Source: Hyphomonadaceae bacterium
Lineage (GTDB): Bacteria; Pseudomonadota; Alphaproteobacteria; Caulobacterales; Aquidulcibacteraceae
Assembly: GCA_016791385.1 (NCBI GenBank)
Contig: JAEUMR010000021.1
Coordinates: 1 to 60,243 of the forward strand
Direction: 5' to 3'
DNA length: 60,243 nt
Shown here: one piece after another, positions 1 through 60,243 of the stretch
Numbering within the stretch: position 1 is the first letter of the stretch
Layout: every line of letters starts with the position of its first letter
The notes under the pieces: generated by a model
The model's database searches: none
What the model was told of the DNA's origin: nothing
Seen by the model: only the letters and a program-made list of their open reading frames with translations
Position numbers and translations under genes: made by a program

Positions 1-286
1 GTTGGGTGGGCGGTTCATTGCCCCCCGGGTTTTCCTTGTTTGGGCGGGCCGTCGGCGGGGCCTCAAAGCTCGGCTGTGCCGCCCCCCCCCCCCCGCGCTC
101 CAATAGGCGCCGCCGCACTTTGTCCCCCAGCGCGCGCACGAAAACGCGCGCCGCATCAAGTCTCTGCGCACCCGTCACAGCGATTCAATCCGCCCCCCCG
201 CAAACCGTGCGAAGATGCCTTGTCTTCTGCAGGGAGGTTGTCGGTACCAACGCCAAACAGCGCAGAGGACGCGGATTGAACGTGAA
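1..286. other. non-coding stretch, no gene recognised
   Basis: I see no credible gene here. Open frames exist on both strands, as expected at this GC content, but they are Arg/Pro/Ser-rich, lack ribosome-binding sites and match no family I know. The DNA has long C and G homopolymer runs, including about 14 C from 81 to 94, which is not coding-like. It lies upstream of the structured-RNA candidate at 287-502. Confidence 0.5.
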
Positions 287-502
287 GGAGCGTGAAAGCG
301 GCGACGCTGGAACGCTCCAGTTTCGAGGAGGATGAAACTCGAAAGCACCGACGGGAAAGTGCGAACGTCGAACGGGTTCGCACTTGTTGGCCCCCCGCCG
401 CACGTCGACCGGGAACGTCGAGCACGGCGCTAAGAGATCGCCGGGCCCCCAGCGTCGCAGGACTGGCCGCACTGCAAAGTGCGCACGAGGGAGGAGACCT
501 CG
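287..502 (+). ncRNA. candidate structured RNA of unknown family
   Basis: Perfect complementary segments cluster here. A 10-bp long-range helix joins 301-310 to 449-458. It encloses three stem-loops: 321-327/338-344 (7 bp), 357-366/376-385 (10 bp, 9-nt loop), and a stacked arm 396-400/425-429 plus 405-409/417-421. Downstream lie 468-473/478-483, closed by a GCAA (GNRA) tetraloop, and 486-490/498-502. The segment 287-293/312-318 (7 bp) would form a pseudoknot with the long helix, or an alternative fold. Several loops are purine-rich on the plus strand, which is why I orient it this way. I could not match it to RNase P, tmRNA, SRP or 6S RNA: the conserved core sequences of RNase P and the tmRNA tag region are not visible. 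Being an RNA gene is inference from these pairings only. Confidence 0.35.
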
Positions 503-717
503 CCAGCCCCCTGTCTTATCAACGTATGGCCACCCGCGATCACACCAACGCCCCAGGCTCGCGCCGGACGCAAAGACAATCCGCGCGAGGGCGCGCTTCG
601 GCACACCCCACGCACTACCTTTCCTGAGCGCTCCGCCGGAGCGCGCCCCCGCGCTCCCGATGGAGCCAAGTGAAACGCAAACCCGGAAGCGCGCAGCGCT
701 GTCCGGCCTGACCCGCT
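503..717. other. non-coding stretch between RNA candidate and SDR gene
   Basis: No convincing reading frame. The one clear element is a perfect 7-bp hairpin, 628-634/638-644 (GCGCTCC paired with GGAGCGC), without a T tract. It could end the upstream transcript or belong to the leader of the dehydrogenase gene. Confidence 0.4.
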
Positions 718-747
718 TTGACAAGCGCCGCCTTCGCGCGCCAAGTC
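718..747 (+). promoter_or_regulatory. putative promoter of the 794 dehydrogenase gene
   Basis: TTGACA at 718-723 is a perfect -35. GCCAAGTC at 740-747 resembles the Caulobacter housekeeping -10 (GCTANAWC, six of eight). The start codon follows about 46 nt later. This is a sequence match only. Confidence 0.3.
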
Positions 748-793
748 AGGCAAAAGCGGCGCGACGATGTTGCCGCAGCGTTAGGAGGAAGCC

Positions 794-1564
794 TTGAAAG
801 ATCTCTTCTCCCTGAAGGGCCGCGTTGCGCTGATCACCGGCGGGTCGCGCGGCATCGGCAAGATGATCGCCGAAGGCTTCCTGCACCAAGGCGCCAAGGT
901 CTACATCGCCGCGCGCAAGGGCTCGGCGCTCGATGAGACCGCCGCTGAGCTCTCCAAGCTCGGCCCGTGCGTCGCCATCAACGCAGACGCCTCCGGCGCT
1001 GACGGCGCCAAGGCGATGGCCGAAGCCTTCCTCAAGCACGAATCCACGCTCGACATTCTGGTCAACAATGCCGGCGCGGCCTGGGGCGCGCCGTTCGATG
1101 AATTTCCCGAAGCCGGTTGGGACAAGGTCGTCGACCTCAACATGAAGACGCCGTTCTTCCTCACCCAAGCGCTGCACGGCGCGCTCAAGGCCGGCGCCGC
1201 GAAAGGCCATCTCGCCAAGGTGATCAACATCGCCTCGATCGACGGCATCTCGGTGAATATGGGCGAGACCTATTCCTACGCCGCCTCGAAAGCGGGCGTC
1301 ATTCACCTGACCAAGCGCATGGCCATGCGCCTGATCAGCGACGGCATCGCCGTCTCCGCTATCGCGCCGGGCGCCTTCGCCTCCGACATGAACCGCATGG
1401 CGCGTGATCACGGCGACATGGTCGCCCAAGCAATCCCGGCCAAGCGCATCGGCACGACTGAAGACATGGCCGGCGCTGCGATCTATCTCGCCTCGCGCGC
1501 GGGCGATTACGTCGTCGGCTCGACGCTGATCGTCGATGGCGGCGTGACCTACATGCGTTCGTAA
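794..1564 (+). CDS. SDR family NAD(P)-dependent oxidoreductase
   Basis: A classical short-chain dehydrogenase/reductase of 256 residues, predicted cytoplasmic. The Rossmann cofactor motif TGGSRGIG is at 15-22, NNAG at 91-94, the catalytic serine near S148 and the YxxxK pair at Y162/K166. The C-terminus ends with the usual ADYVVG-like loop and IVDGG. The start is TTG, supported by a strong AGGAGG ribosome site at 783-788. The substrate cannot be read from sequence; the family includes gluconate dehydrogenases and 3-oxoacyl reductases. It converges on smc with a 6-bp gap, so it is a separate transcription unit. Confidence 0.9.
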   Translation: MKDLFSLKGRVALITGGSRGIGKMIAEGFLHQGAKVYIAARKGSALDETAAELSKLGPCVAINADASGADGAKAMAEAFLKHESTLDILVNNAGAAWGAPFDEFPEAGWDKVVDLNMKTPFFLTQALHGALKAGAAKGHLAKVINIASIDGISVNMGETYSYAASKAGVIHLTKRMAMRLISDGIAVSAIAPGAFASDMNRMARDHGDMVAQAIPAKRIGTTEDMAGAAIYLASRAGDYVVGSTLIVDGGVTYMRS

Positions 1565-1570
1565 GCGGCG

Positions 1571-4500
1571 CTACTCCGCCGCCATCGCCTGGGCGCGGCC
1601 GAGATCGACGCTGACCAATTGCGACAGGCCTTGCTCGGGCATGGTCACGCCATAGAGCCGATCCATCCGCGACATCGTCACCGGGTTGTGAGTGATGACG
1701 ATGAAGCGCGTGGTCGTCAGCCGCTTCATCTCTTCGAGCATGCGGCAGAAGCGGTCGACATTGGCGTCATCGAGCGGGGCGTCGACTTCGTCCAGGACGC
1801 ACAGCGGCGCCGGGTTGGCCAGGAACACGGCGAAGATCAGCGCCGTTGCAGTCAGCGCCTGTTCGCCGCCTGAAAGCAGCGAGAGATTGGTCAGCCGCTT
1901 GCCCGGCGGCTGCGCGAAGATTTCCAGTCCCGCCTCAAGCGGATCCTCGCTCTCGGACAGCTTCAACGCCGCCTGGCCACCCTCGAACAAGGTCGCGAAC
2001 AATTGCGCGAAATGCGCATCGACTTGCTCGAACGCCTTCAGCAGCCGCGCGCGGCCTTCATTGTTCAGCGTGGTGATGGCGCGGCGCAGCTTGGCGACGC
2101 CCTGGGCGACATCGTCCTTCTCGGCGCTCAGCGTGTCGATGCGTGCTTGCGCTTCCTCAAGCTCCTCGTGCGCGCGCAGATTGACCGGGCCTGCCGCTTC
2201 GCGCTCGGCCTTCAGCCGCTCCACCCGCCGTTCGATGTCGCTAATCGGCGCAGAGCCCAGCGGTCCGTTGAGCAGGGGGCCGGCCAATTCGGCCAGCGCA
2301 TCCGGCTCGGCATTGGCCTGCTCGCGCGCGGCGGTGGCGACATCGTCCACGCGCGCCGCCGCCGCCATCGCGTGCGCTTCAGCGCTGGCGCGGCGCTCGC
2401 GCATCGCCGCATGGGCTTGCTCGGCGCTGCGCGCGGCATCGGACGCCTCACGCGCCGCCGCCTCCGCGCGCGCAACCGCATCGCTGGCGTCGGCGCTCCG
2501 GCGCTCGGCCGCGCTCGCCTCGTCCAGCAGAGCTTCAAGCTTGGCGCGCGCTTCCGAAGGCGCGGCCTTCGCCGCCTCGCGCCGCGCTTCGATCGCGTTG
2601 AGTTCGGCGTCCAGCTGCGCCAGCCGCGCATCGGCATCGGCGATGCGTGCGCGCCAGCCGCCCATATCCGCGGCGACGCCCGCGCGGCGCGCATCGCGCT
2701 GAGCCTTGTCGCGCACCAGCGATTGCGCCGCCGCGCTCGCCTCGGCCGCCGCCGCGCGTGCGGCTTCGACCACCGCGCGGGCCGCCTGCAACGCGGTTTC
2801 ATCGACCGGCGTTGCGCCCTCGCTCGCAACATTCGCCGCGCTGCCAGCTGCGGCTTGCGCCTCGGCGATCTCGGCACGCAGCGTCTGCGCTTGCGTATCG
2901 AGATCGGCTTGACGCTCGGCGTTGCGCACGCGTTCCGCTTCGAGCCGCTCCGCCTCGCGCGCTGCGTTGGCCTCGGCGGCGGCGAGCTTGGGCGCATCGG
3001 CGCGCAGCGCGCGCACGCGCTGATCGAGCGCTTGACGCTCCGCCTTGGCGGCGTCCCAGGCGCGCTTGGCCTGCGCCAAATGTTGCTCGGCGCCGCTCAA
3101 TTCCGTGCGCGCAGCAGCGAGGCGATTCCTGTGTTCGAGCTTCACCGCCGCTGGCTGGGGCGCATCGGCGCGGCGGACGAAGCCGTCCCAGCGCCACAGA
3201 TCGCCCTCGCGCGAAACCAGCCGCGCGCCCGGCGTCAGATGCCGCGCCAGCGCTGCGCCCTCGCGCGCATCGACAACGCCAACCAGCGCCAGCCGCGCCG
3301 CCAGTTGCGGCGGCGCCTTCACGAACTTGGCCAGCGGCTCGGCGCCCGCGGGCAAAGCGGAAGCGGGCGCATCGGCGCCGCCCCAGCGCGCCGGCGCTTC
3401 GGCGTTGACGGAGGCGTCGAGATCATCACCAAGCGCTGCGGCGATCGCGCGTTCATAGCCGCGCTTCACATCGAGCGAATCCAGCACCGGCGGAAACTTC
3501 GCCGCCTCGGGCGGAGCGAGCTTCTCAAGCGCGCGCACCTCGGCTTGCAGCGCGTTGAACGCGCGCTCCGCCTCGCGATGGGCGCTCCACGCCGCCTCAT
3601 CGGCGGCGCTCGCCTGCGCGAACGCAGTCTCGGCGCCCGCCAATTCCGCCTTCAGCGCCGTTGCACGCTCGGCTGCTTGGGCAGCCTCCGCGCGCGCCGC
3701 TTCGATACGCGTGGTCAGTGCGTTCGCCTTCGGCAGCGCAGCGGCTTGCGCCTCCAGCGCGCGCTTGCGCTCGCCGAGCCGTTGCAGCCGCACGCGCGCG
3801 GCGTTGGCCGCATCGCTCAGCGCCTGTGCTCGCGCGCGTTGCGCGGCGGCGTTGGCGCTCAAGGTCTCAAGCTTGGCTTCGGCCTCGGCGCGGCGCGCGG
3901 CGGCTTCATCGCGCGCGGCGATGGCGGCCTTGAGCGCGGCTTCCGCTTCAGCGCCGTCACCTGGGCCAAGCGTTTGCGCTTCGCCTTCGAGCCGCGCCAG
4001 CGCCGCTTGCGCATCGTGCTTCAGCGCCGCCAGCCGGGCGGCCTCATCGCGGGCGCGCTGAGCGTCGGCGGTGCAGCGTTCGATCACGCTCTCGGCCTCG
4101 GCCAGATCGCGCTCCAGCCCCACGCGCACGCCTTCGAAGCGGCGCAACACGGCGGCGGCGATCATTTCCTGCTCGCGCAACGGGCCCAGCGCTTCGCGCG
4201 CTTCGTTCGCCGCGCGCTCGGCCGCGCTGGCATCGGCGGCGGCTTGCGCCACCGCGCGCTCAGCTTCGCGCAGGAAGCCTTGCGCCTCCGCTGCGCGCTC
4301 ACGCGCGTCGTTCCAGCGCCGGTGCAGCAGCAGCGCTTCGGTCTCGCGCAGCGTCTGCGCCAAGCCGCGATAGCGCTCGGCCTGGCGCGCCTGCTTGCGC
4401 AAGCTCGCGGCCTGACTCTCGATCTCAGCCAACACCTCGTCGAGGCGCGTCAGATTGGTCTCCGCCGCCTTGAGCTTCAAATCCGCTTCGTGCCGGCGCG

Positions 4501-5023
4501 CATGCAGGCCGGCGATGCCGGCGGCGTCTTCGAGAATGCGGCGGCGATTTTCAGGTTTGGCGGCGATCAGTTCGCTGACCTGTCCCTGCCGCACCAACGC
4601 CGGCGAATTGGCGCCAGTCGCGGCGTCGGCGAACAACAGCTGCACGTCCTTGGCGCGCACCTCCTTGCCGTTGATGCGATAGGTCGAGCCAAGACCGCGG
4701 CGGATGCGGCGCGAGACTTCGAGTACGTCCTCGGCGTTGAAGGGCGCTGGCGCGCGTCCGCGCGCATCGCTGAGCACAAGGGTGACTTCGGCGAACTCGC
4801 GGGCAGGGCGCCCGGCGCTGCCGGCGAAGATCACATCGTCCATGTCGGCCGCGCGCATGGACTTGGCGCTGGTCGCGCCCATCACCCAGCGCACGGCTTC
4901 GAGCAGGTTGGACTTGCCGCAGCCGTTGGGGCCGACAACGCCGGTCAGACCGTGTTCGATCGGCGCGCGCGCGCCGTCGGCAAAGCTCTTGAACCCAAGG
5001 AGGCGCAGCTCGGTGATATGCAC
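1571..5023 (-). CDS. smc: chromosome segregation protein SMC
   Basis: The ATPase of the bacterial condensin complex (SMC-ScpAB), which organises and segregates the chromosome. It has 1150 residues, the usual size. Walker A GPNGCGKSN is at 31-39. Long Ala/Glu/Arg-rich coiled coils surround a hinge at about 500-640. The ABC signature LSGGEQ is at about 1050 and Walker B LCVLDEVD at about 1074. It follows the dsbA-like gene by 21 bp on the same strand, with the dciA-like gene further upstream, so the three probably form one operon. A 1441-codon open frame lies antisense across it, a by-product of its extreme GC bias. Confidence 0.97.
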   Translation of the reverse strand: MHITELRLLGFKSFADGARAPIEHGLTGVVGPNGCGKSNLLEAVRWVMGATSAKSMRAADMDDVIFAGSAGRPAREFAEVTLVLSDARGRAPAPFNAEDVLEVSRRIRRGLGSTYRINGKEVRAKDVQLLFADAATGANSPALVRQGQVSELIAAKPENRRRILEDAAGIAGLHARRHEADLKLKAAETNLTRLDEVLAEIESQAASLRKQARQAERYRGLAQTLRETEALLLHRRWNDARERAAEAQGFLREAERAVAQAAADASAAERAANEAREALGPLREQEMIAAAVLRRFEGVRVGLERDLAEAESVIERCTADAQRARDEAARLAALKHDAQAALARLEGEAQTLGPGDGAEAEAALKAAIAARDEAAARRAEAEAKLETLSANAAAQRARAQALSDAANAARVRLQRLGERKRALEAQAAALPKANALTTRIEAARAEAAQAAERATALKAELAGAETAFAQASAADEAAWSAHREAERAFNALQAEVRALEKLAPPEAAKFPPVLDSLDVKRGYERAIAAALGDDLDASVNAEAPARWGGADAPASALPAGAEPLAKFVKAPPQLAARLALVGVVDAREGAALARHLTPGARLVSREGDLWRWDGFVRRADAPQPAAVKLEHRNRLAAARTELSGAEQHLAQAKRAWDAAKAERQALDQRVRALRADAPKLAAAEANAAREAERLEAERVRNAERQADLDTQAQTLRAEIAEAQAAAGSAANVASEGATPVDETALQAARAVVEAARAAAAEASAAAQSLVRDKAQRDARRAGVAADMGGWRARIADADARLAQLDAELNAIEARREAAKAAPSEARAKLEALLDEASAAERRSADASDAVARAEAAAREASDAARSAEQAHAAMRERRASAEAHAMAAAARVDDVATAAREQANAEPDALAELAGPLLNGPLGSAPISDIERRVERLKAEREAAGPVNLRAHEELEEAQARIDTLSAEKDDVAQGVAKLRRAITTLNNEGRARLLKAFEQVDAHFAQLFATLFEGGQAALKLSESEDPLEAGLEIFAQPPGKRLTNLSLLSGGEQALTATALIFAVFLANPAPLCVLDEVDAPLDDANVDRFCRMLEEMKRLTTTRFIVITHNPVTMSRMDRLYGVTMPEQGLSQLVSVDLGRAQAMAAE

Positions 5024-5044
5024 GGCGGGCTGCGCGTCCTCGCG

Positions 5045-5695
5045 TTAGTTGTGCTCGGCCAGAGCCGCGTCGAGGATGCGCGTCAGGCCTTCCGGCGTGA
5101 CGAACGCAGGATCATCGACTTTTTGACCGTTGATGACGAAGGTCGGCGTGCCGGTGATCTGGAAGTCGCGGTCGCCGGCTTCGACGACGCGGCGGATGCG
5201 CTCGGCGCCGGCTTCATCGGTGATGCACTGCATCACTTGATCCTGTGTGAGGCCGGCGGCGGCGCCGATCTCGACCAGCTTGGCGCGCACGCCTTCCATC
5301 GTGCCGGTGGCGAACATGGCGTGCTGCTGGCGATAGATCTCGCCGAGACGGGTGAAATATTGCTCGTTGCTGGCCCCGCCGCAGCGCGCGACCTGGAATG
5401 CCGCCACCGCAACCGGCGCCGGCGCAGTCGGGTACTCGCGATAGACGAAGCGCACCTTGCCGGTGTCGATGTAATTGGTTTTCAGCGTCTCCCAGACGGT
5501 CTCGTGGAAGTGCGCGCAGTGCGGGCAGGTGGACGAGGCGTACTCGATCAGCGTCAGCGGCGCGTTGGCTTGGCCAAGCACCATGTCGTCGGCGGAGACC
5601 GCGCCATTGGACGAGCCGCCACACGCGGCGAGCGCGCCAGCGGCGGCGAGAGCGGTTGCGCCCAAAAGAAGAGTACGGCGCCGAATGGCGGACAT
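5045..5695 (-). CDS. DsbA-family thiol:disulfide oxidoreductase
   Basis: A thioredoxin-fold protein of the DsbA/DSBA-like group, exported to the periplasm. The start at 5695 is chosen over an upstream ATG because GGAGG precedes it at good spacing. The N-terminus has consecutive arginines (IRRRTLLLG), a hydrophobic stretch and a lipobox-like LAAC, so it may be a Tat-type or lipoprotein signal. The active site CPHC follows the first beta strand (YASSTCPHCAHFHE), and a cis-proline segment TPTFVING lies near the C-terminus. It sits between the dciA-like gene and smc in the same orientation. Such proteins often act on disulfides of envelope proteins; the partner is unknown. Confidence 0.85.
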   Translation of the reverse strand: MSAIRRRTLLLGATALAAAGALAACGGSSNGAVSADDMVLGQANAPLTLIEYASSTCPHCAHFHETVWETLKTNYIDTGKVRFVYREYPTAPAPVAVAAFQVARCGGASNEQYFTRLGEIYRQQHAMFATGTMEGVRAKLVEIGAAAGLTQDQVMQCITDEAGAERIRRVVEAGDRDFQITGTPTFVINGQKVDDPAFVTPEGLTRILDAALAEHN

Positions 5696-5751
5696 GCAGG
5701 AACCTCCAGATACGGCGGGAGGCATAGAATTTTTTCGCGGCGAGGGAAACC

Positions 5752-6315
5752 TCAGCCCTGCTTGACCGCGCGCCCTAGCCGCATCAGCGCCGATTTCAGG
5801 CCGGGGTCGCCGACCGGGTCAAGCGCTTGCGCCAGGGCGGTCTCCTCGGCGGGGGTTAACGCCCGCTTCAAGGGACGCAAATTGCTGCTGCGCTTGAACG
5901 CGGCGGTGCGCTGCTCGATGCGGACCGACTTGACCTTGGCCCCAGCCACCTTGAGCCGCTCGATCAGCAGCGGGGTCTGCTGCTGCAGGAAGGGGGCGAG
6001 CGCGCCCGGAACGGATATGGTGAGCACCCCGGCGGCGAGCTTCTCGGGCGTGGCGCGGGCAAAGCTCTCGCCGACCAGATCGGCCCAGCGCCGCTTCAGC
6101 TCGGAAAGGCCGAGCCCGGTTTCCTTCAGCAGCGGGCGCAGCACCGCGGTCAGCGCCTTGTTGGCGGCGGGAGCAGGGGCGATCGGCTTGCGGCCACGAT
6201 TGGCGGAAAGGGCTTGCGCGGCGCGCGCCTCCGCCCGCGGATCGAGGCGCGCGGCGTTTGCCGGACGGAAGCGGTCACGCAGAGACATGGACCGTGCAGC
6301 GAATCGAAAAGCCAT
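5752..6315 (-). CDS. DUF721 (DciA-like) protein
   Basis: A DUF721-family protein of about 187 residues. Family members related to DciA load the replicative helicase DnaB in bacteria without DnaC. The conserved region includes RRWADLVGESFARAT and the hydrophobic FLQQQTPLLIERL segment. The start is uncertain: ATG at 6315 is used, but 6339 and 6288 are also in frame and none has a strong ribosome site. If 6339 is used, its ATG overlaps the mutY ATG on the other strand (shared CATG). It probably leads the operon with the dsbA-like gene and smc. Confidence 0.75.
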   Translation of the reverse strand: MAFRFAARSMSLRDRFRPANAARLDPRAEARAAQALSANRGRKPIAPAPAANKALTAVLRPLLKETGLGLSELKRRWADLVGESFARATPEKLAAGVLTISVPGALAPFLQQQTPLLIERLKVAGAKVKSVRIEQRTAAFKRSSNLRPLKRALTPAEETALAQALDPVGDPGLKSALMRLGRAVKQG

Positions 6316-6337
6316 GAAGAAAGGGTAAAGACACCCC

Positions 6338-7393
6338 ATGCCCGCGCTTGCCCGCCGCCGCCCTCCGCCTGTGGATAAGTTATCCACGACTCGGGATAAC
6401 CTCCGGAAATTATTGCTGTCCTGGTACGACCAAAACGGCCGCGAAATGCCCTGGCGCGTGCGCAATGGCCGCGCCGATGCTTACCGGGTGTGGCTGTCCG
6501 AAGTGATGTTGCAGCAGACGACGGTCGCCGCCGTCGGCCCGTATTTCAGCCGATTCCTTGAGCGCTGGCCCGATGTCGCCGCGCTGGCGGCAGCGCCGCG
6601 GGACGATCTGCTCGGGGCCTGGGCCGGGCTCGGCTATTACTCGCGCGCCCGCAATTTGCACGCGGCGGCGCAGTTGTTGGCGGCAAATGGGCTGCCGCAA
6701 GACGAGGCCGGGTGGCGGGCGCTCCCGGGCGTCGGCGCCTACACTGCCGCCGCGATCGCCGCGATTGCGCTCGACCAGCCCGCCAATGTCGTCGACGGCA
6801 ATGTCGAACGGGTGATGGCGCGGCTCTATGCGGTGGAGGCGCCGCTGCCGCAGGCGAAGGCGGAGCTGCGCGAACGTGCGGGCGCGCTGGTGACGGCGCA
6901 GCGTCCCGGCGACTGGGCGCAGGCGCTGATGGATCTGGGCGCGACTTTGTGCACGCCGAAAGCGCCGAAATGCGATGCGTGCCCGTGGCGCAAGGCGTGC
7001 GCCGCTTATGCGGGCGGGGCGCCGGAAAGCTATCCGCGCCGCGCAGCCAAGGCCGAGCGGCCGCAGCGTTATGGCGTCGCCTATCGCATCGAGCGCGAGG
7101 GCGCGCTGTGGCTGGTGCGCCGGCCCGATGCCGGGCTGCTCGGCGGCATGGCGGCGCTGCCGACGACCGAATGGCGCGGCAAGAAATGGACGCGCGCCGA
7201 AGCGCTGCAGCAAGCGCCAGCCGAAGCCGGCTGGAAGAAGGTGGGCGCGGTCGCCCACGTGTTCACGCACTTCGCGCTTGCGCTTGATGTCTATGCGGCG
7301 GACGCAGAACCGAGCGGCGAAGGCTGGTGGGGCGAGGCGAACGTGCTGCCGACCGTGTTCAAGAAAGCTGCGCACACAGGGAGGAAGGGATGA
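6338..7393 (+). CDS. mutY: A/G-specific adenine glycosylase MutY
   Basis: Removes adenine mispaired with 8-oxoguanine in base-excision repair. All expected elements of a 351-residue MutY are visible: catalytic Glu in SEVMLQQT (E55), helix-hairpin-helix LPGVGAYTAAAI at 129-140, catalytic Asp in VVDGNVERV (D153), and the 4Fe-4S ligands C205, C212, C215 and C221 (C-x6-C-x2-C-x5-C). A C-terminal NUDIX-like 8-oxoG recognition domain follows. It is transcribed divergently from the dciA-like gene. Its stop overlaps the next gene's start (ATGA), so the two are coupled. Confidence 0.96.
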   Translation: MPALARRRPPPVDKLSTTRDNLRKLLLSWYDQNGREMPWRVRNGRADAYRVWLSEVMLQQTTVAAVGPYFSRFLERWPDVAALAAAPRDDLLGAWAGLGYYSRARNLHAAAQLLAANGLPQDEAGWRALPGVGAYTAAAIAAIALDQPANVVDGNVERVMARLYAVEAPLPQAKAELRERAGALVTAQRPGDWAQALMDLGATLCTPKAPKCDACPWRKACAAYAGGAPESYPRRAAKAERPQRYGVAYRIEREGALWLVRRPDAGLLGGMAALPTTEWRGKKWTRAEALQQAPAEAGWKKVGAVAHVFTHFALALDVYAADAEPSGEGWWGEANVLPTVFKKAAHTGRKG

Positions 7394-7869
7394 CCGAGCG
7401 CTTCGAAGGCGGCTGTTCGTGCGGGCAGGTGCGTTACCAGCTTACATCGCGGCCGATGTTCACCCATTGCTGCCACTGCCTCGATTGCCAGAACCAGACC
7501 GGCTCGGCCTTTGCCATCAACGCGCTGATCGAAACCGCGCGCATCGACATGCTTGCGGGCGAGCCGCACAAGGTCGAGATGCCGAGCCCGAGCGGACGCG
7601 GGCACGACATCGATCGCTGCCCAAAATGCGAAGTGGCGCTGTGGAGCGATTACGGGCGGCGCCCATACTTGCGCTTCGTTCGAGTCGCCACGCTCGACCA
7701 GCCGCATGCGATCGAGCCGGACGTGCACATTTTCACGCGCAGCAAAGTCCCGTGGGTGCGTCTGCCGGAGGGCGCGCGCGCTTTCGATGTGTTCTACGAT
7801 ATGAAAGCCGAATGGCCTGCAGAGAGCATGGCGCGGCGCGACGCGGCCTCCGCAAGCGCCAAGGCCTGA
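7390..7869 (+). CDS. GFA (glutathione-dependent formaldehyde-activating)-family protein
   Basis: A 159-residue zinc-binding protein of the GFA/CENP-V fold. Cysteines are arranged as in the family: CSC at 9-11, HCCHCLDC at 27-33, and CPKC in the middle of the protein. Named members bind glutathione-formaldehyde adducts, but most members have no proven activity, so I claim only the fold. The start overlaps the mutY stop in ATGA, showing translational coupling. A GC-rich hairpin follows the stop codon. Confidence 0.85.
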   Translation: MTERFEGGCSCGQVRYQLTSRPMFTHCCHCLDCQNQTGSAFAINALIETARIDMLAGEPHKVEMPSPSGRGHDIDRCPKCEVALWSDYGRRPYLRFVRVATLDQPHAIEPDVHIFTRSKVPWVRLPEGARAFDVFYDMKAEWPAESMARRDAASASAKA

Positions 7870-7877
7870 GCGCGCGA

Positions 7878-7907
7878 AGGGCGCGGACGCTTGCGCCCCC
7901 GCGCCCT
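7878..7907 (+). terminator. hairpin after GFA gene, possible terminator
   Basis: A perfect 9-bp stem (7878-7886 with 7899-7907) with a 12-nt loop starts 8 bp after the stop. No T tract follows, so termination is uncertain. Confidence 0.3.
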
Positions 7908-7930
7908 AACGCCGGTGATCGCCGCTTAGC

Positions 7931-8038
7931 TCAAGCGAGGATCAACGCGGCCTGGCTTAAACTGGCCACCGCGGCAGGAAGGACAAACGCGGCGGCCAGG
8001 ACCAGGGTCGTGAACTTGGTGGCGAAAGTGGCGGTCAT
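7931..8038 (-). CDS. small hydrophobic peptide, 35 residues
   Basis: A short frame starting at ATG 8038 with GGAG six bases upstream. The product is a single hydrophobic helix (TLVLAAAFVLPAAVASLSQAAL), so it would be a membrane peptide or a bare signal sequence. I do not recognise a family. It lies between two plus-strand units and antisense to both. Its reality rests on the ribosome site and composition alone. Confidence 0.35.
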   Translation of the reverse strand: MTATFATKFTTLVLAAAFVLPAAVASLSQAALILA

Positions 8039-8336
8039 GAGGGGCTCCCGTGTTCGATGGGGAGACCGTAGTGAGCGGGCGCTAGGCGCGCGGTGACGCT
8101 GGTCACGCTCGAAATCGGCGCCCAATCATGGAACGAAGCAGCGCTCGGCGCGTTGACCATGCGCCGGGCCGCCTCCCCCCGCCCAGCCCGGCACGCAGCA
8201 CTACAAAAACGGCCCCGGCCACCCGGGGCCGTTTTTTCAGATGCGGATTATCCCAGACGGCATAGGCCGCCGGTCCAGATTGCCGCACATTGCCGCCGCG
8301 CGCAGATTTCCCCCCGCCTGAGGGAGGGAACGGCCA
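8039..8336. other. intergenic region with an orphan bidirectional terminator
   Basis: No protein gene is supported here. The main content is the strong 14-bp hairpin with T tracts on both strands at 8205-8236. No plus-strand gene lies between it and the GFA gene 340 bp upstream, so a small transcript could end at it. Confidence 0.4.
8205..8236 (+). terminator. strong bidirectional rho-independent terminator
   Basis: AAAAACGGCCCCGG (8205-8218) pairs perfectly with 8223-8236 around a CCAC loop, followed by a run of T. It reads as an intrinsic terminator on both strands. Confidence 0.8.
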
Positions 8337-8519
8337 ATGGCGATCAAAGCCTACGTTCACAAGTTGAACGTCGTTCGCTTCCAAGTGCTGCTGGACCGCG
8401 AAAGCGATCCGGAAAAGCGCAACACGCTCTCGCAATTGCTGGAAGAAGAGATCGCGCTCCTCACCGCCGCCGCGCGCGCCGAGGGCGAAGGTGAAGTACG
8501 CATCCAGCCGTTCAAGTGA
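8337..8519 (+). CDS. conserved-looking small protein, 60 residues
   Basis: A 60-residue soluble protein with an N-terminal basic part and an acidic helical part (LSQLLEEEIALL). GAGGGAGGG lies just upstream of the ATG, a strong ribosome site, and codon use is like the neighbours, so it is very probably real. I do not recognise a characterised family and assign no function. It starts 100 bp after the terminator at 8205-8236 and converges on the aminopeptidase gene. Confidence 0.7.
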   Translation: MAIKAYVHKLNVVRFQVLLDRESDPEKRNTLSQLLEEEIALLTAAARAEGEGEVRIQPFK

Positions 8520-8529
8520 ACCCGCGCAA

Positions 8530-10410
8530 CTAGGCGGGCGTCACGATGCGATCGAGCGCTTCAACCACGAGCGGATGATACATCGGCCGCGCCTGCGCAT
8601 AGACGCGCCGCGCGATGGCCTGTCCCCAAGCGCCCTGCGCCATCAGCGCGCGATAGAGCGGCCGCACGAACTTGCCGCGGCCCTGGCTCGACAGGAAGTG
8701 CGTGAGCACGGGGACGCCCGGATCGTACGCGTTGCGCACCACCAGTTCGAGCCAGTTGAACAGCACTTCGCTGTTGCCGGTGGCGTTGAGCGAGAGCGCA
8801 TGTTCGAGTTGATCGAGCCGCGTGCGTGCAAGCTCCCGCGGCAGCCGCTGCAGGAAGCGCTGGCGCGGGAACGTCGCCCAATTGGCCCATAGATCCGCCG
8901 GCGGCGCACCGCCCGCATTGAAGGCCGCGACAGCGGCGTCGACCTGATCGAACGTCGCAGCGTGCGGCTCCTGTGCATTGGCGGGCAGGCCCGGCTCGTA
9001 GGCCCATTGGTCGAGCATCAGGCGCTGTTCGAGGTCGGCGTCGCCGCGCACCAGATTGGCGCGGATGTCGGCCAGGAATTGCTCGGTGGTGATCGGCTGG
9101 AAGGCGTGGCGATCGAAATAGGAACGCAGATACGTGTCGAAGCGCTGGCGCCCGGCGATCTGCTCCATCGTGCGCAGGAACAGCGCGCCCTTATCGTAGA
9201 CGATTGACGAATTGTTGTCGTCGGCGCCGCGGTCGCCAACCAGGTGCAGGCGCTGCGAGTCCGGCGCAACCGTGCGCAGCGCCTCCTGGATGCCGGCCCA
9301 GTCGAGCGTGCGCGCCATCATCGCGCGCTCCTCGCCATAGATCACTTCGGTGATGCGGGCTTCGATGTAGGAGGTGACGCCTTCGTTGAGCCAGCCATCG
9401 GCCCACACCGCATTGGTGACCAGATTGCCTGACCAGGAATGCGCCATCTCGTGCGCGACCAGTGAAACCAGGCTGCGGTCGCCGGCCAGGAAGGTCGGCG
9501 TCAGGAAGGTGAGGCGCGGATTCTCCATGCCGCCGAACGGGAACGAAGGCGGCAGGATCAGCACGTCGTAACGGCCCCAGCGATAGGGGCCATAAAGCGC
9601 TTCCGCCGCGCGCAGCATCGCTTCCATGTCGGCGCACTCATAGGCGCCGCGTTCGACTACGCTCGGCTCGGCCCACACGCCGGTGCGCGGACCGACAGAA
9701 CGGAATTCGAGATCGCCGATGCCGATGGCGAGCAGATAGATCGGCACGGGGTTGCGCATGCGGAAGCGGAAGGCGCGGCCGCCTTCGGCCGGCTCGCCGT
9801 TCGGCGTCAGCATCTCGGCGCTCATCACCGCCTTGAGATCGGACGGCACGACGATGCGCGCATCGTAGGTCTGGCGGATGCCGGGGCTGTCCTGTGTCGG
9901 CGCCCACGAGCGGGTGTTGATCGACTGGCCCTGGCTGAACAGGAAGCGCTTGTTGCTGGCGGTCTGGCTCGGTTCGAGCCATTGCAGCGCCCGCGCGTCG
10001 GGCGAGGTCTCGTAGGCGATCGTGATGGCGCGTGCGCCATTGAGCGTGATCGTCAGCGGCGCGCCGAGCTCCTCATTGTGCTCGCCGATCGTGAAAGGGA
10101 GGTCGGCGCCGTCCGCGCGCACGGAGCGGATCGAGAGCTTGTGGATGTCGAGCACGATCTCGCGCGCATCGGGGCGCGCGGCGAGGGTCAGTGTCGACGT
10201 GCCGGAAAGGACCTTGCGCTCGAAATCGGCTTTGAGGTCGAGCGAGACATTGAGAACGCGCGCTTCATCGGGCCTGGCGTAGGAGTGCCGGTCGTGCGGT
10301 AAGGGTGGCAGCGAAGCGCGGTTGTCGGCGGCTGGCGAAGCTGTCGTTGCGCAGGCGGCCAGGGCAGGCGCGGCGAGGCCCGCGGCGAGAAGTGTGCGCC
10401 GTTCGATCAT
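8530..10410 (-). CDS. M1-family (LTA4-hydrolase-like) aminopeptidase
   Basis: A 626-residue zinc metallopeptidase of family M1, the leukotriene A4 hydrolase/aminopeptidase branch. The substrate-binding GGMEN motif is followed by the zinc site HEMAHSW...WLNEG, then the armadillo-like C-terminal domain. The N-terminus has ERRTLLAAG followed by a hydrophobic stretch and a lipobox-like LAAC, so it is probably exported by Tat and/or lipidated. It would trim peptides in the periplasm. A signal of this type is less common than in cytosolic homologues. It follows the Crp/Fnr gene on the same strand after 78 bp. Confidence 0.92.
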   Translation of the reverse strand: MIERRTLLAAGLAAPALAACATTASPAADNRASLPPLPHDRHSYARPDEARVLNVSLDLKADFERKVLSGTSTLTLAARPDAREIVLDIHKLSIRSVRADGADLPFTIGEHNEELGAPLTITLNGARAITIAYETSPDARALQWLEPSQTASNKRFLFSQGQSINTRSWAPTQDSPGIRQTYDARIVVPSDLKAVMSAEMLTPNGEPAEGGRAFRFRMRNPVPIYLLAIGIGDLEFRSVGPRTGVWAEPSVVERGAYECADMEAMLRAAEALYGPYRWGRYDVLILPPSFPFGGMENPRLTFLTPTFLAGDRSLVSLVAHEMAHSWSGNLVTNAVWADGWLNEGVTSYIEARITEVIYGEERAMMARTLDWAGIQEALRTVAPDSQRLHLVGDRGADDNNSSIVYDKGALFLRTMEQIAGRQRFDTYLRSYFDRHAFQPITTEQFLADIRANLVRGDADLEQRLMLDQWAYEPGLPANAQEPHAATFDQVDAAVAAFNAGGAPPADLWANWATFPRQRFLQRLPRELARTRLDQLEHALSLNATGNSEVLFNWLELVVRNAYDPGVPVLTHFLSSQGRGKFVRPLYRALMAQGAWGQAIARRVYAQARPMYHPLVVEALDRIVTPA

Positions 10411-10488
10411 GGATCATGTCCCCAAAGTGTTGATCCGCGCACTAGACGCCGCGGCGGCCCGTTGCAAGGCGGCGCGCGCAGCCGGGGA

Positions 10489-11181
10489 TCAGCTTGCCCG
10501 CGCTTGCTGGATCAGCGCTCTGAGCTTGTCGCGCGCGGCAAGCTTGATTCCCGCGCGGCCCATGCTGATCCAGCCTTCCTCGACCCATTCGTGCAGCTTG
10601 CGATTGACCTTCTCGCGGCTGGCGCCGATGCGGCGCGCAAGTTCGGTCTGCGTCAGTGTTACGGAGGTGCTTTCGCCCGCTTCATCCAAGAGGCGCAGCG
10701 CCAGCCGTCCGCCAAGGTCGAGCGTCTGTGCGTCTTCAAGCGCGGCGTCGGCATGGCGCAAGCGGCGGGAAAGTTCCGCGACCAGTTTGAGCAGCGCCTT
10801 GGGCTCGCTCTCAAGCGCGGCGATGGCCTGATCTCGGCCGATGCGCAAAAAGCGCGAGCGCCGTATCGCGGCGATGTCGGCCGAGCGCAACCCCCCGTCG
10901 AGCACCGCCATTTCGCCGATCAGCGCATACGGCTTCAGCGCTGCAATGCGCACGTCCTTGCCCGCCTCGGTGGAGGTGCGGACTTCGACCTCGCCTTCAA
11001 GCAGCACATAAAGCGCATCGCCCTTGTCGCCCTTGGCGAACAGCAGCTTGCCCGGCTCGACCGTGCACGCTGCGCCTTGACGCGCGAGCTTGGCCCGCGT
11101 CGCCTCAGACAGCGCCGCCATCAGTTCGGCCTTCGCCAGCGCCGCTTCGACGGCCTGGAGGGTTTCCTTGCTTTCAGCCAT
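10489..11181 (-). CDS. Crp/Fnr-family transcription regulator
   Basis: A 230-residue regulator with an N-terminal cyclic-nucleotide-binding-type beta barrel (about 20-130, with the GDALYVLLEGEVEV strand) and a C-terminal winged helix of the Crp type (about 150-225, recognition helix near TQTELARRIGASREKVNRKL). There is no cysteine cluster like that of Fnr oxygen sensors, so the ligand could be cAMP or nothing known. The target genes cannot be read from sequence. It may be co-transcribed with the aminopeptidase gene downstream. Confidence 0.88.
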   Translation of the reverse strand: MAESKETLQAVEAALAKAELMAALSEATRAKLARQGAACTVEPGKLLFAKGDKGDALYVLLEGEVEVRTSTEAGKDVRIAALKPYALIGEMAVLDGGLRSADIAAIRRSRFLRIGRDQAIAALESEPKALLKLVAELSRRLRHADAALEDAQTLDLGGRLALRLLDEAGESTSVTLTQTELARRIGASREKVNRKLHEWVEEGWISMGRAGIKLAARDKLRALIQQARAS

Positions 11182-11270
11182 GAGAGCAGAATGTCGCCGC
11201 TGGCCGATGTCGCGTCAATCAAAGACGCGCGGTGCGCCATGCAACGCTGCCGATGGCTGGATCAAGCGGC

Positions 11271-11301
11271 GATTGCCGCGCCCGGTGAGGGCGCGGCAAT
11301 C
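11271..11301 (-). terminator. 13-bp perfect hairpin, possible terminator
   Basis: GATTGCCGCGCCC (11271-11283) pairs perfectly with 11289-11301 around a 5-nt loop, directly after the minus-strand gene ending at 11308. No T run follows, so it could instead stabilise the 3' end. Confidence 0.45.
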
Positions 11302-11307
11302 GGTCGG

Positions 11308-11676
11308 TTACGAACGCGCAGTAGACGTGTTGAGCTGGACGAGTCCTCGCTCGACGAAGGGCTGGCAGGCTTCGTCGCGGTTGGCGCGCAAATCGGCCAG
11401 GGCCCGCTCGCTTTGACGGGCGCGATTGCCTGCGATGCGCGTCTCGCGCTGGAATTGGCGAGCCCGGTCAGAGATCACGGGGTCCCGCATGCCAACGGTG
11501 ACGGCCGATCGCAGAGCGCTGTAGTCAACGCCATCGGCTTGCAGCGAGGCAACGCTCTCATAGGCCAGGCAGCGCGACGCTGAGAGGAAGCGCGCATCGC
11601 TCATGCGCTCCTCAGCGTGTGCAGTGAGCGGCGCGAACGCAGACAAAGATACAAGAACTGCAATGATGCGACGCAT
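11308..11676 (-). CDS. hypothetical exported protein
   Basis: A 122-residue protein. The start at 11676 is chosen because GGGAG precedes it and it opens a clear signal peptide (MRRIIAVLVSLSAFAPLTAHA). The mature part is polar and helical with two cysteines (SRCLAYES and EACQPF) that could form a disulfide. I recognise no domain. It stands alone on the minus strand between the MarR and Crp/Fnr genes and ends at a strong hairpin. Confidence 0.6.
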   Translation of the reverse strand: MRRIIAVLVSLSAFAPLTAHAEERMSDARFLSASRCLAYESVASLQADGVDYSALRSAVTVGMRDPVISDRARQFQRETRIAGNRARQSERALADLRANRDEACQPFVERGLVQLNTSTARS

Positions 11677-11826
11677 GACAAACTCCCAATCGTTCTCGAA
11701 CCCGCGAACATGGGATGCAGCTGCAACGTGTCTTGGATGTGTTGAACGCCGCTCAATGCGACGAGTAGCATGCAACGCGCGACGACCGCCTTCGCGCAAG
11801 ATTACGGCGCCGACATCTGCATAGAT

Positions 11827-12264
11827 TCACGCGCGCTCGTGCTCGTTGAAGGTCTTAGCGATGCTTTCCAGCGCAGTGGCGAACTCTTCAAGCTTGTTCC
11901 CCAGCGCAGCTTCCAGCGCCGTGTTGATGCGGCGGAAGGCTGGCTCGATCCGCGCCAAGGCTTGCTCGCCGGCGGCGCTGAGTTGCAGCCGCCACGCGCG
12001 CGCATCCGCGGGGTCGGGGGTGCGCTTCAGCATTCCCAGGCGCAGCAGGCGCGTTGTCATCGTCGCCACCGCTGCTTCGGAAAGCCCGAGTTGACCGGCG
12101 ACTGCGCGCTGTGAGGTGGGGGCCGAGCGCTGGATGACCGCAAGCACCGCGGCCTGCGCCGTCGTGATCCCGCCTGCGGCCATTACCTCGGCGTCAGCGG
12201 CGCGCTGGGCCCTGAGCGCGGCGAGCTGAAGCCGATGATAAAGGCGCAATCGCTTCGCTGACAC
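11827..12264 (-). CDS. MarR-family regulator
   Basis: A 145-residue winged-helix regulator of the MarR type: dimerisation helices at both ends, the recognition region QRAVAGQLGLSEAAVATMTTRL at about 72-93 and the wing with DPADARAWRLQL. It is divergent from the amidohydrolase gene. The short intergenic region carries an inverted repeat, ACTTA-N6-TAAGT, over the amidohydrolase -10 box, which makes that gene the likely target, repressed until a small ligand binds. The ligand is unknown. Confidence 0.88.
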   Translation of the reverse strand: MSAKRLRLYHRLQLAALRAQRAADAEVMAAGGITTAQAAVLAVIQRSAPTSQRAVAGQLGLSEAAVATMTTRLLRLGMLKRTPDPADARAWRLQLSAAGEQALARIEPAFRRINTALEAALGNKLEEFATALESIAKTFNEHERA

Positions 12265-12279
12265 GTGCCGGTCTCCAAG

Positions 12280-12321
12280 TTGCGCGGCGTCTGGCCTGCG
12301 TATATACTTAGCATATTAAGT
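12280..12321 (+). promoter_or_regulatory. promoter with overlapping MarR-type operator
   Basis: -35 TTGCGC (12280-12285), a 17-bp spacer and -10 TATACT (12303-12308). The inverted repeat ACTTA-N6-TAAGT (12306-12321) overlaps the -10, where a MarR dimer would block transcription. The region is markedly AT-rich for this genome. Confidence 0.6.
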
Positions 12322-12335
12322 AAATGGAGTCTGAC

Positions 12336-14302
<1,967 letters not shown>

Positions 14303-14313
14303 GAATAGCTGCG

Positions 14314-14898
14314 TTAGCCTGCCAGCCGCGTTTCCATGGCCAGCTGCACGGGGCGGAAACTGCGCCTGTGGATAGCGCAAGGGCCCAGCCGCTGCAGCGC
14401 TTCCTGGTGCTCCGGCGTCGAATAGCCCTTGTGCTTGGAGAAGCCGTAGCCGGGAAATTGCGCGCAGAGCTCGGTCATCAGCCGGTCGCGCTCGACTTTG
14501 GCGATGATCGAGGCGGCCGAGACGATCGGCACGATCACGTCGCCGTCGACCACGCATTCTGTCGGGCAGGGCAGATCGGGGGCCATGTTGCCGTCGACGA
14601 TGGCGGCGACGGGGATATCCGGAAGCGCTTCAAAGGCGCGGCGCATGGCCAGATGCGAGGCGCGCAGGATGTTGAGCGTGTCGATCTCTTCGACGCTGGC
14701 GATGCCGACAGCGACCAAGCCGATGGCGCGGATTTTTGCGGCGAGGTCTTCGCGCGCCTCAGCCGTGAGCTGCTTGGAATCCTCCAGCCCCTTGGGCCGG
14801 CCCTTGCGCGGCAGGATGACCGCCGCGGCCACAACCGGCCCGGCCAGGGGCCCGCGCCCCGCTTCGTCGATCCCACAAATCCCCATGCGCGCGAACAT
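14314..14898 (-). CDS. rnhB: ribonuclease HII
   Basis: Cleaves RNA in RNA-DNA hybrids and removes ribonucleotides misincorporated in DNA. It has 194 residues. The N-terminal GIDEAGRGPLAG motif supplies catalytic D11 and E12, further acidic residues lie in VDGN and in the ASIIAKVERD segment, and GYSTPEH is the conserved C-terminal helix cap. A second ATG at 14886 could be the start. It lies upstream of ccrM on the same strand, an order familiar from Caulobacter relatives. Confidence 0.95.
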   Translation of the reverse strand: MFARMGICGIDEAGRGPLAGPVVAAAVILPRKGRPKGLEDSKQLTAEAREDLAAKIRAIGLVAVGIASVEEIDTLNILRASHLAMRRAFEALPDIPVAAIVDGNMAPDLPCPTECVVDGDVIVPIVSAASIIAKVERDRLMTELCAQFPGYGFSKHKGYSTPEHQEALQRLGPCAIHRRSFRPVQLAMETRLAG

Positions 14899-14956
14899 GC
14901 GCCGGATTCAGGCGCATAGGCAAACGGCCCGTGCTGTCGAGTGACCCAAACTTTTG

Positions 14957-15015
14957 GACAAGCAAGCTTGACTGGCTCGCCTATGTGTGTCAATTAAACT
15001 TGTCAGGTCGACAAG
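14957..15015 (+). promoter_or_regulatory. promoter and operator before the membrane/XRE cassette
   Basis: TTGACT (14969-14974) and AATTAA (14992-14997) with a 17-bp spacer form a plausible promoter. Two inverted repeats flank it: GACAAG-N4-CTTGAC (14957-14972) and CTTGTC-N5-GACAAG (14999-15015, perfect arms). The same hexamer in both suggests one dimeric regulator, possibly the XRE protein of the cassette. Confidence 0.45.
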
Positions 15016-15023
15016 GTTCCTTG

Positions 15024-15233
15024 ATGGGGCGTGTTATGCGGCATGGATGGAGTGTGGGCGCGATGGCGGCAGTTGCGGTGGCGATCGCGGCGGCGCTTGG
15101 CGGCGCCGGGCAGCGGGCGGTTGCGCCGCGGAGGGCGGATGTCACGCCGGTGGTGGTGACGCTGGCGCTTCAGCCGGACAACGCGGCGATCACCGTGTCG
15201 AGCGGATCGTTAGTCGTGCGGATCGAGTTCTGA
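15024..15233 (+). CDS. small hypothetical exported or membrane protein
   Basis: A 69-residue frame starting at ATG 15024, nine bases after the palindrome at 14999-15015. The product has a hydrophobic segment (MAAVAVAIAAALGG) that looks like a signal or anchor, and a beta-rich tail. The ribosome site is weak (AAGG). Its stop codon overlaps the GAGGAG ribosome site of the next gene, which supports it being the first gene of that operon. No family recognised. Confidence 0.45.
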   Translation: MGRVMRHGWSVGAMAAVAVAIAAALGGAGQRAVAPRRADVTPVVVTLALQPDNAAITVSSGSLVVRIEF

Positions 15234-15244
15234 GGAGCATCGCC

Positions 15245-15658
15245 GTGATCAGTTGTGAAACCCAAGGCGCGAGCAAGACAGTGGCGCGCCGCTACCTGCG
15301 CGACATGGGCGTGGCGGCGGCGCTCTACATGGCGAGCGTGGTCGCGGGTGCGTTGATCATCGGGCAGCTTCATCCCCCGCACTGGGTGCGCATCGGGCTG
15401 GCGCTGGCGCCGCTTGCGCCGGTGGCGATGATCCTGCGGGCGATCCTGGTGCTGATCAATTCAGTCGATGAACTGCAGCGGCGCATTCATCTCGAAGCGG
15501 TGCTGATCGCGGCTGGACTTACCGCCTTCGGGACTTTTGCGTGGGGCTTCCTGGAGGAATGGGCCGGCTTTCCGCGCCTCACCGCGATGTGGATTCTGCC
15601 GGCGATGATGGTGCTGTGGGGGTTGACGCTCGCGCTCGTGCGGCGGCGCTACGCATGA
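15245..15658 (+). CDS. four-helix integral membrane protein
   Basis: A 137-residue membrane protein with about four hydrophobic segments and a short basic tail. GTG at 15245 is taken as the start because GAGGAG lies seven bases upstream; a longer open frame reaching 14987 overlaps the preceding gene and is not coding-like. The stop overlaps the start of the XRE gene in ATGA. Membrane proteins of this size paired with a small XRE regulator are common in proteobacteria, but the job is unknown. Confidence 0.75.
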   Translation: MISCETQGASKTVARRYLRDMGVAAALYMASVVAGALIIGQLHPPHWVRIGLALAPLAPVAMILRAILVLINSVDELQRRIHLEAVLIAAGLTAFGTFAWGFLEEWAGFPRLTAMWILPAMMVLWGLTLALVRRRYA

Positions 15659-15867
15659 GGAACCGCCTCAAAGTGCTGCGCGCGGAGCGCAATTGGAGCC
15701 AAGCGGATCTTGCTGAAAGACTCGATGTCTCGCGCCAGAGCGTGAACGCGATCGAGACCGGCAAATACGATCCCAGCTTGCCGCTCGCGTTCAAGATCGC
15801 AGCCGTGTTTGGCTTGCCGATCGAACAAATCTTCAGCGCCGACGACGCGGCGCAGGCCGCTGAATAG
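15655..15867 (+). CDS. XRE-family helix-turn-helix regulator
   Basis: A 70-residue DNA-binding protein that is almost entirely one HTH domain: WSQADLAERLDVSRQSVNAIE is the helix-turn-helix and KYDPSLPLAFKIAAVF the following helices. It starts inside the stop codon of the membrane-protein gene (ATGA), so the two are translated together. This type is usually an autoregulator or partner of its membrane neighbour. Candidate binding sites are the two inverted repeats upstream of the cassette. Confidence 0.88.
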   Translation: MRNRLKVLRAERNWSQADLAERLDVSRQSVNAIETGKYDPSLPLAFKIAAVFGLPIEQIFSADDAAQAAE

Positions 15868-15875
15868 AGGATGAC

Positions 15876-16334
15876 ATGACAGCCAGCACCCATCACCAGC
15901 AAAGTTCTGTTCGCCACCGGCGTAAGAACGCCTTCATGGCCATTACATTCATTACCCTGGTCGCGTACCTCGTTTCGCTGACAACAGACATGATGCTGCC
16001 GGGCAGCCATTTCTGGCTGACGGCAGGGCTCGTCATCGCAGCCATCCTCGCCGCCTTTGGCTGGGCCATGCACCTCGATGAAGGCGCCCTCAATGCACAC
16101 TACGTCGCTTGGTATTGGGGCGGATCGCTGGGGCTTGCCCTTTCAGCGCTGACCTATGTCGCCGCGGCGCCGGCCTCGTTGGCGCCCGGATGGGTGGAGA
16201 ACACGCTGACCGCGGCGCTCGGCCTCGATATCCCGAACATCGGTTTCCACGCCGGTTTCCTGCTCGGCTGCCTGCCCGCCGTGGTCGGATACCTGATTTG
16301 GTGGACCGTGGTTTGTGTTCGCCGCGGCGCCTGA
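15876..16334 (+). CDS. membrane protein, unknown function
   Basis: A 152-residue protein with a basic N-terminal tail and four hydrophobic segments (about 20-36, 46-64, 78-98 and 125-147). It starts eight bases after the XRE stop with AGAGG upstream, so it belongs to the same operon. I recognise no named family. The similar size and topology of its neighbours suggest a functionally linked membrane set. Confidence 0.75.
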   Translation: MTASTHHQQSSVRHRRKNAFMAITFITLVAYLVSLTTDMMLPGSHFWLTAGLVIAAILAAFGWAMHLDEGALNAHYVAWYWGGSLGLALSALTYVAAAPASLAPGWVENTLTAALGLDIPNIGFHAGFLLGCLPAVVGYLIWWTVVCVRRGA

Positions 16335-16375
16335 CGCGCTGATCTCACGGCTCATTCTGTTGAAGGATCGAACGC

Positions 16376-17002
16376 ATGGACCTCGCAACCACACCCACGC
16401 CGCGCATGAAATGGGCCGCCCTGGCGGTTGAGATCGCTCTCGGCGGCGTGCTCGGCGCGGTCCTCACAAACGCCTACCTCAGCAACGCTGCGGAGGTCCG
16501 CTGGGCCGATGGCGTCGCGCTTATCATCGCCATGGTCTGCATCATCGGCTCGGTGCGGCTGTTTACGGAGAGCTTCAACGCGGCGGCGGTGGCGCGCCGG
16601 CTGGGCGTGGAGGGGGAGGCGACCAGCAAGGAGCAACGTGACCAGCGCGTGCAGGCCCTTGCCGGCGCCGCGTTTGGCGTTGCGTTCTTCTGGCCGCCAT
16701 TGGCGACGCTGCACGGCGGTCCTGCGCCCGCCATCAGCTATGTGGTGATCGCCGCCTTCCTCGTGTTGCAGGTGTGGAGCATCTGGCGCGGGGAGCAGAG
16801 CACGGACGAGTATGCGCGCGCCCATGTGCGCCGGTTGAGCTGGGGTGCGTTCCTGATCGGGCAGACGGCGCTTCTGGCCTATGCGGCTGCCGAGCGCATG
16901 GGCCTGGTCCCGCCGCTGACGGCCTGGGAAATCCTGGTGCTGTTCACCGCTCTCTCGATCATTGCCCCGCTCATCTCGATGCGCGGCAAAGTCCACCCCT
17001 AG
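16376..17002 (+). CDS. membrane protein, unknown function
   Basis: A 208-residue protein with about six hydrophobic segments in three pairs and a charged loop near 75-95. AAGGA lies upstream of the ATG. It follows the previous membrane gene by 41 bp and closes the cassette that starts at 15024. No catalytic motif is visible and I assign no function. Confidence 0.75.
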   Translation: MDLATTPTPRMKWAALAVEIALGGVLGAVLTNAYLSNAAEVRWADGVALIIAMVCIIGSVRLFTESFNAAAVARRLGVEGEATSKEQRDQRVQALAGAAFGVAFFWPPLATLHGGPAPAISYVVIAAFLVLQVWSIWRGEQSTDEYARAHVRRLSWGAFLIGQTALLAYAAAERMGLVPPLTAWEILVLFTALSIIAPLISMRGKVHP

Positions 17003-17061
17003 GGCAATTCCTGGCCGCAGGCAGTTGATCGGGGGCGCGCCGCCCTTTACGCGTCCGCAGC

Positions 17062-17940
17062 ATGACCAATAGGCCCCCGCCCCGCTGCTTCCAGGACGTG
17101 ATCCTGACGCTCCAGAATTACTGGGCCGAGCAGGGTTGCGCGATCCTGCAGCCTTATGACGAGCAGGTGGGGGCGGGCACACTGCACCCGGCGACGACGC
17201 TGCGGGCGCTCGGCCCCAAGCCCTGGCGCGCGGCCTATGTGCAGCCCTCGCGGCGGCCGAAGGACGGCCGCTACGGCGAAAACCCGAACCGGCTGCAGCA
17301 CTATTACCAGTTTCAGGTGATCCTGAAGCCGAACCCGCCGGACCTGCAGCAGCTTTATCTGAACTCGCTGGTGCGCATCGGCATCGATCCGCTGCTGCAC
17401 GATATCCGCTTCGTCGAGGACGATTGGGAAAACCCGACCGTCGGCGCCTGGGGCTTAGGCTGGGAAGTCTGGTGCGACGGCATGGAGGTGAGCCAGTACA
17501 CTTACTTCCAGCAAGTCGGCGGCCTCGATGTGCGCCCGGTGAGCGGGGAGCTGACCTACGGGCTCGAGCGCCTGGCGATGTATGTGTTCGGCGTCGACCG
17601 CGTGTACGATTTGCCATTCAACGATCCGGACAGCCCGTACCCGCTCAGCTATGGCGATGTGTTCCTGGAGAACGAGAAGCAGCAATCACGCTTCAATTTC
17701 GATCTGAGCGATTCCGAGATGGTGCTGCGCTGGTTTGGCGACGCCGAGACGCAAGCCAAGCGCTTGCTCGACGCTAAGTGCGTGCTGCCGGCGTTCGACT
17801 ACACGCTGAAGGCCTCGCACCTGTTCAATCTCCTGGACGCGCGCGGCGTGGTTTCGCCGACCGAGCGCCAGAGCTTCATCGCCCGCGTGCGCGATCTGGC
17901 CAAAGGCTGCGCGCAGCAATGGGCGGAGAGTCAAAGCTAA
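17062..17940 (+). CDS. glyQ: glycine--tRNA ligase alpha subunit
   Basis: The catalytic class II subunit of the bacterial (alpha-beta)2 glycyl-tRNA synthetase. It has 292 residues with the family's opening [18 protein letters not shown]-like segment (here [10 protein letters not shown]), the motif [13 protein letters not shown] and the [13 protein letters not shown] active-site region. Its stop overlaps the ATG of glyS (TAATG), so the two subunits are translationally coupled. Confidence 0.97.
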
Positions 17941-20147
17941 TGCCGCAGCTCTTCATCGAACTCTTCTCCGAGGAAATCCCGGCGCGGATGCAGAAGCGCG
18001 CCGAGGACGATCTGGCGCGCATGCTGCGTGAGAAGCTGAACGCGCGCGGGCTTGCGTTCGCGCAGCTGCAGACGTTTTCAACCCCGCGCCGGCTCGGCCT
18101 CTGCATCGAAGACTGCCCGGATAAGGCGGCCGATGTGAACGAGGAGCGCAAGGGTCCGCGCGTGGGCGCGCCGGAGCAGGCGATCCAGGGCTTCCTGAAG
18201 AGCGCGGGGCTTGCTTCGATCGATCAAGCCGAGGTGGTCGAAGACAAGAAGGGCGCGTTCTACGTTGCGCGCATCGAGCGCGCCGGGCGGGCAACGCCGG
18301 AGATCGTGCAGGAGGTGCTGCCGGAAATCATCCGCAGCTTCCCGTGGCCGAAATCGATGCGCTCGGGCGAGAGCGACCTGCAATGGGTGCGCCCGCTGCA
18401 CAATATCTGCTGCACCTTCGACAAGCGTCCCGTGAAGATCGACGTCGCCGGCGTGCCGAGCGAAGCGAAGACGTGGGGCCATCGCTTCCACGATCCGGCG
18501 CCGATTGCGGTGACGAGTTTCGAGAAATGGGACAGCGATCTGCGCAGCGCCAAGGTGGTGCCGTTCCGCGCCGACCGGCGCAGCTACATCGAAGGCTGCA
18601 TCGAAGACGAATGCGCTTCGCGGGGCCTCGAATGGGTGCGCGACGAGGGGTTGCTGGAAGAAGTGGTCGGCCTAGTGGAATGGCCGCGCGTGATCTTCGG
18701 CGACATGGACCCGGCGTTCCTGGACTTGCCGGGCGAAGTGATCCGCCTGTCGATGCGCACGCACCAGAAATATTTCGCCGTGCGCGACCCGAAGACCGGC
18801 AAGCTGGCGCCGCACTTCATCGCCGTGGCTAACGTCGACGCCAAGGATGGCGGACGCGCGATCGCGGCGGGAAATGCGCGCGTTCTGTCAGCGCGCCTGA
18901 ACGATGCGCGCTTCTTCTGGGATACCGACAAGAAAACGCCGCTCTTCACCGAAGAGCGCAAGGCGAAGCTGGAGAAGATCGTCTTCCACCAGAAGCTGGG
19001 CTCAGTGTGGGACAAGGTCGAGCGCGTGAAGGCGCTGGCGGTCGAGTTGTGCGACGTGACGGGCGCGGATCGCGCGCTGGTCGAACGCGCAGCTGAGCTT
19101 TGCAAGATGGATTTGGTGACGGAAACCGTCGGCGAGTTTCCGGAATTGCAGGGGCAGGTGGGGCGCCAGCTTTATCTCGCAGAACTCGCTTCTCCCTCCC
19201 CCCTTGCGGGGGAGGGCGGGGTGGGGGGTGCAAGCGGCGCCTCTTCAGCAAAGCGCGCCGCCGTCACCCCCACCCCCAACCCCGCCCCGCAAGGGGGCGG
19301 GGAGTCGATCGCCGCCGCGATCGAAGATCACTACCGTCCGCTCGGCCCAAACGACCGCGTGCCGGAGGACAAAGTCGCCGTAACGCTCTCGCTGGCGGAC
19401 AAGCTGGATACGCTGGTTGGGCTGTGGATCATCGCTGGCGAGAAGCCGACAGGCAGTTCGGATGCGTTCGGCTTGCGGCGCGCGGCACTTGGAAGTGTTC
19501 GAACGATTCTGTCCAACGCTGTCCGGGTGGAAATGGCTCGAGCGATCGACAAGGCACTCGATCAATTTGACAGAACCGAAGGGAATCTGATCGCAGCGGG
19601 CGTAAATGCGCTCTCCGACGTACAAGAGTTCTTCGCCGATCGCCTCAAAGTTCAGCTCCGCGATCAAGGCAAACGCCACGACCTCGTCGACGCCGTGTTC
19701 GCGCTCGGCGACGACGATCTCGTTCGCATCGTCGCGCGTGTCGAAGCGCTCGACGCGTTCCTGAAAACCGAAGACGGCGCGAACTTGCTCGCGGGCTATA
19801 AGCGCGCGGCGAATATTCTCGCGGCGGAAGAGAAGAAGGGCAAAGGGCTCAGCGAGGCTGATCTTGCGTCGCCGATCGACGCCAAGTTGTTAGGCGAACC
19901 GGCCGAGAAGGCGCTGCACGAGGCGCTGGAGAAAGCGCTGCCGGCGGCGCGCGCGGCGGTGGAGAAGGAAGAGTTTGGCCAAGCGATGAAAGCGCTCGCC
20001 GGCTTGCGTTCGCCGGTCGATGCGTTCTTCGATAAGGTTCTCGTCAACGCGCCGGAGGAACAGGTCCGGCGCAACCGGCTTCTGCTGCTCTCGCGCTTTC
20101 GGGAAGCGCTGTCCGCCGTGGCGGACTTCTCGAAGATCGAGGGCTAG
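17940..20147 (+). CDS. glyS: glycine--tRNA ligase beta subunit
   Basis: The beta subunit that binds tRNA-Gly in the (alpha-beta)2 enzyme, 735 residues. It opens with the standard FIELFSEEIPARMQ and contains the HD-like region, ending with a DALR-type anticodon domain carrying the FDKVLVNA segment. The start at 17940 overlaps the glyQ stop. Between LYLAELA and IAAAIEDHYRPLGP there is an insert of about 38 residues rich in Pro, Gly and Ser, encoded by a palindromic repeat (19192-19304) that keeps the frame open. The insert falls where homologues have a few residues, so the protein is probably still functional. Confidence 0.95.
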   Translation: MPQLFIELFSEEIPARMQKRAEDDLARMLREKLNARGLAFAQLQTFSTPRRLGLCIEDCPDKAADVNEERKGPRVGAPEQAIQGFLKSAGLASIDQAEVVEDKKGAFYVARIERAGRATPEIVQEVLPEIIRSFPWPKSMRSGESDLQWVRPLHNICCTFDKRPVKIDVAGVPSEAKTWGHRFHDPAPIAVTSFEKWDSDLRSAKVVPFRADRRSYIEGCIEDECASRGLEWVRDEGLLEEVVGLVEWPRVIFGDMDPAFLDLPGEVIRLSMRTHQKYFAVRDPKTGKLAPHFIAVANVDAKDGGRAIAAGNARVLSARLNDARFFWDTDKKTPLFTEERKAKLEKIVFHQKLGSVWDKVERVKALAVELCDVTGADRALVERAAELCKMDLVTETVGEFPELQGQVGRQLYLAELASPSPLAGEGGVGGASGASSAKRAAVTPTPNPAPQGGGESIAAAIEDHYRPLGPNDRVPEDKVAVTLSLADKLDTLVGLWIIAGEKPTGSSDAFGLRRAALGSVRTILSNAVRVEMARAIDKALDQFDRTEGNLIAAGVNALSDVQEFFADRLKVQLRDQGKRHDLVDAVFALGDDDLVRIVARVEALDAFLKTEDGANLLAGYKRAANILAAEEKKGKGLSEADLASPIDAKLLGEPAEKALHEALEKALPAARAAVEKEEFGQAMKALAGLRSPVDAFFDKVLVNAPEEQVRRNRLLLLSRFREALSAVADFSKIEG
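19192..19304. repeat. palindromic repeat element inside glyS
   Basis: Two arms of 39-40 bp (19192-19230 and 19265-19304) are inverted copies, roughly 85 percent alike, around a 34-bp centre. Each arm has its own small palindrome (CCCCTTGCGGGG type). This resembles the REP-like elements usually found between genes in alphaproteobacteria. Here it lies in frame within a coding sequence. Confidence 0.8.
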
Positions 20148-20207
20148 CAATTCGCGCCCGCCACGCTCTCGCTTGGGGCGTGGCGCGTTGCTGTGAGAGT
20201 GAGAGCG

Positions 20208-22877
<2,670 letters not shown>

Positions 22878-23106
22878 GACGGCGACGCGCCCCAGAGGCC
22901 GCTGCCGAGCCTGAGTCCCGCTCTGGCGCCACTTTCCGTAGCGGCAAGCGCGGGCTTGCCCCGCGGCGGGGCGCCGCGCCCCAGATGGGTTAAATTCGCT
23001 TCCGGCACGATCCTGGCAAGGCTTTGCCCGATTTGGGCTTTTCGCCTGTGGCCGAGGCGCCGCGGTGGCCGGCGGATGTCGGCAGATCAGCGGTGGAATT
23101 GCGACT

Positions 23107-24300
23107 ATGACAGAAAAGTCAATCGCCCCATCCGCCCCCGTCCGGTATGCCGCCCAGGCCTGCCGGCAAATGATTGTGCAGGCGAAACGGTCAGCGCTGT
23201 TACTGAATACTGTGCGCTGGACTGTCCCAAAACTGGACGCTGTTAAGCGGGGCTTAATGCATTTGTCGTTGTTCTGGCGTCGTCTGGGCCTCTTCGCGGG
23301 CGCCTTACGGACGCAAGTGATGGTGGAGTTCGAACGAAACCCGTTGGCGGTTCGCCAGGGTGCGGCGACGGTCATGTGCCTCGCGGCTGCGGCCGTGGCC
23401 ATGCCGGTCATCTCCCATCGCGCCGCCGAGCAACGCGAGGGCGCTGAATGGGCCGCAACCTCGACAGCGTTCCAAGCCCAATTGCAGCAAAGCCTGCTGG
23501 CCGATCCCAATGCGCGCGTCGAACTGACCTCGCTGCGCACCAATGATGGTTTACGTGCGCGCGGCAGCGCGCCCCTGTTCGAAAGCGCCGACGCCCGCGC
23601 CATGATGGTGCAGGCGGTGCTGCGCGGCCCCAGCGCGACCGCCGAGGCGGCCGAGCGAGTCGAGCCGCAGATTGATCCGCGCCAGCTGAACTGCCTGGCG
23701 CAGGCGGTCTATTTTGAAGCGCGCGGCGAGAGCCAGCGCGGCCAGGTCGCGGTCGCCGAAGTGGTGATGAACCGCGTCCGCTCCGGCTATTATCCGAACT
23801 CGGTCTGCGGCGTGGTCTATCAGGGCTCGCACCGCTCGATCGGCTGCCAATTCACCTTCACTTGCGATGGCTCGCTGGGTCACCGTCCGCGCGGCCGCGC
23901 CTGGGAGCGCGCCCAACGCGTCGCCACCGCGGTGATGTTGGGCTACACCCGCCCGATCACCCAGAACGCCACGCACTATCACACGCACGCCGTGAACCCG
24001 GTCTGGAATTCGGGCCTGGTGCGCACGACGTCCATCGGCGACCACGTCTTCTATCGTTTCCCGAACCGCTCCGAGCGGGCCTATTATCAGGCTGCGCTGG
24101 CGCGCCGTCAGGGTTCGTGGGCTGGCCGCCGCCACGCTGGCGAGCTGCCTGCGGACGAGGTGCTGGCGCCGGAACTGGAGATGGACGCGACCGAAGCGGC
24201 CCAGACCGCGCCGGCCGATGCCGCCGTCCCGGCCGCCACCGATGCTTCGGCGGCCCCGTCGCAGACGGCTGCCCCGGCAGCGGGCGACATCGCCACCTGA
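23107..24300 (+). CDS. SleB-type cell wall hydrolase
   Basis: A peptidoglycan hydrolase of the Hydrolase_2 (SleB/CwlJ) family. The catalytic domain is at the C-terminal half: LNCLAQAVYFEARGE with the key glutamate, VAEVVMNRV, and later NATHYHTHAVNPVW. The tail is Ala/Pro-rich. A hydrophobic anchor (VMCLAAAAVAMPVIS) precedes it. The start is uncertain: 23107 gives a long N-terminus with unusually AT-rich codons, including two TTA, and a perfect CtrA-like box at 23243-23257. If that box is a promoter, translation would begin at ATG 23320 (MVEFERN). The domain assignment does not depend on this. Confidence 0.85.
   Translation: MTEKSIAPSAPVRYAAQACRQMIVQAKRSALLLNTVRWTVPKLDAVKRGLMHLSLFWRRLGLFAGALRTQVMVEFERNPLAVRQGAATVMCLAAAAVAMPVISHRAAEQREGAEWAATSTAFQAQLQQSLLADPNARVELTSLRTNDGLRARGSAPLFESADARAMMVQAVLRGPSATAEAAERVEPQIDPRQLNCLAQAVYFEARGESQRGQVAVAEVVMNRVRSGYYPNSVCGVVYQGSHRSIGCQFTFTCDGSLGHRPRGRAWERAQRVATAVMLGYTRPITQNATHYHTHAVNPVWNSGLVRTTSIGDHVFYRFPNRSERAYYQAALARRQGSWAGRRHAGELPADEVLAPELEMDATEAAQTAPADAAVPAATDASAAPSQTAAPAAGDIAT
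23243..23257 (+). promoter_or_regulatory. perfect CtrA-like box TTAA-N7-TTAA
   Basis: TTAAGCGGGGCTTAA matches the CtrA consensus exactly. It lies ahead of the hydrophobic anchor and catalytic domain of the cell-wall hydrolase, 63 bp before the alternative ATG at 23320. Confidence 0.5.
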
Positions 24301-24303
24301 CGC

Positions 24304-25104
24304 TTAGTCGTCAGTCATCATCCGCTTGAGCTGATTGCGCAGCATGCCCGGGAAGAACCGGGCGGCGAAGCGTGCGCGCTCCGCCGCTTGGCCGACCATG
24401 TAATGGGTATCCTTGCCGTGTGCGGCGTCCCAAGCGCGTTCGGCGGCCATGCGCACCGGATAGATCGGCGTCTTCTGCTCGGTGAGCCGGTCGCGGATGC
24501 GAAAGTTGCTGCCATCGCCAGGAGCGCCGTCGAGAATCGCGGTGTCGACGAACCACGGCATCAGGCTGACGACGCGGATGCCGTAGCGGCCATATTCGAC
24601 ATCGAGTGATTCCGTGAGGCCGCGGACGCCAAACTTGGTGGCGCAATAGACCGCCATTTTCGGCGAACCGACGACGCCTGCGACGGAAGCGGTGTTGACG
24701 ATGCGTGCGCCGGGCGTCTCGCGCAGCAGCGGCAGCGCGGCGATGGCGCCATTGATCACGCCCTTGAGATTCACATCGATGGTGAGGTCGATGTCCTCGG
24801 GCGGCATCTCCTCAAGCCAGCCGCCTTTGCCGACGCCGGCATTGTTGAACAGCACGTGCATGCGCCGATTGGTGGCTTGGCCGAAGGCCTCGACCGCACG
24901 CGCCCATCCGGCGCGGTCGCGCACGTCAAACACCATCGAGATGCGCTGCCCTTCGGGAAGGCTGGCGGCGGTTTCATCGAGGCCCTGCTGATTGACGTCG
25001 AACAGGCCGACGAACCAGCCGCGTTCGGCGAAGAGTTGCGCCGTCGCACGGCCGATGCCGGAGCCTGCGCCGGTGATGAAGATGGATTTTTGCTGCTCAG
25101 CCAT
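24304..25104 (-). CDS. SDR family oxidoreductase
   Basis: A 266-residue short-chain dehydrogenase. The cofactor motif TGAGSGIG lies near the N-terminus, NNAG near 87-90, and the catalytic SVAG...YCATK segment follows. The start at 25104 (MAEQQKS) is preferred because the family motif then begins at the usual distance; an ATG ten codons upstream exists. The C-terminal extension with AARFFPGMLR is longer than in minimal SDRs. The substrate is unknown. It follows the GlxA-type regulator gene on the same strand after 33 bp and may be co-transcribed. Confidence 0.88.
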   Translation of the reverse strand: MAEQQKSIFITGAGSGIGRATAQLFAERGWFVGLFDVNQQGLDETAASLPEGQRISMVFDVRDRAGWARAVEAFGQATNRRMHVLFNNAGVGKGGWLEEMPPEDIDLTIDVNLKGVINGAIAALPLLRETPGARIVNTASVAGVVGSPKMAVYCATKFGVRGLTESLDVEYGRYGIRVVSLMPWFVDTAILDGAPGDGSNFRIRDRLTEQKTPIYPVRMAAERAWDAAHGKDTHYMVGQAAERARFAARFFPGMLRNQLKRMMTDD

Positions 25105-25137
25105 AGCCACGAGTGGTCCGCCGGAATGGGCCATCCG

Positions 25138-26103
25138 TCAAGGAGAACGCAGCGTTCGCCGCAGCGCGGCAGGGGGCGCGCCGTAGACGCGGATGAAGGC
25201 GCGGCGCATGCGCTCGGAATCGCCAAAGCCCGTGCGGCGCGCGATCTCCTGAATGGCGCCGCCGCGCGCAAGCGCGGCGCGAGCGGCATCCACGCGCAGC
25301 CGCTCAACCGCCTTCGCCGGCGTCACGCCGGTTTCAGCCGCGTAAGCGCGGGCAAAATTGCGCGGGCTCATCGCCGCGCGCGCCGCGAGCGCTTGCACCG
25401 AGAGCTCTGCGGCAAGGTGGGTGCGCATCCATGCGTTGAGATCGGCAAAGCGCGCGCTCTCAAGGTCGAGCAGCGCCGAGTGTTGCGCTTGCCCGCCGGG
25501 ACGCTTGGCGTAGACCACCATCTCGCGCGCGACCTCGGCGGCGATGTCGACGCCGAGATCGGCTTCGATCATGGCGAGCGCGAGATCGATGCCTGCGGTG
25601 ACGCCTGCGGAGGTCCAGACGTTTCCGTCCTGTACGTGGATGCGATCGGCCTCGACGCGCACATCGGGAAACAGCCGCGCCAGCACTGGCGCCTGGCGCC
25701 AATGCGTCGTGCAGGTCCTGCCTTCAAGCAAGCCCGCCGCCGCTAGCACGAAGGCGCCGGTGCAGACGCTGGCGACGCGCCGCGCGCGCCTGGGCGCAGC
25801 GCGTAGCGCCTTGAGCAGCGGGGCATCGCTCATCGCCTCCGCCGTGCCTTGGCCGCCAACGACAATCAGCGTGTCAACGCGCGAACGCGGGCTGAGCGCC
25901 ACCGCTGGCATTGGCACGCCGGACGAAGATGCGACGAGTCCGGCGCGCGCAGCGCTTGTCTTCACCCTGTAGGCGCCGGGCGCGAAGCGGGCGGCGATTT
26001 CGAACGCGGCGATGGGGCCGGCGGCGTCCAGGATCTGGAAGTCCGGGAACAGCACGATTTCGATTGCGCGCGGCTTTGGCGGGAAACGAGGGTTCTTTGA
26101 CAT
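25138..26103 (-). CDS. GlxA-type regulator (DJ-1/PfpI plus AraC domains)
   Basis: A 321-residue transcription regulator made of an N-terminal DJ-1/PfpI-like domain (about 10-180, nucleophile-elbow sequence SVCTGAFVLAAAG) and a C-terminal AraC-type double helix-turn-helix (about 215-315, ending GFGDSERMRRAFIRVYG). This architecture is called GlxA-like; known members regulate small-molecule catabolism. It is divergent from another DJ-1/PfpI protein gene, with 53 bp between the starts, so both are probably controlled from the shared region. Confidence 0.9.
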   Translation of the reverse strand: MSKNPRFPPKPRAIEIVLFPDFQILDAAGPIAAFEIAARFAPGAYRVKTSAARAGLVASSSGVPMPAVALSPRSRVDTLIVVGGQGTAEAMSDAPLLKALRAAPRRARRVASVCTGAFVLAAAGLLEGRTCTTHWRQAPVLARLFPDVRVEADRIHVQDGNVWTSAGVTAGIDLALAMIEADLGVDIAAEVAREMVVYAKRPGGQAQHSALLDLESARFADLNAWMRTHLAAELSVQALAARAAMSPRNFARAYAAETGVTPAKAVERLRVDAARAALARGGAIQEIARRTGFGDSERMRRAFIRVYGAPPAALRRTLRSP

Positions 26104-26156
26104 TTCCGCCAGAACCTCGGCGCGCCATGATGGCGATGTCAACCCAGGGGAGCGCC

Positions 26157-26840
26157 ATGGCCGCGCAACTTCGCATCGTTTTCATCCTCTACCCGCGCCT
26201 GACGCAGCTGGATTTCACCGGCCCTTATGAGGTGCTCTCGCGCATGCCCGGGGCGGAGGTGATCGTCGCTTCCAAGGATGGCGGCACGCTGCAGAGCGAA
26301 ATGGGCCTCGCCTTCGCCAATCTGCGCGCGCTCGCCGACATCGACCATGCCGACATGATCATGATCCCCGGCGGACCGGGGCAGACCGACGCGATGCTCG
26401 ATCCCGCCTTCATGGCTGAGGTCAAGCGGCTGGGCGAGGGCGCGCAATACGTGACCGCCGTCTGCACCGGCTCGCTGATCCTGGGCGCCGCAGGCTTGCT
26501 GACGGGCAAGCGCGCGGGCTCACACTGGGCCTATCGCGATCTGTTGCCGATGTTCGGCGCGATCCCCGATCCTGCGCGCGTGGTGCGCGACGGCAATGCG
26601 ATCACGGGCGGGGGCGTCACCGCCGGTATCGACATTGCACTCAGCATCGTCGCTGACCTTGCCGGCGCTGAGGCGGCGAAGACGATTCAGCTTGCGCTCG
26701 AATATGCCCCGGCGCCGCCGTTCAATTGCGGCCGCCCCGAAACAGCCGAGCCGCAGACGGTGGAGGCGGTGAAGCAGCTGTTCTCGCGCTTCGCAGAGCA
26801 GCGCAAGGAAGCGATCGAGCACTTGACGGGAGCAGCGTAG
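26157..26840 (+). CDS. DJ-1/PfpI-family protein
   Basis: A 227-residue stand-alone DJ-1/PfpI protein, similar in type to isonitrile hydratase InhA. The conserved glutamate lies in the GPYEVL segment, the nucleophile cysteine in TAVCTGSLILGAAG, and GSHWAYRD follows. The start at 26157 has GGGGAG upstream. Its pairing with the divergent GlxA-type regulator, which carries a related sensor domain, suggests a common ligand; this is inference. Its stop overlaps the GTG start of the next gene. Confidence 0.88.
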   Translation: MAAQLRIVFILYPRLTQLDFTGPYEVLSRMPGAEVIVASKDGGTLQSEMGLAFANLRALADIDHADMIMIPGGPGQTDAMLDPAFMAEVKRLGEGAQYVTAVCTGSLILGAAGLLTGKRAGSHWAYRDLLPMFGAIPDPARVVRDGNAITGGGVTAGIDIALSIVADLAGAEAAKTIQLALEYAPAPPFNCGRPETAEPQTVEAVKQLFSRFAEQRKEAIEHLTGAA

Positions 26841-27073
26841 TGCTGGAGCTGCGGCCCAATTGCGAAATCTGCGACTGCGACCTGCCGCCGGAGAGCAGCA
26901 ATGCGCGCATCTGTAGCTTTGAGTGCACCTTCTGCGCAGCGTGCGCGGATGGTGAGCTCAAAGGTCGGTGCCCGAATTGCGGCGGCAAGCTCGAGGTGCG
27001 GCCGGTGCGTCCCGCGCAAGCGCTGGTGAAGTATCCCGCATCGACCAAACGGGTTCTGCGCAAGCGCGGCTAG
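26840..27073 (+). CDS. DUF1272 small zinc-ribbon protein
   Basis: A 77-residue protein matching DUF1272: ELRPNCEICDCDLPP opens it, followed by CSFECTFCAAC and CPNCGG. Eight or more cysteines in CxxC pairs indicate zinc binding. GTG at 26840 overlaps the upstream stop (TAGTG), showing coupling to the DJ-1/PfpI gene. The family has no established function that I know. It converges on yqgE with a 4-bp overlap. Confidence 0.88.
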   Translation: MLELRPNCEICDCDLPPESSNARICSFECTFCAACADGELKGRCPNCGGKLEVRPVRPAQALVKYPASTKRVLRKRG

Positions 27074-27630
27074 GCGCGGCCGGCTTCGCCCATCATCGAT
27101 GCGGCGTCGAATCCGAAGCGTTGCAGTGCGGCGGGCCATTTGTTTTGATGGTCTTGACCAAACACGATCGCATCGTCGGCGTCGATCACCATCCAGGCAT
27201 TGTGCCTGAGTTCATCCTCAAGCTGGCCTGCGCCCCAGCCGGCGCAGCCCAGCGCCAGCGTGAACTTGGACGGCGCTTGCGTGCTGGCGACAGCTTCCAG
27301 TACATCGCGTGTCGCCGTGAGGCTGATCTCATCGGTCACTTCCTGCGTCGCGCCTTCGGCGCTGAAATCGCTGGAGTGGAGAACAAAGCCGCGGTCTTGC
27401 CGCACCGGACCGCCATCGAGCACCGCGGTCGCGCTTAAGTCGGTTGTCGCCTCCAAGCCGAGGTGGCCGAGCACTTCATCGAGCGTGACGTCGTCTTTGG
27501 GCTTATTGACAATGACGCCCATCGCATGCTCGGCGTCATGCGCGCAGATCATGATGACGCTGTGGTGGAAACGGGGATCGCCGATCCCCGGCATCGCCAC
27601 CAAAAGCTTGCCAGCCAGACTTTCGCTCAT
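27070..27630 (-). CDS. YqgE/AlgH family protein
   Basis: A 186-residue DUF179 protein. Typical landmarks are LLVAMPGIGDPRFHHSVIMIC at the N-terminus, GVIVNKP, DGGPV, and the LGCAGWGAGQLEDEL motif. Family members are widely conserved but their biochemical role is unsettled, and the AlgH name comes from an early Pseudomonas alginate study. It is divergent from the peroxiredoxin gene with about 96 bp between the starts. Confidence 0.93.
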   Translation of the reverse strand: MSESLAGKLLVAMPGIGDPRFHHSVIMICAHDAEHAMGVIVNKPKDDVTLDEVLGHLGLEATTDLSATAVLDGGPVRQDRGFVLHSSDFSAEGATQEVTDEISLTATRDVLEAVASTQAPSKFTLALGCAGWGAGQLEDELRHNAWMVIDADDAIVFGQDHQNKWPAALQRFGFDAASMMGEAGRA

Positions 27631-27726
27631 AGGCAATCGTCGCCCCGCGGGCGATTTCGCGCAAGGGCGCACTCGCAATCCTACTGCAGGCACACTAGAT
27701 TGCCGCCAAATCAGACGGAGAACGCC

Positions 27727-28209
27727 ATGATCAAGGTTGGAGACAAGCTGCCCGACGTCCAGTTCAATGTGCCGACAGCGGAAGGGATGAAGCCGATGCG
27801 CACTGCGGACGTGTTCGCCGGCAAGACTGTGGCGCTGTTCGCGGTTCCCGGCGCCTTCACGCCGACCTGTTCGGCGCGCCATCTGCCGAGCTTCCGCGAA
27901 CTTGCGGGCGATCTCAAGGCCAAGGGCGTCGACACCATCGCCTGCACCGCCGTGAACGACCATTTCGTCATGAGCGCCTGGGCCAAAGATCAGGGCGTGC
28001 AAGACAGCATCGTCATGCTGGCGGACGGATCGGCCGAGTTCGCGCGCGCGGTGGGCCTCGACGCCGACTTTTCCAAGTTCGGCATGGGCCCGCGCTCGAA
28101 GCGCTATTCAATGCTCGTCAAGGATGGGGTGGTACAACAGCTGAACCTTGAAGAAGGTGGTGAATACAAGGTTTCTAGCGCTGAGCATTTGCTGGGTCAG
28201 TTAGGCTGA
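27727..28209 (+). CDS. peroxiredoxin (Prx5-type)
   Basis: Reduces hydrogen peroxide and organic peroxides in the cytoplasm. It has 160 residues with the Prx5 signature PGAFTPTCSARHLP; the peroxidatic cysteine is C48. A further cysteine in TIACTAVND is the usual structural or resolving candidate. The reductant is probably glutathione or thioredoxin, as in the family. It is a single gene divergent from yqgE. Confidence 0.93.
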   Translation: MIKVGDKLPDVQFNVPTAEGMKPMRTADVFAGKTVALFAVPGAFTPTCSARHLPSFRELAGDLKAKGVDTIACTAVNDHFVMSAWAKDQGVQDSIVMLADGSAEFARAVGLDADFSKFGMGPRSKRYSMLVKDGVVQQLNLEEGGEYKVSSAEHLLGQLG

Positions 28210-28251
28210 TCTTAAGCCGGCCGGCGCCGCAGAAGCGGCGGGGGAAGAGCG

Positions 28252-29190
28252 ATGGAATACGCTGCGGTGTTTTTGGCGGCGATGGCGCTGGTGCTTGCAT
28301 TCAGCTCCATCAAGATCGTGCCGCAAGGCCGGCAATTTACGGCTGAGCGGTTCGGGCGCTACACGCGCACGCTGCGCCCTGGCATCTCCTTCTTGGTGCC
28401 GTTCGTCGATCGCGTCGGCCGGCGCATGTCGATGATGGAAACCGTGCTCGACGTGCCGCGCCAGGATGTCATCACCAAGGACAACGCGGTCGTCTCTGTT
28501 GACGCAGTCGTGTTCATTCAGGTGATCGATGCGCCGAAGGCTGCGTACGAGGTCGAAAACCTGCGCCTGGCGATCCAGAACCTCTGCATGACCAACACAC
28601 GCACCGTCGTCGGCTCGATGGATCTCGACGAGGTGCTGAGCCAGCGCGATGCCATCAACGCGCGCCTGCTTGAGGTTGTCGATGCTGCAACGACGGCGTG
28701 GGGCACCAAGGTGCTGCGCGTCGAGATCAAGGATCTGACACCGCCGGCGGACCTCACTCAGGCGATGGCGCGGCAAATGAAGGCCGAGCGCGAACGCCGG
28801 GCGCAAATTCTGGAAGCGGAAGGCGACAAGGCGGCGGCGATCCTGCGCGCCGAGGGCGCCAAGCAGGCCGCCATACTTCAAGCCGAAGGCCGCCGCGAAG
28901 CCGCGTTCCGCGACGCGGAGGCGCGTGAGCGCGAAGCGGAGGCCGAAGCGAAGGCGACCGACATGGTCAGCCAGGCGATCTCCAAGGGCGATGTCAACGC
29001 CATCCGCTACTTCCTCGGCCTCAAATACGTCGAGGCGTTCGGCGCCTTGGCGACGTCCAACCAGCAACGCACGGTGATCGTGCCGGCAGACTTGTCTGGC
29101 TTGGCCGGTCTGGTCGAAGGCCTGCGTGCGCTGAACGCGCAAGGCGGCGAAGCGGGCGGACCGCGTACGGCCGTTCCGCCAACGCGGTAA
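28252..29190 (+). CDS. SPFH/band 7 (stomatin-like) membrane protein
   Basis: A 312-residue SPFH protein of the QmcA/stomatin type. A short N-terminal membrane segment is followed by the band-7 domain ([17 protein letters not shown], then [20 protein letters not shown]) and a long Ala/Glu/Arg coiled coil (about 190-245). Such proteins form membrane-bound rings and work with NfeD partners, here encoded directly downstream. The stop codon lies within the first bases of the inverted repeat at 29189-29267. Confidence 0.93.
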
Positions 29191-29267
29191 AGGAGCGCGG
29201 GTCTTCAGACCCGCATTCTTCCCGCCCGGACGGTGTGAAGTGCGGGTCTGAAGACCCGCGCTCCTTT
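29189..29267. repeat. 27-bp perfect inverted repeat between the SPFH and NfeD genes
   Basis: 29189-29215 and 29241-29267 are exact reverse complements around a 25-nt centre. Each arm also contains its own palindrome (GCGGGTCT/AGACCCGC). It looks like a dispersed palindromic element inserted in the operon. Confidence 0.85.
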
Positions 29268-29307
29268 GGGGCTCGCGCACTCGCGCCGCAATCGCTACAT
29301 TGATCCC

Positions 29308-29760
29308 ATGGACGCAATCGTCACGTTCTTCACGAGCTTTGGCGCGGTGCACTGGTTGGTGCTCGGCCTGTTGTTGCTCACGGCCGAGATGGCGACGGGC
29401 ACGACCTATCTGCTGTGGCCCGCTGTTGCCGCATTCATCACGGCGATCGTGGCGTTCGCCGGCGTCGGCAATTGGATCGTCGACATGGGCGTGTTTGCCG
29501 TGCTGGTGATCGGCTTGACTTGGTTTGGCAGGCCGATGGTGCAGCGCTGGCGCAATGAGGGCGCGGCGACGGGGCTGAACGAACGTAGCGCGGCGCTGGT
29601 CGGCGGTACGGGCGTGGTTGCAAACTTTGCCAACGGTGTCGGCTCGGTGCGCGTGCAGGACACAGTCTGGCGCGCGGTGAGCGATGATGCGCTGACGCCC
29701 GGCGAGGCGGTCATGATCGCCGCCGTTGACGGCGCCACACTGAAGGTCAAGCGCGCCTAG
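29308..29760 (+). CDS. NfeD-like membrane protein
   Basis: A 150-residue protein with two or three N-terminal membrane helices and a C-terminal OB-fold domain (about 90-148, GTGVVANFANGVGSVRV), the NfeD layout. NfeD proteins pair with SPFH proteins, matching the upstream gene. The start at 29308 is an ATG without a clear ribosome site. The gap between the pair is filled by a palindromic repeat, which may separate their expression. It overlaps the end of the convergent MarR gene by 4 bp. Confidence 0.88.
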   Translation: MDAIVTFFTSFGAVHWLVLGLLLLTAEMATGTTYLLWPAVAAFITAIVAFAGVGNWIVDMGVFAVLVIGLTWFGRPMVQRWRNEGAATGLNERSAALVGGTGVVANFANGVGSVRVQDTVWRAVSDDALTPGEAVMIAAVDGATLKVKRA

Positions 29761-30209
29761 TCGCGCGCCGCGTCCAGCGTTTCGCGCAATTTCGTCAGAA
29801 ACGGCAGCACGCTTGCGAACTCGTCTGCGCTGACCGCGCGCAACAGCGCGATCATGCTGGGACGGACCGCTTCGGCGCTGGCTTCGCGCGCGCGGCGGCC
29901 CTTGGCGGTGAGGCGCACGATCTTGGCGCGCGCGTCGGCGCTATCGGATTCGATCCGCACGAAGCCCTGTTGTTCGAGCTGTTGCAGCGTGTAGGTCATC
30001 GCGCCTTTGGTGACCTGGAAGGCGCGCGCCAGCCGGCTCGGCGTTTCGCCTTCGAGGCCAAGGCGCACGAAGTGATTGAGCACGCCGAAGCCAGCGGCGG
30101 AGAGGTGCTGCGGCAGCGCCTTGCTCAGCGCAGTGTCGCTGAGGTGGGCGATGATAGAGATTTCGGTCATCGCCTGGAACGCCAGGCGCAGCGCTTCATC
30201 TTGCTTCAT
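29757..30209 (-). CDS. MarR-family regulator
   Basis: A 150-residue winged-helix regulator: LSAAGFGVLNHFVRLG, the recognition part PSRLARAFQVTKGAMTYTLQQL and the wing SDSADARAKIVRLT. Its start overlaps the end of the nitroreductase-like gene by 14 bp, so it is the second gene of that operon. The double palindrome upstream of the operon (31356-31390) is the obvious binding site, giving autoregulation. Confidence 0.9.
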   Translation of the reverse strand: MKQDEALRLAFQAMTEISIIAHLSDTALSKALPQHLSAAGFGVLNHFVRLGLEGETPSRLARAFQVTKGAMTYTLQQLEQQGFVRIESDSADARAKIVRLTAKGRRAREASAEAVRPSMIALLRAVSADEFASVLPFLTKLRETLDAARD

Positions 30210-31338
30210 TGCGAATGAAATCGTTCATAGCCCGGCGCGCGGCCGCCTCGACCGGCGCGGCGTGCCCGACTCGGACCAGCATTTGCAGCGTCTCGCCGCC
30301 GCTGGCGCCGAACAGAGCGCGCGCTTCATCGTAGAGGTCTTTCATCTCTTCGTATTCCTGCAGCGCCTGGCTCCAGGGATGTATGGCGAGGCCCGCCGCC
30401 GTCGCGGCCAGATTCATGCGCGCGTAGGCGCGGCCGGCGGCAAGGCGCGTGGCCGGCGCATCTTCGGCGGAGCGCAGCCCCATGAAGGCGGGCGCGGTCA
30501 TGGCTTTCTCGCGCCACTCTGCCGAAGCCTGCCGGTTGGCGCTGGACTCGGGGTTCAGAAGATCGTCGCGGTCGAGCATGCCGATGGCGCGTAGGAGGCC
30601 GGGCACGGGAACGTCGATGAACAGGCCGTCGCGATGGCGTGCGCGCTCTTCGCGCCCGAGCCGCAGCCAGTTGTAAGTTTCCTCTTGCGCGCCGCGCGTG
30701 CGCATTTCGCGGTCGAAGGCGCGCCAGACGAGGTCGCGGATTTGCCCGACGCGGGCGGTTTCAACTTCGGACCAAGCCGTCAGTAGTGCGTTGTCGGCGC
30801 CGCTTGCTTGCAACACGGCGTTCAGTGCGACTTCGCTTGGCGGCGCCGCTGCGTAGGGATTGCGGTTGGTGCGCCGCTGGACGATGGCGGCGAACAGCGG
30901 ATCAGCTGCGGCGGCGTCGGCGATCAACCTGACATGCGCCAGCGGGCGCGCATCAAGTCGCCCCGCAGGCGCGCCCTCGGGGAAGGCGGTGACCTCTGCG
31001 CGCAGGCCGCGGCTCGATGCGGCCAACGCGTAGAGCTCGAGAAAGCCGCCGCAGCCGAGCGTGATCTGGCGATCGAGCGGATCGGTAAAGGGCAGGCGGC
31101 GATCGAGATCGCAGGACAACGTCATGCCGTCCTCGCCGTCGAACTCGACCAGCCACGGCTGGGTGTTGTGCGGGTTCGCCGCGAGGATGGCGTGCGCGAG
31201 CGCAAAGCGGCGCGGATCGGCTTCGCCCGCGCCCGGATCGCGCCAGCCGGCGGCTGGGTCGGCAAGCGGCTGGGCGCAGGCGGCGGGCGCAAAGGGCGCG
31301 GCGGCGAGCAGGGCGAGGGCGTGGCGGCGCGTGGTCAT
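30196..31338 (-). CDS. nitroreductase-fold (Acg-like) exported protein
   Basis: A 380-residue protein that reads as a nitroreductase-family (Acg/ twin-domain) flavoprotein: NPHNTQPW at about 57-64 is the typical FMN-contact start, RRTNRNPY a second conserved element, and the C-terminal part has AGLAIHPWSQALQEYEEM. The N-terminus (MTTRRHALALLAAAPFAPAAC) is a Tat-type signal with a lipobox-like cysteine. ATG 31338 is preferred over GTG 31344 because GGAG is well spaced from it. It is followed by, and overlaps, a MarR gene, suggesting induction by a small electrophile or aromatic compound. Confidence 0.8.
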   Translation of the reverse strand: MTTRRHALALLAAAPFAPAACAQPLADPAAGWRDPGAGEADPRRFALAHAILAANPHNTQPWLVEFDGEDGMTLSCDLDRRLPFTDPLDRQITLGCGGFLELYALAASSRGLRAEVTAFPEGAPAGRLDARPLAHVRLIADAAAADPLFAAIVQRRTNRNPYAAAPPSEVALNAVLQASGADNALLTAWSEVETARVGQIRDLVWRAFDREMRTRGAQEETYNWLRLGREERARHRDGLFIDVPVPGLLRAIGMLDRDDLLNPESSANRQASAEWREKAMTAPAFMGLRSAEDAPATRLAAGRAYARMNLAATAAGLAIHPWSQALQEYEEMKDLYDEARALFGASGGETLQMLVRVGHAAPVEAAARRAMNDFIRNEAR

Positions 31339-31355
31339 GGACACAGCTCCGTTAA

Positions 31356-31390
31356 GTTCAATCTTGAACTAGTATGGTTCAATATTGAAC
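31356..31390 (-). promoter_or_regulatory. double MarR-type operator
   Basis: GTTCAATCTTGAAC (31356-31369) and GTTCAATATTGAAC (31377-31390, perfect palindrome) lie 21 bp centre to centre, two helical turns, directly upstream of the nitroreductase/MarR operon. Confidence 0.75.
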
Positions 31391-31403
31391 GAAAGCGGCG
31401 CCG

Positions 31404-31841
31404 TCAAGAGCGCAGAGTTTTGATCGCGCCGCGGGCCAGTTCGTCGGCGCGGTTGTTCATCACGTCGTCGGCGTGGCCTTTGACCCATTTCCACTCGATC
31501 TGGTGATGCAGCGTCTCGGCTTCGAGCGCACGCCAGAGGTCTTCGTTTTTCACCGGCTTCTTATCGGCGGTTTTCCAGCCGTTCTTCTTCCAGCCGTGGA
31601 TCCACTTAGTGACGCCGTCCATCACATATTTGGAATCGGTGTGCAGGCGCACGTGCACCGGCGTCTTCAGCGCTTTCAGCGCCTGGATCGCCGCCATCAG
31701 CTCCATGCGGTTGTTGGTGGTGGCGGGCTCGGCGCCGGAGAATTCCTTCTCCGTCTCGCCATAGCGCAGCACCGCGCCCCAACCGCCAGGGCCAGGATTG
31801 CCGCTGCAGGCGCCGTCCGTCCAGATGTCGACTGTCTTCAT
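31404..31841 (-). CDS. rnhA: ribonuclease HI
   Basis: Degrades the RNA of RNA-DNA hybrids. It has 145 residues with the full catalytic set: D9 in [16 protein letters not shown]47 in NRMELMA, D69 in HTDSKYV and D133 in NNRADELA; the KWVKGHADD loop carries the catalytic histidine. It is last in the run ispH / kinase / thrB / rnhA, with 49 bp to thrB that hold a palindromic repeat. Confidence 0.97.
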
Positions 31842-31856
31842 GTGAATCGCACATTA

Positions 31857-31890
31857 CGTCATTCCGGGATCGCGAAGCGATACCCGGATG
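31857..31890. repeat. short palindromic repeat between rnhA and thrB
   Basis: CCGGGATCGC and GCGATACCCGG form a 10-bp stem with one bulge and a 3-nt loop. This is like dispersed intergenic palindromes common in alphaproteobacteria. It ends exactly at the thrB stop codon and has no T tract. Confidence 0.55.
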
Positions 31891-32850
31891 CTAGGCGCCG
31901 TACGCGTCAGCGCTCTTCGCGTTGCGATGGAACGCTAGCTTATCGGCGTATTCCAGCGGGTCTTTCGGCTTCACCAGGGCGCCGGCGGGGGTGTCGCCCC
32001 AATCGGCGAGGCGGGTGGCGAAGAAGCGGAGCGCGGCGCCGCGGCAGAGCGTGGGCAGCGCTTCGCGTTCGGTCTCGCTGAGCGGGCGGATGGTTTCGTA
32101 GGCGGCGATCATCGCTGCGCCGCGCGCATAGTCGAATTCGCGCGGCGTGGCGAAGCACCAGGCGTTGAGGCAGACGGCGAGGTCGTAGGTGAGGAAATCG
32201 GTGCAGGCGAAGTAGAAATCGATCACGCCCGTCAGCCGGTCGCCAAGGAAAAGCGCGTTGTCGGGAAAGAGATCGGCGTGGATCGGCCCGCGCGGCAGGT
32301 CTAGTGGCCATGCCGCGCGCGTCTCGCTGACATCGCGCTCGATCAGCTTGGCAAGGCCCGGGCGGAGGTATTCCGCTTGCGCCAGGCGCGGCGCGATCAG
32401 GTTCTCCCAGCCGTCAAGCGACAGTGCGTTGGCGCGCTGCAGCGGAAAGCCTTCCAGCGCCACGTGCATCTGCGCCAACACCTCGCCAATGGCGGCGCAA
32501 TGGCCGATATCGGGCGAGCGCGGCGACACCCCTTCAAGGAAGGAGATGATGGCCGCGGCCTTCTGCTTGGTGTGGGTGAAGAGCGCGCCCGCCTTGGTGG
32601 CGATCGGCTGCGGCGCGGCCACGCCGCGCTCGGCGAGGCGCGCCATGATCTGCATGAAGAACGGCAAGTCCTCTTCGCGCACCCGCTTTTCGAAGATGGT
32701 GAGAATGAACTGCCCCGCGGGGGTGCGCAGCAGGTAGTTCGAGTTCTCGACCCCCTCAGCAATGCCCTTGCAGGCGGTGGCGGGACCAAGATCGTATTCG
32801 CTGAGCAGCGCGGCGAGATCGGCGTCGGAGAGTTGAGTATAGACAGCCAT
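31891..32850 (-). CDS. thrB: homoserine kinase (ThrB, APH-fold type)
   Basis: Phosphorylates homoserine in threonine synthesis. It has 319 residues and the aminoglycoside-phosphotransferase fold used by alphaproteobacterial ThrB, not the GHMP type. Landmarks are GIAEGVENSNYLL, the catalytic loop GPIHADLFPDN and the DFYFACTDFLTYDLA segment. The start at 32850 is one base inside the upstream gene's stop (TAATG). The last codons run into the palindromic repeat. Confidence 0.93.
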   Translation of the reverse strand: MAVYTQLSDADLAALLSEYDLGPATACKGIAEGVENSNYLLRTPAGQFILTIFEKRVREEDLPFFMQIMARLAERGVAAPQPIATKAGALFTHTKQKAAAIISFLEGVSPRSPDIGHCAAIGEVLAQMHVALEGFPLQRANALSLDGWENLIAPRLAQAEYLRPGLAKLIERDVSETRAAWPLDLPRGPIHADLFPDNALFLGDRLTGVIDFYFACTDFLTYDLAVCLNAWCFATPREFDYARGAAMIAAYETIRPLSETEREALPTLCRGAALRFFATRLADWGDTPAGALVKPKDPLEYADKLAFHRNAKSADAYGA

Positions 32851-33641
32851 TAGCGTCGTTCGATTTCCGTCACTGCGCGCGTTTCGTCCAGATGCACGAT
32901 CCAATCCGCCATCAGTTTCCCGTCCAGCATGGAGCGGGTGATGCGCTCATAGTGCATGACGAAGCGGTCGAGCGCGGTGTTCTCTTCGGCGGTGAGTGGG
33001 CGGGCGAGCAATTTCTGCTCTTGTTCGCCGCGCCAGGCTCGGACGATCTCCCAGGACGGCGCCTTGAGATAGAGGATCGCGTCGAAGGCTTCGAAGAAGG
33101 GCGCGTAGTCGACCGTCAGCGCCTCGCTGATCGTGGCGCGCCAGACGCCGTCGGCGTCTTCGTGCTCGACGGCGTTGAGTGGCGGGCCATCGGGCGGCGC
33201 CAGCGCGCCCATGCACCAGCCGTCGATCAGGATCGCTTCGGGCTTGCCGGTGAAGCGTGGCCATTCGCTTTCCGGCGCGCGATCATCACGCGCTTTGTCG
33301 AAGCACGGCAGCGGCGTCTGCGTTTGCGGGCCCGCGGCTTCGAGCGCGGCGATGGCGCCATCGGCGAGGTCGAGGTCGTGCGTGCAGGGCGGGCCGCGCG
33401 TGAGGAAGAGGGGATGGACCTCGCGTGCCAGCGCTTCCCGTTCGGCGCGGGTGAGGTAGATGTCGTCCAGCGAGAAGTGCGCAATGCGCGGGTGGTTCGT
33501 CGCTTCGAGCAGTTTGCACCAATGGGTCTTGCCCGAGCCTTGCGCGCCGCTGATTCCGATCAGCGCTGGCCGATGCGGTGCGCGCGCGCGGATCGATTGG
33601 ATCGTCTCGTAGATCAGCGCCGGGATCGGGTATTGCGTCAC
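32850..33641 (-). CDS. P-loop kinase, D-glycerate 3-kinase-like
   Basis: A 263-residue P-loop NTPase. Walker A GAQGSGKT lies near residue 31, [13 protein letters not shown] follows, then FDKARDDR and [10 protein letters not shown]. These match the eukaryotic/plant-type glycerate kinase family (yeast YGR205W-like). The reaction would be ATP-dependent phosphorylation of glycerate, but substrate is not proven by these motifs. It is coupled on both sides: its start overlaps the ispH end by 4 bp and its stop overlaps the thrB start. Confidence 0.8.
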
Positions 33642-34591
33642 TCGGCCAGCACACGCGGCAGCTTGAAGGCGACATCCTCGCGCGTGACCGTCACTTCCTC
33701 GACTCGGGCCTGAAAGCGTTGGCTAATGGCCTCGATCAAGCCACTTACGAGGTCCTCTGGCGCACTGGCGCCGGCGGTGACGCCGACAGCCCTGACGCCT
33801 TCGAACCAGCTCCAATCGACATCGCCGGCGGAGCTGACCAGGCGCGCGTCGTGCGCGCCGGCGCGCTTTGCCACTTGGACGAGGCGTACCGAGTTCGAGC
33901 TCTTAGGCGAGCCGATCACCAGCACGAGATCGGCTTGCGCGGCGATCGCCTTCACGGCGTCCTGCCGGTTGGTGGTCGCGTAGCAGATGTCTTCCTTGTG
34001 CGGTGCGGCGATGCCGGGAAAGCGGCGCTGCAAGGCGGCGACGATTTCGGCGGTGTCATCGACCGAGAGCGTCGTTTGCGTGACGAAGGAGAGCTTCGCT
34101 GGGTCTTTCGGCGAAAAGCGCTCCGCGTCTTCGACGGTCTCGATCAGCGCGATCGCGCCTTCGGGCAATTGCCCCATGGTGCCGATCACTTCGGGATGGC
34201 CGGCATGGCCGATCAGGACGATTTCGCGTCCAGCCTTGAAGTGGCGCTCGGCTTCGACATGCACCTTCGACACCAGCGGGCAGGTGGCGTCGATGAAGTT
34301 CATTTCCCGTTGGCGCGCCGCGGCGGGCACGGCCTTCGGCACGCCATGGGCGGAGAAGATCACCGGGCTGTCCGCCGGGCAGTCGTCGAGCTCCTCAACG
34401 AACACCGCGCCCAGCCGTTCGAGCCGTTCCACCACATGGCGGTTGTGGACAATTTCGTGCCGCACATAGACCGGCGCGCCCCATTTCAGAATCGCCTGTT
34501 CGACGATCTGGATGGCGCGGTCGACGCCGGCGCAGAAGCCGCGCGGCGCCGCCAGCAGGATTGAAATTGGGCGTTTTTCGGGCGGGGCCAT
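33638..34591 (-). CDS. ispH: 4-hydroxy-3-methylbut-2-enyl diphosphate reductase
   Basis: Final enzyme of the MEP isoprenoid pathway, forming IPP and DMAPP. It has 317 residues. The three cluster cysteines are C20 (RGFCAGV), C104 (DATCPLV) and C203 ([10 protein letters not shown]). The catalytic glutamate lies in the PEVIGT region's neighbourhood, and SAHGVP and GSPKSSNS are the other conserved loops. It leads a tightly overlapping run with the kinase and thrB genes. Confidence 0.97.
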
Positions 34592-34775
34592 GGGCTCTGA
34601 CGTGAACTTTTCCCTGGGGAGGGTCTAGGGGAGCGTTTAAGGCGCCCCGTCGTGTTGCGGGAGCCCTTGGGCGAAGCTATCACGGCGCGACGCCATTTGC
34701 CTTGGAGGCGGGGTGAGACATGCAGCCGCCCGTTGCATGGCCCCAAGGACCTATAAGGGGCGGAAGAGGATTCGA

Positions 34776-35438
34776 ATGAAGCTCCCGGCTGCGCTTTTGC
34801 TTTCGCTCGCGTTGGCGACCGTTTCTGCATGCGGAACCTCGCGGCCGCGCGTGATTGAATTGCCGGGCGGGGTGAACCCGGAAGAGCAACAGCAGCAGCA
34901 GCGCGAGCCCACGGTGCTCGATCGCTTGATGGGCAACGATCCGCGTCCGAACGCTGGCCCATGCCCGCTGATGGGCGTGCTTTATGACAATGCGCGCGTA
35001 GTCGATTTCGCCGCTCCTGATAGCCAGCGCTATGCCAACATCGAGTTCACCGGCGAAATGAGCGGCGTGCGCGGCCTCTGCCGCTATGTCGGCGCCGATC
35101 CGATCGTGATGAACCTCGATGTCGACATGTCGTTCGGCCGCGGGCCGGCTGCGACCTCGGACCGGCAGACCTATCGCTATTGGGTCGCCGTTACGCGCCG
35201 TGGCCGCGCGCCGATCGAGAAGGCTTATTTCGACATCGACGTGCGCTGGAACCGCGGCCAAGCGGTGGTCAGCCGTACTGAGCACATCGAGCGCATCGTT
35301 ATCCCGCGCGCCAACGACACGGTGTCCGGCGAGAACTTTGAGGTGCTGGTCGGCTTCGAACTGACGCCCGAGCAGGTCCAGTTCAACCGCGACGGCCGCC
35401 GCTTCCGCATCGACGCAGGGCAGAACTCCGGCCAGTAG
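34776..35438 (+). CDS. hypothetical lipoprotein
   Basis: A 220-residue protein with a clear lipoprotein signal (LALATVSAC lipobox). A Gln-rich linker (about 37-43) follows and then a beta-rich domain. GGAAGAGG lies upstream of the ATG. I recognise no named domain; the mature part with two conserved-looking cysteines (GPCPLMGVLYD, RGLCRYVG) resembles uncharacterised alphaproteobacterial envelope proteins. It is divergent from ispH across 184 bp and precedes argS. Confidence 0.75.
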   Translation: MKLPAALLLSLALATVSACGTSRPRVIELPGGVNPEEQQQQQREPTVLDRLMGNDPRPNAGPCPLMGVLYDNARVVDFAAPDSQRYANIEFTGEMSGVRGLCRYVGADPIVMNLDVDMSFGRGPAATSDRQTYRYWVAVTRRGRAPIEKAYFDIDVRWNRGQAVVSRTEHIERIVIPRANDTVSGENFEVLVGFELTPEQVQFNRDGRRFRIDAGQNSGQ

Positions 35439-35487
35439 GGCCCGGGGCGCTTGACGGCGGGGGGCTCAAGCGGCCATCCCGCACCTC

Positions 35488-37278
35488 ATGAAAGACCTCG
35501 CCAGCGCATTGACCGCGGCGAACGCTGCGGTGTTCGCCAAGCTCGGGCTCGATCCCAAGCACGCGGATGTGCGCCGATCGGACCGGCCTGACCTCGGCGA
35601 ATTCCAAGCCAATGGTGCGCTCGCGGTGGCGAAGGCGGCCGGCAGGAAGCCGCCGGAGGTGGCGCAGAGCATCGCCGGCGCCTGGAGCGCGGCCGAGCTT
35701 GCGCCTGCGCCAACCATCGCCGGGCCGGGCTTTCTCAACTTCACGGTGACGCCCGAGGCGCTGGCCAAGCGTGCGCAATTCGTGGCCGACGACGCGAATG
35801 CGGGCGCCACCCCGGTCGAGCACAAGCGGCGCGTGGTGGTCGATTATGGCGGGCCGAACGTGGCCAAGGGCATGCATGTCGGCCATCTGCGCGCCTCGAT
35901 CATCGGCGAGAGCGTCAAACGCATCTATCGCTTCCGCGGCGACGAAGTGTGGGGCGACGCGCATTTCGGCGATTGGGGCTTCCAGATGGGCCTCGTCATC
36001 ACGGCGCTTGAAGACGAACTCGGCGGTTTCGACGATCGCGCCAAGCTCGACGCGCGGCTGAAGGCGCTCACCCTCGATCAACTCGAAGCGATCTATCCGG
36101 CTTACGCCGCCAAGGTGAAGGACGGCGACATTGAGGTGCGCGATCGCGCGCGGAAGGCGACAGCGGCGCTGCAAGGCGGCAGCGCGCTGCACCGGGAAAT
36201 CTGGAAGCGCATGCACGATGTGTCGATGGCGGCGCAGAAGCGCGACTTCGCCGCGCTCGGCGTGAACTTCGACCTCTGGCTGGGTGAAAGCGACGCTGAT
36301 CCGCTGATCCCGGACATGGTCAGGGACCTCGAAGGCAAAGGCCTGCTTGAGGAAGACCAGGGCGCGCGCATCGTCCGCGTCGCCGGGCCTGGCGAAACGA
36401 AGAAGAAGAAACTGGACGACGGCACGGTGGTCGAGGTGGAAAGCCCGGACCCGCTGCTGGTGGTGTCGAGCGAAGGTTCGGCCATGTATGGCACCACCGA
36501 TCTCGCCACCATTGTCCAGCGCGTGCGCGATCAGCAGCCGGACATGATCCTCTACGTGGTCGACCAGCGCCAAGCCGATCACTTCGAGCAAGTGTATCGC
36601 GCCGCCGCCAAGGCCGGCTACATCGCCCGCGAACAGCTCGAGCATGTCGGCTTCGGTACCATGAATGGCGCGGACGGCAAGCCGTTCAAGACCCGCGCCG
36701 GCGGCGTACTGAAGCTGCAAGATCTGATCGGGCAGGCCGAAGAGAAGGCGCGCGAACGGCTAAAGGAAAACGAGATCGGCGCCGACTTCTCTAAGGAAGA
36801 GTTCGAGGACGTCGCGCACAAGGTGGCGATCGCGGCGGTCAAGTTCGCCGATCTCTCGAATTTCCGCGGCACCTCCTACGTGTTCGACCTCGATCGCTTC
36901 ATGAGCTTCGAGGGCAAGACCGGGCCGTACCTCTTGTACCAAGCGGTGCGGATCAAGAGCATTCTGCGCAAGGCGGACGAGCAGGGGCTTAAACCGGGGC
37001 GCATCGCCATTGAACACGATGCCGAGCGGACGCTGGCGCTGGCGCTCGACGCATTTGATGGTGCGCTGCGGGCGGCCTACGAAAAGAAGGCGCCGCACTT
37101 CCTGGCTGAGCACGCCTACGCGTTGGCGCAGGCGTTCTCGGGATTCTACACCCACTGCCCAATCCTGCCCTCGGAAGGGCCCGTGCGGGCTTCGCGGCTC
37201 GCGCTCGCGGCGGCTGCGCTGAAGCAGCTGACATTGACGCTCGACCTTCTCGGCATCGACGTGCCCGAGCGGATGTAA
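35488..37278 (+). CDS. argS: arginine--tRNA ligase
   Basis: Class I aminoacyl-tRNA synthetase for arginine, 596 residues. The N-terminal Arg-tRNA-synthetase domain (about 1-85) is followed by the catalytic domain with HVGH (the HIGH motif) in [14 protein letters not shown], and FGDWGFQMG. The KMSK loop is replaced by a degenerate sequence, as is usual in this family. The DALR anticodon domain ends with GFYTHCPIL. The first three codons overlap no other gene; the lipoprotein gene ends 49 bp upstream. Confidence 0.97.
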
Positions 37279-37350
37279 GACGCCGCCGCGGCACGCCCTT
37301 GCCTAATCGCACTTCCCCCCGCAGGCTGCCGAAAACGCGAGGAAACGACG

Positions 37351-38247
37351 ATGGCGCAGGCTCAGGTCAACGGCATTTCGCTGGAATATGAAGTTCACGG
37401 CGCCGACGATGGCGAGCCATTGCTGCTGATCATGGGCCTTGGCGCGCAGATGACGCGCTGGCCGCCTGGACTGTACGAGAAGCTGGTGGAGCGCGGGTTT
37501 CGCGTCATCCGCTTCGACAACCGCGATTGCGGCCTGTCGCAGAAATTCAGCGGCATGCCGACGATGGAAAGCGTGGTCTCAGCCCGCATGCGCGGCGAAG
37601 CGCCTGACATTCCCTATACGCTCGACGATATGGCAGCCGATGCGGTGGGGCTCTTGGATCACCTCGGCATCGACCGCGCACACGTCGCTGGCGCTTCAAT
37701 GGGAGGCATGATCGGCCAATTGGTGACGGCAGATTATCCCGAACGGGTGCATTCATTCACGGCGGTGTTCTCAACCACCGGCAATCCGGCGCTGCCGCCG
37801 TCGAAGCCGGAAGCGATGGCGGTGCTGACGACGCGCGCACCTGATCCGAGCAAGGACATCGAGGCCTATCTCGACCACATGGTGCGCGGGGCACGCACCA
37901 TCGGCAGTCCGGCCTTCCCGTTCGAAGAGAGCGCGCTGCGTGAGCGGGCGCTGAACGATGTGCGCCGCGCTTACGAGCCGCTGGGCGTCGCGCGCCAGCT
38001 CGCAGCCGTGATTGCCAATGGCGATCGCCGGCCGAAGATCGCCAACATCAAAGCGCCGGTGGTGGTGCTGCACGGCGACGCCGACCCGCTGGTGCCGGTG
38101 GAAGGCGGCAAGGACATAGCCGCCACTATTCCAGGCGCCGAGCTGCGCATCGTCCCCGGCATGGGCCATGATTTGCCGCCGGCGCTTTACGATGCCGTTG
38201 TGGAAGCGATCTGCCGTGCAGCTGAACGCGCGCGGGCGCCGGCCTGA
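37351..38247 (+). CDS. alpha/beta hydrolase
   Basis: A 298-residue alpha/beta-hydrolase. The nucleophile elbow is GASMGGM (serine), the acid is probably in VVLHGDADPLVP, and the catalytic histidine is in PGMGHDLPP. GAGGAAACGACG precedes the ATG. It has the FDNRDCGLSQ oxyanion-side motif shared with many esterases and dioxygenase-associated hydrolases. The substrate is unknown. No signal peptide is visible. It converges on the UPF0114 gene with a 1-bp gap. Confidence 0.9.
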   Translation: MAQAQVNGISLEYEVHGADDGEPLLLIMGLGAQMTRWPPGLYEKLVERGFRVIRFDNRDCGLSQKFSGMPTMESVVSARMRGEAPDIPYTLDDMAADAVGLLDHLGIDRAHVAGASMGGMIGQLVTADYPERVHSFTAVFSTTGNPALPPSKPEAMAVLTTRAPDPSKDIEAYLDHMVRGARTIGSPAFPFEESALRERALNDVRRAYEPLGVARQLAAVIANGDRRPKIANIKAPVVVLHGDADPLVPVEGGKDIAATIPGAELRIVPGMGHDLPPALYDAVVEAICRAAERARAPA

Positions 38248-38248
38248 G

Positions 38249-38800
38249 CTAGTGTCCAGCGTTGACCTTGTGCGCTTTCTCTTCGATCCAATCCATCACG
38301 GCGACGCAGACGCCGGAGAAGATGAAGGTGACGTGGATCACCGTGTACCAGAGCAATTGGCTCTCGGTATAATTGCTGAGGTTCATGAAGATCTTCAGCA
38401 GGTGGATCCCTGAGATCGCGACGATCGAAGCGATCAGCTTGATCTTCAAACCCGAGAAATCGAGCGTGCCCATCCAATCGGGGCGGTCGCGGTCGCGATG
38501 GGCGAAATCGATTTTCGAGACGAAACTCTCATAGCCGGTGAAGAGGATGATCAGCACCAGATTGCCGGCGAGCGAGAGGTCCACCAATGTCAGCACCAGC
38601 AGGATGATATCGGTCTCGTCCATGCTCATAACGAGCGGGACCTGCAGATAGAGTTCGCGGAAGAAGGTGACGATCAGGATGATCAGCGCGCCGATGAGGC
38701 CGAGATAAATCGGCGCCATCAGCCAGCGGCTGGAATAGATGATCCATTCGAGCGCGCGCTCCAGCAGTGGCGCTTTGTGGGCGGTTTGGTCTTCGCTCAT
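38249..38800 (-). CDS. UPF0114 (YqhA-family) membrane protein
   Basis: A 183-residue membrane protein of the TIGR00645/YqhA type, with four hydrophobic segments (about 25-45, 60-80, 110-130 and 145-165) and a polar C-terminus. The region ERALEWIIYSSRWLMAPIYLGL at the N-terminus is characteristic. The function of the family is not established. It is a single gene with its start facing the MAPEG gene. Confidence 0.88.
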   Translation of the reverse strand: MSEDQTAHKAPLLERALEWIIYSSRWLMAPIYLGLIGALIILIVTFFRELYLQVPLVMSMDETDIILLVLTLVDLSLAGNLVLIILFTGYESFVSKIDFAHRDRDRPDWMGTLDFSGLKIKLIASIVAISGIHLLKIFMNLSNYTESQLLWYTVIHVTFIFSGVCVAVMDWIEEKAHKVNAGH

Positions 38801-38923
38801 GATTCCCCTGTCGCGGGCGCAAACTAGGCGCCGGAGCCTGAGCCGCCAAGAGCGCTCGCGCGACAGGCGCTTGCCGGTTCCCCCAGCCTGGCCGATGATC
38901 GGTCATCAGGGGAGGGCACAATA

Positions 38924-39364
38924 ATGTACCAACATGGAATGATCGCGCCCGTCGTGGCGCTGGTGATCTGGTCACTGCTGATGCTGGTGTGGCTGTACGT
39001 CACGCGCATCCCGGCGATGTCGAAGGCCAAGCTGAAGCCGGGCGACGCCACCAAGGCGCAGATGGAGGCGCTGCCGGTCGCCAACGTCGCCAACAATTAC
39101 AACCACCTGATGGAGCAGCCGACGCTGTTCTACGCGCTGTGCTTTGCGCTGCAGATGCTGGGCGCGGGCGACAATCCGATCAATATCGGCCTGGCGTGGG
39201 CCTACGTTGCGCTACGCGTCGTGCACTCGCTGGTGCAGGCGACGGTGAACATCATCATCATCCGCTTCTTCATTTTCATGCTGGCGTCACTGGTGCTGTT
39301 CGCGCTGGCGTTCCATGCCGCGATTGGCGTGGGCATGGTCGACGCGAGCTTCTTGCATCAATGA
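38924..39364 (+). CDS. MAPEG-family membrane protein
   Basis: A 146-residue protein with four predicted membrane helices of the MAPEG type (membrane-associated proteins in eicosanoid and glutathione metabolism). NYNHLMEQPTLFYALCF is the conserved second-helix motif and AYVALRVVHSLVQ the third. In bacteria the family's substrates are mostly unknown. GGAGGG lies upstream of the ATG. A symmetric hairpin follows the stop. Confidence 0.88.
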   Translation: MYQHGMIAPVVALVIWSLLMLVWLYVTRIPAMSKAKLKPGDATKAQMEALPVANVANNYNHLMEQPTLFYALCFALQMLGAGDNPINIGLAWAYVALRVVHSLVQATVNIIIIRFFIFMLASLVLFALAFHAAIGVGMVDASFLHQ

Positions 39365-39371
39365 TGGGGGT

Positions 39372-39394
39372 GGGCGCAGCTAGCGGCTGCGCCC
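39372..39394 (+). terminator. hairpin between convergent MAPEG and cytochrome genes
   Basis: GGGCGCAGC (39372-39380) pairs perfectly with 39386-39394 around a 5-nt loop, followed by GTTCTC. It is partly within the end of the cytochrome gene. The T tract is weak. Confidence 0.4.
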
Positions 39395-40456
39395 GTTCTC
39401 ATCCATCCCACTGATCCAGTCGCGCATCAGCGCGATGGCGCGGTCGTCAACGAGGCTGCGGCCTGTCTCCGGCATCATCACGCCGGGATCGGTGGATTCC
39501 ATGCGGTGAACTAGGATCGACCGTTCGGGATGGCCGGGCTCGATGGCGAAGTTCATATCGCCGGAGCCGCGGCCAGCGGCGATCGGGCGTTTATAGACGC
39601 CCCAATGCGCCGGCTCGCTCTGCGTCCAGCGCAGATCAAGGCCCGAGGTGTGCGCGGGGCCGTCCGGATTATGGCAATGGGCGCAATTCACATCGAGATA
39701 GGCGCGGGCGCGTTGTTCAAGCGTACCGTCGGCGCTGTCGTAGGCGTTGGGCACGCGCGGCGCATCGGCGGGCGCGCGATCGAGAATGCCCGCGGCGGCC
39801 CAGTGCGCGAGCTGATTTTCCGCGCCTGAGTCATAGCCGAGCGTGCGGTTGAGATTGCGGGCGCTTGGTCCGATTGGCGTGAAATCGCCGGCGCGGTCAT
39901 GGCAGCCCTTGCATTGATTGCGGTTGGGCACGGACCAATCGAGTTCGGCAGCTTGGCCGTCACGGTCAGTGAAGCTGAGCGGGATATCGGCGCCGATGGG
40001 CGAATAGCGCGCCTCAGTCTGCGCTTCGTTCCAGACGTAAGGCAGCGCGATCCAGCCTTCGGCGCGGCGGATCAGCAGGCGGGTTTCGACAAGGCGGACA
40101 TTTTCCGCAGGCCGGCGCATGTCCGCGGCGAAGGCGAAGGTCTTGATCAGCACAGTGCCGACCGGGAAATCAAACACGCCGTCGTCGCGATAGCGCGCCT
40201 GCGTTCCCTCCGGCACATAGACGTAGCGAAACTTCAACGCGCCGTCTGAGTAGAGCGGCGTGTTGAGATCGTAGGGCGTCACGCGTGCGTTCGGATCGCG
40301 TGCGCGCGCATCGCGGAAGAAGTGATAGGCCGACAGGTTCTCCGGTGGGCGCGCGGCCATAATAGCGGCGTCGCTCACCGGGACGGGCGCTTGCGCCGTG
40401 GCGCTGGTGATGAACACCAGTGCGATGGCGGCGGCAAAGAACGCGAAGAGCCGCAT
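39380..40456 (-). CDS. di-haem c-type cytochrome-like protein (HNE_0200 type)
   Basis: A 358-residue exported protein with a signal peptide (LFAFFAAAIALVFITSATA) and two haem c sites, CKGCH and CAHCH. The remainder, with the YDLNTPLYSDGALKFRYVYVP opening, matches a conserved family I know as HNE_0200-type, which is typically encoded beside a parallel beta-helix protein. That partner lies 8 bp upstream here, so the pair is an operon. The role is unknown; a periplasmic redox role is the natural inference from the haems. Confidence 0.85.
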   Translation of the reverse strand: MRLFAFFAAAIALVFITSATAQAPVPVSDAAIMAARPPENLSAYHFFRDARARDPNARVTPYDLNTPLYSDGALKFRYVYVPEGTQARYRDDGVFDFPVGTVLIKTFAFAADMRRPAENVRLVETRLLIRRAEGWIALPYVWNEAQTEARYSPIGADIPLSFTDRDGQAAELDWSVPNRNQCKGCHDRAGDFTPIGPSARNLNRTLGYDSGAENQLAHWAAAGILDRAPADAPRVPNAYDSADGTLEQRARAYLDVNCAHCHNPDGPAHTSGLDLRWTQSEPAHWGVYKRPIAAGRGSGDMNFAIEPGHPERSILVHRMESTDPGVMMPETGRSLVDDRAIALMRDWISGMDENGRSR

Positions 40457-40464
40457 TGGCCGCC

Positions 40465-41688
40465 TCAGTTCTCGATCCGAATTCGCTCCGGCTCTTCGAT
40501 GGCGAGCAACGGTGGGTAGGTCGGATCCGGTGCGGCTTCGGTCACGGGCGCGCCCGCGACTTGAACGCCAAGCGACAGGAACGTGCCGATGCCGCCGCTT
40601 TCTGCGCGGTTGTCGCGCATGACGATGCGCACGTTTTCCGAGCGCGGCATGGCGCCGTGCGGCGTGAACATGGTGGCGCCGTCCCAGACCACGTCGGGCA
40701 GGGTGACGCCCGCCTGCGCCAGCGCCGCAAAATCGCCGGCGGGGGCGAAGCCGGAGCGGCCGAAGCGGTTGTTGCGGATCATCACGTCGCGCGGCAGCGG
40801 ATTGTAGTTCGCGTCCTCGAATTCGGCGCGATAAGCGGCGATGATGACGTTGGCGCTGCCATGAGTGCCGATTTCGTTGTCGAATACGTGCACGTTGCGG
40901 CTGGCCATGATCAGAACACCCGTGCCGGTGGGGACGGTTGCGACGATATTGCCAGCCGGCGCGAAGTTCGGCGTGTTGTTGTCAATGATCGTGTTTTGAA
41001 ACACCCGCGCGGAGTGACCGCCCACTTGCGGGATGCCCGGCAGGTCGAACACCAGGATGCCGCCGGTATTGTGCGTGGCGGTGTTGCCGAACACGTCTGC
41101 GCCAATACTGTTCTCGATCTCGATGCCGGCGACGTTGAACTCGGCGGTATTATTGCGGACGATGATGTTGCGCGATTGGCCAACATAGATTCCGGCGTCC
41201 GAGGCGCCGCGCACGGTCGAGCCTTCGATCAGCACGTTGCTGCAATTGACGGGGTAAAGCCCGTAGGCGCCGTTTCCGGCATTGGGACCGCCGGTCCATT
41301 CCACACGCAGATTACGGAAGGTGATGCCGGTGCAGTCGCGCACCTTGATGCCGTCGCCGCGCGTGTTCTCGACCGCGAAATCGCGCAGCAGCACGCCGTC
41401 GGAGGTGACCAGCAGCCCCTCGGCGCCGCGGCGCTGGTTGGCGAAGGAAAGGACAGTGCGGTCCGCGCCCGCGCCGCGGATGGTAACGCGGTCGACGTCG
41501 AGCGACAGTCCTGAGCTGAGTTCAAAGCGGCCGCGATCGAGCTGAACGGTGTCGCCCGCTTGCGCTTCGATCAGGGCGGTCTGCAGAGACTGCTCGGCGT
41601 CAGGGCCGGGTCGTACGCGCCAGGTGCGCGCTTCCGCTGCGCCCGCGACTAGTAATGCCGCCATGGCGACCGCCGCAAACCGCCTCAT
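40465..41688 (-). CDS. parallel beta-helix repeat protein
   Basis: A 407-residue exported protein with signal peptide (FAAVAMAALLVAGAAEA) and a right-handed parallel beta-helix built of repeats such as SNVLIEGSTVRGASDAGIYV and NIIVRNNTAEFNVAGIEIE. The start at 41688 has GGGGAGGA upstream. The fold is that of carbohydrate-active or adhesive proteins but I see no catalytic residue set of a known lyase. It pairs with the di-haem protein downstream, a combination found in the Hyphomonas-type family. Confidence 0.85.
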   Translation of the reverse strand: MRRFAAVAMAALLVAGAAEARTWRVRPGPDAEQSLQTALIEAQAGDTVQLDRGRFELSSGLSLDVDRVTIRGAGADRTVLSFANQRRGAEGLLVTSDGVLLRDFAVENTRGDGIKVRDCTGITFRNLRVEWTGGPNAGNGAYGLYPVNCSNVLIEGSTVRGASDAGIYVGQSRNIIVRNNTAEFNVAGIEIENSIGADVFGNTATHNTGGILVFDLPGIPQVGGHSARVFQNTIIDNNTPNFAPAGNIVATVPTGTGVLIMASRNVHVFDNEIGTHGSANVIIAAYRAEFEDANYNPLPRDVMIRNNRFGRSGFAPAGDFAALAQAGVTLPDVVWDGATMFTPHGAMPRSENVRIVMRDNRAESGGIGTFLSLGVQVAGAPVTEAAPDPTYPPLLAIEEPERIRIEN

Positions 41689-41782
41689 TCTGTCCTCCCC
41701 ACTTGCCATCGTGCGGGCGGAGATTTGCCGGGTCTGCCCGCGCTGTAAAGCGCAGGCTGTCGTCTTGTTGCGGGAGGCCCGC

Positions 41783-41821
41783 GGAAAACAAATCGGCGGC
41801 CTGCGCAAGCAAGCCGCCGAT
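41783..41821 (-). terminator. rho-independent terminator of hspQ
   Basis: ATCGGCGGC (41792-41800) pairs with 41813-41821. On the minus strand the stem is followed by TTGTTTT, 24 bp after the hspQ stop. Confidence 0.7.
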
Positions 41822-41844
41822 CCACTTTCGGTGACGCATCTGCG

Positions 41845-42168
41845 TCAGTTCAGATTTTCAGGCCTCAGCTTGTAGCGGCCGTCATCGGTCTGATCGAACA
41901 GGAGATCGATCTGCGGGTGGTCGATTGGCTCGCCGCTGTCATCCGGCAACAGATTCTGTTCGGAGACGTAGGCGACGTAGTGGCTGTCCGAGTTTTCGGC
42001 GAACAGATGGTAAAATGGTTGGTTACGATCCGGCCGCACCGGTTCGGGAATGGCTTCCATCCACTCGTCCGTGTTCGAAAACTCTGGGTCAACGTCGAAC
42101 ACCACGCCCCGGAAGGGGAAGAGCTTGTGACGAACCACCTGACCGATGGAGAATTTTGCCTCTTGCAT
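41845..42168 (-). CDS. hspQ: heat shock protein HspQ
   Basis: A 107-residue hemimethylated-DNA-binding/YccV-family protein. In enterobacteria HspQ is a specificity factor for the Lon protease and is heat induced. Conserved parts are FSIGQVVRHKLFPFRGVVFDVDPEF, QPFYHLF and YVSEQNLL. ATG 42168 is chosen because AGGAGGAG directly precedes it. A heat-shock-type promoter and a good terminator bracket it as a single-gene unit. Confidence 0.93.
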   Translation of the reverse strand: MQEAKFSIGQVVRHKLFPFRGVVFDVDPEFSNTDEWMEAIPEPVRPDRNQPFYHLFAENSDSHYVAYVSEQNLLPDDSGEPIDHPQIDLLFDQTDDGRYKLRPENLN

Positions 42169-42212
42169 CTTCTCCTCCTGTTTAACCTCCTGAAATCCTC
42201 TCGCCCTCGAAA

Positions 42213-42240
42213 GGTATGAACGGGGAACGCGCGCCACAAG
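42213..42240 (-). promoter_or_regulatory. possible heat-shock (RpoH-type) promoter of hspQ
   Basis: CTTGTG (42240-42235) and CATACC (42218-42213) are 16 bp apart on the minus strand, 45 bp before the start codon. CTTG is the key RpoH -35 element. Confidence 0.3.
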
Positions 42241-42406
42241 GTTTGGCGTCCACAACACGAATTTGTGTGTCCCCGTAGGCGCCACGGGGCGCCCGCGGCG
42301 TCAATTCTGGCGAAACCGGGGTGCTCCGGGGGCCGGAAGTGGCTAGCATCAGCGCCAACTTGGAATTGCGGACGGCTTCCGGCCGTCCAGGCTCGGACGT
42401 TTTGAA

Positions 42407-43453
42407 ATGGCTAGGGATGGACGGGCGATGGCGTCGCGAGGCGGCGCCGGCCCGGGCCCTCGTCGGCGCGCGCCGGTGTTCGCTGCGCTGGACTTGGGCA
42501 CCAACAATTGCCGCCTGCTGATGGCGGCGCAGAACGAAGACGGCTCGCTAAGGGTTGTTGACGGCTTCTCGCGCATCGTGCGTCTGGGCGAAGGCCTGGC
42601 GCGCAATGGCCGCTTGAGCGAAGGCGCGATGGCGCGCGCGTATCAAGCCTTGGCGGCATGTGCGCAGCGCATCGAGGCGCGTGCGCCGGTGGCGGTCGGG
42701 TGTGTAGCGACACAAGCGTGCCGCGCGGCGTCGAACGGGCAAGTATTTCTCGACCGCATCGAAAAGGACCTCGGCCTCAAGTTCGAAGTGATCAGCCCGG
42801 GTGAGGAGGCGCGCCTCTCGGTGCTCGGCTGCCGCAGCCTGCTGGATGCCGAGGCGCAATATGCGATGATCGTCGATATTGGCGGTGGCTCGACAGAGAT
42901 GTCGTGGCTGTCTCCAAAGGCGGTGCTGCAGGCAGGGCTCGATCCGCCACTGATCTCGTGGGGAACATGCCCGCTTGGCGTCGTCACCCTGGCGGATGAA
43001 GACCCGGAACCGGATCACAACAAGCATGCCTGGTACGAGGCGCTGGTCACGCGTCTGACGGAGGCGCTCGGCGCCGTGGGTGAGGCTTCGCACTTGCATT
43101 CCGCCTTTGCCGAAGGGCATGGCGAGATCATCGGCACCTCGGGCACGGTAACGAGCCTTGCCGGGGTTTATCTCGGCTTGCCCAAGTACAATCGCGCCAA
43201 GGTCGACGGCATGTGGTTCGACGTCGCCGATTGCCGCGCCACCATCGCAAAATTGCTGGCGCAAAGCCGCGAGGAGCGCGCCGCCAATGCCTGCATCGGC
43301 AAAGACCGCGCAGACCTTGTCGTCATCGGCGGCGCCATTTTCGATGCGGTGTTGCGGGTTTGGCCGGCGAGGCGCATTCGTGTCGCCGACCGTGGTCTGC
43401 GCGAGGGCGTGCTGATGCGGCTGATGGCTTCCCACGCCAAGGGCAGGCGATGA
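42407..43453 (+). CDS. exopolyphosphatase/guanosine pentaphosphatase family (Ppx/GppA)
   Basis: Hydrolyses polyphosphate or pppGpp. It has 348 residues, shorter than E. coli Ppx (about 500), as it lacks the C-terminal HD domain; this is normal in alphaproteobacteria. ASKHA-fold motifs are ALDLGTNNCRLL, DIGGGSTEM and GTSGTVTSLAGV. Start at 42407 or 42428; the first gives a 27-residue basic tail. Its stop overlaps the rlmE start (ATGA). Confidence 0.9.
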   Translation: MARDGRAMASRGGAGPGPRRRAPVFAALDLGTNNCRLLMAAQNEDGSLRVVDGFSRIVRLGEGLARNGRLSEGAMARAYQALAACAQRIEARAPVAVGCVATQACRAASNGQVFLDRIEKDLGLKFEVISPGEEARLSVLGCRSLLDAEAQYAMIVDIGGGSTEMSWLSPKAVLQAGLDPPLISWGTCPLGVVTLADEDPEPDHNKHAWYEALVTRLTEALGAVGEASHLHSAFAEGHGEIIGTSGTVTSLAGVYLGLPKYNRAKVDGMWFDVADCRATIAKLLAQSREERAANACIGKDRADLVVIGGAIFDAVLRVWPARRIRVADRGLREGVLMRLMASHAKGRR

Positions 43454-44172
43454 GCGATCCAGAAGAGCCGCCGAAGCGCCGCTGGAAGGCAAAGCCGCCA
43501 AAGAGCGGGGGCGGCGAGCGCCAGCTTGCACAGCGCGTCAAAAACAAGAAGCTAGATGAGAGCTCACGCAATTGGGTGCAGCGCCAGCTCAACGATCCCT
43601 ATGTCGCGCGCGCCAAGGCGGAGGGCTATCGCGCGCGGGCGGCGTACAAGCTGATCGAACTCGACGATCAGTTTCATTTCCTGAAGCGCGGGGCCCGTGT
43701 GATCGATCTCGGCGCTGCGCCGGGCGGCTGGGCGCAGGTGTGCGTGCAGCGCGGCTGCAATGTCGTCGGCATCGACCTCTTGCCCATTGAGCACTTGCCG
43801 GGCGCGACGTTTCTGGAAATGGACTTCCTCGACCCAAAAGCGCCGGCCGCACTGATGCAGGCGCTCGGCGGCGCACCGGAAATCGTGCTCTCCGACATGG
43901 CCGCGAACACGACAGGGCACGCCAAGACCGATCAGATTCGCACCGGCGCGTTGGCGGAAGCAGCGGCGCAGTTCGCGCTTGAAAACCTGGCGCCCGGCGG
44001 CACGTTTGTGACGAAGGCGTTTCAGGGCGGGCTCGACGCGGCGCTACTGGCGCAGCTGAAGCAGAATTTTGCCAGCGTGCGCCACGCCAAACCCCCCGCC
44101 AGCCGGCCGGAAAGCCCGGAGGTTTATGTCGTGGCGATGGGAAGGCGGGGGCTGCGCTTCGCTGACGTTTGA
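43450..44172 (+). CDS. rlmE: 23S rRNA (uridine-2'-O)-methyltransferase RlmE
   Basis: Methylates U2552 of 23S rRNA in the ribosomal A loop (RrmJ/FtsJ). It has 240 residues with an N-terminal Lys-rich extension of about 40. The K-D-K-E set is visible: YRARAAYKLIE, the SAM motif DLGAAPGGW, SDMAANTTGH and VTKAFQGG, with E near the C-terminus in SPEVYVV. It is coupled to the ppx/gppA gene, an order seen in other alphaproteobacteria. Confidence 0.95.
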   Translation: MSDPEEPPKRRWKAKPPKSGGGERQLAQRVKNKKLDESSRNWVQRQLNDPYVARAKAEGYRARAAYKLIELDDQFHFLKRGARVIDLGAAPGGWAQVCVQRGCNVVGIDLLPIEHLPGATFLEMDFLDPKAPAALMQALGGAPEIVLSDMAANTTGHAKTDQIRTGALAEAAAQFALENLAPGGTFVTKAFQGGLDAALLAQLKQNFASVRHAKPPASRPESPEVYVVAMGRRGLRFADV

Positions 44173-46685
<2,513 letters not shown>

Positions 46686-46712
46686 GCGGTATTTTCAAGA
46701 GGGGTTCCTCCC

Positions 46713-47990
46713 ATGCGTGACGGCGCTCGCCAGCAGGCGGCTATCGAAATCCTCTCAAGCCTTGAAGACCAGCGCCGCCCGGCCGCCGATGCGGTGAAGG
46801 CGTGGATGCTGACGCATCGCTTCGCCGGCTCGAAGGATCGCGCCGAGATCGGCGATCTCGTGTTTGGCGCGTTGCGTTGGAAGCAATCGAGCGCTTGGCG
46901 CATGGGCGCCGACACGCCCCGCGCATGGGTGTGGGGTGCGCTACGCTGGGGCTTTGGCTGGAGCGCCGAGCGCATCGAGCAGAGCACCCACGACGATCCG
47001 CATGCGCCGGCGCCGCCAACCGAAGCGGAGCGCGCAGCACTGGCGAACGCCACGCTCGATGGCGCGCCGGCGCATGTGCGCGGCGATTATCCCGAATGGC
47101 TTGACGCCAGCTTCGCGCGCGCCTTCGGCGAGACCCGTGCGGAAGAGGGCGCAGCGCTTGCCGCGCCCGCGCCACTCGATCTGCGCGCCAACACGTTGAA
47201 GACGACGCGCGAGAAGCTGATCGCTGCGCTCGGCGAAAGCCCAAAGTTGAAGGAGCCGCCGCAGCCTGCGCCGTACGCGCCCGAGGGCGTGCGCATTCCG
47301 TGGACGCAAGGGCGCACGTTTCCATGGGCGAGCGAGCAAAGCTTTCTCAAGGGCTGGTTCGAAGTGCAGGACGAGGGCAGCCAGCTTGCGGCGCTGCTTT
47401 CCGGCGCCGCGCCGGGCATGCAGGTGGCGGACGTCTGCGCCGGCGGGGGCGGCAAGACGCTCGCGCTCGCAGCTTTGATGGCGAACAAGGGCCAGATCTA
47501 CGCCTATGATATCGATCAACGCCGCTTGGCACCGGTGAAAGAACGCGCCGATCGCGCCGGGGCGCACAATGTGCAAATCCGCGCGCCGATGCGCACCAAG
47601 GACGCGCTGGCCGATCTGCATGGCAAGATGGATGTCGTGTTCGTCGATGCGCCGTGCACCGGCTCAGGCACGTGGCGGCGCAATCCCGATGCGAAATGGC
47701 GCCTGCGCCCGAACGCGCTGGCGAAGCGGCTTGAGGAGCAGCGCGAGGCGCTGGCGATGGCGGCGCCGCTGGTCAAGCCAGGCGGGCGGCTTGTCTATGT
47801 GACCTGTTCGGTGTTGCCGGAGGAAAACGAGGATCAGCTCGCGGCCTTCGTGCAAGCCAACGCCAAATTCGCGCCTGTCGCGCTGAAGGCGGACTTCCCA
47901 GCGCATGCGCGCGGCGCGGCGCTGCAGATGACGCCGCTCGTCACCGGCTGTGACGGCTTCTTTGCCGGCGTGCTCGAACTCAGACCGTGA
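46713..47990 (+). CDS. RsmB-like rRNA cytosine-C5 methyltransferase
   Basis: A 425-residue RsmB/NOL1/NOP2-type methyltransferase, probably for 16S rRNA m5C967. The SAM motif is VADVCAGGGGKTLALAA, motif IV has the cysteine in DAPCTGSGTWRRNP, and motif VI the catalytic cysteine in VTCSVLPEEN. The N-terminal domain is shortened relative to E. coli RsmB. It follows guaB and the GNAT gene; in related genomes it sits between guaB and guaA. Confidence 0.92.
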   Translation: MRDGARQQAAIEILSSLEDQRRPAADAVKAWMLTHRFAGSKDRAEIGDLVFGALRWKQSSAWRMGADTPRAWVWGALRWGFGWSAERIEQSTHDDPHAPAPPTEAERAALANATLDGAPAHVRGDYPEWLDASFARAFGETRAEEGAALAAPAPLDLRANTLKTTREKLIAALGESPKLKEPPQPAPYAPEGVRIPWTQGRTFPWASEQSFLKGWFEVQDEGSQLAALLSGAAPGMQVADVCAGGGGKTLALAALMANKGQIYAYDIDQRRLAPVKERADRAGAHNVQIRAPMRTKDALADLHGKMDVVFVDAPCTGSGTWRRNPDAKWRLRPNALAKRLEEQREALAMAAPLVKPGGRLVYVTCSVLPEENEDQLAAFVQANAKFAPVALKADFPAHARGAALQMTPLVTGCDGFFAGVLELRP

Positions 47991-48255
47991 TGTCGAGCTT
48001 GTGCCCGCGCTGGCTGCTCTTGCGATAGGCTTCCTTATCGGCGGCGAGCCGCTTTTCGCGCGGACTTTCGCGCTTCTGTTCCGCCGCACGCGCGCGGTCC
48101 GCCAACGCGGCAGGATCGACGCGCAGTTTCTCGCGCACCAAATCCTGGTGGGTGACCGCCGCGCCGAATTCAACGGCCGCGCGGCCTCCTTTCTCTTCGC
48201 GCACTGGCGTCGCGGGGGAAACGCCGTGTGCTTCGATGCCCGAAATCGCGGCCAT
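47980..48255 (-). CDS. small hypothetical protein
   Basis: A 91-residue (or 97, from 48273) polar protein rich in Lys, Arg and Glu, with a predicted helical middle (DPAALADRARAAEQKR). It overlaps the rsmB end by 11 bp on the opposite strand. Codon composition is coding-like but there is no good ribosome site and I recognise no family. Confidence 0.4.
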   Translation of the reverse strand: MAAISGIEAHGVSPATPVREEKGGRAAVEFGAAVTHQDLVREKLRVDPAALADRARAAEQKRESPREKRLAADKEAYRKSSQRGHKLDITV

Positions 48256-48343
48256 GGACGCAGCATGCGGCAATGCGGTTAGGGTTTCGTTCAGAAGTGT
48301 TGATAATTTCCGCTAAGCATCTTCTTGGGGGATCGCCGCGCGC

Positions 48344-49531
48344 ATGAGGCCGCTTGAAATCGCGATTGCCGGCTGCGGTGTGGCGGGGCTTGCGTGTGCG
48401 GCTTTGCTGCGCGCGCGGGGCGCGCGCGTCGTCGTTTACGACAAGCTGGAAGCGCCGCGGCCGGTTGGCTCGGGGCTCATCTTGCAGCCTGTGGGTCTGC
48501 ATGTGCTCGATGCGCTTGGCGCGGGCGCCGCGATCCGTGCGCTCGGCGCGCCGATCAAGCGCCTCTACGGCAAGAGCGGCGCGCGCGTGGTGCTCGACGT
48601 GCGCTATGCCGCGCGCGGCAAGCATGCCCCGTGCGGCCTCAGCGTGCATCGCGGCGCGCTGTTTCAGGTGCTCTATGACGCAGCGCTTGCAGCGGGTGCG
48701 CAGATCGAAGCGGGGCGCGAGGTGATCGCAGCGGGCGATGGCCGCTTGCGTTTTGCCAATGGCGCGGAGAGCCCGCGCTTCGATCTGGTGATCGATGCGC
48801 TTGGCGCGCGCTCGCCACTGTCGCGCCAGCCGCACGCGCCGTTGCCGTTTGGCGCCTTGTGGGCGAGTCTCGATTGGACAGGCCCGTTCGACCCGCACGC
48901 GCTGGAGCAGCGCTACGAGGCGGCGCGCAAGATGGTGGGCGTGCTGCCGATCGGGCGTTTGCCGGGCGAGAGCAAAGACAGGGCGGCGTTCTTCTGGAGC
49001 CTGCAGCACAGCGCCTACGAAGCTTGGCGCGCAACGCCGATCGAAGCGTGGAAGGGGGATGTGCGCGCGCTTTGGCCGGAGACGGCGCCGCTGCTTGATC
49101 AGATCAGCGCGCACGGCGATCTTGTGTTCGCCTCCTACGCGCACCGCACGCTGCGTGAGCCATTGTCGCGCGAATGCGTGCATGTCGGCGATTCCTGGCA
49201 TTGCACCAGCCCCCAGCTCGGGCAGGGGGCCAACATGGCGCTGCTCGACGCGTTCGCGCTAGCGCATGCGCTCGAAACACAAAGCAATCTCGACGCCGCG
49301 CTCGGCGAATATGCGCGGCTGCGGCTCTGGCATATCCGGCTCTATCAGGCGGCGTCGTTCCTGTTCACGCCCGCGTACCAATCGGAGAGCGCCGCCGCTG
49401 CGTGGCTGCGCGACATCATCATGGCCCCACTCTCCCGTCTCCCGCCCGCACCAGCGCTGCTGGCGGCGCTGGTGGCGGGAGAACTCGGCGCGCCGTTGGG
49501 GGCGATGGAGTCACGCAGTCTCGGGGTGTAA
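48344..49531 (+). CDS. FAD-dependent monooxygenase
   Basis: A 395-residue flavoprotein of the PHBH/UbiH type. The FAD-binding GCGVAG is at 10-15, SVHRGALFQVL marks the second motif, and VHVGDSWHCTSPQLGQGANMA the GD motif that contacts FAD ribose. Such enzymes hydroxylate aromatic or quinone precursors; the substrate cannot be read. It stands between rsmB and guaA, where I would expect no such gene, and overlaps the membrane protein gene by 21 bp. Confidence 0.9.
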   Translation: MRPLEIAIAGCGVAGLACAALLRARGARVVVYDKLEAPRPVGSGLILQPVGLHVLDALGAGAAIRALGAPIKRLYGKSGARVVLDVRYAARGKHAPCGLSVHRGALFQVLYDAALAAGAQIEAGREVIAAGDGRLRFANGAESPRFDLVIDALGARSPLSRQPHAPLPFGALWASLDWTGPFDPHALEQRYEAARKMVGVLPIGRLPGESKDRAAFFWSLQHSAYEAWRATPIEAWKGDVRALWPETAPLLDQISAHGDLVFASYAHRTLREPLSRECVHVGDSWHCTSPQLGQGANMALLDAFALAHALETQSNLDAALGEYARLRLWHIRLYQAASFLFTPAYQSESAAAAWLRDIIMAPLSRLPPAPALLAALVAGELGAPLGAMESRSLGV

Positions 49532-51364
49532 CCGCAGGATTTCGGAAGCGCGATTGCGCATTGCTTGTGCTCCATCATGTGCGGCCACTTGCTCTATGGC
49601 CTGCCGAATCCGAAGGTTGATTCCTGTGTCGGGTGCGAGGGCATCCAGCGCGACTCTACGGGCCTGCGCATAGGGCTCGCGGTGTTCGCCTATTAAGGCT
49701 TCTAGCAGGCGCTCTGTGCGTTCTGTTCGTTGGATAGGGTCATCCGTAACGGAGATCATGCGAACGATCCGCCGCCGAACATCAAGCATGGCGCGGCGCG
49801 GTACTAGCCTACGCCGCGTGAGAGCGAGCTGATAGATATTCCGCGCGGGACCAGTGTTCTCGACTTCATCAAGGAGGATGCTGATATCGTCGGGCTGGAC
49901 ACTACTCTCGGCCGCCTTCTTGCTGAGACGATGATGTGGATCATGATCGACACCGTCACGCTCAAGGAGAAAGTCCGCGGCGCGGCGGATGCGCTCATCG
50001 CGGCTCGCCGAGAGTTCAACTAGCCGGTTCTGATCGTAAGCGGGGAACTCATCAAAGCGCTCCGTGTTGCGCTCCCATTCGCCGTTCGGATCGCGCCTGA
50101 CGAGAAGCCTAAAGGCGTCTGGTTCAGTGAAAGGGTCGAGACGACGGATCGCCTTCTTTCTATAGAAGAGGTCCCGTTGTTGTGCATCCCGTGAAGCGGC
50201 CGAGATGGCTTGCAGCAGGGCAGCCAAGAAAACCAAGTCGATGAGCACCCTTGTTGCGAACACGGCGTGTAGCGCTAGCGGGTGATTGGCTTGGATCGGT
50301 GCGTCGCCCTCGACGTGATAGACCTCTGCCCAATCCACGAATGGAACCGCCTTTGCGAGTTCCGTGCCGTAAAAGCTGATCCACATGCCAAGGTCGTGCA
50401 CATCGGCGGCGTTTGGAATCGAGAACAGATCGACATGGGCGTCATTGGCGAGAAGCTGCGCCTGGCGGAGGGCCAATGGTACAAGCAGAAACATCGACAA
50501 GAACACGAGCAGCGCTTCGTCACGCAAATTTTGGGCGAAGCCCACGCGAATGTGCGCTTGGGACAAGGTAGGATTGAGCATCGCGAGTTCGCGATCCTGC
50601 TCTATCCAGGCCCAGCGTCGAGAGACAGAAAATGCAACCAAAAAGCCCCACGCGATCGGTACAAACGCCCAGGGGGCGGGCCAGAAGTATCCGAGTGTCG
50701 CGCAGGTGGCGATGACACTTGCCAAGATTGCGTAGCGCAGAAATACGTGTTTGCGGTTCGTGCCCGCCGCGTTCGCAACGGCAAAGACCAGAACACCGTC
50801 TACCGCGCTTAACGCTTGGCCAACCCATTCGGCAGGTTTGTTGAATAGTGCCGCAACTGTCGCCAAAGACGACTCAAGCCCTAGAGACCGCGCAACGCGC
50901 GGCAGCACTGGCGCCGCGGCCACTAGCACGAATGCGGCTGATAACCCCACGACAACCCACGTTCCCCATTCGGCGTGGATCTTGCGGTTTGCGGCGTTGC
51001 TCCCGGCTGCCCACCAAACGAGGGCAGCAATTATCACAACGATCACAGCGAGGAGGATCGCACTCCATCCGCTGACATGCTCGTAGCGTGGTTCGGCTCC
51101 GTTTCGCGCCGGCAGCTGCCCGTTACTTATTGCGCGACGCCAACTGAAGACTACCGGGGTTACCCCGGCGAACGCGAATGTGATGTAGCTAACGAGCAGT
51201 TGGTCTTGTCGGCTTATGTATAGCTCAAGCTGTCCGGAGAATGGCGCCGCAATCGCCAGCATCGCCATGACAGCTGCACAGAGAATGCAAGAGAGTAGAG
51301 CCCAATTGATTGTGAAGCGGCGCCCGTTGCTTTCGGGCTCGAAAGTCTCCGCGATTGCAGTCAT
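49511..51364 (-). CDS. large membrane protein, unknown function
   Basis: A 617-residue protein with about eight hydrophobic segments in the first 390 residues (about 20-45, 57-75, 102-118, 130-152, 183-200, 210-247, 284-302 and 364-385) and a soluble, mostly helical, charged C-terminal part (390-617). A distinct motif, TELAKAVPFVDWAEVYHVEGDAP, sits on the loop before the last helix. Base composition is visibly lower in GC (around 57 percent by eye) than its neighbours, which suggests transfer. I do not recognise a named family. It sits next to guaA, a hotspot for acquired DNA. Confidence 0.8.
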   Translation of the reverse strand: MTAIAETFEPESNGRRFTINWALLSCILCAAVMAMLAIAAPFSGQLELYISRQDQLLVSYITFAFAGVTPVVFSWRRAISNGQLPARNGAEPRYEHVSGWSAILLAVIVVIIAALVWWAAGSNAANRKIHAEWGTWVVVGLSAAFVLVAAAPVLPRVARSLGLESSLATVAALFNKPAEWVGQALSAVDGVLVFAVANAAGTNRKHVFLRYAILASVIATCATLGYFWPAPWAFVPIAWGFLVAFSVSRRWAWIEQDRELAMLNPTLSQAHIRVGFAQNLRDEALLVFLSMFLLVPLALRQAQLLANDAHVDLFSIPNAADVHDLGMWISFYGTELAKAVPFVDWAEVYHVEGDAPIQANHPLALHAVFATRVLIDLVFLAALLQAISAASRDAQQRDLFYRKKAIRRLDPFTEPDAFRLLVRRDPNGEWERNTERFDEFPAYDQNRLVELSASRDERIRRAADFLLERDGVDHDPHHRLSKKAAESSVQPDDISILLDEVENTGPARNIYQLALTRRRLVPRRAMLDVRRRIVRMISVTDDPIQRTERTERLLEALIGEHREPYAQARRVALDALAPDTGINLRIRQAIEQVAAHDGAQAMRNRASEILRLHPETA

Positions 51365-51546
51365 CCCGCCCCGTCCCCCAAATCATGAATGAAGTTTAAC
51401 CATTATCGGTTGATGGACGCAACCAGAGCGAGTGCTTCCTCGGGGGGGCGAGGGGGGCGGCGGAGGCGCCCGGTGGGGCCACCCCCGCATCCCAGCCCCG
51501 CCGCCCACGCAATTGACGCCCAGCGCGGCGCACTCCATTTCAGGCC
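51365..51546. other. divergent promoter region upstream of guaA
   Basis: TTAACCAT, a CtrA-type half site also present at ccrM, lies at 51396-51403 in an AT-rich patch. The rest of the leader is GC-rich and holds no gene. Confidence 0.35.
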
Positions 51547-53136
51547 ATGGCCAAGCACTCTTCTCCCGCGCCCGCTTCTGCAGCGGTGCACGAGCGCGTT
51601 CTCATCATCGATTTCGGGTCGCAGGTGACCCAGCTGATCGCCCGGCGCGTGCGCGAGAACGGCGATTATTGCGAAATCCACCCGTACAACAAAGTCGACG
51701 GCGCGTTCCTGAAGCGGTTCGGGCCGAAGGCGATCATCTTCTCGGGCGGACCATCGAGCGTGCTGGATGACCCCAGTCCGCGCGCGCCGCAGGAAGCATT
51801 CGCGTTCGGCGTGCCGATCCTGGCCATCTGTTACGGCCAGCAGACCATGCAAGTGCAACTCGGCGGCGTCGTCGAGGGCGGGCACGCGCGCGAGTTCGGC
51901 CGCGCCGATGTCGAGATCAAGAAGGCTTCGCCGCTGTTCGAGGGCGTCTGGGAGGTGGGCGGGCGCTATCCGGTGTGGATGAGCCACGGCGACCGCGTCA
52001 CCAAACTGGCCGAAGGCTTCGAGGTGATCGCCACCAGCGAGAACGCGCCGTTCGCGATCGCGGTCGATGAGAAGCGCCGCTTCTACACCACCATGTTCCA
52101 CCCCGAAGTCGTGCACACGCCCGATGGCGCGAAGTTGCTGAAGAACTTCACGCACAAGATCGCCGGCTTGCGCGGTGACTGGACCATGGCCGCGTTCAAG
52201 GACGAAGCGATCGCGCGCATCCGCGAGCAGGTGGGCGATGGCCGCGTCATTTGCGGACTTTCCGGCGGCGTCGATTCAAGCGTGGCGGCGGTGCTGATCC
52301 ACGAGGCGATCGGCGACCAGCTGACCTGCGTGTTCGTCGATCACGGCCTGATGCGCTTGAACGAGGCTGAGCAGGTGGTGTCGCTGTTCCGCGATCACTA
52401 CAATATCCGCCTGATCCACGCCGACGAGAGCGAGCGCTTCCTCACTGCGCTTGAGGGCGTCGAAGACCCCGAAGTGAAGCGCAAGACCATCGGCAAGCTC
52501 TTCATCGACGTGTTCGAGCAGCACGCACACGAAATCGGCGGCGCCGCGTTCCTGGCCCAGGGCACGCTCTATCCGGACGTGATCGAAAGCGTGTCGGCGA
52601 TTGGCGGGCCGTCAGTGACGATCAAGTCGCACCACAATGTCGGCGGCTTGCCCGAGCGCATGAATATGAAGCTGGTCGAGCCGCTGCGTGAGCTGTTCAA
52701 GGACGAAGTGCGCGCGCTGGGGCGCGAGCTGGGTTTGCCCGAGAGCTTTGTTGGCCGCCATCCGTTCCCGGGGCCGGGGCTCGCCATCCGCGTGCCCGGC
52801 GCGATCTCGCGCGAGAAGCTCGACATCCTGCGCGCTGCGGATGCGGTCTATTTGGACGAAATCCGCAAGGCGGGCCTCTACGATCAGATCTGGCAGGCGT
52901 TCGCGGTGCTGTTACCGGTGCGCACCGTCGGCGTGATGGGCGATTTCCGGACCTACGAGTACGTGCTGGGCTTGCGCGCGGTCACTTCCACCGATGGCAT
53001 GACCGCCGACTTCTTCCCGTTCCCGATGGATTTCCTAGGGCGCGCCGCCACGCGCATCATCAACGAAGTGAAAGGCGTCAACCGCGTCGTCTACGACGTC
53101 ACGAGCAAGCCGCCAGGCACGATCGAGTGGGAATGA
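51547..53136 (+). CDS. guaA: GMP synthase (glutamine-hydrolysing)
   Basis: Converts XMP to GMP. It has 529 residues. The class I glutamine amidotransferase domain (about 15-205) has the cysteine in LAICYGQQ and its His/Glu in MFHPEV. The ATP-pyrophosphatase domain has the P-loop SGGVDSS, and the C-terminal dimerisation domain ends with PPGTIEWE. The 3' end is a known island attachment site, and an integrase gene begins 292 bp downstream. A terminator follows the stop. Confidence 0.97.
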
Positions 53137-53428
53137 TTCAGGGCATTTCGCACCGTTTCGACAACAATCGGAAAAGTGCGATTTCTCCCTGATTTATAAG
53201 CAAAAATCGTTCAACTACATTCGGCGGCCCGCGAGGGCCGCCGTTTTCATTTGACGGTATATCTGACGGGTCGCGCGACGTTGCCCAATTGACCTTTGCT
53301 CCGTACCGTCAGCCGAAATTCAGCCGTGACGGTATGCCGAACGATGAAAACGCTAGTGCATTCAACAGCCTGTGCTTTTGTCGGTATCGAAAAATGCGTG
53401 ACGGTATGTCGTTTGGAGGTATTTCGAC
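53137..53428. other. guaA/integrase junction with repeated TGACGGTAT motifs
   Basis: Starts at the guaA stop. It contains the guaA terminator and TGACGGTAT at 53252-53260, 53327-53335 and 53399-53407, with an inverted TACCGTCA at 53304-53311; a fifth direct copy is inside the integrase gene at 53599-53607. Spaced copies around an integrase promoter are what arm-type sites look like. No gene. Confidence 0.6.
53222..53247 (+). terminator. rho-independent terminator of guaA
   Basis: CGGCGGCCC pairs with GGGCCGCCG around GCGA, followed by TTTTCATTT. Confidence 0.8.
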
Positions 53429-54688
53429 GTGCTCACTGACGCCGCACTCAAATCACTGAAGTCGCGCGGGAAATCTTACAAAGTCTCGGATCGCGACGGC
53501 ATGTATGTGATTGTGTCGCCAGCGGGCGGCATCGTGTTTCGGCTCGACTATCGTCTCAACGGCAGGCGCGAGACGCTCACGATCGGCAAATACGGCCGTG
53601 ACGGTATTTCGCTCGCTGAAGCCCGCGAGGAGTGCATCAGAGCGAGAAAGACCGTCAAAGCCGGCCTCTCGCCAGCACAAGAAAAACAGCGCGAGAAGCG
53701 CCGCATCATGGAAGCTCGAACGTTCGGCGAGTTTGCCGAGCGCTGGTTCGAAGAGGCGCCGATGGCCGAGAGCACAAGGGCGATGCGGCGCTCGATCTAT
53801 GTGCGCGATCTGGATCGTGCCTGGCGCACGCGGCTGCTGAGCGAGATTACGCCGACGGACCTCAGATCATTGTGCCTGCGCATCAAGGATCGAGGCGCGC
53901 CAGCGACCGCGGTGCATGTGCGCGACATCACCAAGCAGATTTTTTCCTTCGCTATCTTGCATGGAGAGAAGGTCGCCAATCCTGCCGACGAAGTCGGCCC
54001 CGCGTCGATCGCGACCTTCGTGGCTAAGGATCGCTCGCTCTCGGCCAGCGAGATACGCATCATGTTGCGACTGCTCGAGCAGGTGGCGACGCTGCCTACC
54101 ATCAGACTCGGCCTGAAGCTCATCCTCCTCACCATGGTGCGGAAGAGTGAGCTGCAGGATGCGGTGTGGGACGAGATCGATTTCGAGCATGCGGTGTGGT
54201 CCATCCCCAAGGAGCGGATGAAGCGGCGCAACCCGCACAACGTCTATCTGTCCCAACAAGCTCTCGACATTCTCATCGCGCTCAAGACGTGCGCCGGAAA
54301 TTCACAATATGTCTTGCCCTCGCGCTACGACGCGGATGCGCCCATGTCCCGCGCCACCTTCAATCGGGTGACCACCGCGATCGCGGAACTTGCGCGCAAG
54401 GAAGACCTGCCGCTGGCGCCGTTCACCGTGCACGATCTTCGCCGTACCGGTTCAACCCAACTCAACGAACTGGGCTTCAATCGCGATTGGATTGAGAAGT
54501 GTCTGGCGCATGAAGAAGGCCGCTCTTCGCGCGGCGTCTATAACAAGGCCGAATACGAGCCACAGCGCCGTCACATGCTGCAAGAGTGGGCCAACATCGT
54601 CGATGCTTGGTCGCTCGGTGAACGCTATGCCGTCGCTCTTGCGCCGCCCACGCCGGTGATCGCTTTCGAGCGAGGCGCTGAGTCTTAA
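53429..54688 (+). CDS. tyrosine recombinase / island integrase (P4 type)
   Basis: A 419-residue integrase. The N-terminal DUF4102 arm-binding domain (about 1-90) includes GIVFRLDYRLNGRRETLTIGKYG; the core-binding and catalytic domains follow, with the arginine in VRKSEL, HDLRRTG (His-x-x-Arg), and HEEGRSSRGVYNKAEY carrying the His and probable Tyr nucleophile. GTG at 53429 has GGAGGT eight bases upstream. Position straight after guaA implies insertion at the guaA 3' end. It is the first gene of the element and is closed by two CtrA-like boxes and a terminator. Confidence 0.93.
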   Translation: MLTDAALKSLKSRGKSYKVSDRDGMYVIVSPAGGIVFRLDYRLNGRRETLTIGKYGRDGISLAEAREECIRARKTVKAGLSPAQEKQREKRRIMEARTFGEFAERWFEEAPMAESTRAMRRSIYVRDLDRAWRTRLLSEITPTDLRSLCLRIKDRGAPATAVHVRDITKQIFSFAILHGEKVANPADEVGPASIATFVAKDRSLSASEIRIMLRLLEQVATLPTIRLGLKLILLTMVRKSELQDAVWDEIDFEHAVWSIPKERMKRRNPHNVYLSQQALDILIALKTCAGNSQYVLPSRYDADAPMSRATFNRVTTAIAELARKEDLPLAPFTVHDLRRTGSTQLNELGFNRDWIEKCLAHEEGRSSRGVYNKAEYEPQRRHMLQEWANIVDAWSLGERYAVALAPPTPVIAFERGAES

Positions 54689-54718
54689 TGGATCGTTAAG
54701 TGATTAATGCGAGCTTAA
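54685..54718. promoter_or_regulatory. two perfect tandem CtrA-like boxes
   Basis: TTAATGGATCGTTAA (54685-54699) and TTAATGCGAGCTTAA (54704-54718) both fit TTAA-N7-TTAA exactly. The first overlaps the integrase stop codon. Confidence 0.55.
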
Positions 54719-54761
54719 GGGCGTCTTCCCTTGGAGACACCCCACCATACCCAACGCCTTC

Positions 54762-54790
54762 GAGCGGACCCTACAAGGGTCCGCTCATTT
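54762..54790 (+). terminator. rho-independent terminator after the integrase
   Basis: GAGCGGACCCT (54762-54772) pairs perfectly with AGGGTCCGCTC (54776-54786), followed by ATTTTCC. It lies 74 bp after the integrase stop and overlaps the end of the AlpA-type gene. Confidence 0.75.
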
Positions 54791-55060
54791 TCCTCGCGCC
54801 TTAACCGGGCGCGATTTGCGTTTGCCGACGTCGGGGTAGGCGACGCGCGCGTTCTTATCGGCTCGCCTGGCCTGCAACCACGCTTGGATTTCACCCAAGT
54901 CCCATACCGCACAGCGGGCGGTGAGATAGAAGCGCCGCGGAAATTCTCCGCGCAACTCCATCTCGTAAATCGTCGTGTCGGCGAGAGGCACAAGTTCGCG
55001 AAGCTGTTCACGGCGTATGGGGCGGCACTCCGGCGCGGAGTGTTCTGCAACGTGTGGCAT
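54785..55060 (-). CDS. AlpA-family regulatory protein
   Basis: A 91-residue protein with an AlpA/excisionase-type winged helix: REQLRELVPLADTTIYEMELRGEFPRR is the family pattern and WDLGEIQAWLQARR the C-terminal part. AlpA proteins usually activate an integrase or act as recombination directionality factors. It faces the integrase and ends at the terminator stem. The ribosome site is not clear, and the true start may be a few codons in. Confidence 0.85.
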   Translation of the reverse strand: MPHVAEHSAPECRPIRREQLRELVPLADTTIYEMELRGEFPRRFYLTARCAVWDLGEIQAWLQARRADKNARVAYPDVGKRKSRPVKARGK

Positions 55061-55426
55061 GGCGAAGCCAATCGTAGTTGAAGCGTGCCGATTTTAGCGG
55101 GTTAGCTATGTCTTGCGCCCTGTTTCACCGCGTTCGTCCCTTCCACGGCGGGTCCGCACGCGGCGGCGGGTGTTGCGGGAAGTGCCGGGAAGAGACGGGA
55201 AGAGATGGGAATCCAACGCTCCGCTGCCTCTGGCGGCGGAAAGTTTCGTTTTGCGCGCAAGGGAACCCGTTGTGAGTGAGGACGGCCGGCCGATAAAGGC
55301 CGCCGCGTCCCAGTAGGCGCTGGCAGTCGCAGCCCACGCCGTTCTCAATGGCATCGTTTGTCGACCAATGGATCAAACGTGCATGGACAGCCGCTCATTC
55401 GCCCAGCGCCCTGATTTTCGGTGAGT
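55061..55426. other. intergenic region of the island with a 10-bp tandem repeat
   Basis: No gene is supported; open frames here are Arg-rich and without ribosome sites. It holds four consecutive units of a 10-bp repeat at 55176-55215. Confidence 0.5.
55176..55215. repeat. four 10-bp tandem direct repeats
   Basis: Units starting at 55176, 55186, 55196 and 55206: CGGGAAGTGC, CGGGAAGAGA, CGGGAAGAGA and TGGGAATCCA. The period of exactly one helix turn suits cooperative binding of a protein. It lies 116 bp upstream of the AlpA start. Confidence 0.6.
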
Positions 55427-57667
55427 CTAGAAGTGCGCGTTGAATTCAAGTCCGATGGTGCGTGGGCGGTTTGTGGTCCAAAGCAGACGCGATGGCGCAA
55501 CCGAGCCGTTCACCTGATGCAGCAACGTATTATTGTCGAGGATGTTGTCCGCAAATAGCGTGACGCTCCAGTTATCGGTATCAACGCTGATCCGCGCGTT
55601 GGCGAGCGTGTAGCTGTCGATCTCGTAGTAAGCGGGATCCAGCGGCGCAGTGCGCGCACGCCCCTCGCTCTCGCCCACATATTGTGCGTTGAAATTGGCG
55701 TTTATCTCTGCGCGGCTCCAGTTCGGAAAGCCGCTGCGCCAGTCGAGCGCGATGGCGGCCGTCCAGTCTGGTGTATTCGGCATTCGCGTGCCCGCCGCAA
55801 CCGTACGTCCCAAAGCAGCTTGATCTACATAGCCGTCGTCGAATTGGGCGTCGTTGTACGAAAGCGCGCCTGAAAAGGTGAGTGCCGGGGTCAGCTCTAA
55901 GCGGGATTCCAACTCTAGCCCCTGGGAATGAGCGGCGCCGGCGTTGCCAAATCCACGGAATCCGCTCGGCGGGCTAAGTTGAACTTGTACATCAGACCAG
56001 GCGACGTAGTAGAGGGCGGCATTGAGGATGAGGCGGCGGTCAAGCCAAGAGCTTCTGGCGCCCATCTCATAGGACCAGACGCTATCGCCGTCGAACGTCC
56101 GTGGAACGCCGGGTACGCCGCGCGCCTCAGCAACGGTCACTGTAGAGGTGACGTTAACGCCGCCATTGCGAGCGCCGCGCGCGGCGCTTGCATAGAAAAG
56201 CAAGTCCTCGCTTGCTGCATACTCCAGCAGCAATTTCGGCAGGAATTGATCGAGCGGTACTGCGCTGGATACTGTTGTCGTTGGGATCACGCTGAAAACT
56301 TGATCGGGTTGTCGCCACACTTGCACCGCTGAGAGCCGCTCCCGGTAGAAACGGGCCCCTATGGTCGCTGTCAGTCGCGGAGTCGCCCGGTAGCGGAACT
56401 CGCCAAACACCGCCATTTGTTCGGCGTCATAGGATTCGGACTCGTCCAGCACGGTGCCGGGGGCGCCTGCGACGGCCGAGAAATCGACGAGAGCGACGTC
56501 CGTGTTGGTGGATTTGTAATAGGCGCCAACGACGAAATTCAGTCGTCCCGTCAGATTCGAGAGAAACCGAAGCTCTTCTGATAGCGCAGTCTCGTCCATG
56601 GAAAGGTTCTTGGTCGCAGGAAAACCGAGGCCGAAGCTCGCGGCCGGGTCGAGGCCCAGGTCCTCGCGATAGCGCTGAAAATAACCAGTCACCGAGGAAA
56701 TCGTGCCTGAACTAAAATTGTAGTCTGTGCGCGCGCTGACGAGCGTGGATCGATCATTCTGCGGCTCCAGCGCAAAGTGGCCGCTATTTGTCAGACCATT
56801 TGCCGCGCCGTTGATGGTCTGCTCGGCGTCGTTGTGCGATTGCTCGACATCAGCGGATAAGCGAACGCGCAGTCGCGGCGAGGGCGACGCCAGCGCGACC
56901 AGCCGCACGCCGTACTCGCGGAAATCGTTGGCGCCCTCGCGCGGAACGCCATTGGGCGTTGCTAGGGCCGGGATGTTGGTTGCGCTGTAGTCAATGAAAC
57001 CAGCTTCCTCATTCTGAAAAGCGCCAATTCGGACGCCAAACCTGTTCGGCACGATTGGAAGATTAGCTACGGCGTCCGCGCGCCAGTTGAGCGCGCCGTC
57101 TGCATTCTGTGTTGAGGACACCATAGTACGCAGGCGGCCTTCTATGTCGTTTAAGTCTGGGTCAGTGGTGATGTATCGCACCGAGCCGCCCATGGCGCCT
57201 TCGCCGTAAAGCGTCCCTTGCGGCCCACGCGCGATTTCAACGCGTTCGATGTCATAGAGGTTGAATGACCTCTGTACGTTGAAAGGCGTGGCGACGGCGA
57301 CGTCGTCCAGATAGACGCCTACAAGGGCGGAGCTCCGCTGCCAGTTCGTTGTGATGGAAACATTAGCCAGTCCGCGAAATCCAAGATCGGCCTTGTTGGG
57401 GCCATAATCCACCACCGACACGCCAGGGATGCGACGAGCAATGTCCGCGAGGCTTGAGACGCCCTGCTGCTGCGCTTCGGCGCCGGAGACTACCGAAAGC
57501 GCCATGCCCACATCCTGATCGCGTTCGGCTCGAAAGCGGGCAGTGACGATGATCTCGTCGGGTTGTGAGGGGGCGGGCTCGGCGGCGGCTGGCTGTGAGA
57601 TCGCGAGAGCAATGCCCAGGCAGATCGTCATGGCTGCGCTGACGTGCGCGCCCTTGTCTTGGGCCAT
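55427..57667 (-). CDS. TonB-dependent outer-membrane receptor
   Basis: A 746-residue outer-membrane protein with a signal peptide (about 1-29). The TonB box-like PDEIIVTA and plug domain (about 35-150, with IPGVSVVDYGP and RGPQGTLYGEGAMGG) are followed by a 22-strand-type barrel ending in a C-terminal phenylalanine (LEFNAHF). It imports an unknown large substrate (siderophore, vitamin or glycan) using TonB energy. Codon use and GC are lower than in the core genes upstream, matching its place in the island. No regulator or enzyme partner is beside it. Confidence 0.92.
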   Translation of the reverse strand: MAQDKGAHVSAAMTICLGIALAISQPAAAEPAPSQPDEIIVTARFRAERDQDVGMALSVVSGAEAQQQGVSSLADIARRIPGVSVVDYGPNKADLGFRGLANVSITTNWQRSSALVGVYLDDVAVATPFNVQRSFNLYDIERVEIARGPQGTLYGEGAMGGSVRYITTDPDLNDIEGRLRTMVSSTQNADGALNWRADAVANLPIVPNRFGVRIGAFQNEEAGFIDYSATNIPALATPNGVPREGANDFREYGVRLVALASPSPRLRVRLSADVEQSHNDAEQTINGAANGLTNSGHFALEPQNDRSTLVSARTDYNFSSGTISSVTGYFQRYREDLGLDPAASFGLGFPATKNLSMDETALSEELRFLSNLTGRLNFVVGAYYKSTNTDVALVDFSAVAGAPGTVLDESESYDAEQMAVFGEFRYRATPRLTATIGARFYRERLSAVQVWRQPDQVFSVIPTTTVSSAVPLDQFLPKLLLEYAASEDLLFYASAARGARNGGVNVTSTVTVAEARGVPGVPRTFDGDSVWSYEMGARSSWLDRRLILNAALYYVAWSDVQVQLSPPSGFRGFGNAGAAHSQGLELESRLELTPALTFSGALSYNDAQFDDGYVDQAALGRTVAAGTRMPNTPDWTAAIALDWRSGFPNWSRAEINANFNAQYVGESEGRARTAPLDPAYYEIDSYTLANARISVDTDNWSVTLFADNILDNNTLLHQVNGSVAPSRLLWTTNRPRTIGLEFNAHF

Positions 57668-57973
57668 TTCGATCTGTCTCCCGGTTGCGCCCTAAGCTTG
57701 TCGGCCCACCGTCCCTTGCCCAGCGGCTTCGTGTGACAGGAGGGGAGTTGGGTTTGGAGGCGCGTGATGAGGGTGTCAAAGATGGCGTGCAAAATGCCTT
57801 TGGCGTCCTCTAACGTCACCCCGCAGCTTAAGGCAATGGCAGGCGCCGATGACGCGCTTGAGCCGGCTTTCCCGGGCGGCGCCACTTGGCGAGCAGATCA
57901 AGCCCACCGCCAAGTGCGATTTAGTAGTTCCGCAGCCGCCGCCGCTGCGGGCTGATTGGCCCTGGATGAGTCC
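57668..57973. other. gap between receptor and relaxase, no gene recognised
   Basis: A minus-strand frame of 85 codons (57628-57885) overlaps the receptor start, but its sequence is not family-like; I treat it as unsupported. The region may hold the remains of the relaxase 3' part. Confidence 0.4.
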
Positions 57974-59197
57974 CTAGCGATCCGGCCCAGGCTGCAGGCT
58001 GGGGCCAGGAATGCTTTTGGCGACATCGCGCCATTGTTGCTGCGAGCGCTCCAATACGAGCCGCTTGCGGACGTCGAGATGTAACTCCATTGCGCCGAGA
58101 CGTTCGCGCCAGTCGCTGCGAAACAAAAGCACGTTCCGCCGAGGCGCGGAGGCAAGCCCTAAGCGTTCGAGTTCCCGGGCGCGCGCTTTAAGCGCCTTGG
58201 TCAAGGCCGGGTCGCCATTGGGCGCCTCGATGCTAGCAATTCGCAGCCTGTCGCCCTCAAGTTGCCGTGCGATCAGGGCGTCGAGACGCGTCGGCCGGTG
58301 CGCTCGCGTTTCGCGCATGAGCGCCTTGTGCTCGTCGGCGCGGGTCCGGGGTCCGAGACCCTCGGTCGCGACATCCCGCGCGATGTTCCGCAAGCCCGCC
58401 TTGACGAAGTCGCGCGGCAAGATCAGCGCTCGCCCGTTCGCATGCCGGCCTCGCATGACAATGTGCGTGTGCGGGTTGTCGGTGTCGTGGTGATCGATCG
58501 CGATCCATTCGAGCCGCCCGCCAAGCACTGCTTCGGCACGCTCCATGACGGCCCTGGTGTAAGGTTTGAGATCGCCGAGCTCGGCGCCTTTCTCAGGCGA
58601 CAATATGATCCGGAAGTGACGCCGATCTTCGTCGGCCCAGACGTTCAATCGGGCGCGTCCATCGATGCGCTCGGCGAGTGCGTCATAGAATGCCGCGCGC
58701 TCATCCCGGGTGAGGTAGGATGCGTGCGCGCGCCCCCGTTCGGTGCGATCTGGGGCCGGGTCCTGCGCCGTCTCAGGGGCCTGGTCCAAGCGGCCGCGCG
58801 CCGCCGCCTCGCGCGCAACGTAGCGGCCATGCGCGAGGAGGGCTGCCCCTCCGCCGCCGCCATGTCCGAAGAAATGTATCTTCACCACCGCGCGTTGGCG
58901 GGTGTCGAAGGGGCCGTGTCGTCGAGGCGCATCCGCACGAAAGCCGAAACGCCTCGCCGGCCCTAGCCGTGCGTCCAGCCCCTGGGTAATGCGCGGCGCC
59001 GCGTCGTTGCTCCGCTTGCCGCCTTGGAGCTTGCCGCGCAGCTCGTCGCGATCGAGTGGCGCATCCAGTCGTATAGAGCGGTGCGCGCGCAGTTCCGCTG
59101 TGGCCGCTGGATCGCGCGAAAGCGCGCCCCCTCGGAACAGGCGATCGAGGCTTGTCGCGTGTGTCACGGCGCCAGCAACGCAACGGCGGGAGGGCAA
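57974..59197 (-). CDS. mobilisation relaxase (VirD2/DUF3363-type), short
   Basis: A DNA-nicking relaxase. The histidine triad is in IDHHDTDNPHTHIVMRG (H237, H243, H245), and FRIILSPEKGAELGDLKPYTR is the typical preceding block. The 407-residue protein begins at TTG 59197. Relaxases of this DUF3363 type usually run to about 580-650 residues, so the C-terminal DUF3363 part seems missing; I see no continuation downstream. It may be a truncated remnant or a shorter variant. It implies that the element once moved by conjugation. Confidence 0.75.
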   Translation of the reverse strand: MPSRRCVAGAVTHATSLDRLFRGGALSRDPAATAELRAHRSIRLDAPLDRDELRGKLQGGKRSNDAAPRITQGLDARLGPARRFGFRADAPRRHGPFDTRQRAVVKIHFFGHGGGGGAALLAHGRYVAREAAARGRLDQAPETAQDPAPDRTERGRAHASYLTRDERAAFYDALAERIDGRARLNVWADEDRRHFRIILSPEKGAELGDLKPYTRAVMERAEAVLGGRLEWIAIDHHDTDNPHTHIVMRGRHANGRALILPRDFVKAGLRNIARDVATEGLGPRTRADEHKALMRETRAHRPTRLDALIARQLEGDRLRIASIEAPNGDPALTKALKARARELERLGLASAPRRNVLLFRSDWRERLGAMELHLDVRKRLVLERSQQQWRDVAKSIPGPSLQPGPDR

Positions 59198-59211
59198 TGT
59201 GCATGCACATT
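59196..59211. promoter_or_regulatory. 16-bp perfect palindrome before the relaxase
   Basis: AATGTGCATGCACATT is its own reverse complement and overlaps the proposed relaxase start. Another CACATTG half lies about 20 bp further at 59228. Possible operator or part of an origin of transfer. Confidence 0.4.
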
Positions 59212-59467
59212 TTCAGTTGAGCGCACACATTGGATTTTTCCAAGTGCATACAGGCGACTGGCGACACGCGCGAAGCGCGCTTTATCTTGCCCTCCCAAAT
59301 TTCTCTTCGTTTTGAATCATGTGCGCGACATTCGAGTTTACCGTTTGCGCGTAGGCGGCGAGCGCGTCTGCGTGGCGTCTGCTTGCGTCAGCTTGGGTAA
59401 TCCGTCCGATCGCCAGGTCCGGCCGGCGGGGTAGCCTCACCGACTCAGCCTGCAGAAGGAGCGCAGC

Positions 59468-60243
59468 ATGTCGGTGTTCATTGGCCTAGATGTTTCCCTG
59501 AATTCGATCTCGATTTGCATCCTGGACGAGGCCGGTGGACCGATCTGGCAGGGCAAGAGCTTGAGCGAACCGGCGTCCTTGATCGGCGCGCTGGAGGAAC
59601 ATCGCTCCAACATTCGGCTGATCGGGATCGAGGCTTGCCCTTTATCCGAATGGCTCTATGCGGCCCTTGTCGAAAGCGGCTTTTCGGTTGTCTGCATCGA
59701 GACACGTCATACCCAGCGCTTCCTCTCGTCTCGGCCAAACAAGACTGATCGAAGCGACGCCCGCGGCATCGCTGAGATGATGCGATTGGGGCATTATCGC
59801 CCCGTGCACGTAAAGAGCATGGCGTCGCAGCAGATCAGGACGGTGCTGAACGCACGCGAGAAGCTGGTCCGCCAGATCATCAAGATCGAGCACACCATCC
59901 GTGGCCTATTGAAGATCTACGGCTTGAAGATCGGCGCGGTGCATCGCTGCACATATGCGGCGCGCGTGGAGACCTTGCTCGCCGACATGCCTGAGCTGAG
60001 GCTCGGCATCGATCCATTGCTTGAGGTGCGCAATGTGATGCGCCGGCAAAAGGTGCTGCTCGATCGCAAACTTTCCGTGATGGCGCGAAAGGACGAGGTC
60101 TGCCGGCGGCTGATGACGATCTCGGGCGTTGGACCAATCGTCAGCCTCGCGTTCAAGGCGACGATCGATGATCCGGGCCGTTTCAAAAATGGAAAGGCGG
60201 TGGCCGCGCACCTCGGCCTTACGCCACGCATCTACCAGTCGGG
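59468..60243 (+). CDS. IS110-family transposase, cut by window end
   Basis: The first 258 residues of an IS110-type (DEDD) transposase. The DEDD residues are visible as D8 (FIGLDVS), E55 (GIEACP), D94 and D97 (KTDRSDARG). The C-terminal Transposase_20 domain begins with ISGVGPIVSLAFKATIDDPGRF. AGGAG lies upstream of the ATG. No stop is reached before the window ends, so whether it is complete is unknown. IS110 elements have no long terminal inverted repeats, and I could not define its left end. Confidence 0.92.
   Translation, partial: MSVFIGLDVSLNSISICILDEAGGPIWQGKSLSEPASLIGALEEHRSNIRLIGIEACPLSEWLYAALVESGFSVVCIETRHTQRFLSSRPNKTDRSDARGIAEMMRLGHYRPVHVKSMASQQIRTVLNAREKLVRQIIKIEHTIRGLLKIYGLKIGAVHRCTYAARVETLLADMPELRLGIDPLLEVRNVMRRQKVLLDRKLSVMARKDEVCRRLMTISGVGPIVSLAFKATIDDPGRFKNGKAVAAHLGLTPRIYQS
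59468..60243 (+). mobile_element. IS110-family insertion sequence (partial, runs out of window)
   Basis: Minimal extent given by the transposase gene; the true element starts somewhere between 59198 and 59468. Confidence 0.7.

Follow-up and report, generated by a model that had tools for sequence, protein, structure and literature searches.

Comparative sequence analysis indicates that the window (the whole stretch of 60,243 nucleotides that was analysed) carries one copy of a real family of large structured RNAs that is stand-alone, multicopy and absent from Rfam. The RNA gene is about 440 letters long and paired mutations in related bacteria preserve its fold, so that it probably encodes a real working RNA. 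The fold is shown by covariation among the aligned copies, and the pseudoknot rests on fewer changes. A first-pass annotation of the same DNA had proposed an unrecognised structured RNA at positions 287-502, in front of an SDR gene. The presence of such an RNA was borne out by base-pair covariation, by a homologue in another genus and by the absence of an Rfam match, whereas the proposed extent was too narrow, since conservation extends over positions of about 221 to 658 (about 440 nt, not 215).

The locus and its copies

Both 10-bp helices on which that proposal was built (301-310/449-458 and 357-366/376-385) are exact, and the hairpin capped by GCAA, around 469-482, is directly visible in the window sequence. 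Of 2000 dinucleotide shuffles, 0.2% contained two perfect helices of at least 10 bp within the 216 nt, and so did 0/197 other pieces of the window of this length; a single perfect helix of at least 10 bp per 216 nt was found in 4% of the shuffles and in 10% of the other pieces. The folding energy of the region was ordinary (z -1.0 on the + strand and -2.1 on the - strand) and would not by itself have flagged it.

When the whole window was compared with Rfam 15 at the gathering score, a check that the annotation had proposed, 0 matches were obtained. At a permissive threshold (E<=10), 10 loci with the element gave only 4 weak matches of miRNA type, all of them to GC-rich hairpins beside the core and below the gathering scores, and no family was matched by the element itself in either search. 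ARAGORN detected 0 tRNA or tmRNA genes in the 5 loci scanned, and no phage or plasmid record matched the window copy. A single pattern match in IMG/VR, considered as a phage copy, was rejected for lack of HMM support. Among the matches listed, a literature search on Terricaulis, Hyphomonadaceae or Caulobacterales and structured ncRNA returned no published description of this RNA family.

The own genome (a MAG) contains 10 dispersed copies, the region from about 181 to 707 being one of them; they align over roughly 520-650 bp and end near window position 707. In the 9 other own copies, blastn similarity started at 178-185 in four, at 91-153 in four and at 227 in one, and ended at 705-709 in eight and at 735 in one. 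The stretch 91-180, upstream of the usual left end, is common to own copies L034 (from 91), L033 (107), L037 (140) and L030 (153); the window contig begins just before this shared stretch, possibly at an assembly break in a repeat.

DNA similarity was detected in 16 of 61 genomes (own and relatives), all belonging to the same genus, and a gapped core pattern matched 15/30 genomes of the genus, with 0 matches for the reversed control. Among the named GTDB 220 genomes this pattern found 75 stretches, of which 59 had HMM support and came from MAGs labelled Terricaulis, Hyphomonadaceae, Caulobacteraceae or just Alphaproteobacteria/Proteobacteria; the other 16 (Pantoea, Variovorax, Janthinobacterium and others) lacked such support and were rejected as family members and treated as chance. 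A covariance model of the central arm (R1; window 404-575, built from 28 copies) gave 91 matches in 16/30 genus genomes, from 1 to 16 per genome. The sole match in G016 was shortened and weak (R1 E 6e-4; L196 5593-5688, - strand); just downstream of it lies a 205-codon ORF (L196 4825-5442, - strand) that we take, by eye, to resemble ribosomal protein S4.

Outside the genus, one clear R1 copy was found, in a genome of another genus of the same family (G117). No further match beyond the genus was obtained in 398 genomes sampled from the order, the family's 60 being searched separately, and among 385 genomes sampled from the class only the own genome matched, the order and class sets being samples and all three scans having stricter filters that lose weak matches. 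Within the genus, 14/30 genomes had no R1 match, several of them being 99-100% complete, and this patchy presence indicates that the RNA is dispensable in the genus. In total, 81 distinct copies were collected, with 65 full-length copies from 14 genomes. The homologues that the annotation had suggested looking for are present in related genomes, with helices under compensatory change.

Consensus fold and covariation

The consensus fold consists of 67 pairs and includes a pseudoknot that joins the loop of the 5' hairpin (232-237) to the 3' end (653-658). The parts of the element, in window coordinates, are the following:

181..707, + strand: whole repeat unit (delimited by multiple alignment and by blastn comparison of window 1-800 with the own copies)
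183..194, + strand: block ATC(A/T)ATCCGACC, conserved upstream of the RNA, which may be a -35 region or an operator (column frequencies, 65 copies)
211..216, + strand: -10-like hexamer of a putative promoter, gaagat in the window copy; second base A and sixth base T invariant in 65/65 copies
221..658, + strand: structured RNA core (pair counts on the alignment, extents from the alignments), with a predicted 5' end at about 221
221..271, + strand: P1 hairpin, 221-229/263-271; 8 or 9 of 9 pairs in 52/55 non-own copies
232..237, + strand: GGGAGG, a segment of the P1 loop that forms the 5' side of the pseudoknot; partner 653-658
272..278, + strand: 5' strand of the long-range helix P2; partner 577-583; 96.5% paired, double changes at 6/7 pairs
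280..284, + strand: 5' strand of P3; partner 401-405; 98.5% paired
287..318, + strand: P4 hairpin with a GNRA tetraloop at 301-304; inner stem 298-300/305-307, outer stem counted as 289-291/314-316
321..344, + strand: P5, a variable hairpin at the periphery, 321-327/338-344 (from a constrained fold of the window copy)
357..385, + strand: hairpin of the first-pass annotation, peripheral; intact in 3/10 own copies, interrupted in the remaining 7 by an inserted REP-like palindrome
406..412, + strand: 5' strand of P6; partner 564-570; 94.4% paired
420..423, + strand: 5' strand of P7; partner 557-560; 95.6% paired, with the strongest covarying pair
426..429, + strand: 5' strand of P8; partner 549-552; 100% paired, nearly invariant
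452..461, + strand: 5' strands of P9 (452-455/522-525) and P10 (458-461/510-513); 98.8% and 89.6% paired
586..651, + strand: P11, 3' hairpin 589-596/641-648, plus 586/651 and 599-600/637-638; 95.5% paired
653..658, + strand: 3' strand of the pseudoknot; partner 232-237
683..706, + strand: terminal hairpin CCG(G/C)A...T(G/C)CGG, REP-like, possible transcript end (regex)

Pairs were counted on a sequence-only MAFFT alignment with 41 of the 65 full copies, 24 close copies of G014, G019, G000 and G021 being left out. Standard pairs made up 94.7% of 2695 cells, compared to 84.4% after shuffling and 35-53% when the helices were slid. Double changes were seen in 302 cells compared to 93.3 in the shuffled alignments (0/500 shuffles as high), where the cells count sequences and not independent events, and 42/67 pairs showed a double change. 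The central model arm alone gave 93.3% paired cells versus 84.7%, with 79 double-change cells versus 24.6. Double changes were present at 7/9 pairs of P1 and at 6/11 pairs of P11. The pseudoknot is paired in 97.1% of its cells, and also in the G117 copy, and rests on near-invariant pairs plus one compensatory change, found in two related copies (L068 and L125). The weakest helix was P4, whose stems were 79.5% and 87.0% paired; for P5, column-by-column testing of a nearby register showed no conservation.

A null in which the substitutions of each tree branch were redistributed (60 simulations, 65 full-length copies from 14 genomes) left 11 of 147,696 column pairs at E<=0.05. Six of these fall in consensus helices, namely 421-559 and 422-558 in P7, 459-512 in P10, and three in P4 (299-306, 300-305 and 290-315). 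The other five belong to no counted helix: 230-262 lengthens P1, although it is paired in just 65%, and the remaining four, which are short-range or unpaired, are probably alignment shifts. With a second alignment, 5 pairs were significant: the P1 extension again, and 4 that belong to consensus helices.

In the G117 copy, 8/8 helices checked were paired, and relative to the window copy both partners differ in 10 pairs, of which five belong to P1; in this check the strands were picked by eye, P11 was assessed without the window comparison, and P9 and P10 were outside the eight. The R1 model alignment of this same copy marks non-standard pairs in the inner helices. Folded as in the consensus, with the pseudoknot left aside, the window copy has an energy of -190.8, compared to a free minimum of -192.8, a cost of 2 kcal/mol; the free minimum-energy fold contains none of P2, P6, P7 and P8.

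The long helix 301-310/449-458, which in the annotation encloses a three-arm junction, is not the backbone of the structure, as the conserved long-range helices are other ones. It was discarded as a consensus helix because it retains 9 or 10 of its 10 pairs in only 2/10 own copies and 3/55 copies of other genomes, and it competes with the conserved helices 298-300/305-307, 452-455/522-525 and 458-461/510-513. The hairpin 357-366/376-385 is kept (9-10 of 10 pairs) in 3/10 own copies and in 0/55 others.

The insert in this peripheral hairpin of 7/10 own copies (L032-L038) is a REP-like palindrome (GTCATCCCGG...) of varying length, and the insert part alone was also matched elsewhere in the loci of several relatives. 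Several copies of G011 (L077, L124, L136 and L155) have long imperfect repeats of the GGCGAATGGCGAGTGG type inserted in the peripheral P10 arm. The terminal hairpin was found by regex in 45/65 full copies.

Strand, candidate promoter and genomic context

Within the helices, G-U cells outnumbered A-C cells by 370 to 98, and by 249 to 109 when the stems were chosen in a strand-neutral way; in P11 and in the small tetraloop stem A-C was slightly above G-U. The P4 tetraloop is of the GNRA type in 56/65 copies. The -10-like box lies just upstream of the first helix, spaced as for a transcription start at P1, and to our knowledge the -35 region fits no standard sigma consensus. A protein-coding region was rejected because no frame is shared, only 5/65 copies on the + strand and 7/65 on the - strand being open end to end. 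The longest stop-free run on the + strand ranges from 62 to 210 codons across copies, and a 179-codon ORF on the minus strand crosses the region in the window. The G-U excess, the GNRA loop, the -10-like box and the lack of a shared frame point to a + strand RNA with its own predicted promoter.

Upstream of the element, at about 55-156 nt, a hairpin GGGGATAG...CTATCC (or GGGGATTG...CAATCC) was seen in copies of G011, G012, G013, G014, G019 and G020. It repeats, in an operator-like manner, the TCTATCC word of the ATCTATCCGACC block and was found by regex in 14/65 copies.

The SDR gene of the window (assigned by Pfam; TTG start at 794) has the same orientation as the element and lies roughly 90-135 nt downstream of it. 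A specific tie of the element to this gene is contradicted by the copies elsewhere, which have unrelated neighbours. Homology between flanks of the same genome, within about 4 kb, was detected in 3 pairs among 90 loci (tblastx, at least 80 bits and at least 80 aa), and the orientation of the longest flanking ORFs was mixed (19 ++, 19 +-, 13 -+ and 8 --, with 59/90 loci scorable). When 9 testable copies were examined for target-site duplications, the words shared by flanks were in weak excess, averaging 5.7 compared to 4.9 after permutation, with 5/200 permutations as high.

The copies of G014 (15), G000 (10) and G019 (5) form one clade each, so that copies were multiplied or homogenised in these three genomes; several other genomes hold mixed lineages. 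Four genomes (G004, G029, G020 and G024) share a copy locus flanked by genes for an ABC transporter and an amine-oxidoreductase-like protein (Pfam); this locus is too variable across species for the exact ends of the element to be read from empty sites. The same SMC gene has a copy nearby in G000, G013 and G021, and in the latter two genomes a copy is closer to the homologue of smc, the gene that follows the SDR gene in the window. Loci L232 (G000) and L253 (G014) represent the same intergenic region with copies in opposite orientation, which suggests re-insertion or inversion. As the predicted promoter region travels with the copies, these were probably copied as DNA.

Comparison with known systems and alternative explanations

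We consider it likely, judging from the comparative data, that the element is a stand-alone, trans-acting large ncRNA gene, multicopy and copied as DNA with its promoter. The predicted promoter at about 183-216 would start the transcript near 221, and the RNA would fold into the 5' hairpin P1 and then the long-range helix P2, enclosing the short P3 with variable arms and the long conserved arm P6-P10, followed by the 3' hairpin P11, with the 3' end pairing back into the P1 loop as a pseudoknot. Such an RNA would most likely act in trans via its structure, as OLE, ROOL or GOLLD may, and would exert no control on the neighbouring gene, while the copies would spread at the DNA level, the promoter region moving with each. 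It is also possible, though we lean against it, that the family represents a new class of element, an autonomous protein-less RNA gene with a pseudoknot-closed RNA of about 440 nt as its product, multiplying and relocating, together with its promoter, in the chromosomes of this family of Alphaproteobacteria. If true, the copies would be RNA machines that form a mobile or homogenised family, and would not regulate any neighbour.

Few large RNAs with an elaborate, conserved fold are known from bacteria, and ribozymes and scaffolds are among those that are understood. According to one source, the function of OLE, ROOL and GOLLD is poorly understood, RNA-only assembly occurs among the ornate ncRNAs, a pseudoknot is predicted for ROOL, 659 and over 800 nt are quoted for ROOL and GOLLD, and all three have Rfam profiles (PMC12286853). 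The present element resembles OLE, ROOL and GOLLD in being large, stand-alone and highly structured, with a conserved core and variable peripheral arms, and resembles ROOL in its pseudoknot, for which pairing and a single compensatory event were described above; a long conserved multi-helix fold and a pseudoknot with covariation, as expected of an ornate ncRNA, are both present. It is smaller (about 440 nt) than the sizes quoted for ROOL and GOLLD, and unlike all three it has no Rfam match, is chromosomal and interspersed with up to 16 copies, showed no phage or plasmid match for the window copy and had no tRNA in the 5 loci scanned. Known here from its sequences, the family may work like the ornate ncRNAs. 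It stands outside Rfam, with up to 16 copies per genome and a comparative secondary structure, and a single genus offers a natural contrast of 16 carrier versus 14 non-carrier species, so that expression, essentiality and spread are directly testable.

That the helices arose by chance in GC-rich intergenic DNA, or belong to a protein-coding region, would agree with the ordinary folding energy of the + strand and with the minus-strand ORF of the window, yet this is scarcely credible against a covariation that none of the 500 shuffles reached and the lack of a shared open frame. A role as riboswitch or 5' leader acting in cis on the SDR gene, to which the orientation and short distance of that gene correspond, is very improbable and was rejected because the copies have unrelated neighbours, ten of them in the same genome. 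The flanking ORFs are in mixed orientation across the 59 scored loci, the G013 and G021 copies lie nearer the smc homologue, and no constant type of downstream gene was found, given the 3 homologous flank pairs in 90 loci. Also unlikely is a non-autonomous DNA mobile element of the MITE or REP/BIME type, that is, foldable single- or double-stranded DNA recognised by a transposase in trans, with an incidental RNA. Such repeats are likewise non-coding, intergenic and dispersed, and the genome-specific clades, the unrelated flanks, the REP-like terminal hairpin and inserts and the opposite orientation at L232 and L253 all speak for this explanation. However, these repeats differ from the element in its long multi-helix RNA-like fold under compensatory change and its promoter-like box; the excess of G-U over A-C, the GNRA loop and the two invariant bases of the -10-like box favour RNA, covariation through the whole interior would exceed what the ends of an element should need, and some copies occupy the same locus in four genomes. 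Moreover, the Y1 transposase that would be expected alongside REP repeats (Y1_Tnp) does not track the carriers, being present in 9/16 carriers and 7/14 non-carriers, several carriers being incomplete MAGs.

Other structured RNAs are known from mobile elements, namely HEARO/IscB omega RNA and group II introns, and models of HEARO and group II introns exist in Rfam. The element is like them a structured RNA found with dispersed elements, but it has no Rfam match (10 loci, permissive threshold) and no conserved reading frame, and its carriers are not tracked by reverse transcriptase genes: RVT_1 was found in 7/16 carriers and 6/14 non-carriers. Neither the reverse transcriptase nor the Y1 transposase was retained as a driver, since their presence does not track the element. 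An RNA partner of a reverse transcriptase, either retron-like msr-msd or another RT-associated RNA, is for its part quite improbable. RVT_1 was absent from the multicopy genomes G000 (10 copies), G014 (16), G013 (14) and G019 (6), the first three being <90% complete and G019 99% complete, and there is no consistent RT in the genus and no Rfam match, in contrast to the RT gene linked to each copy that a retron would have. A convergent order, as in G117, where adjacency of element and RT was seen, is not known for retrons. What speaks for a partner of this kind is that the G117 copy, the sole clear one beyond the genus, has its end 16 nt away from a convergent gene for a 438-aa RT (RVT_1 by Pfam) with a YADD motif, whose best PADLOC models among the retron/RT models are RT_other and RT_outgroup; the RT and the element lie at L195 5376-6692 (+) and 7211-6709 (-), respectively.
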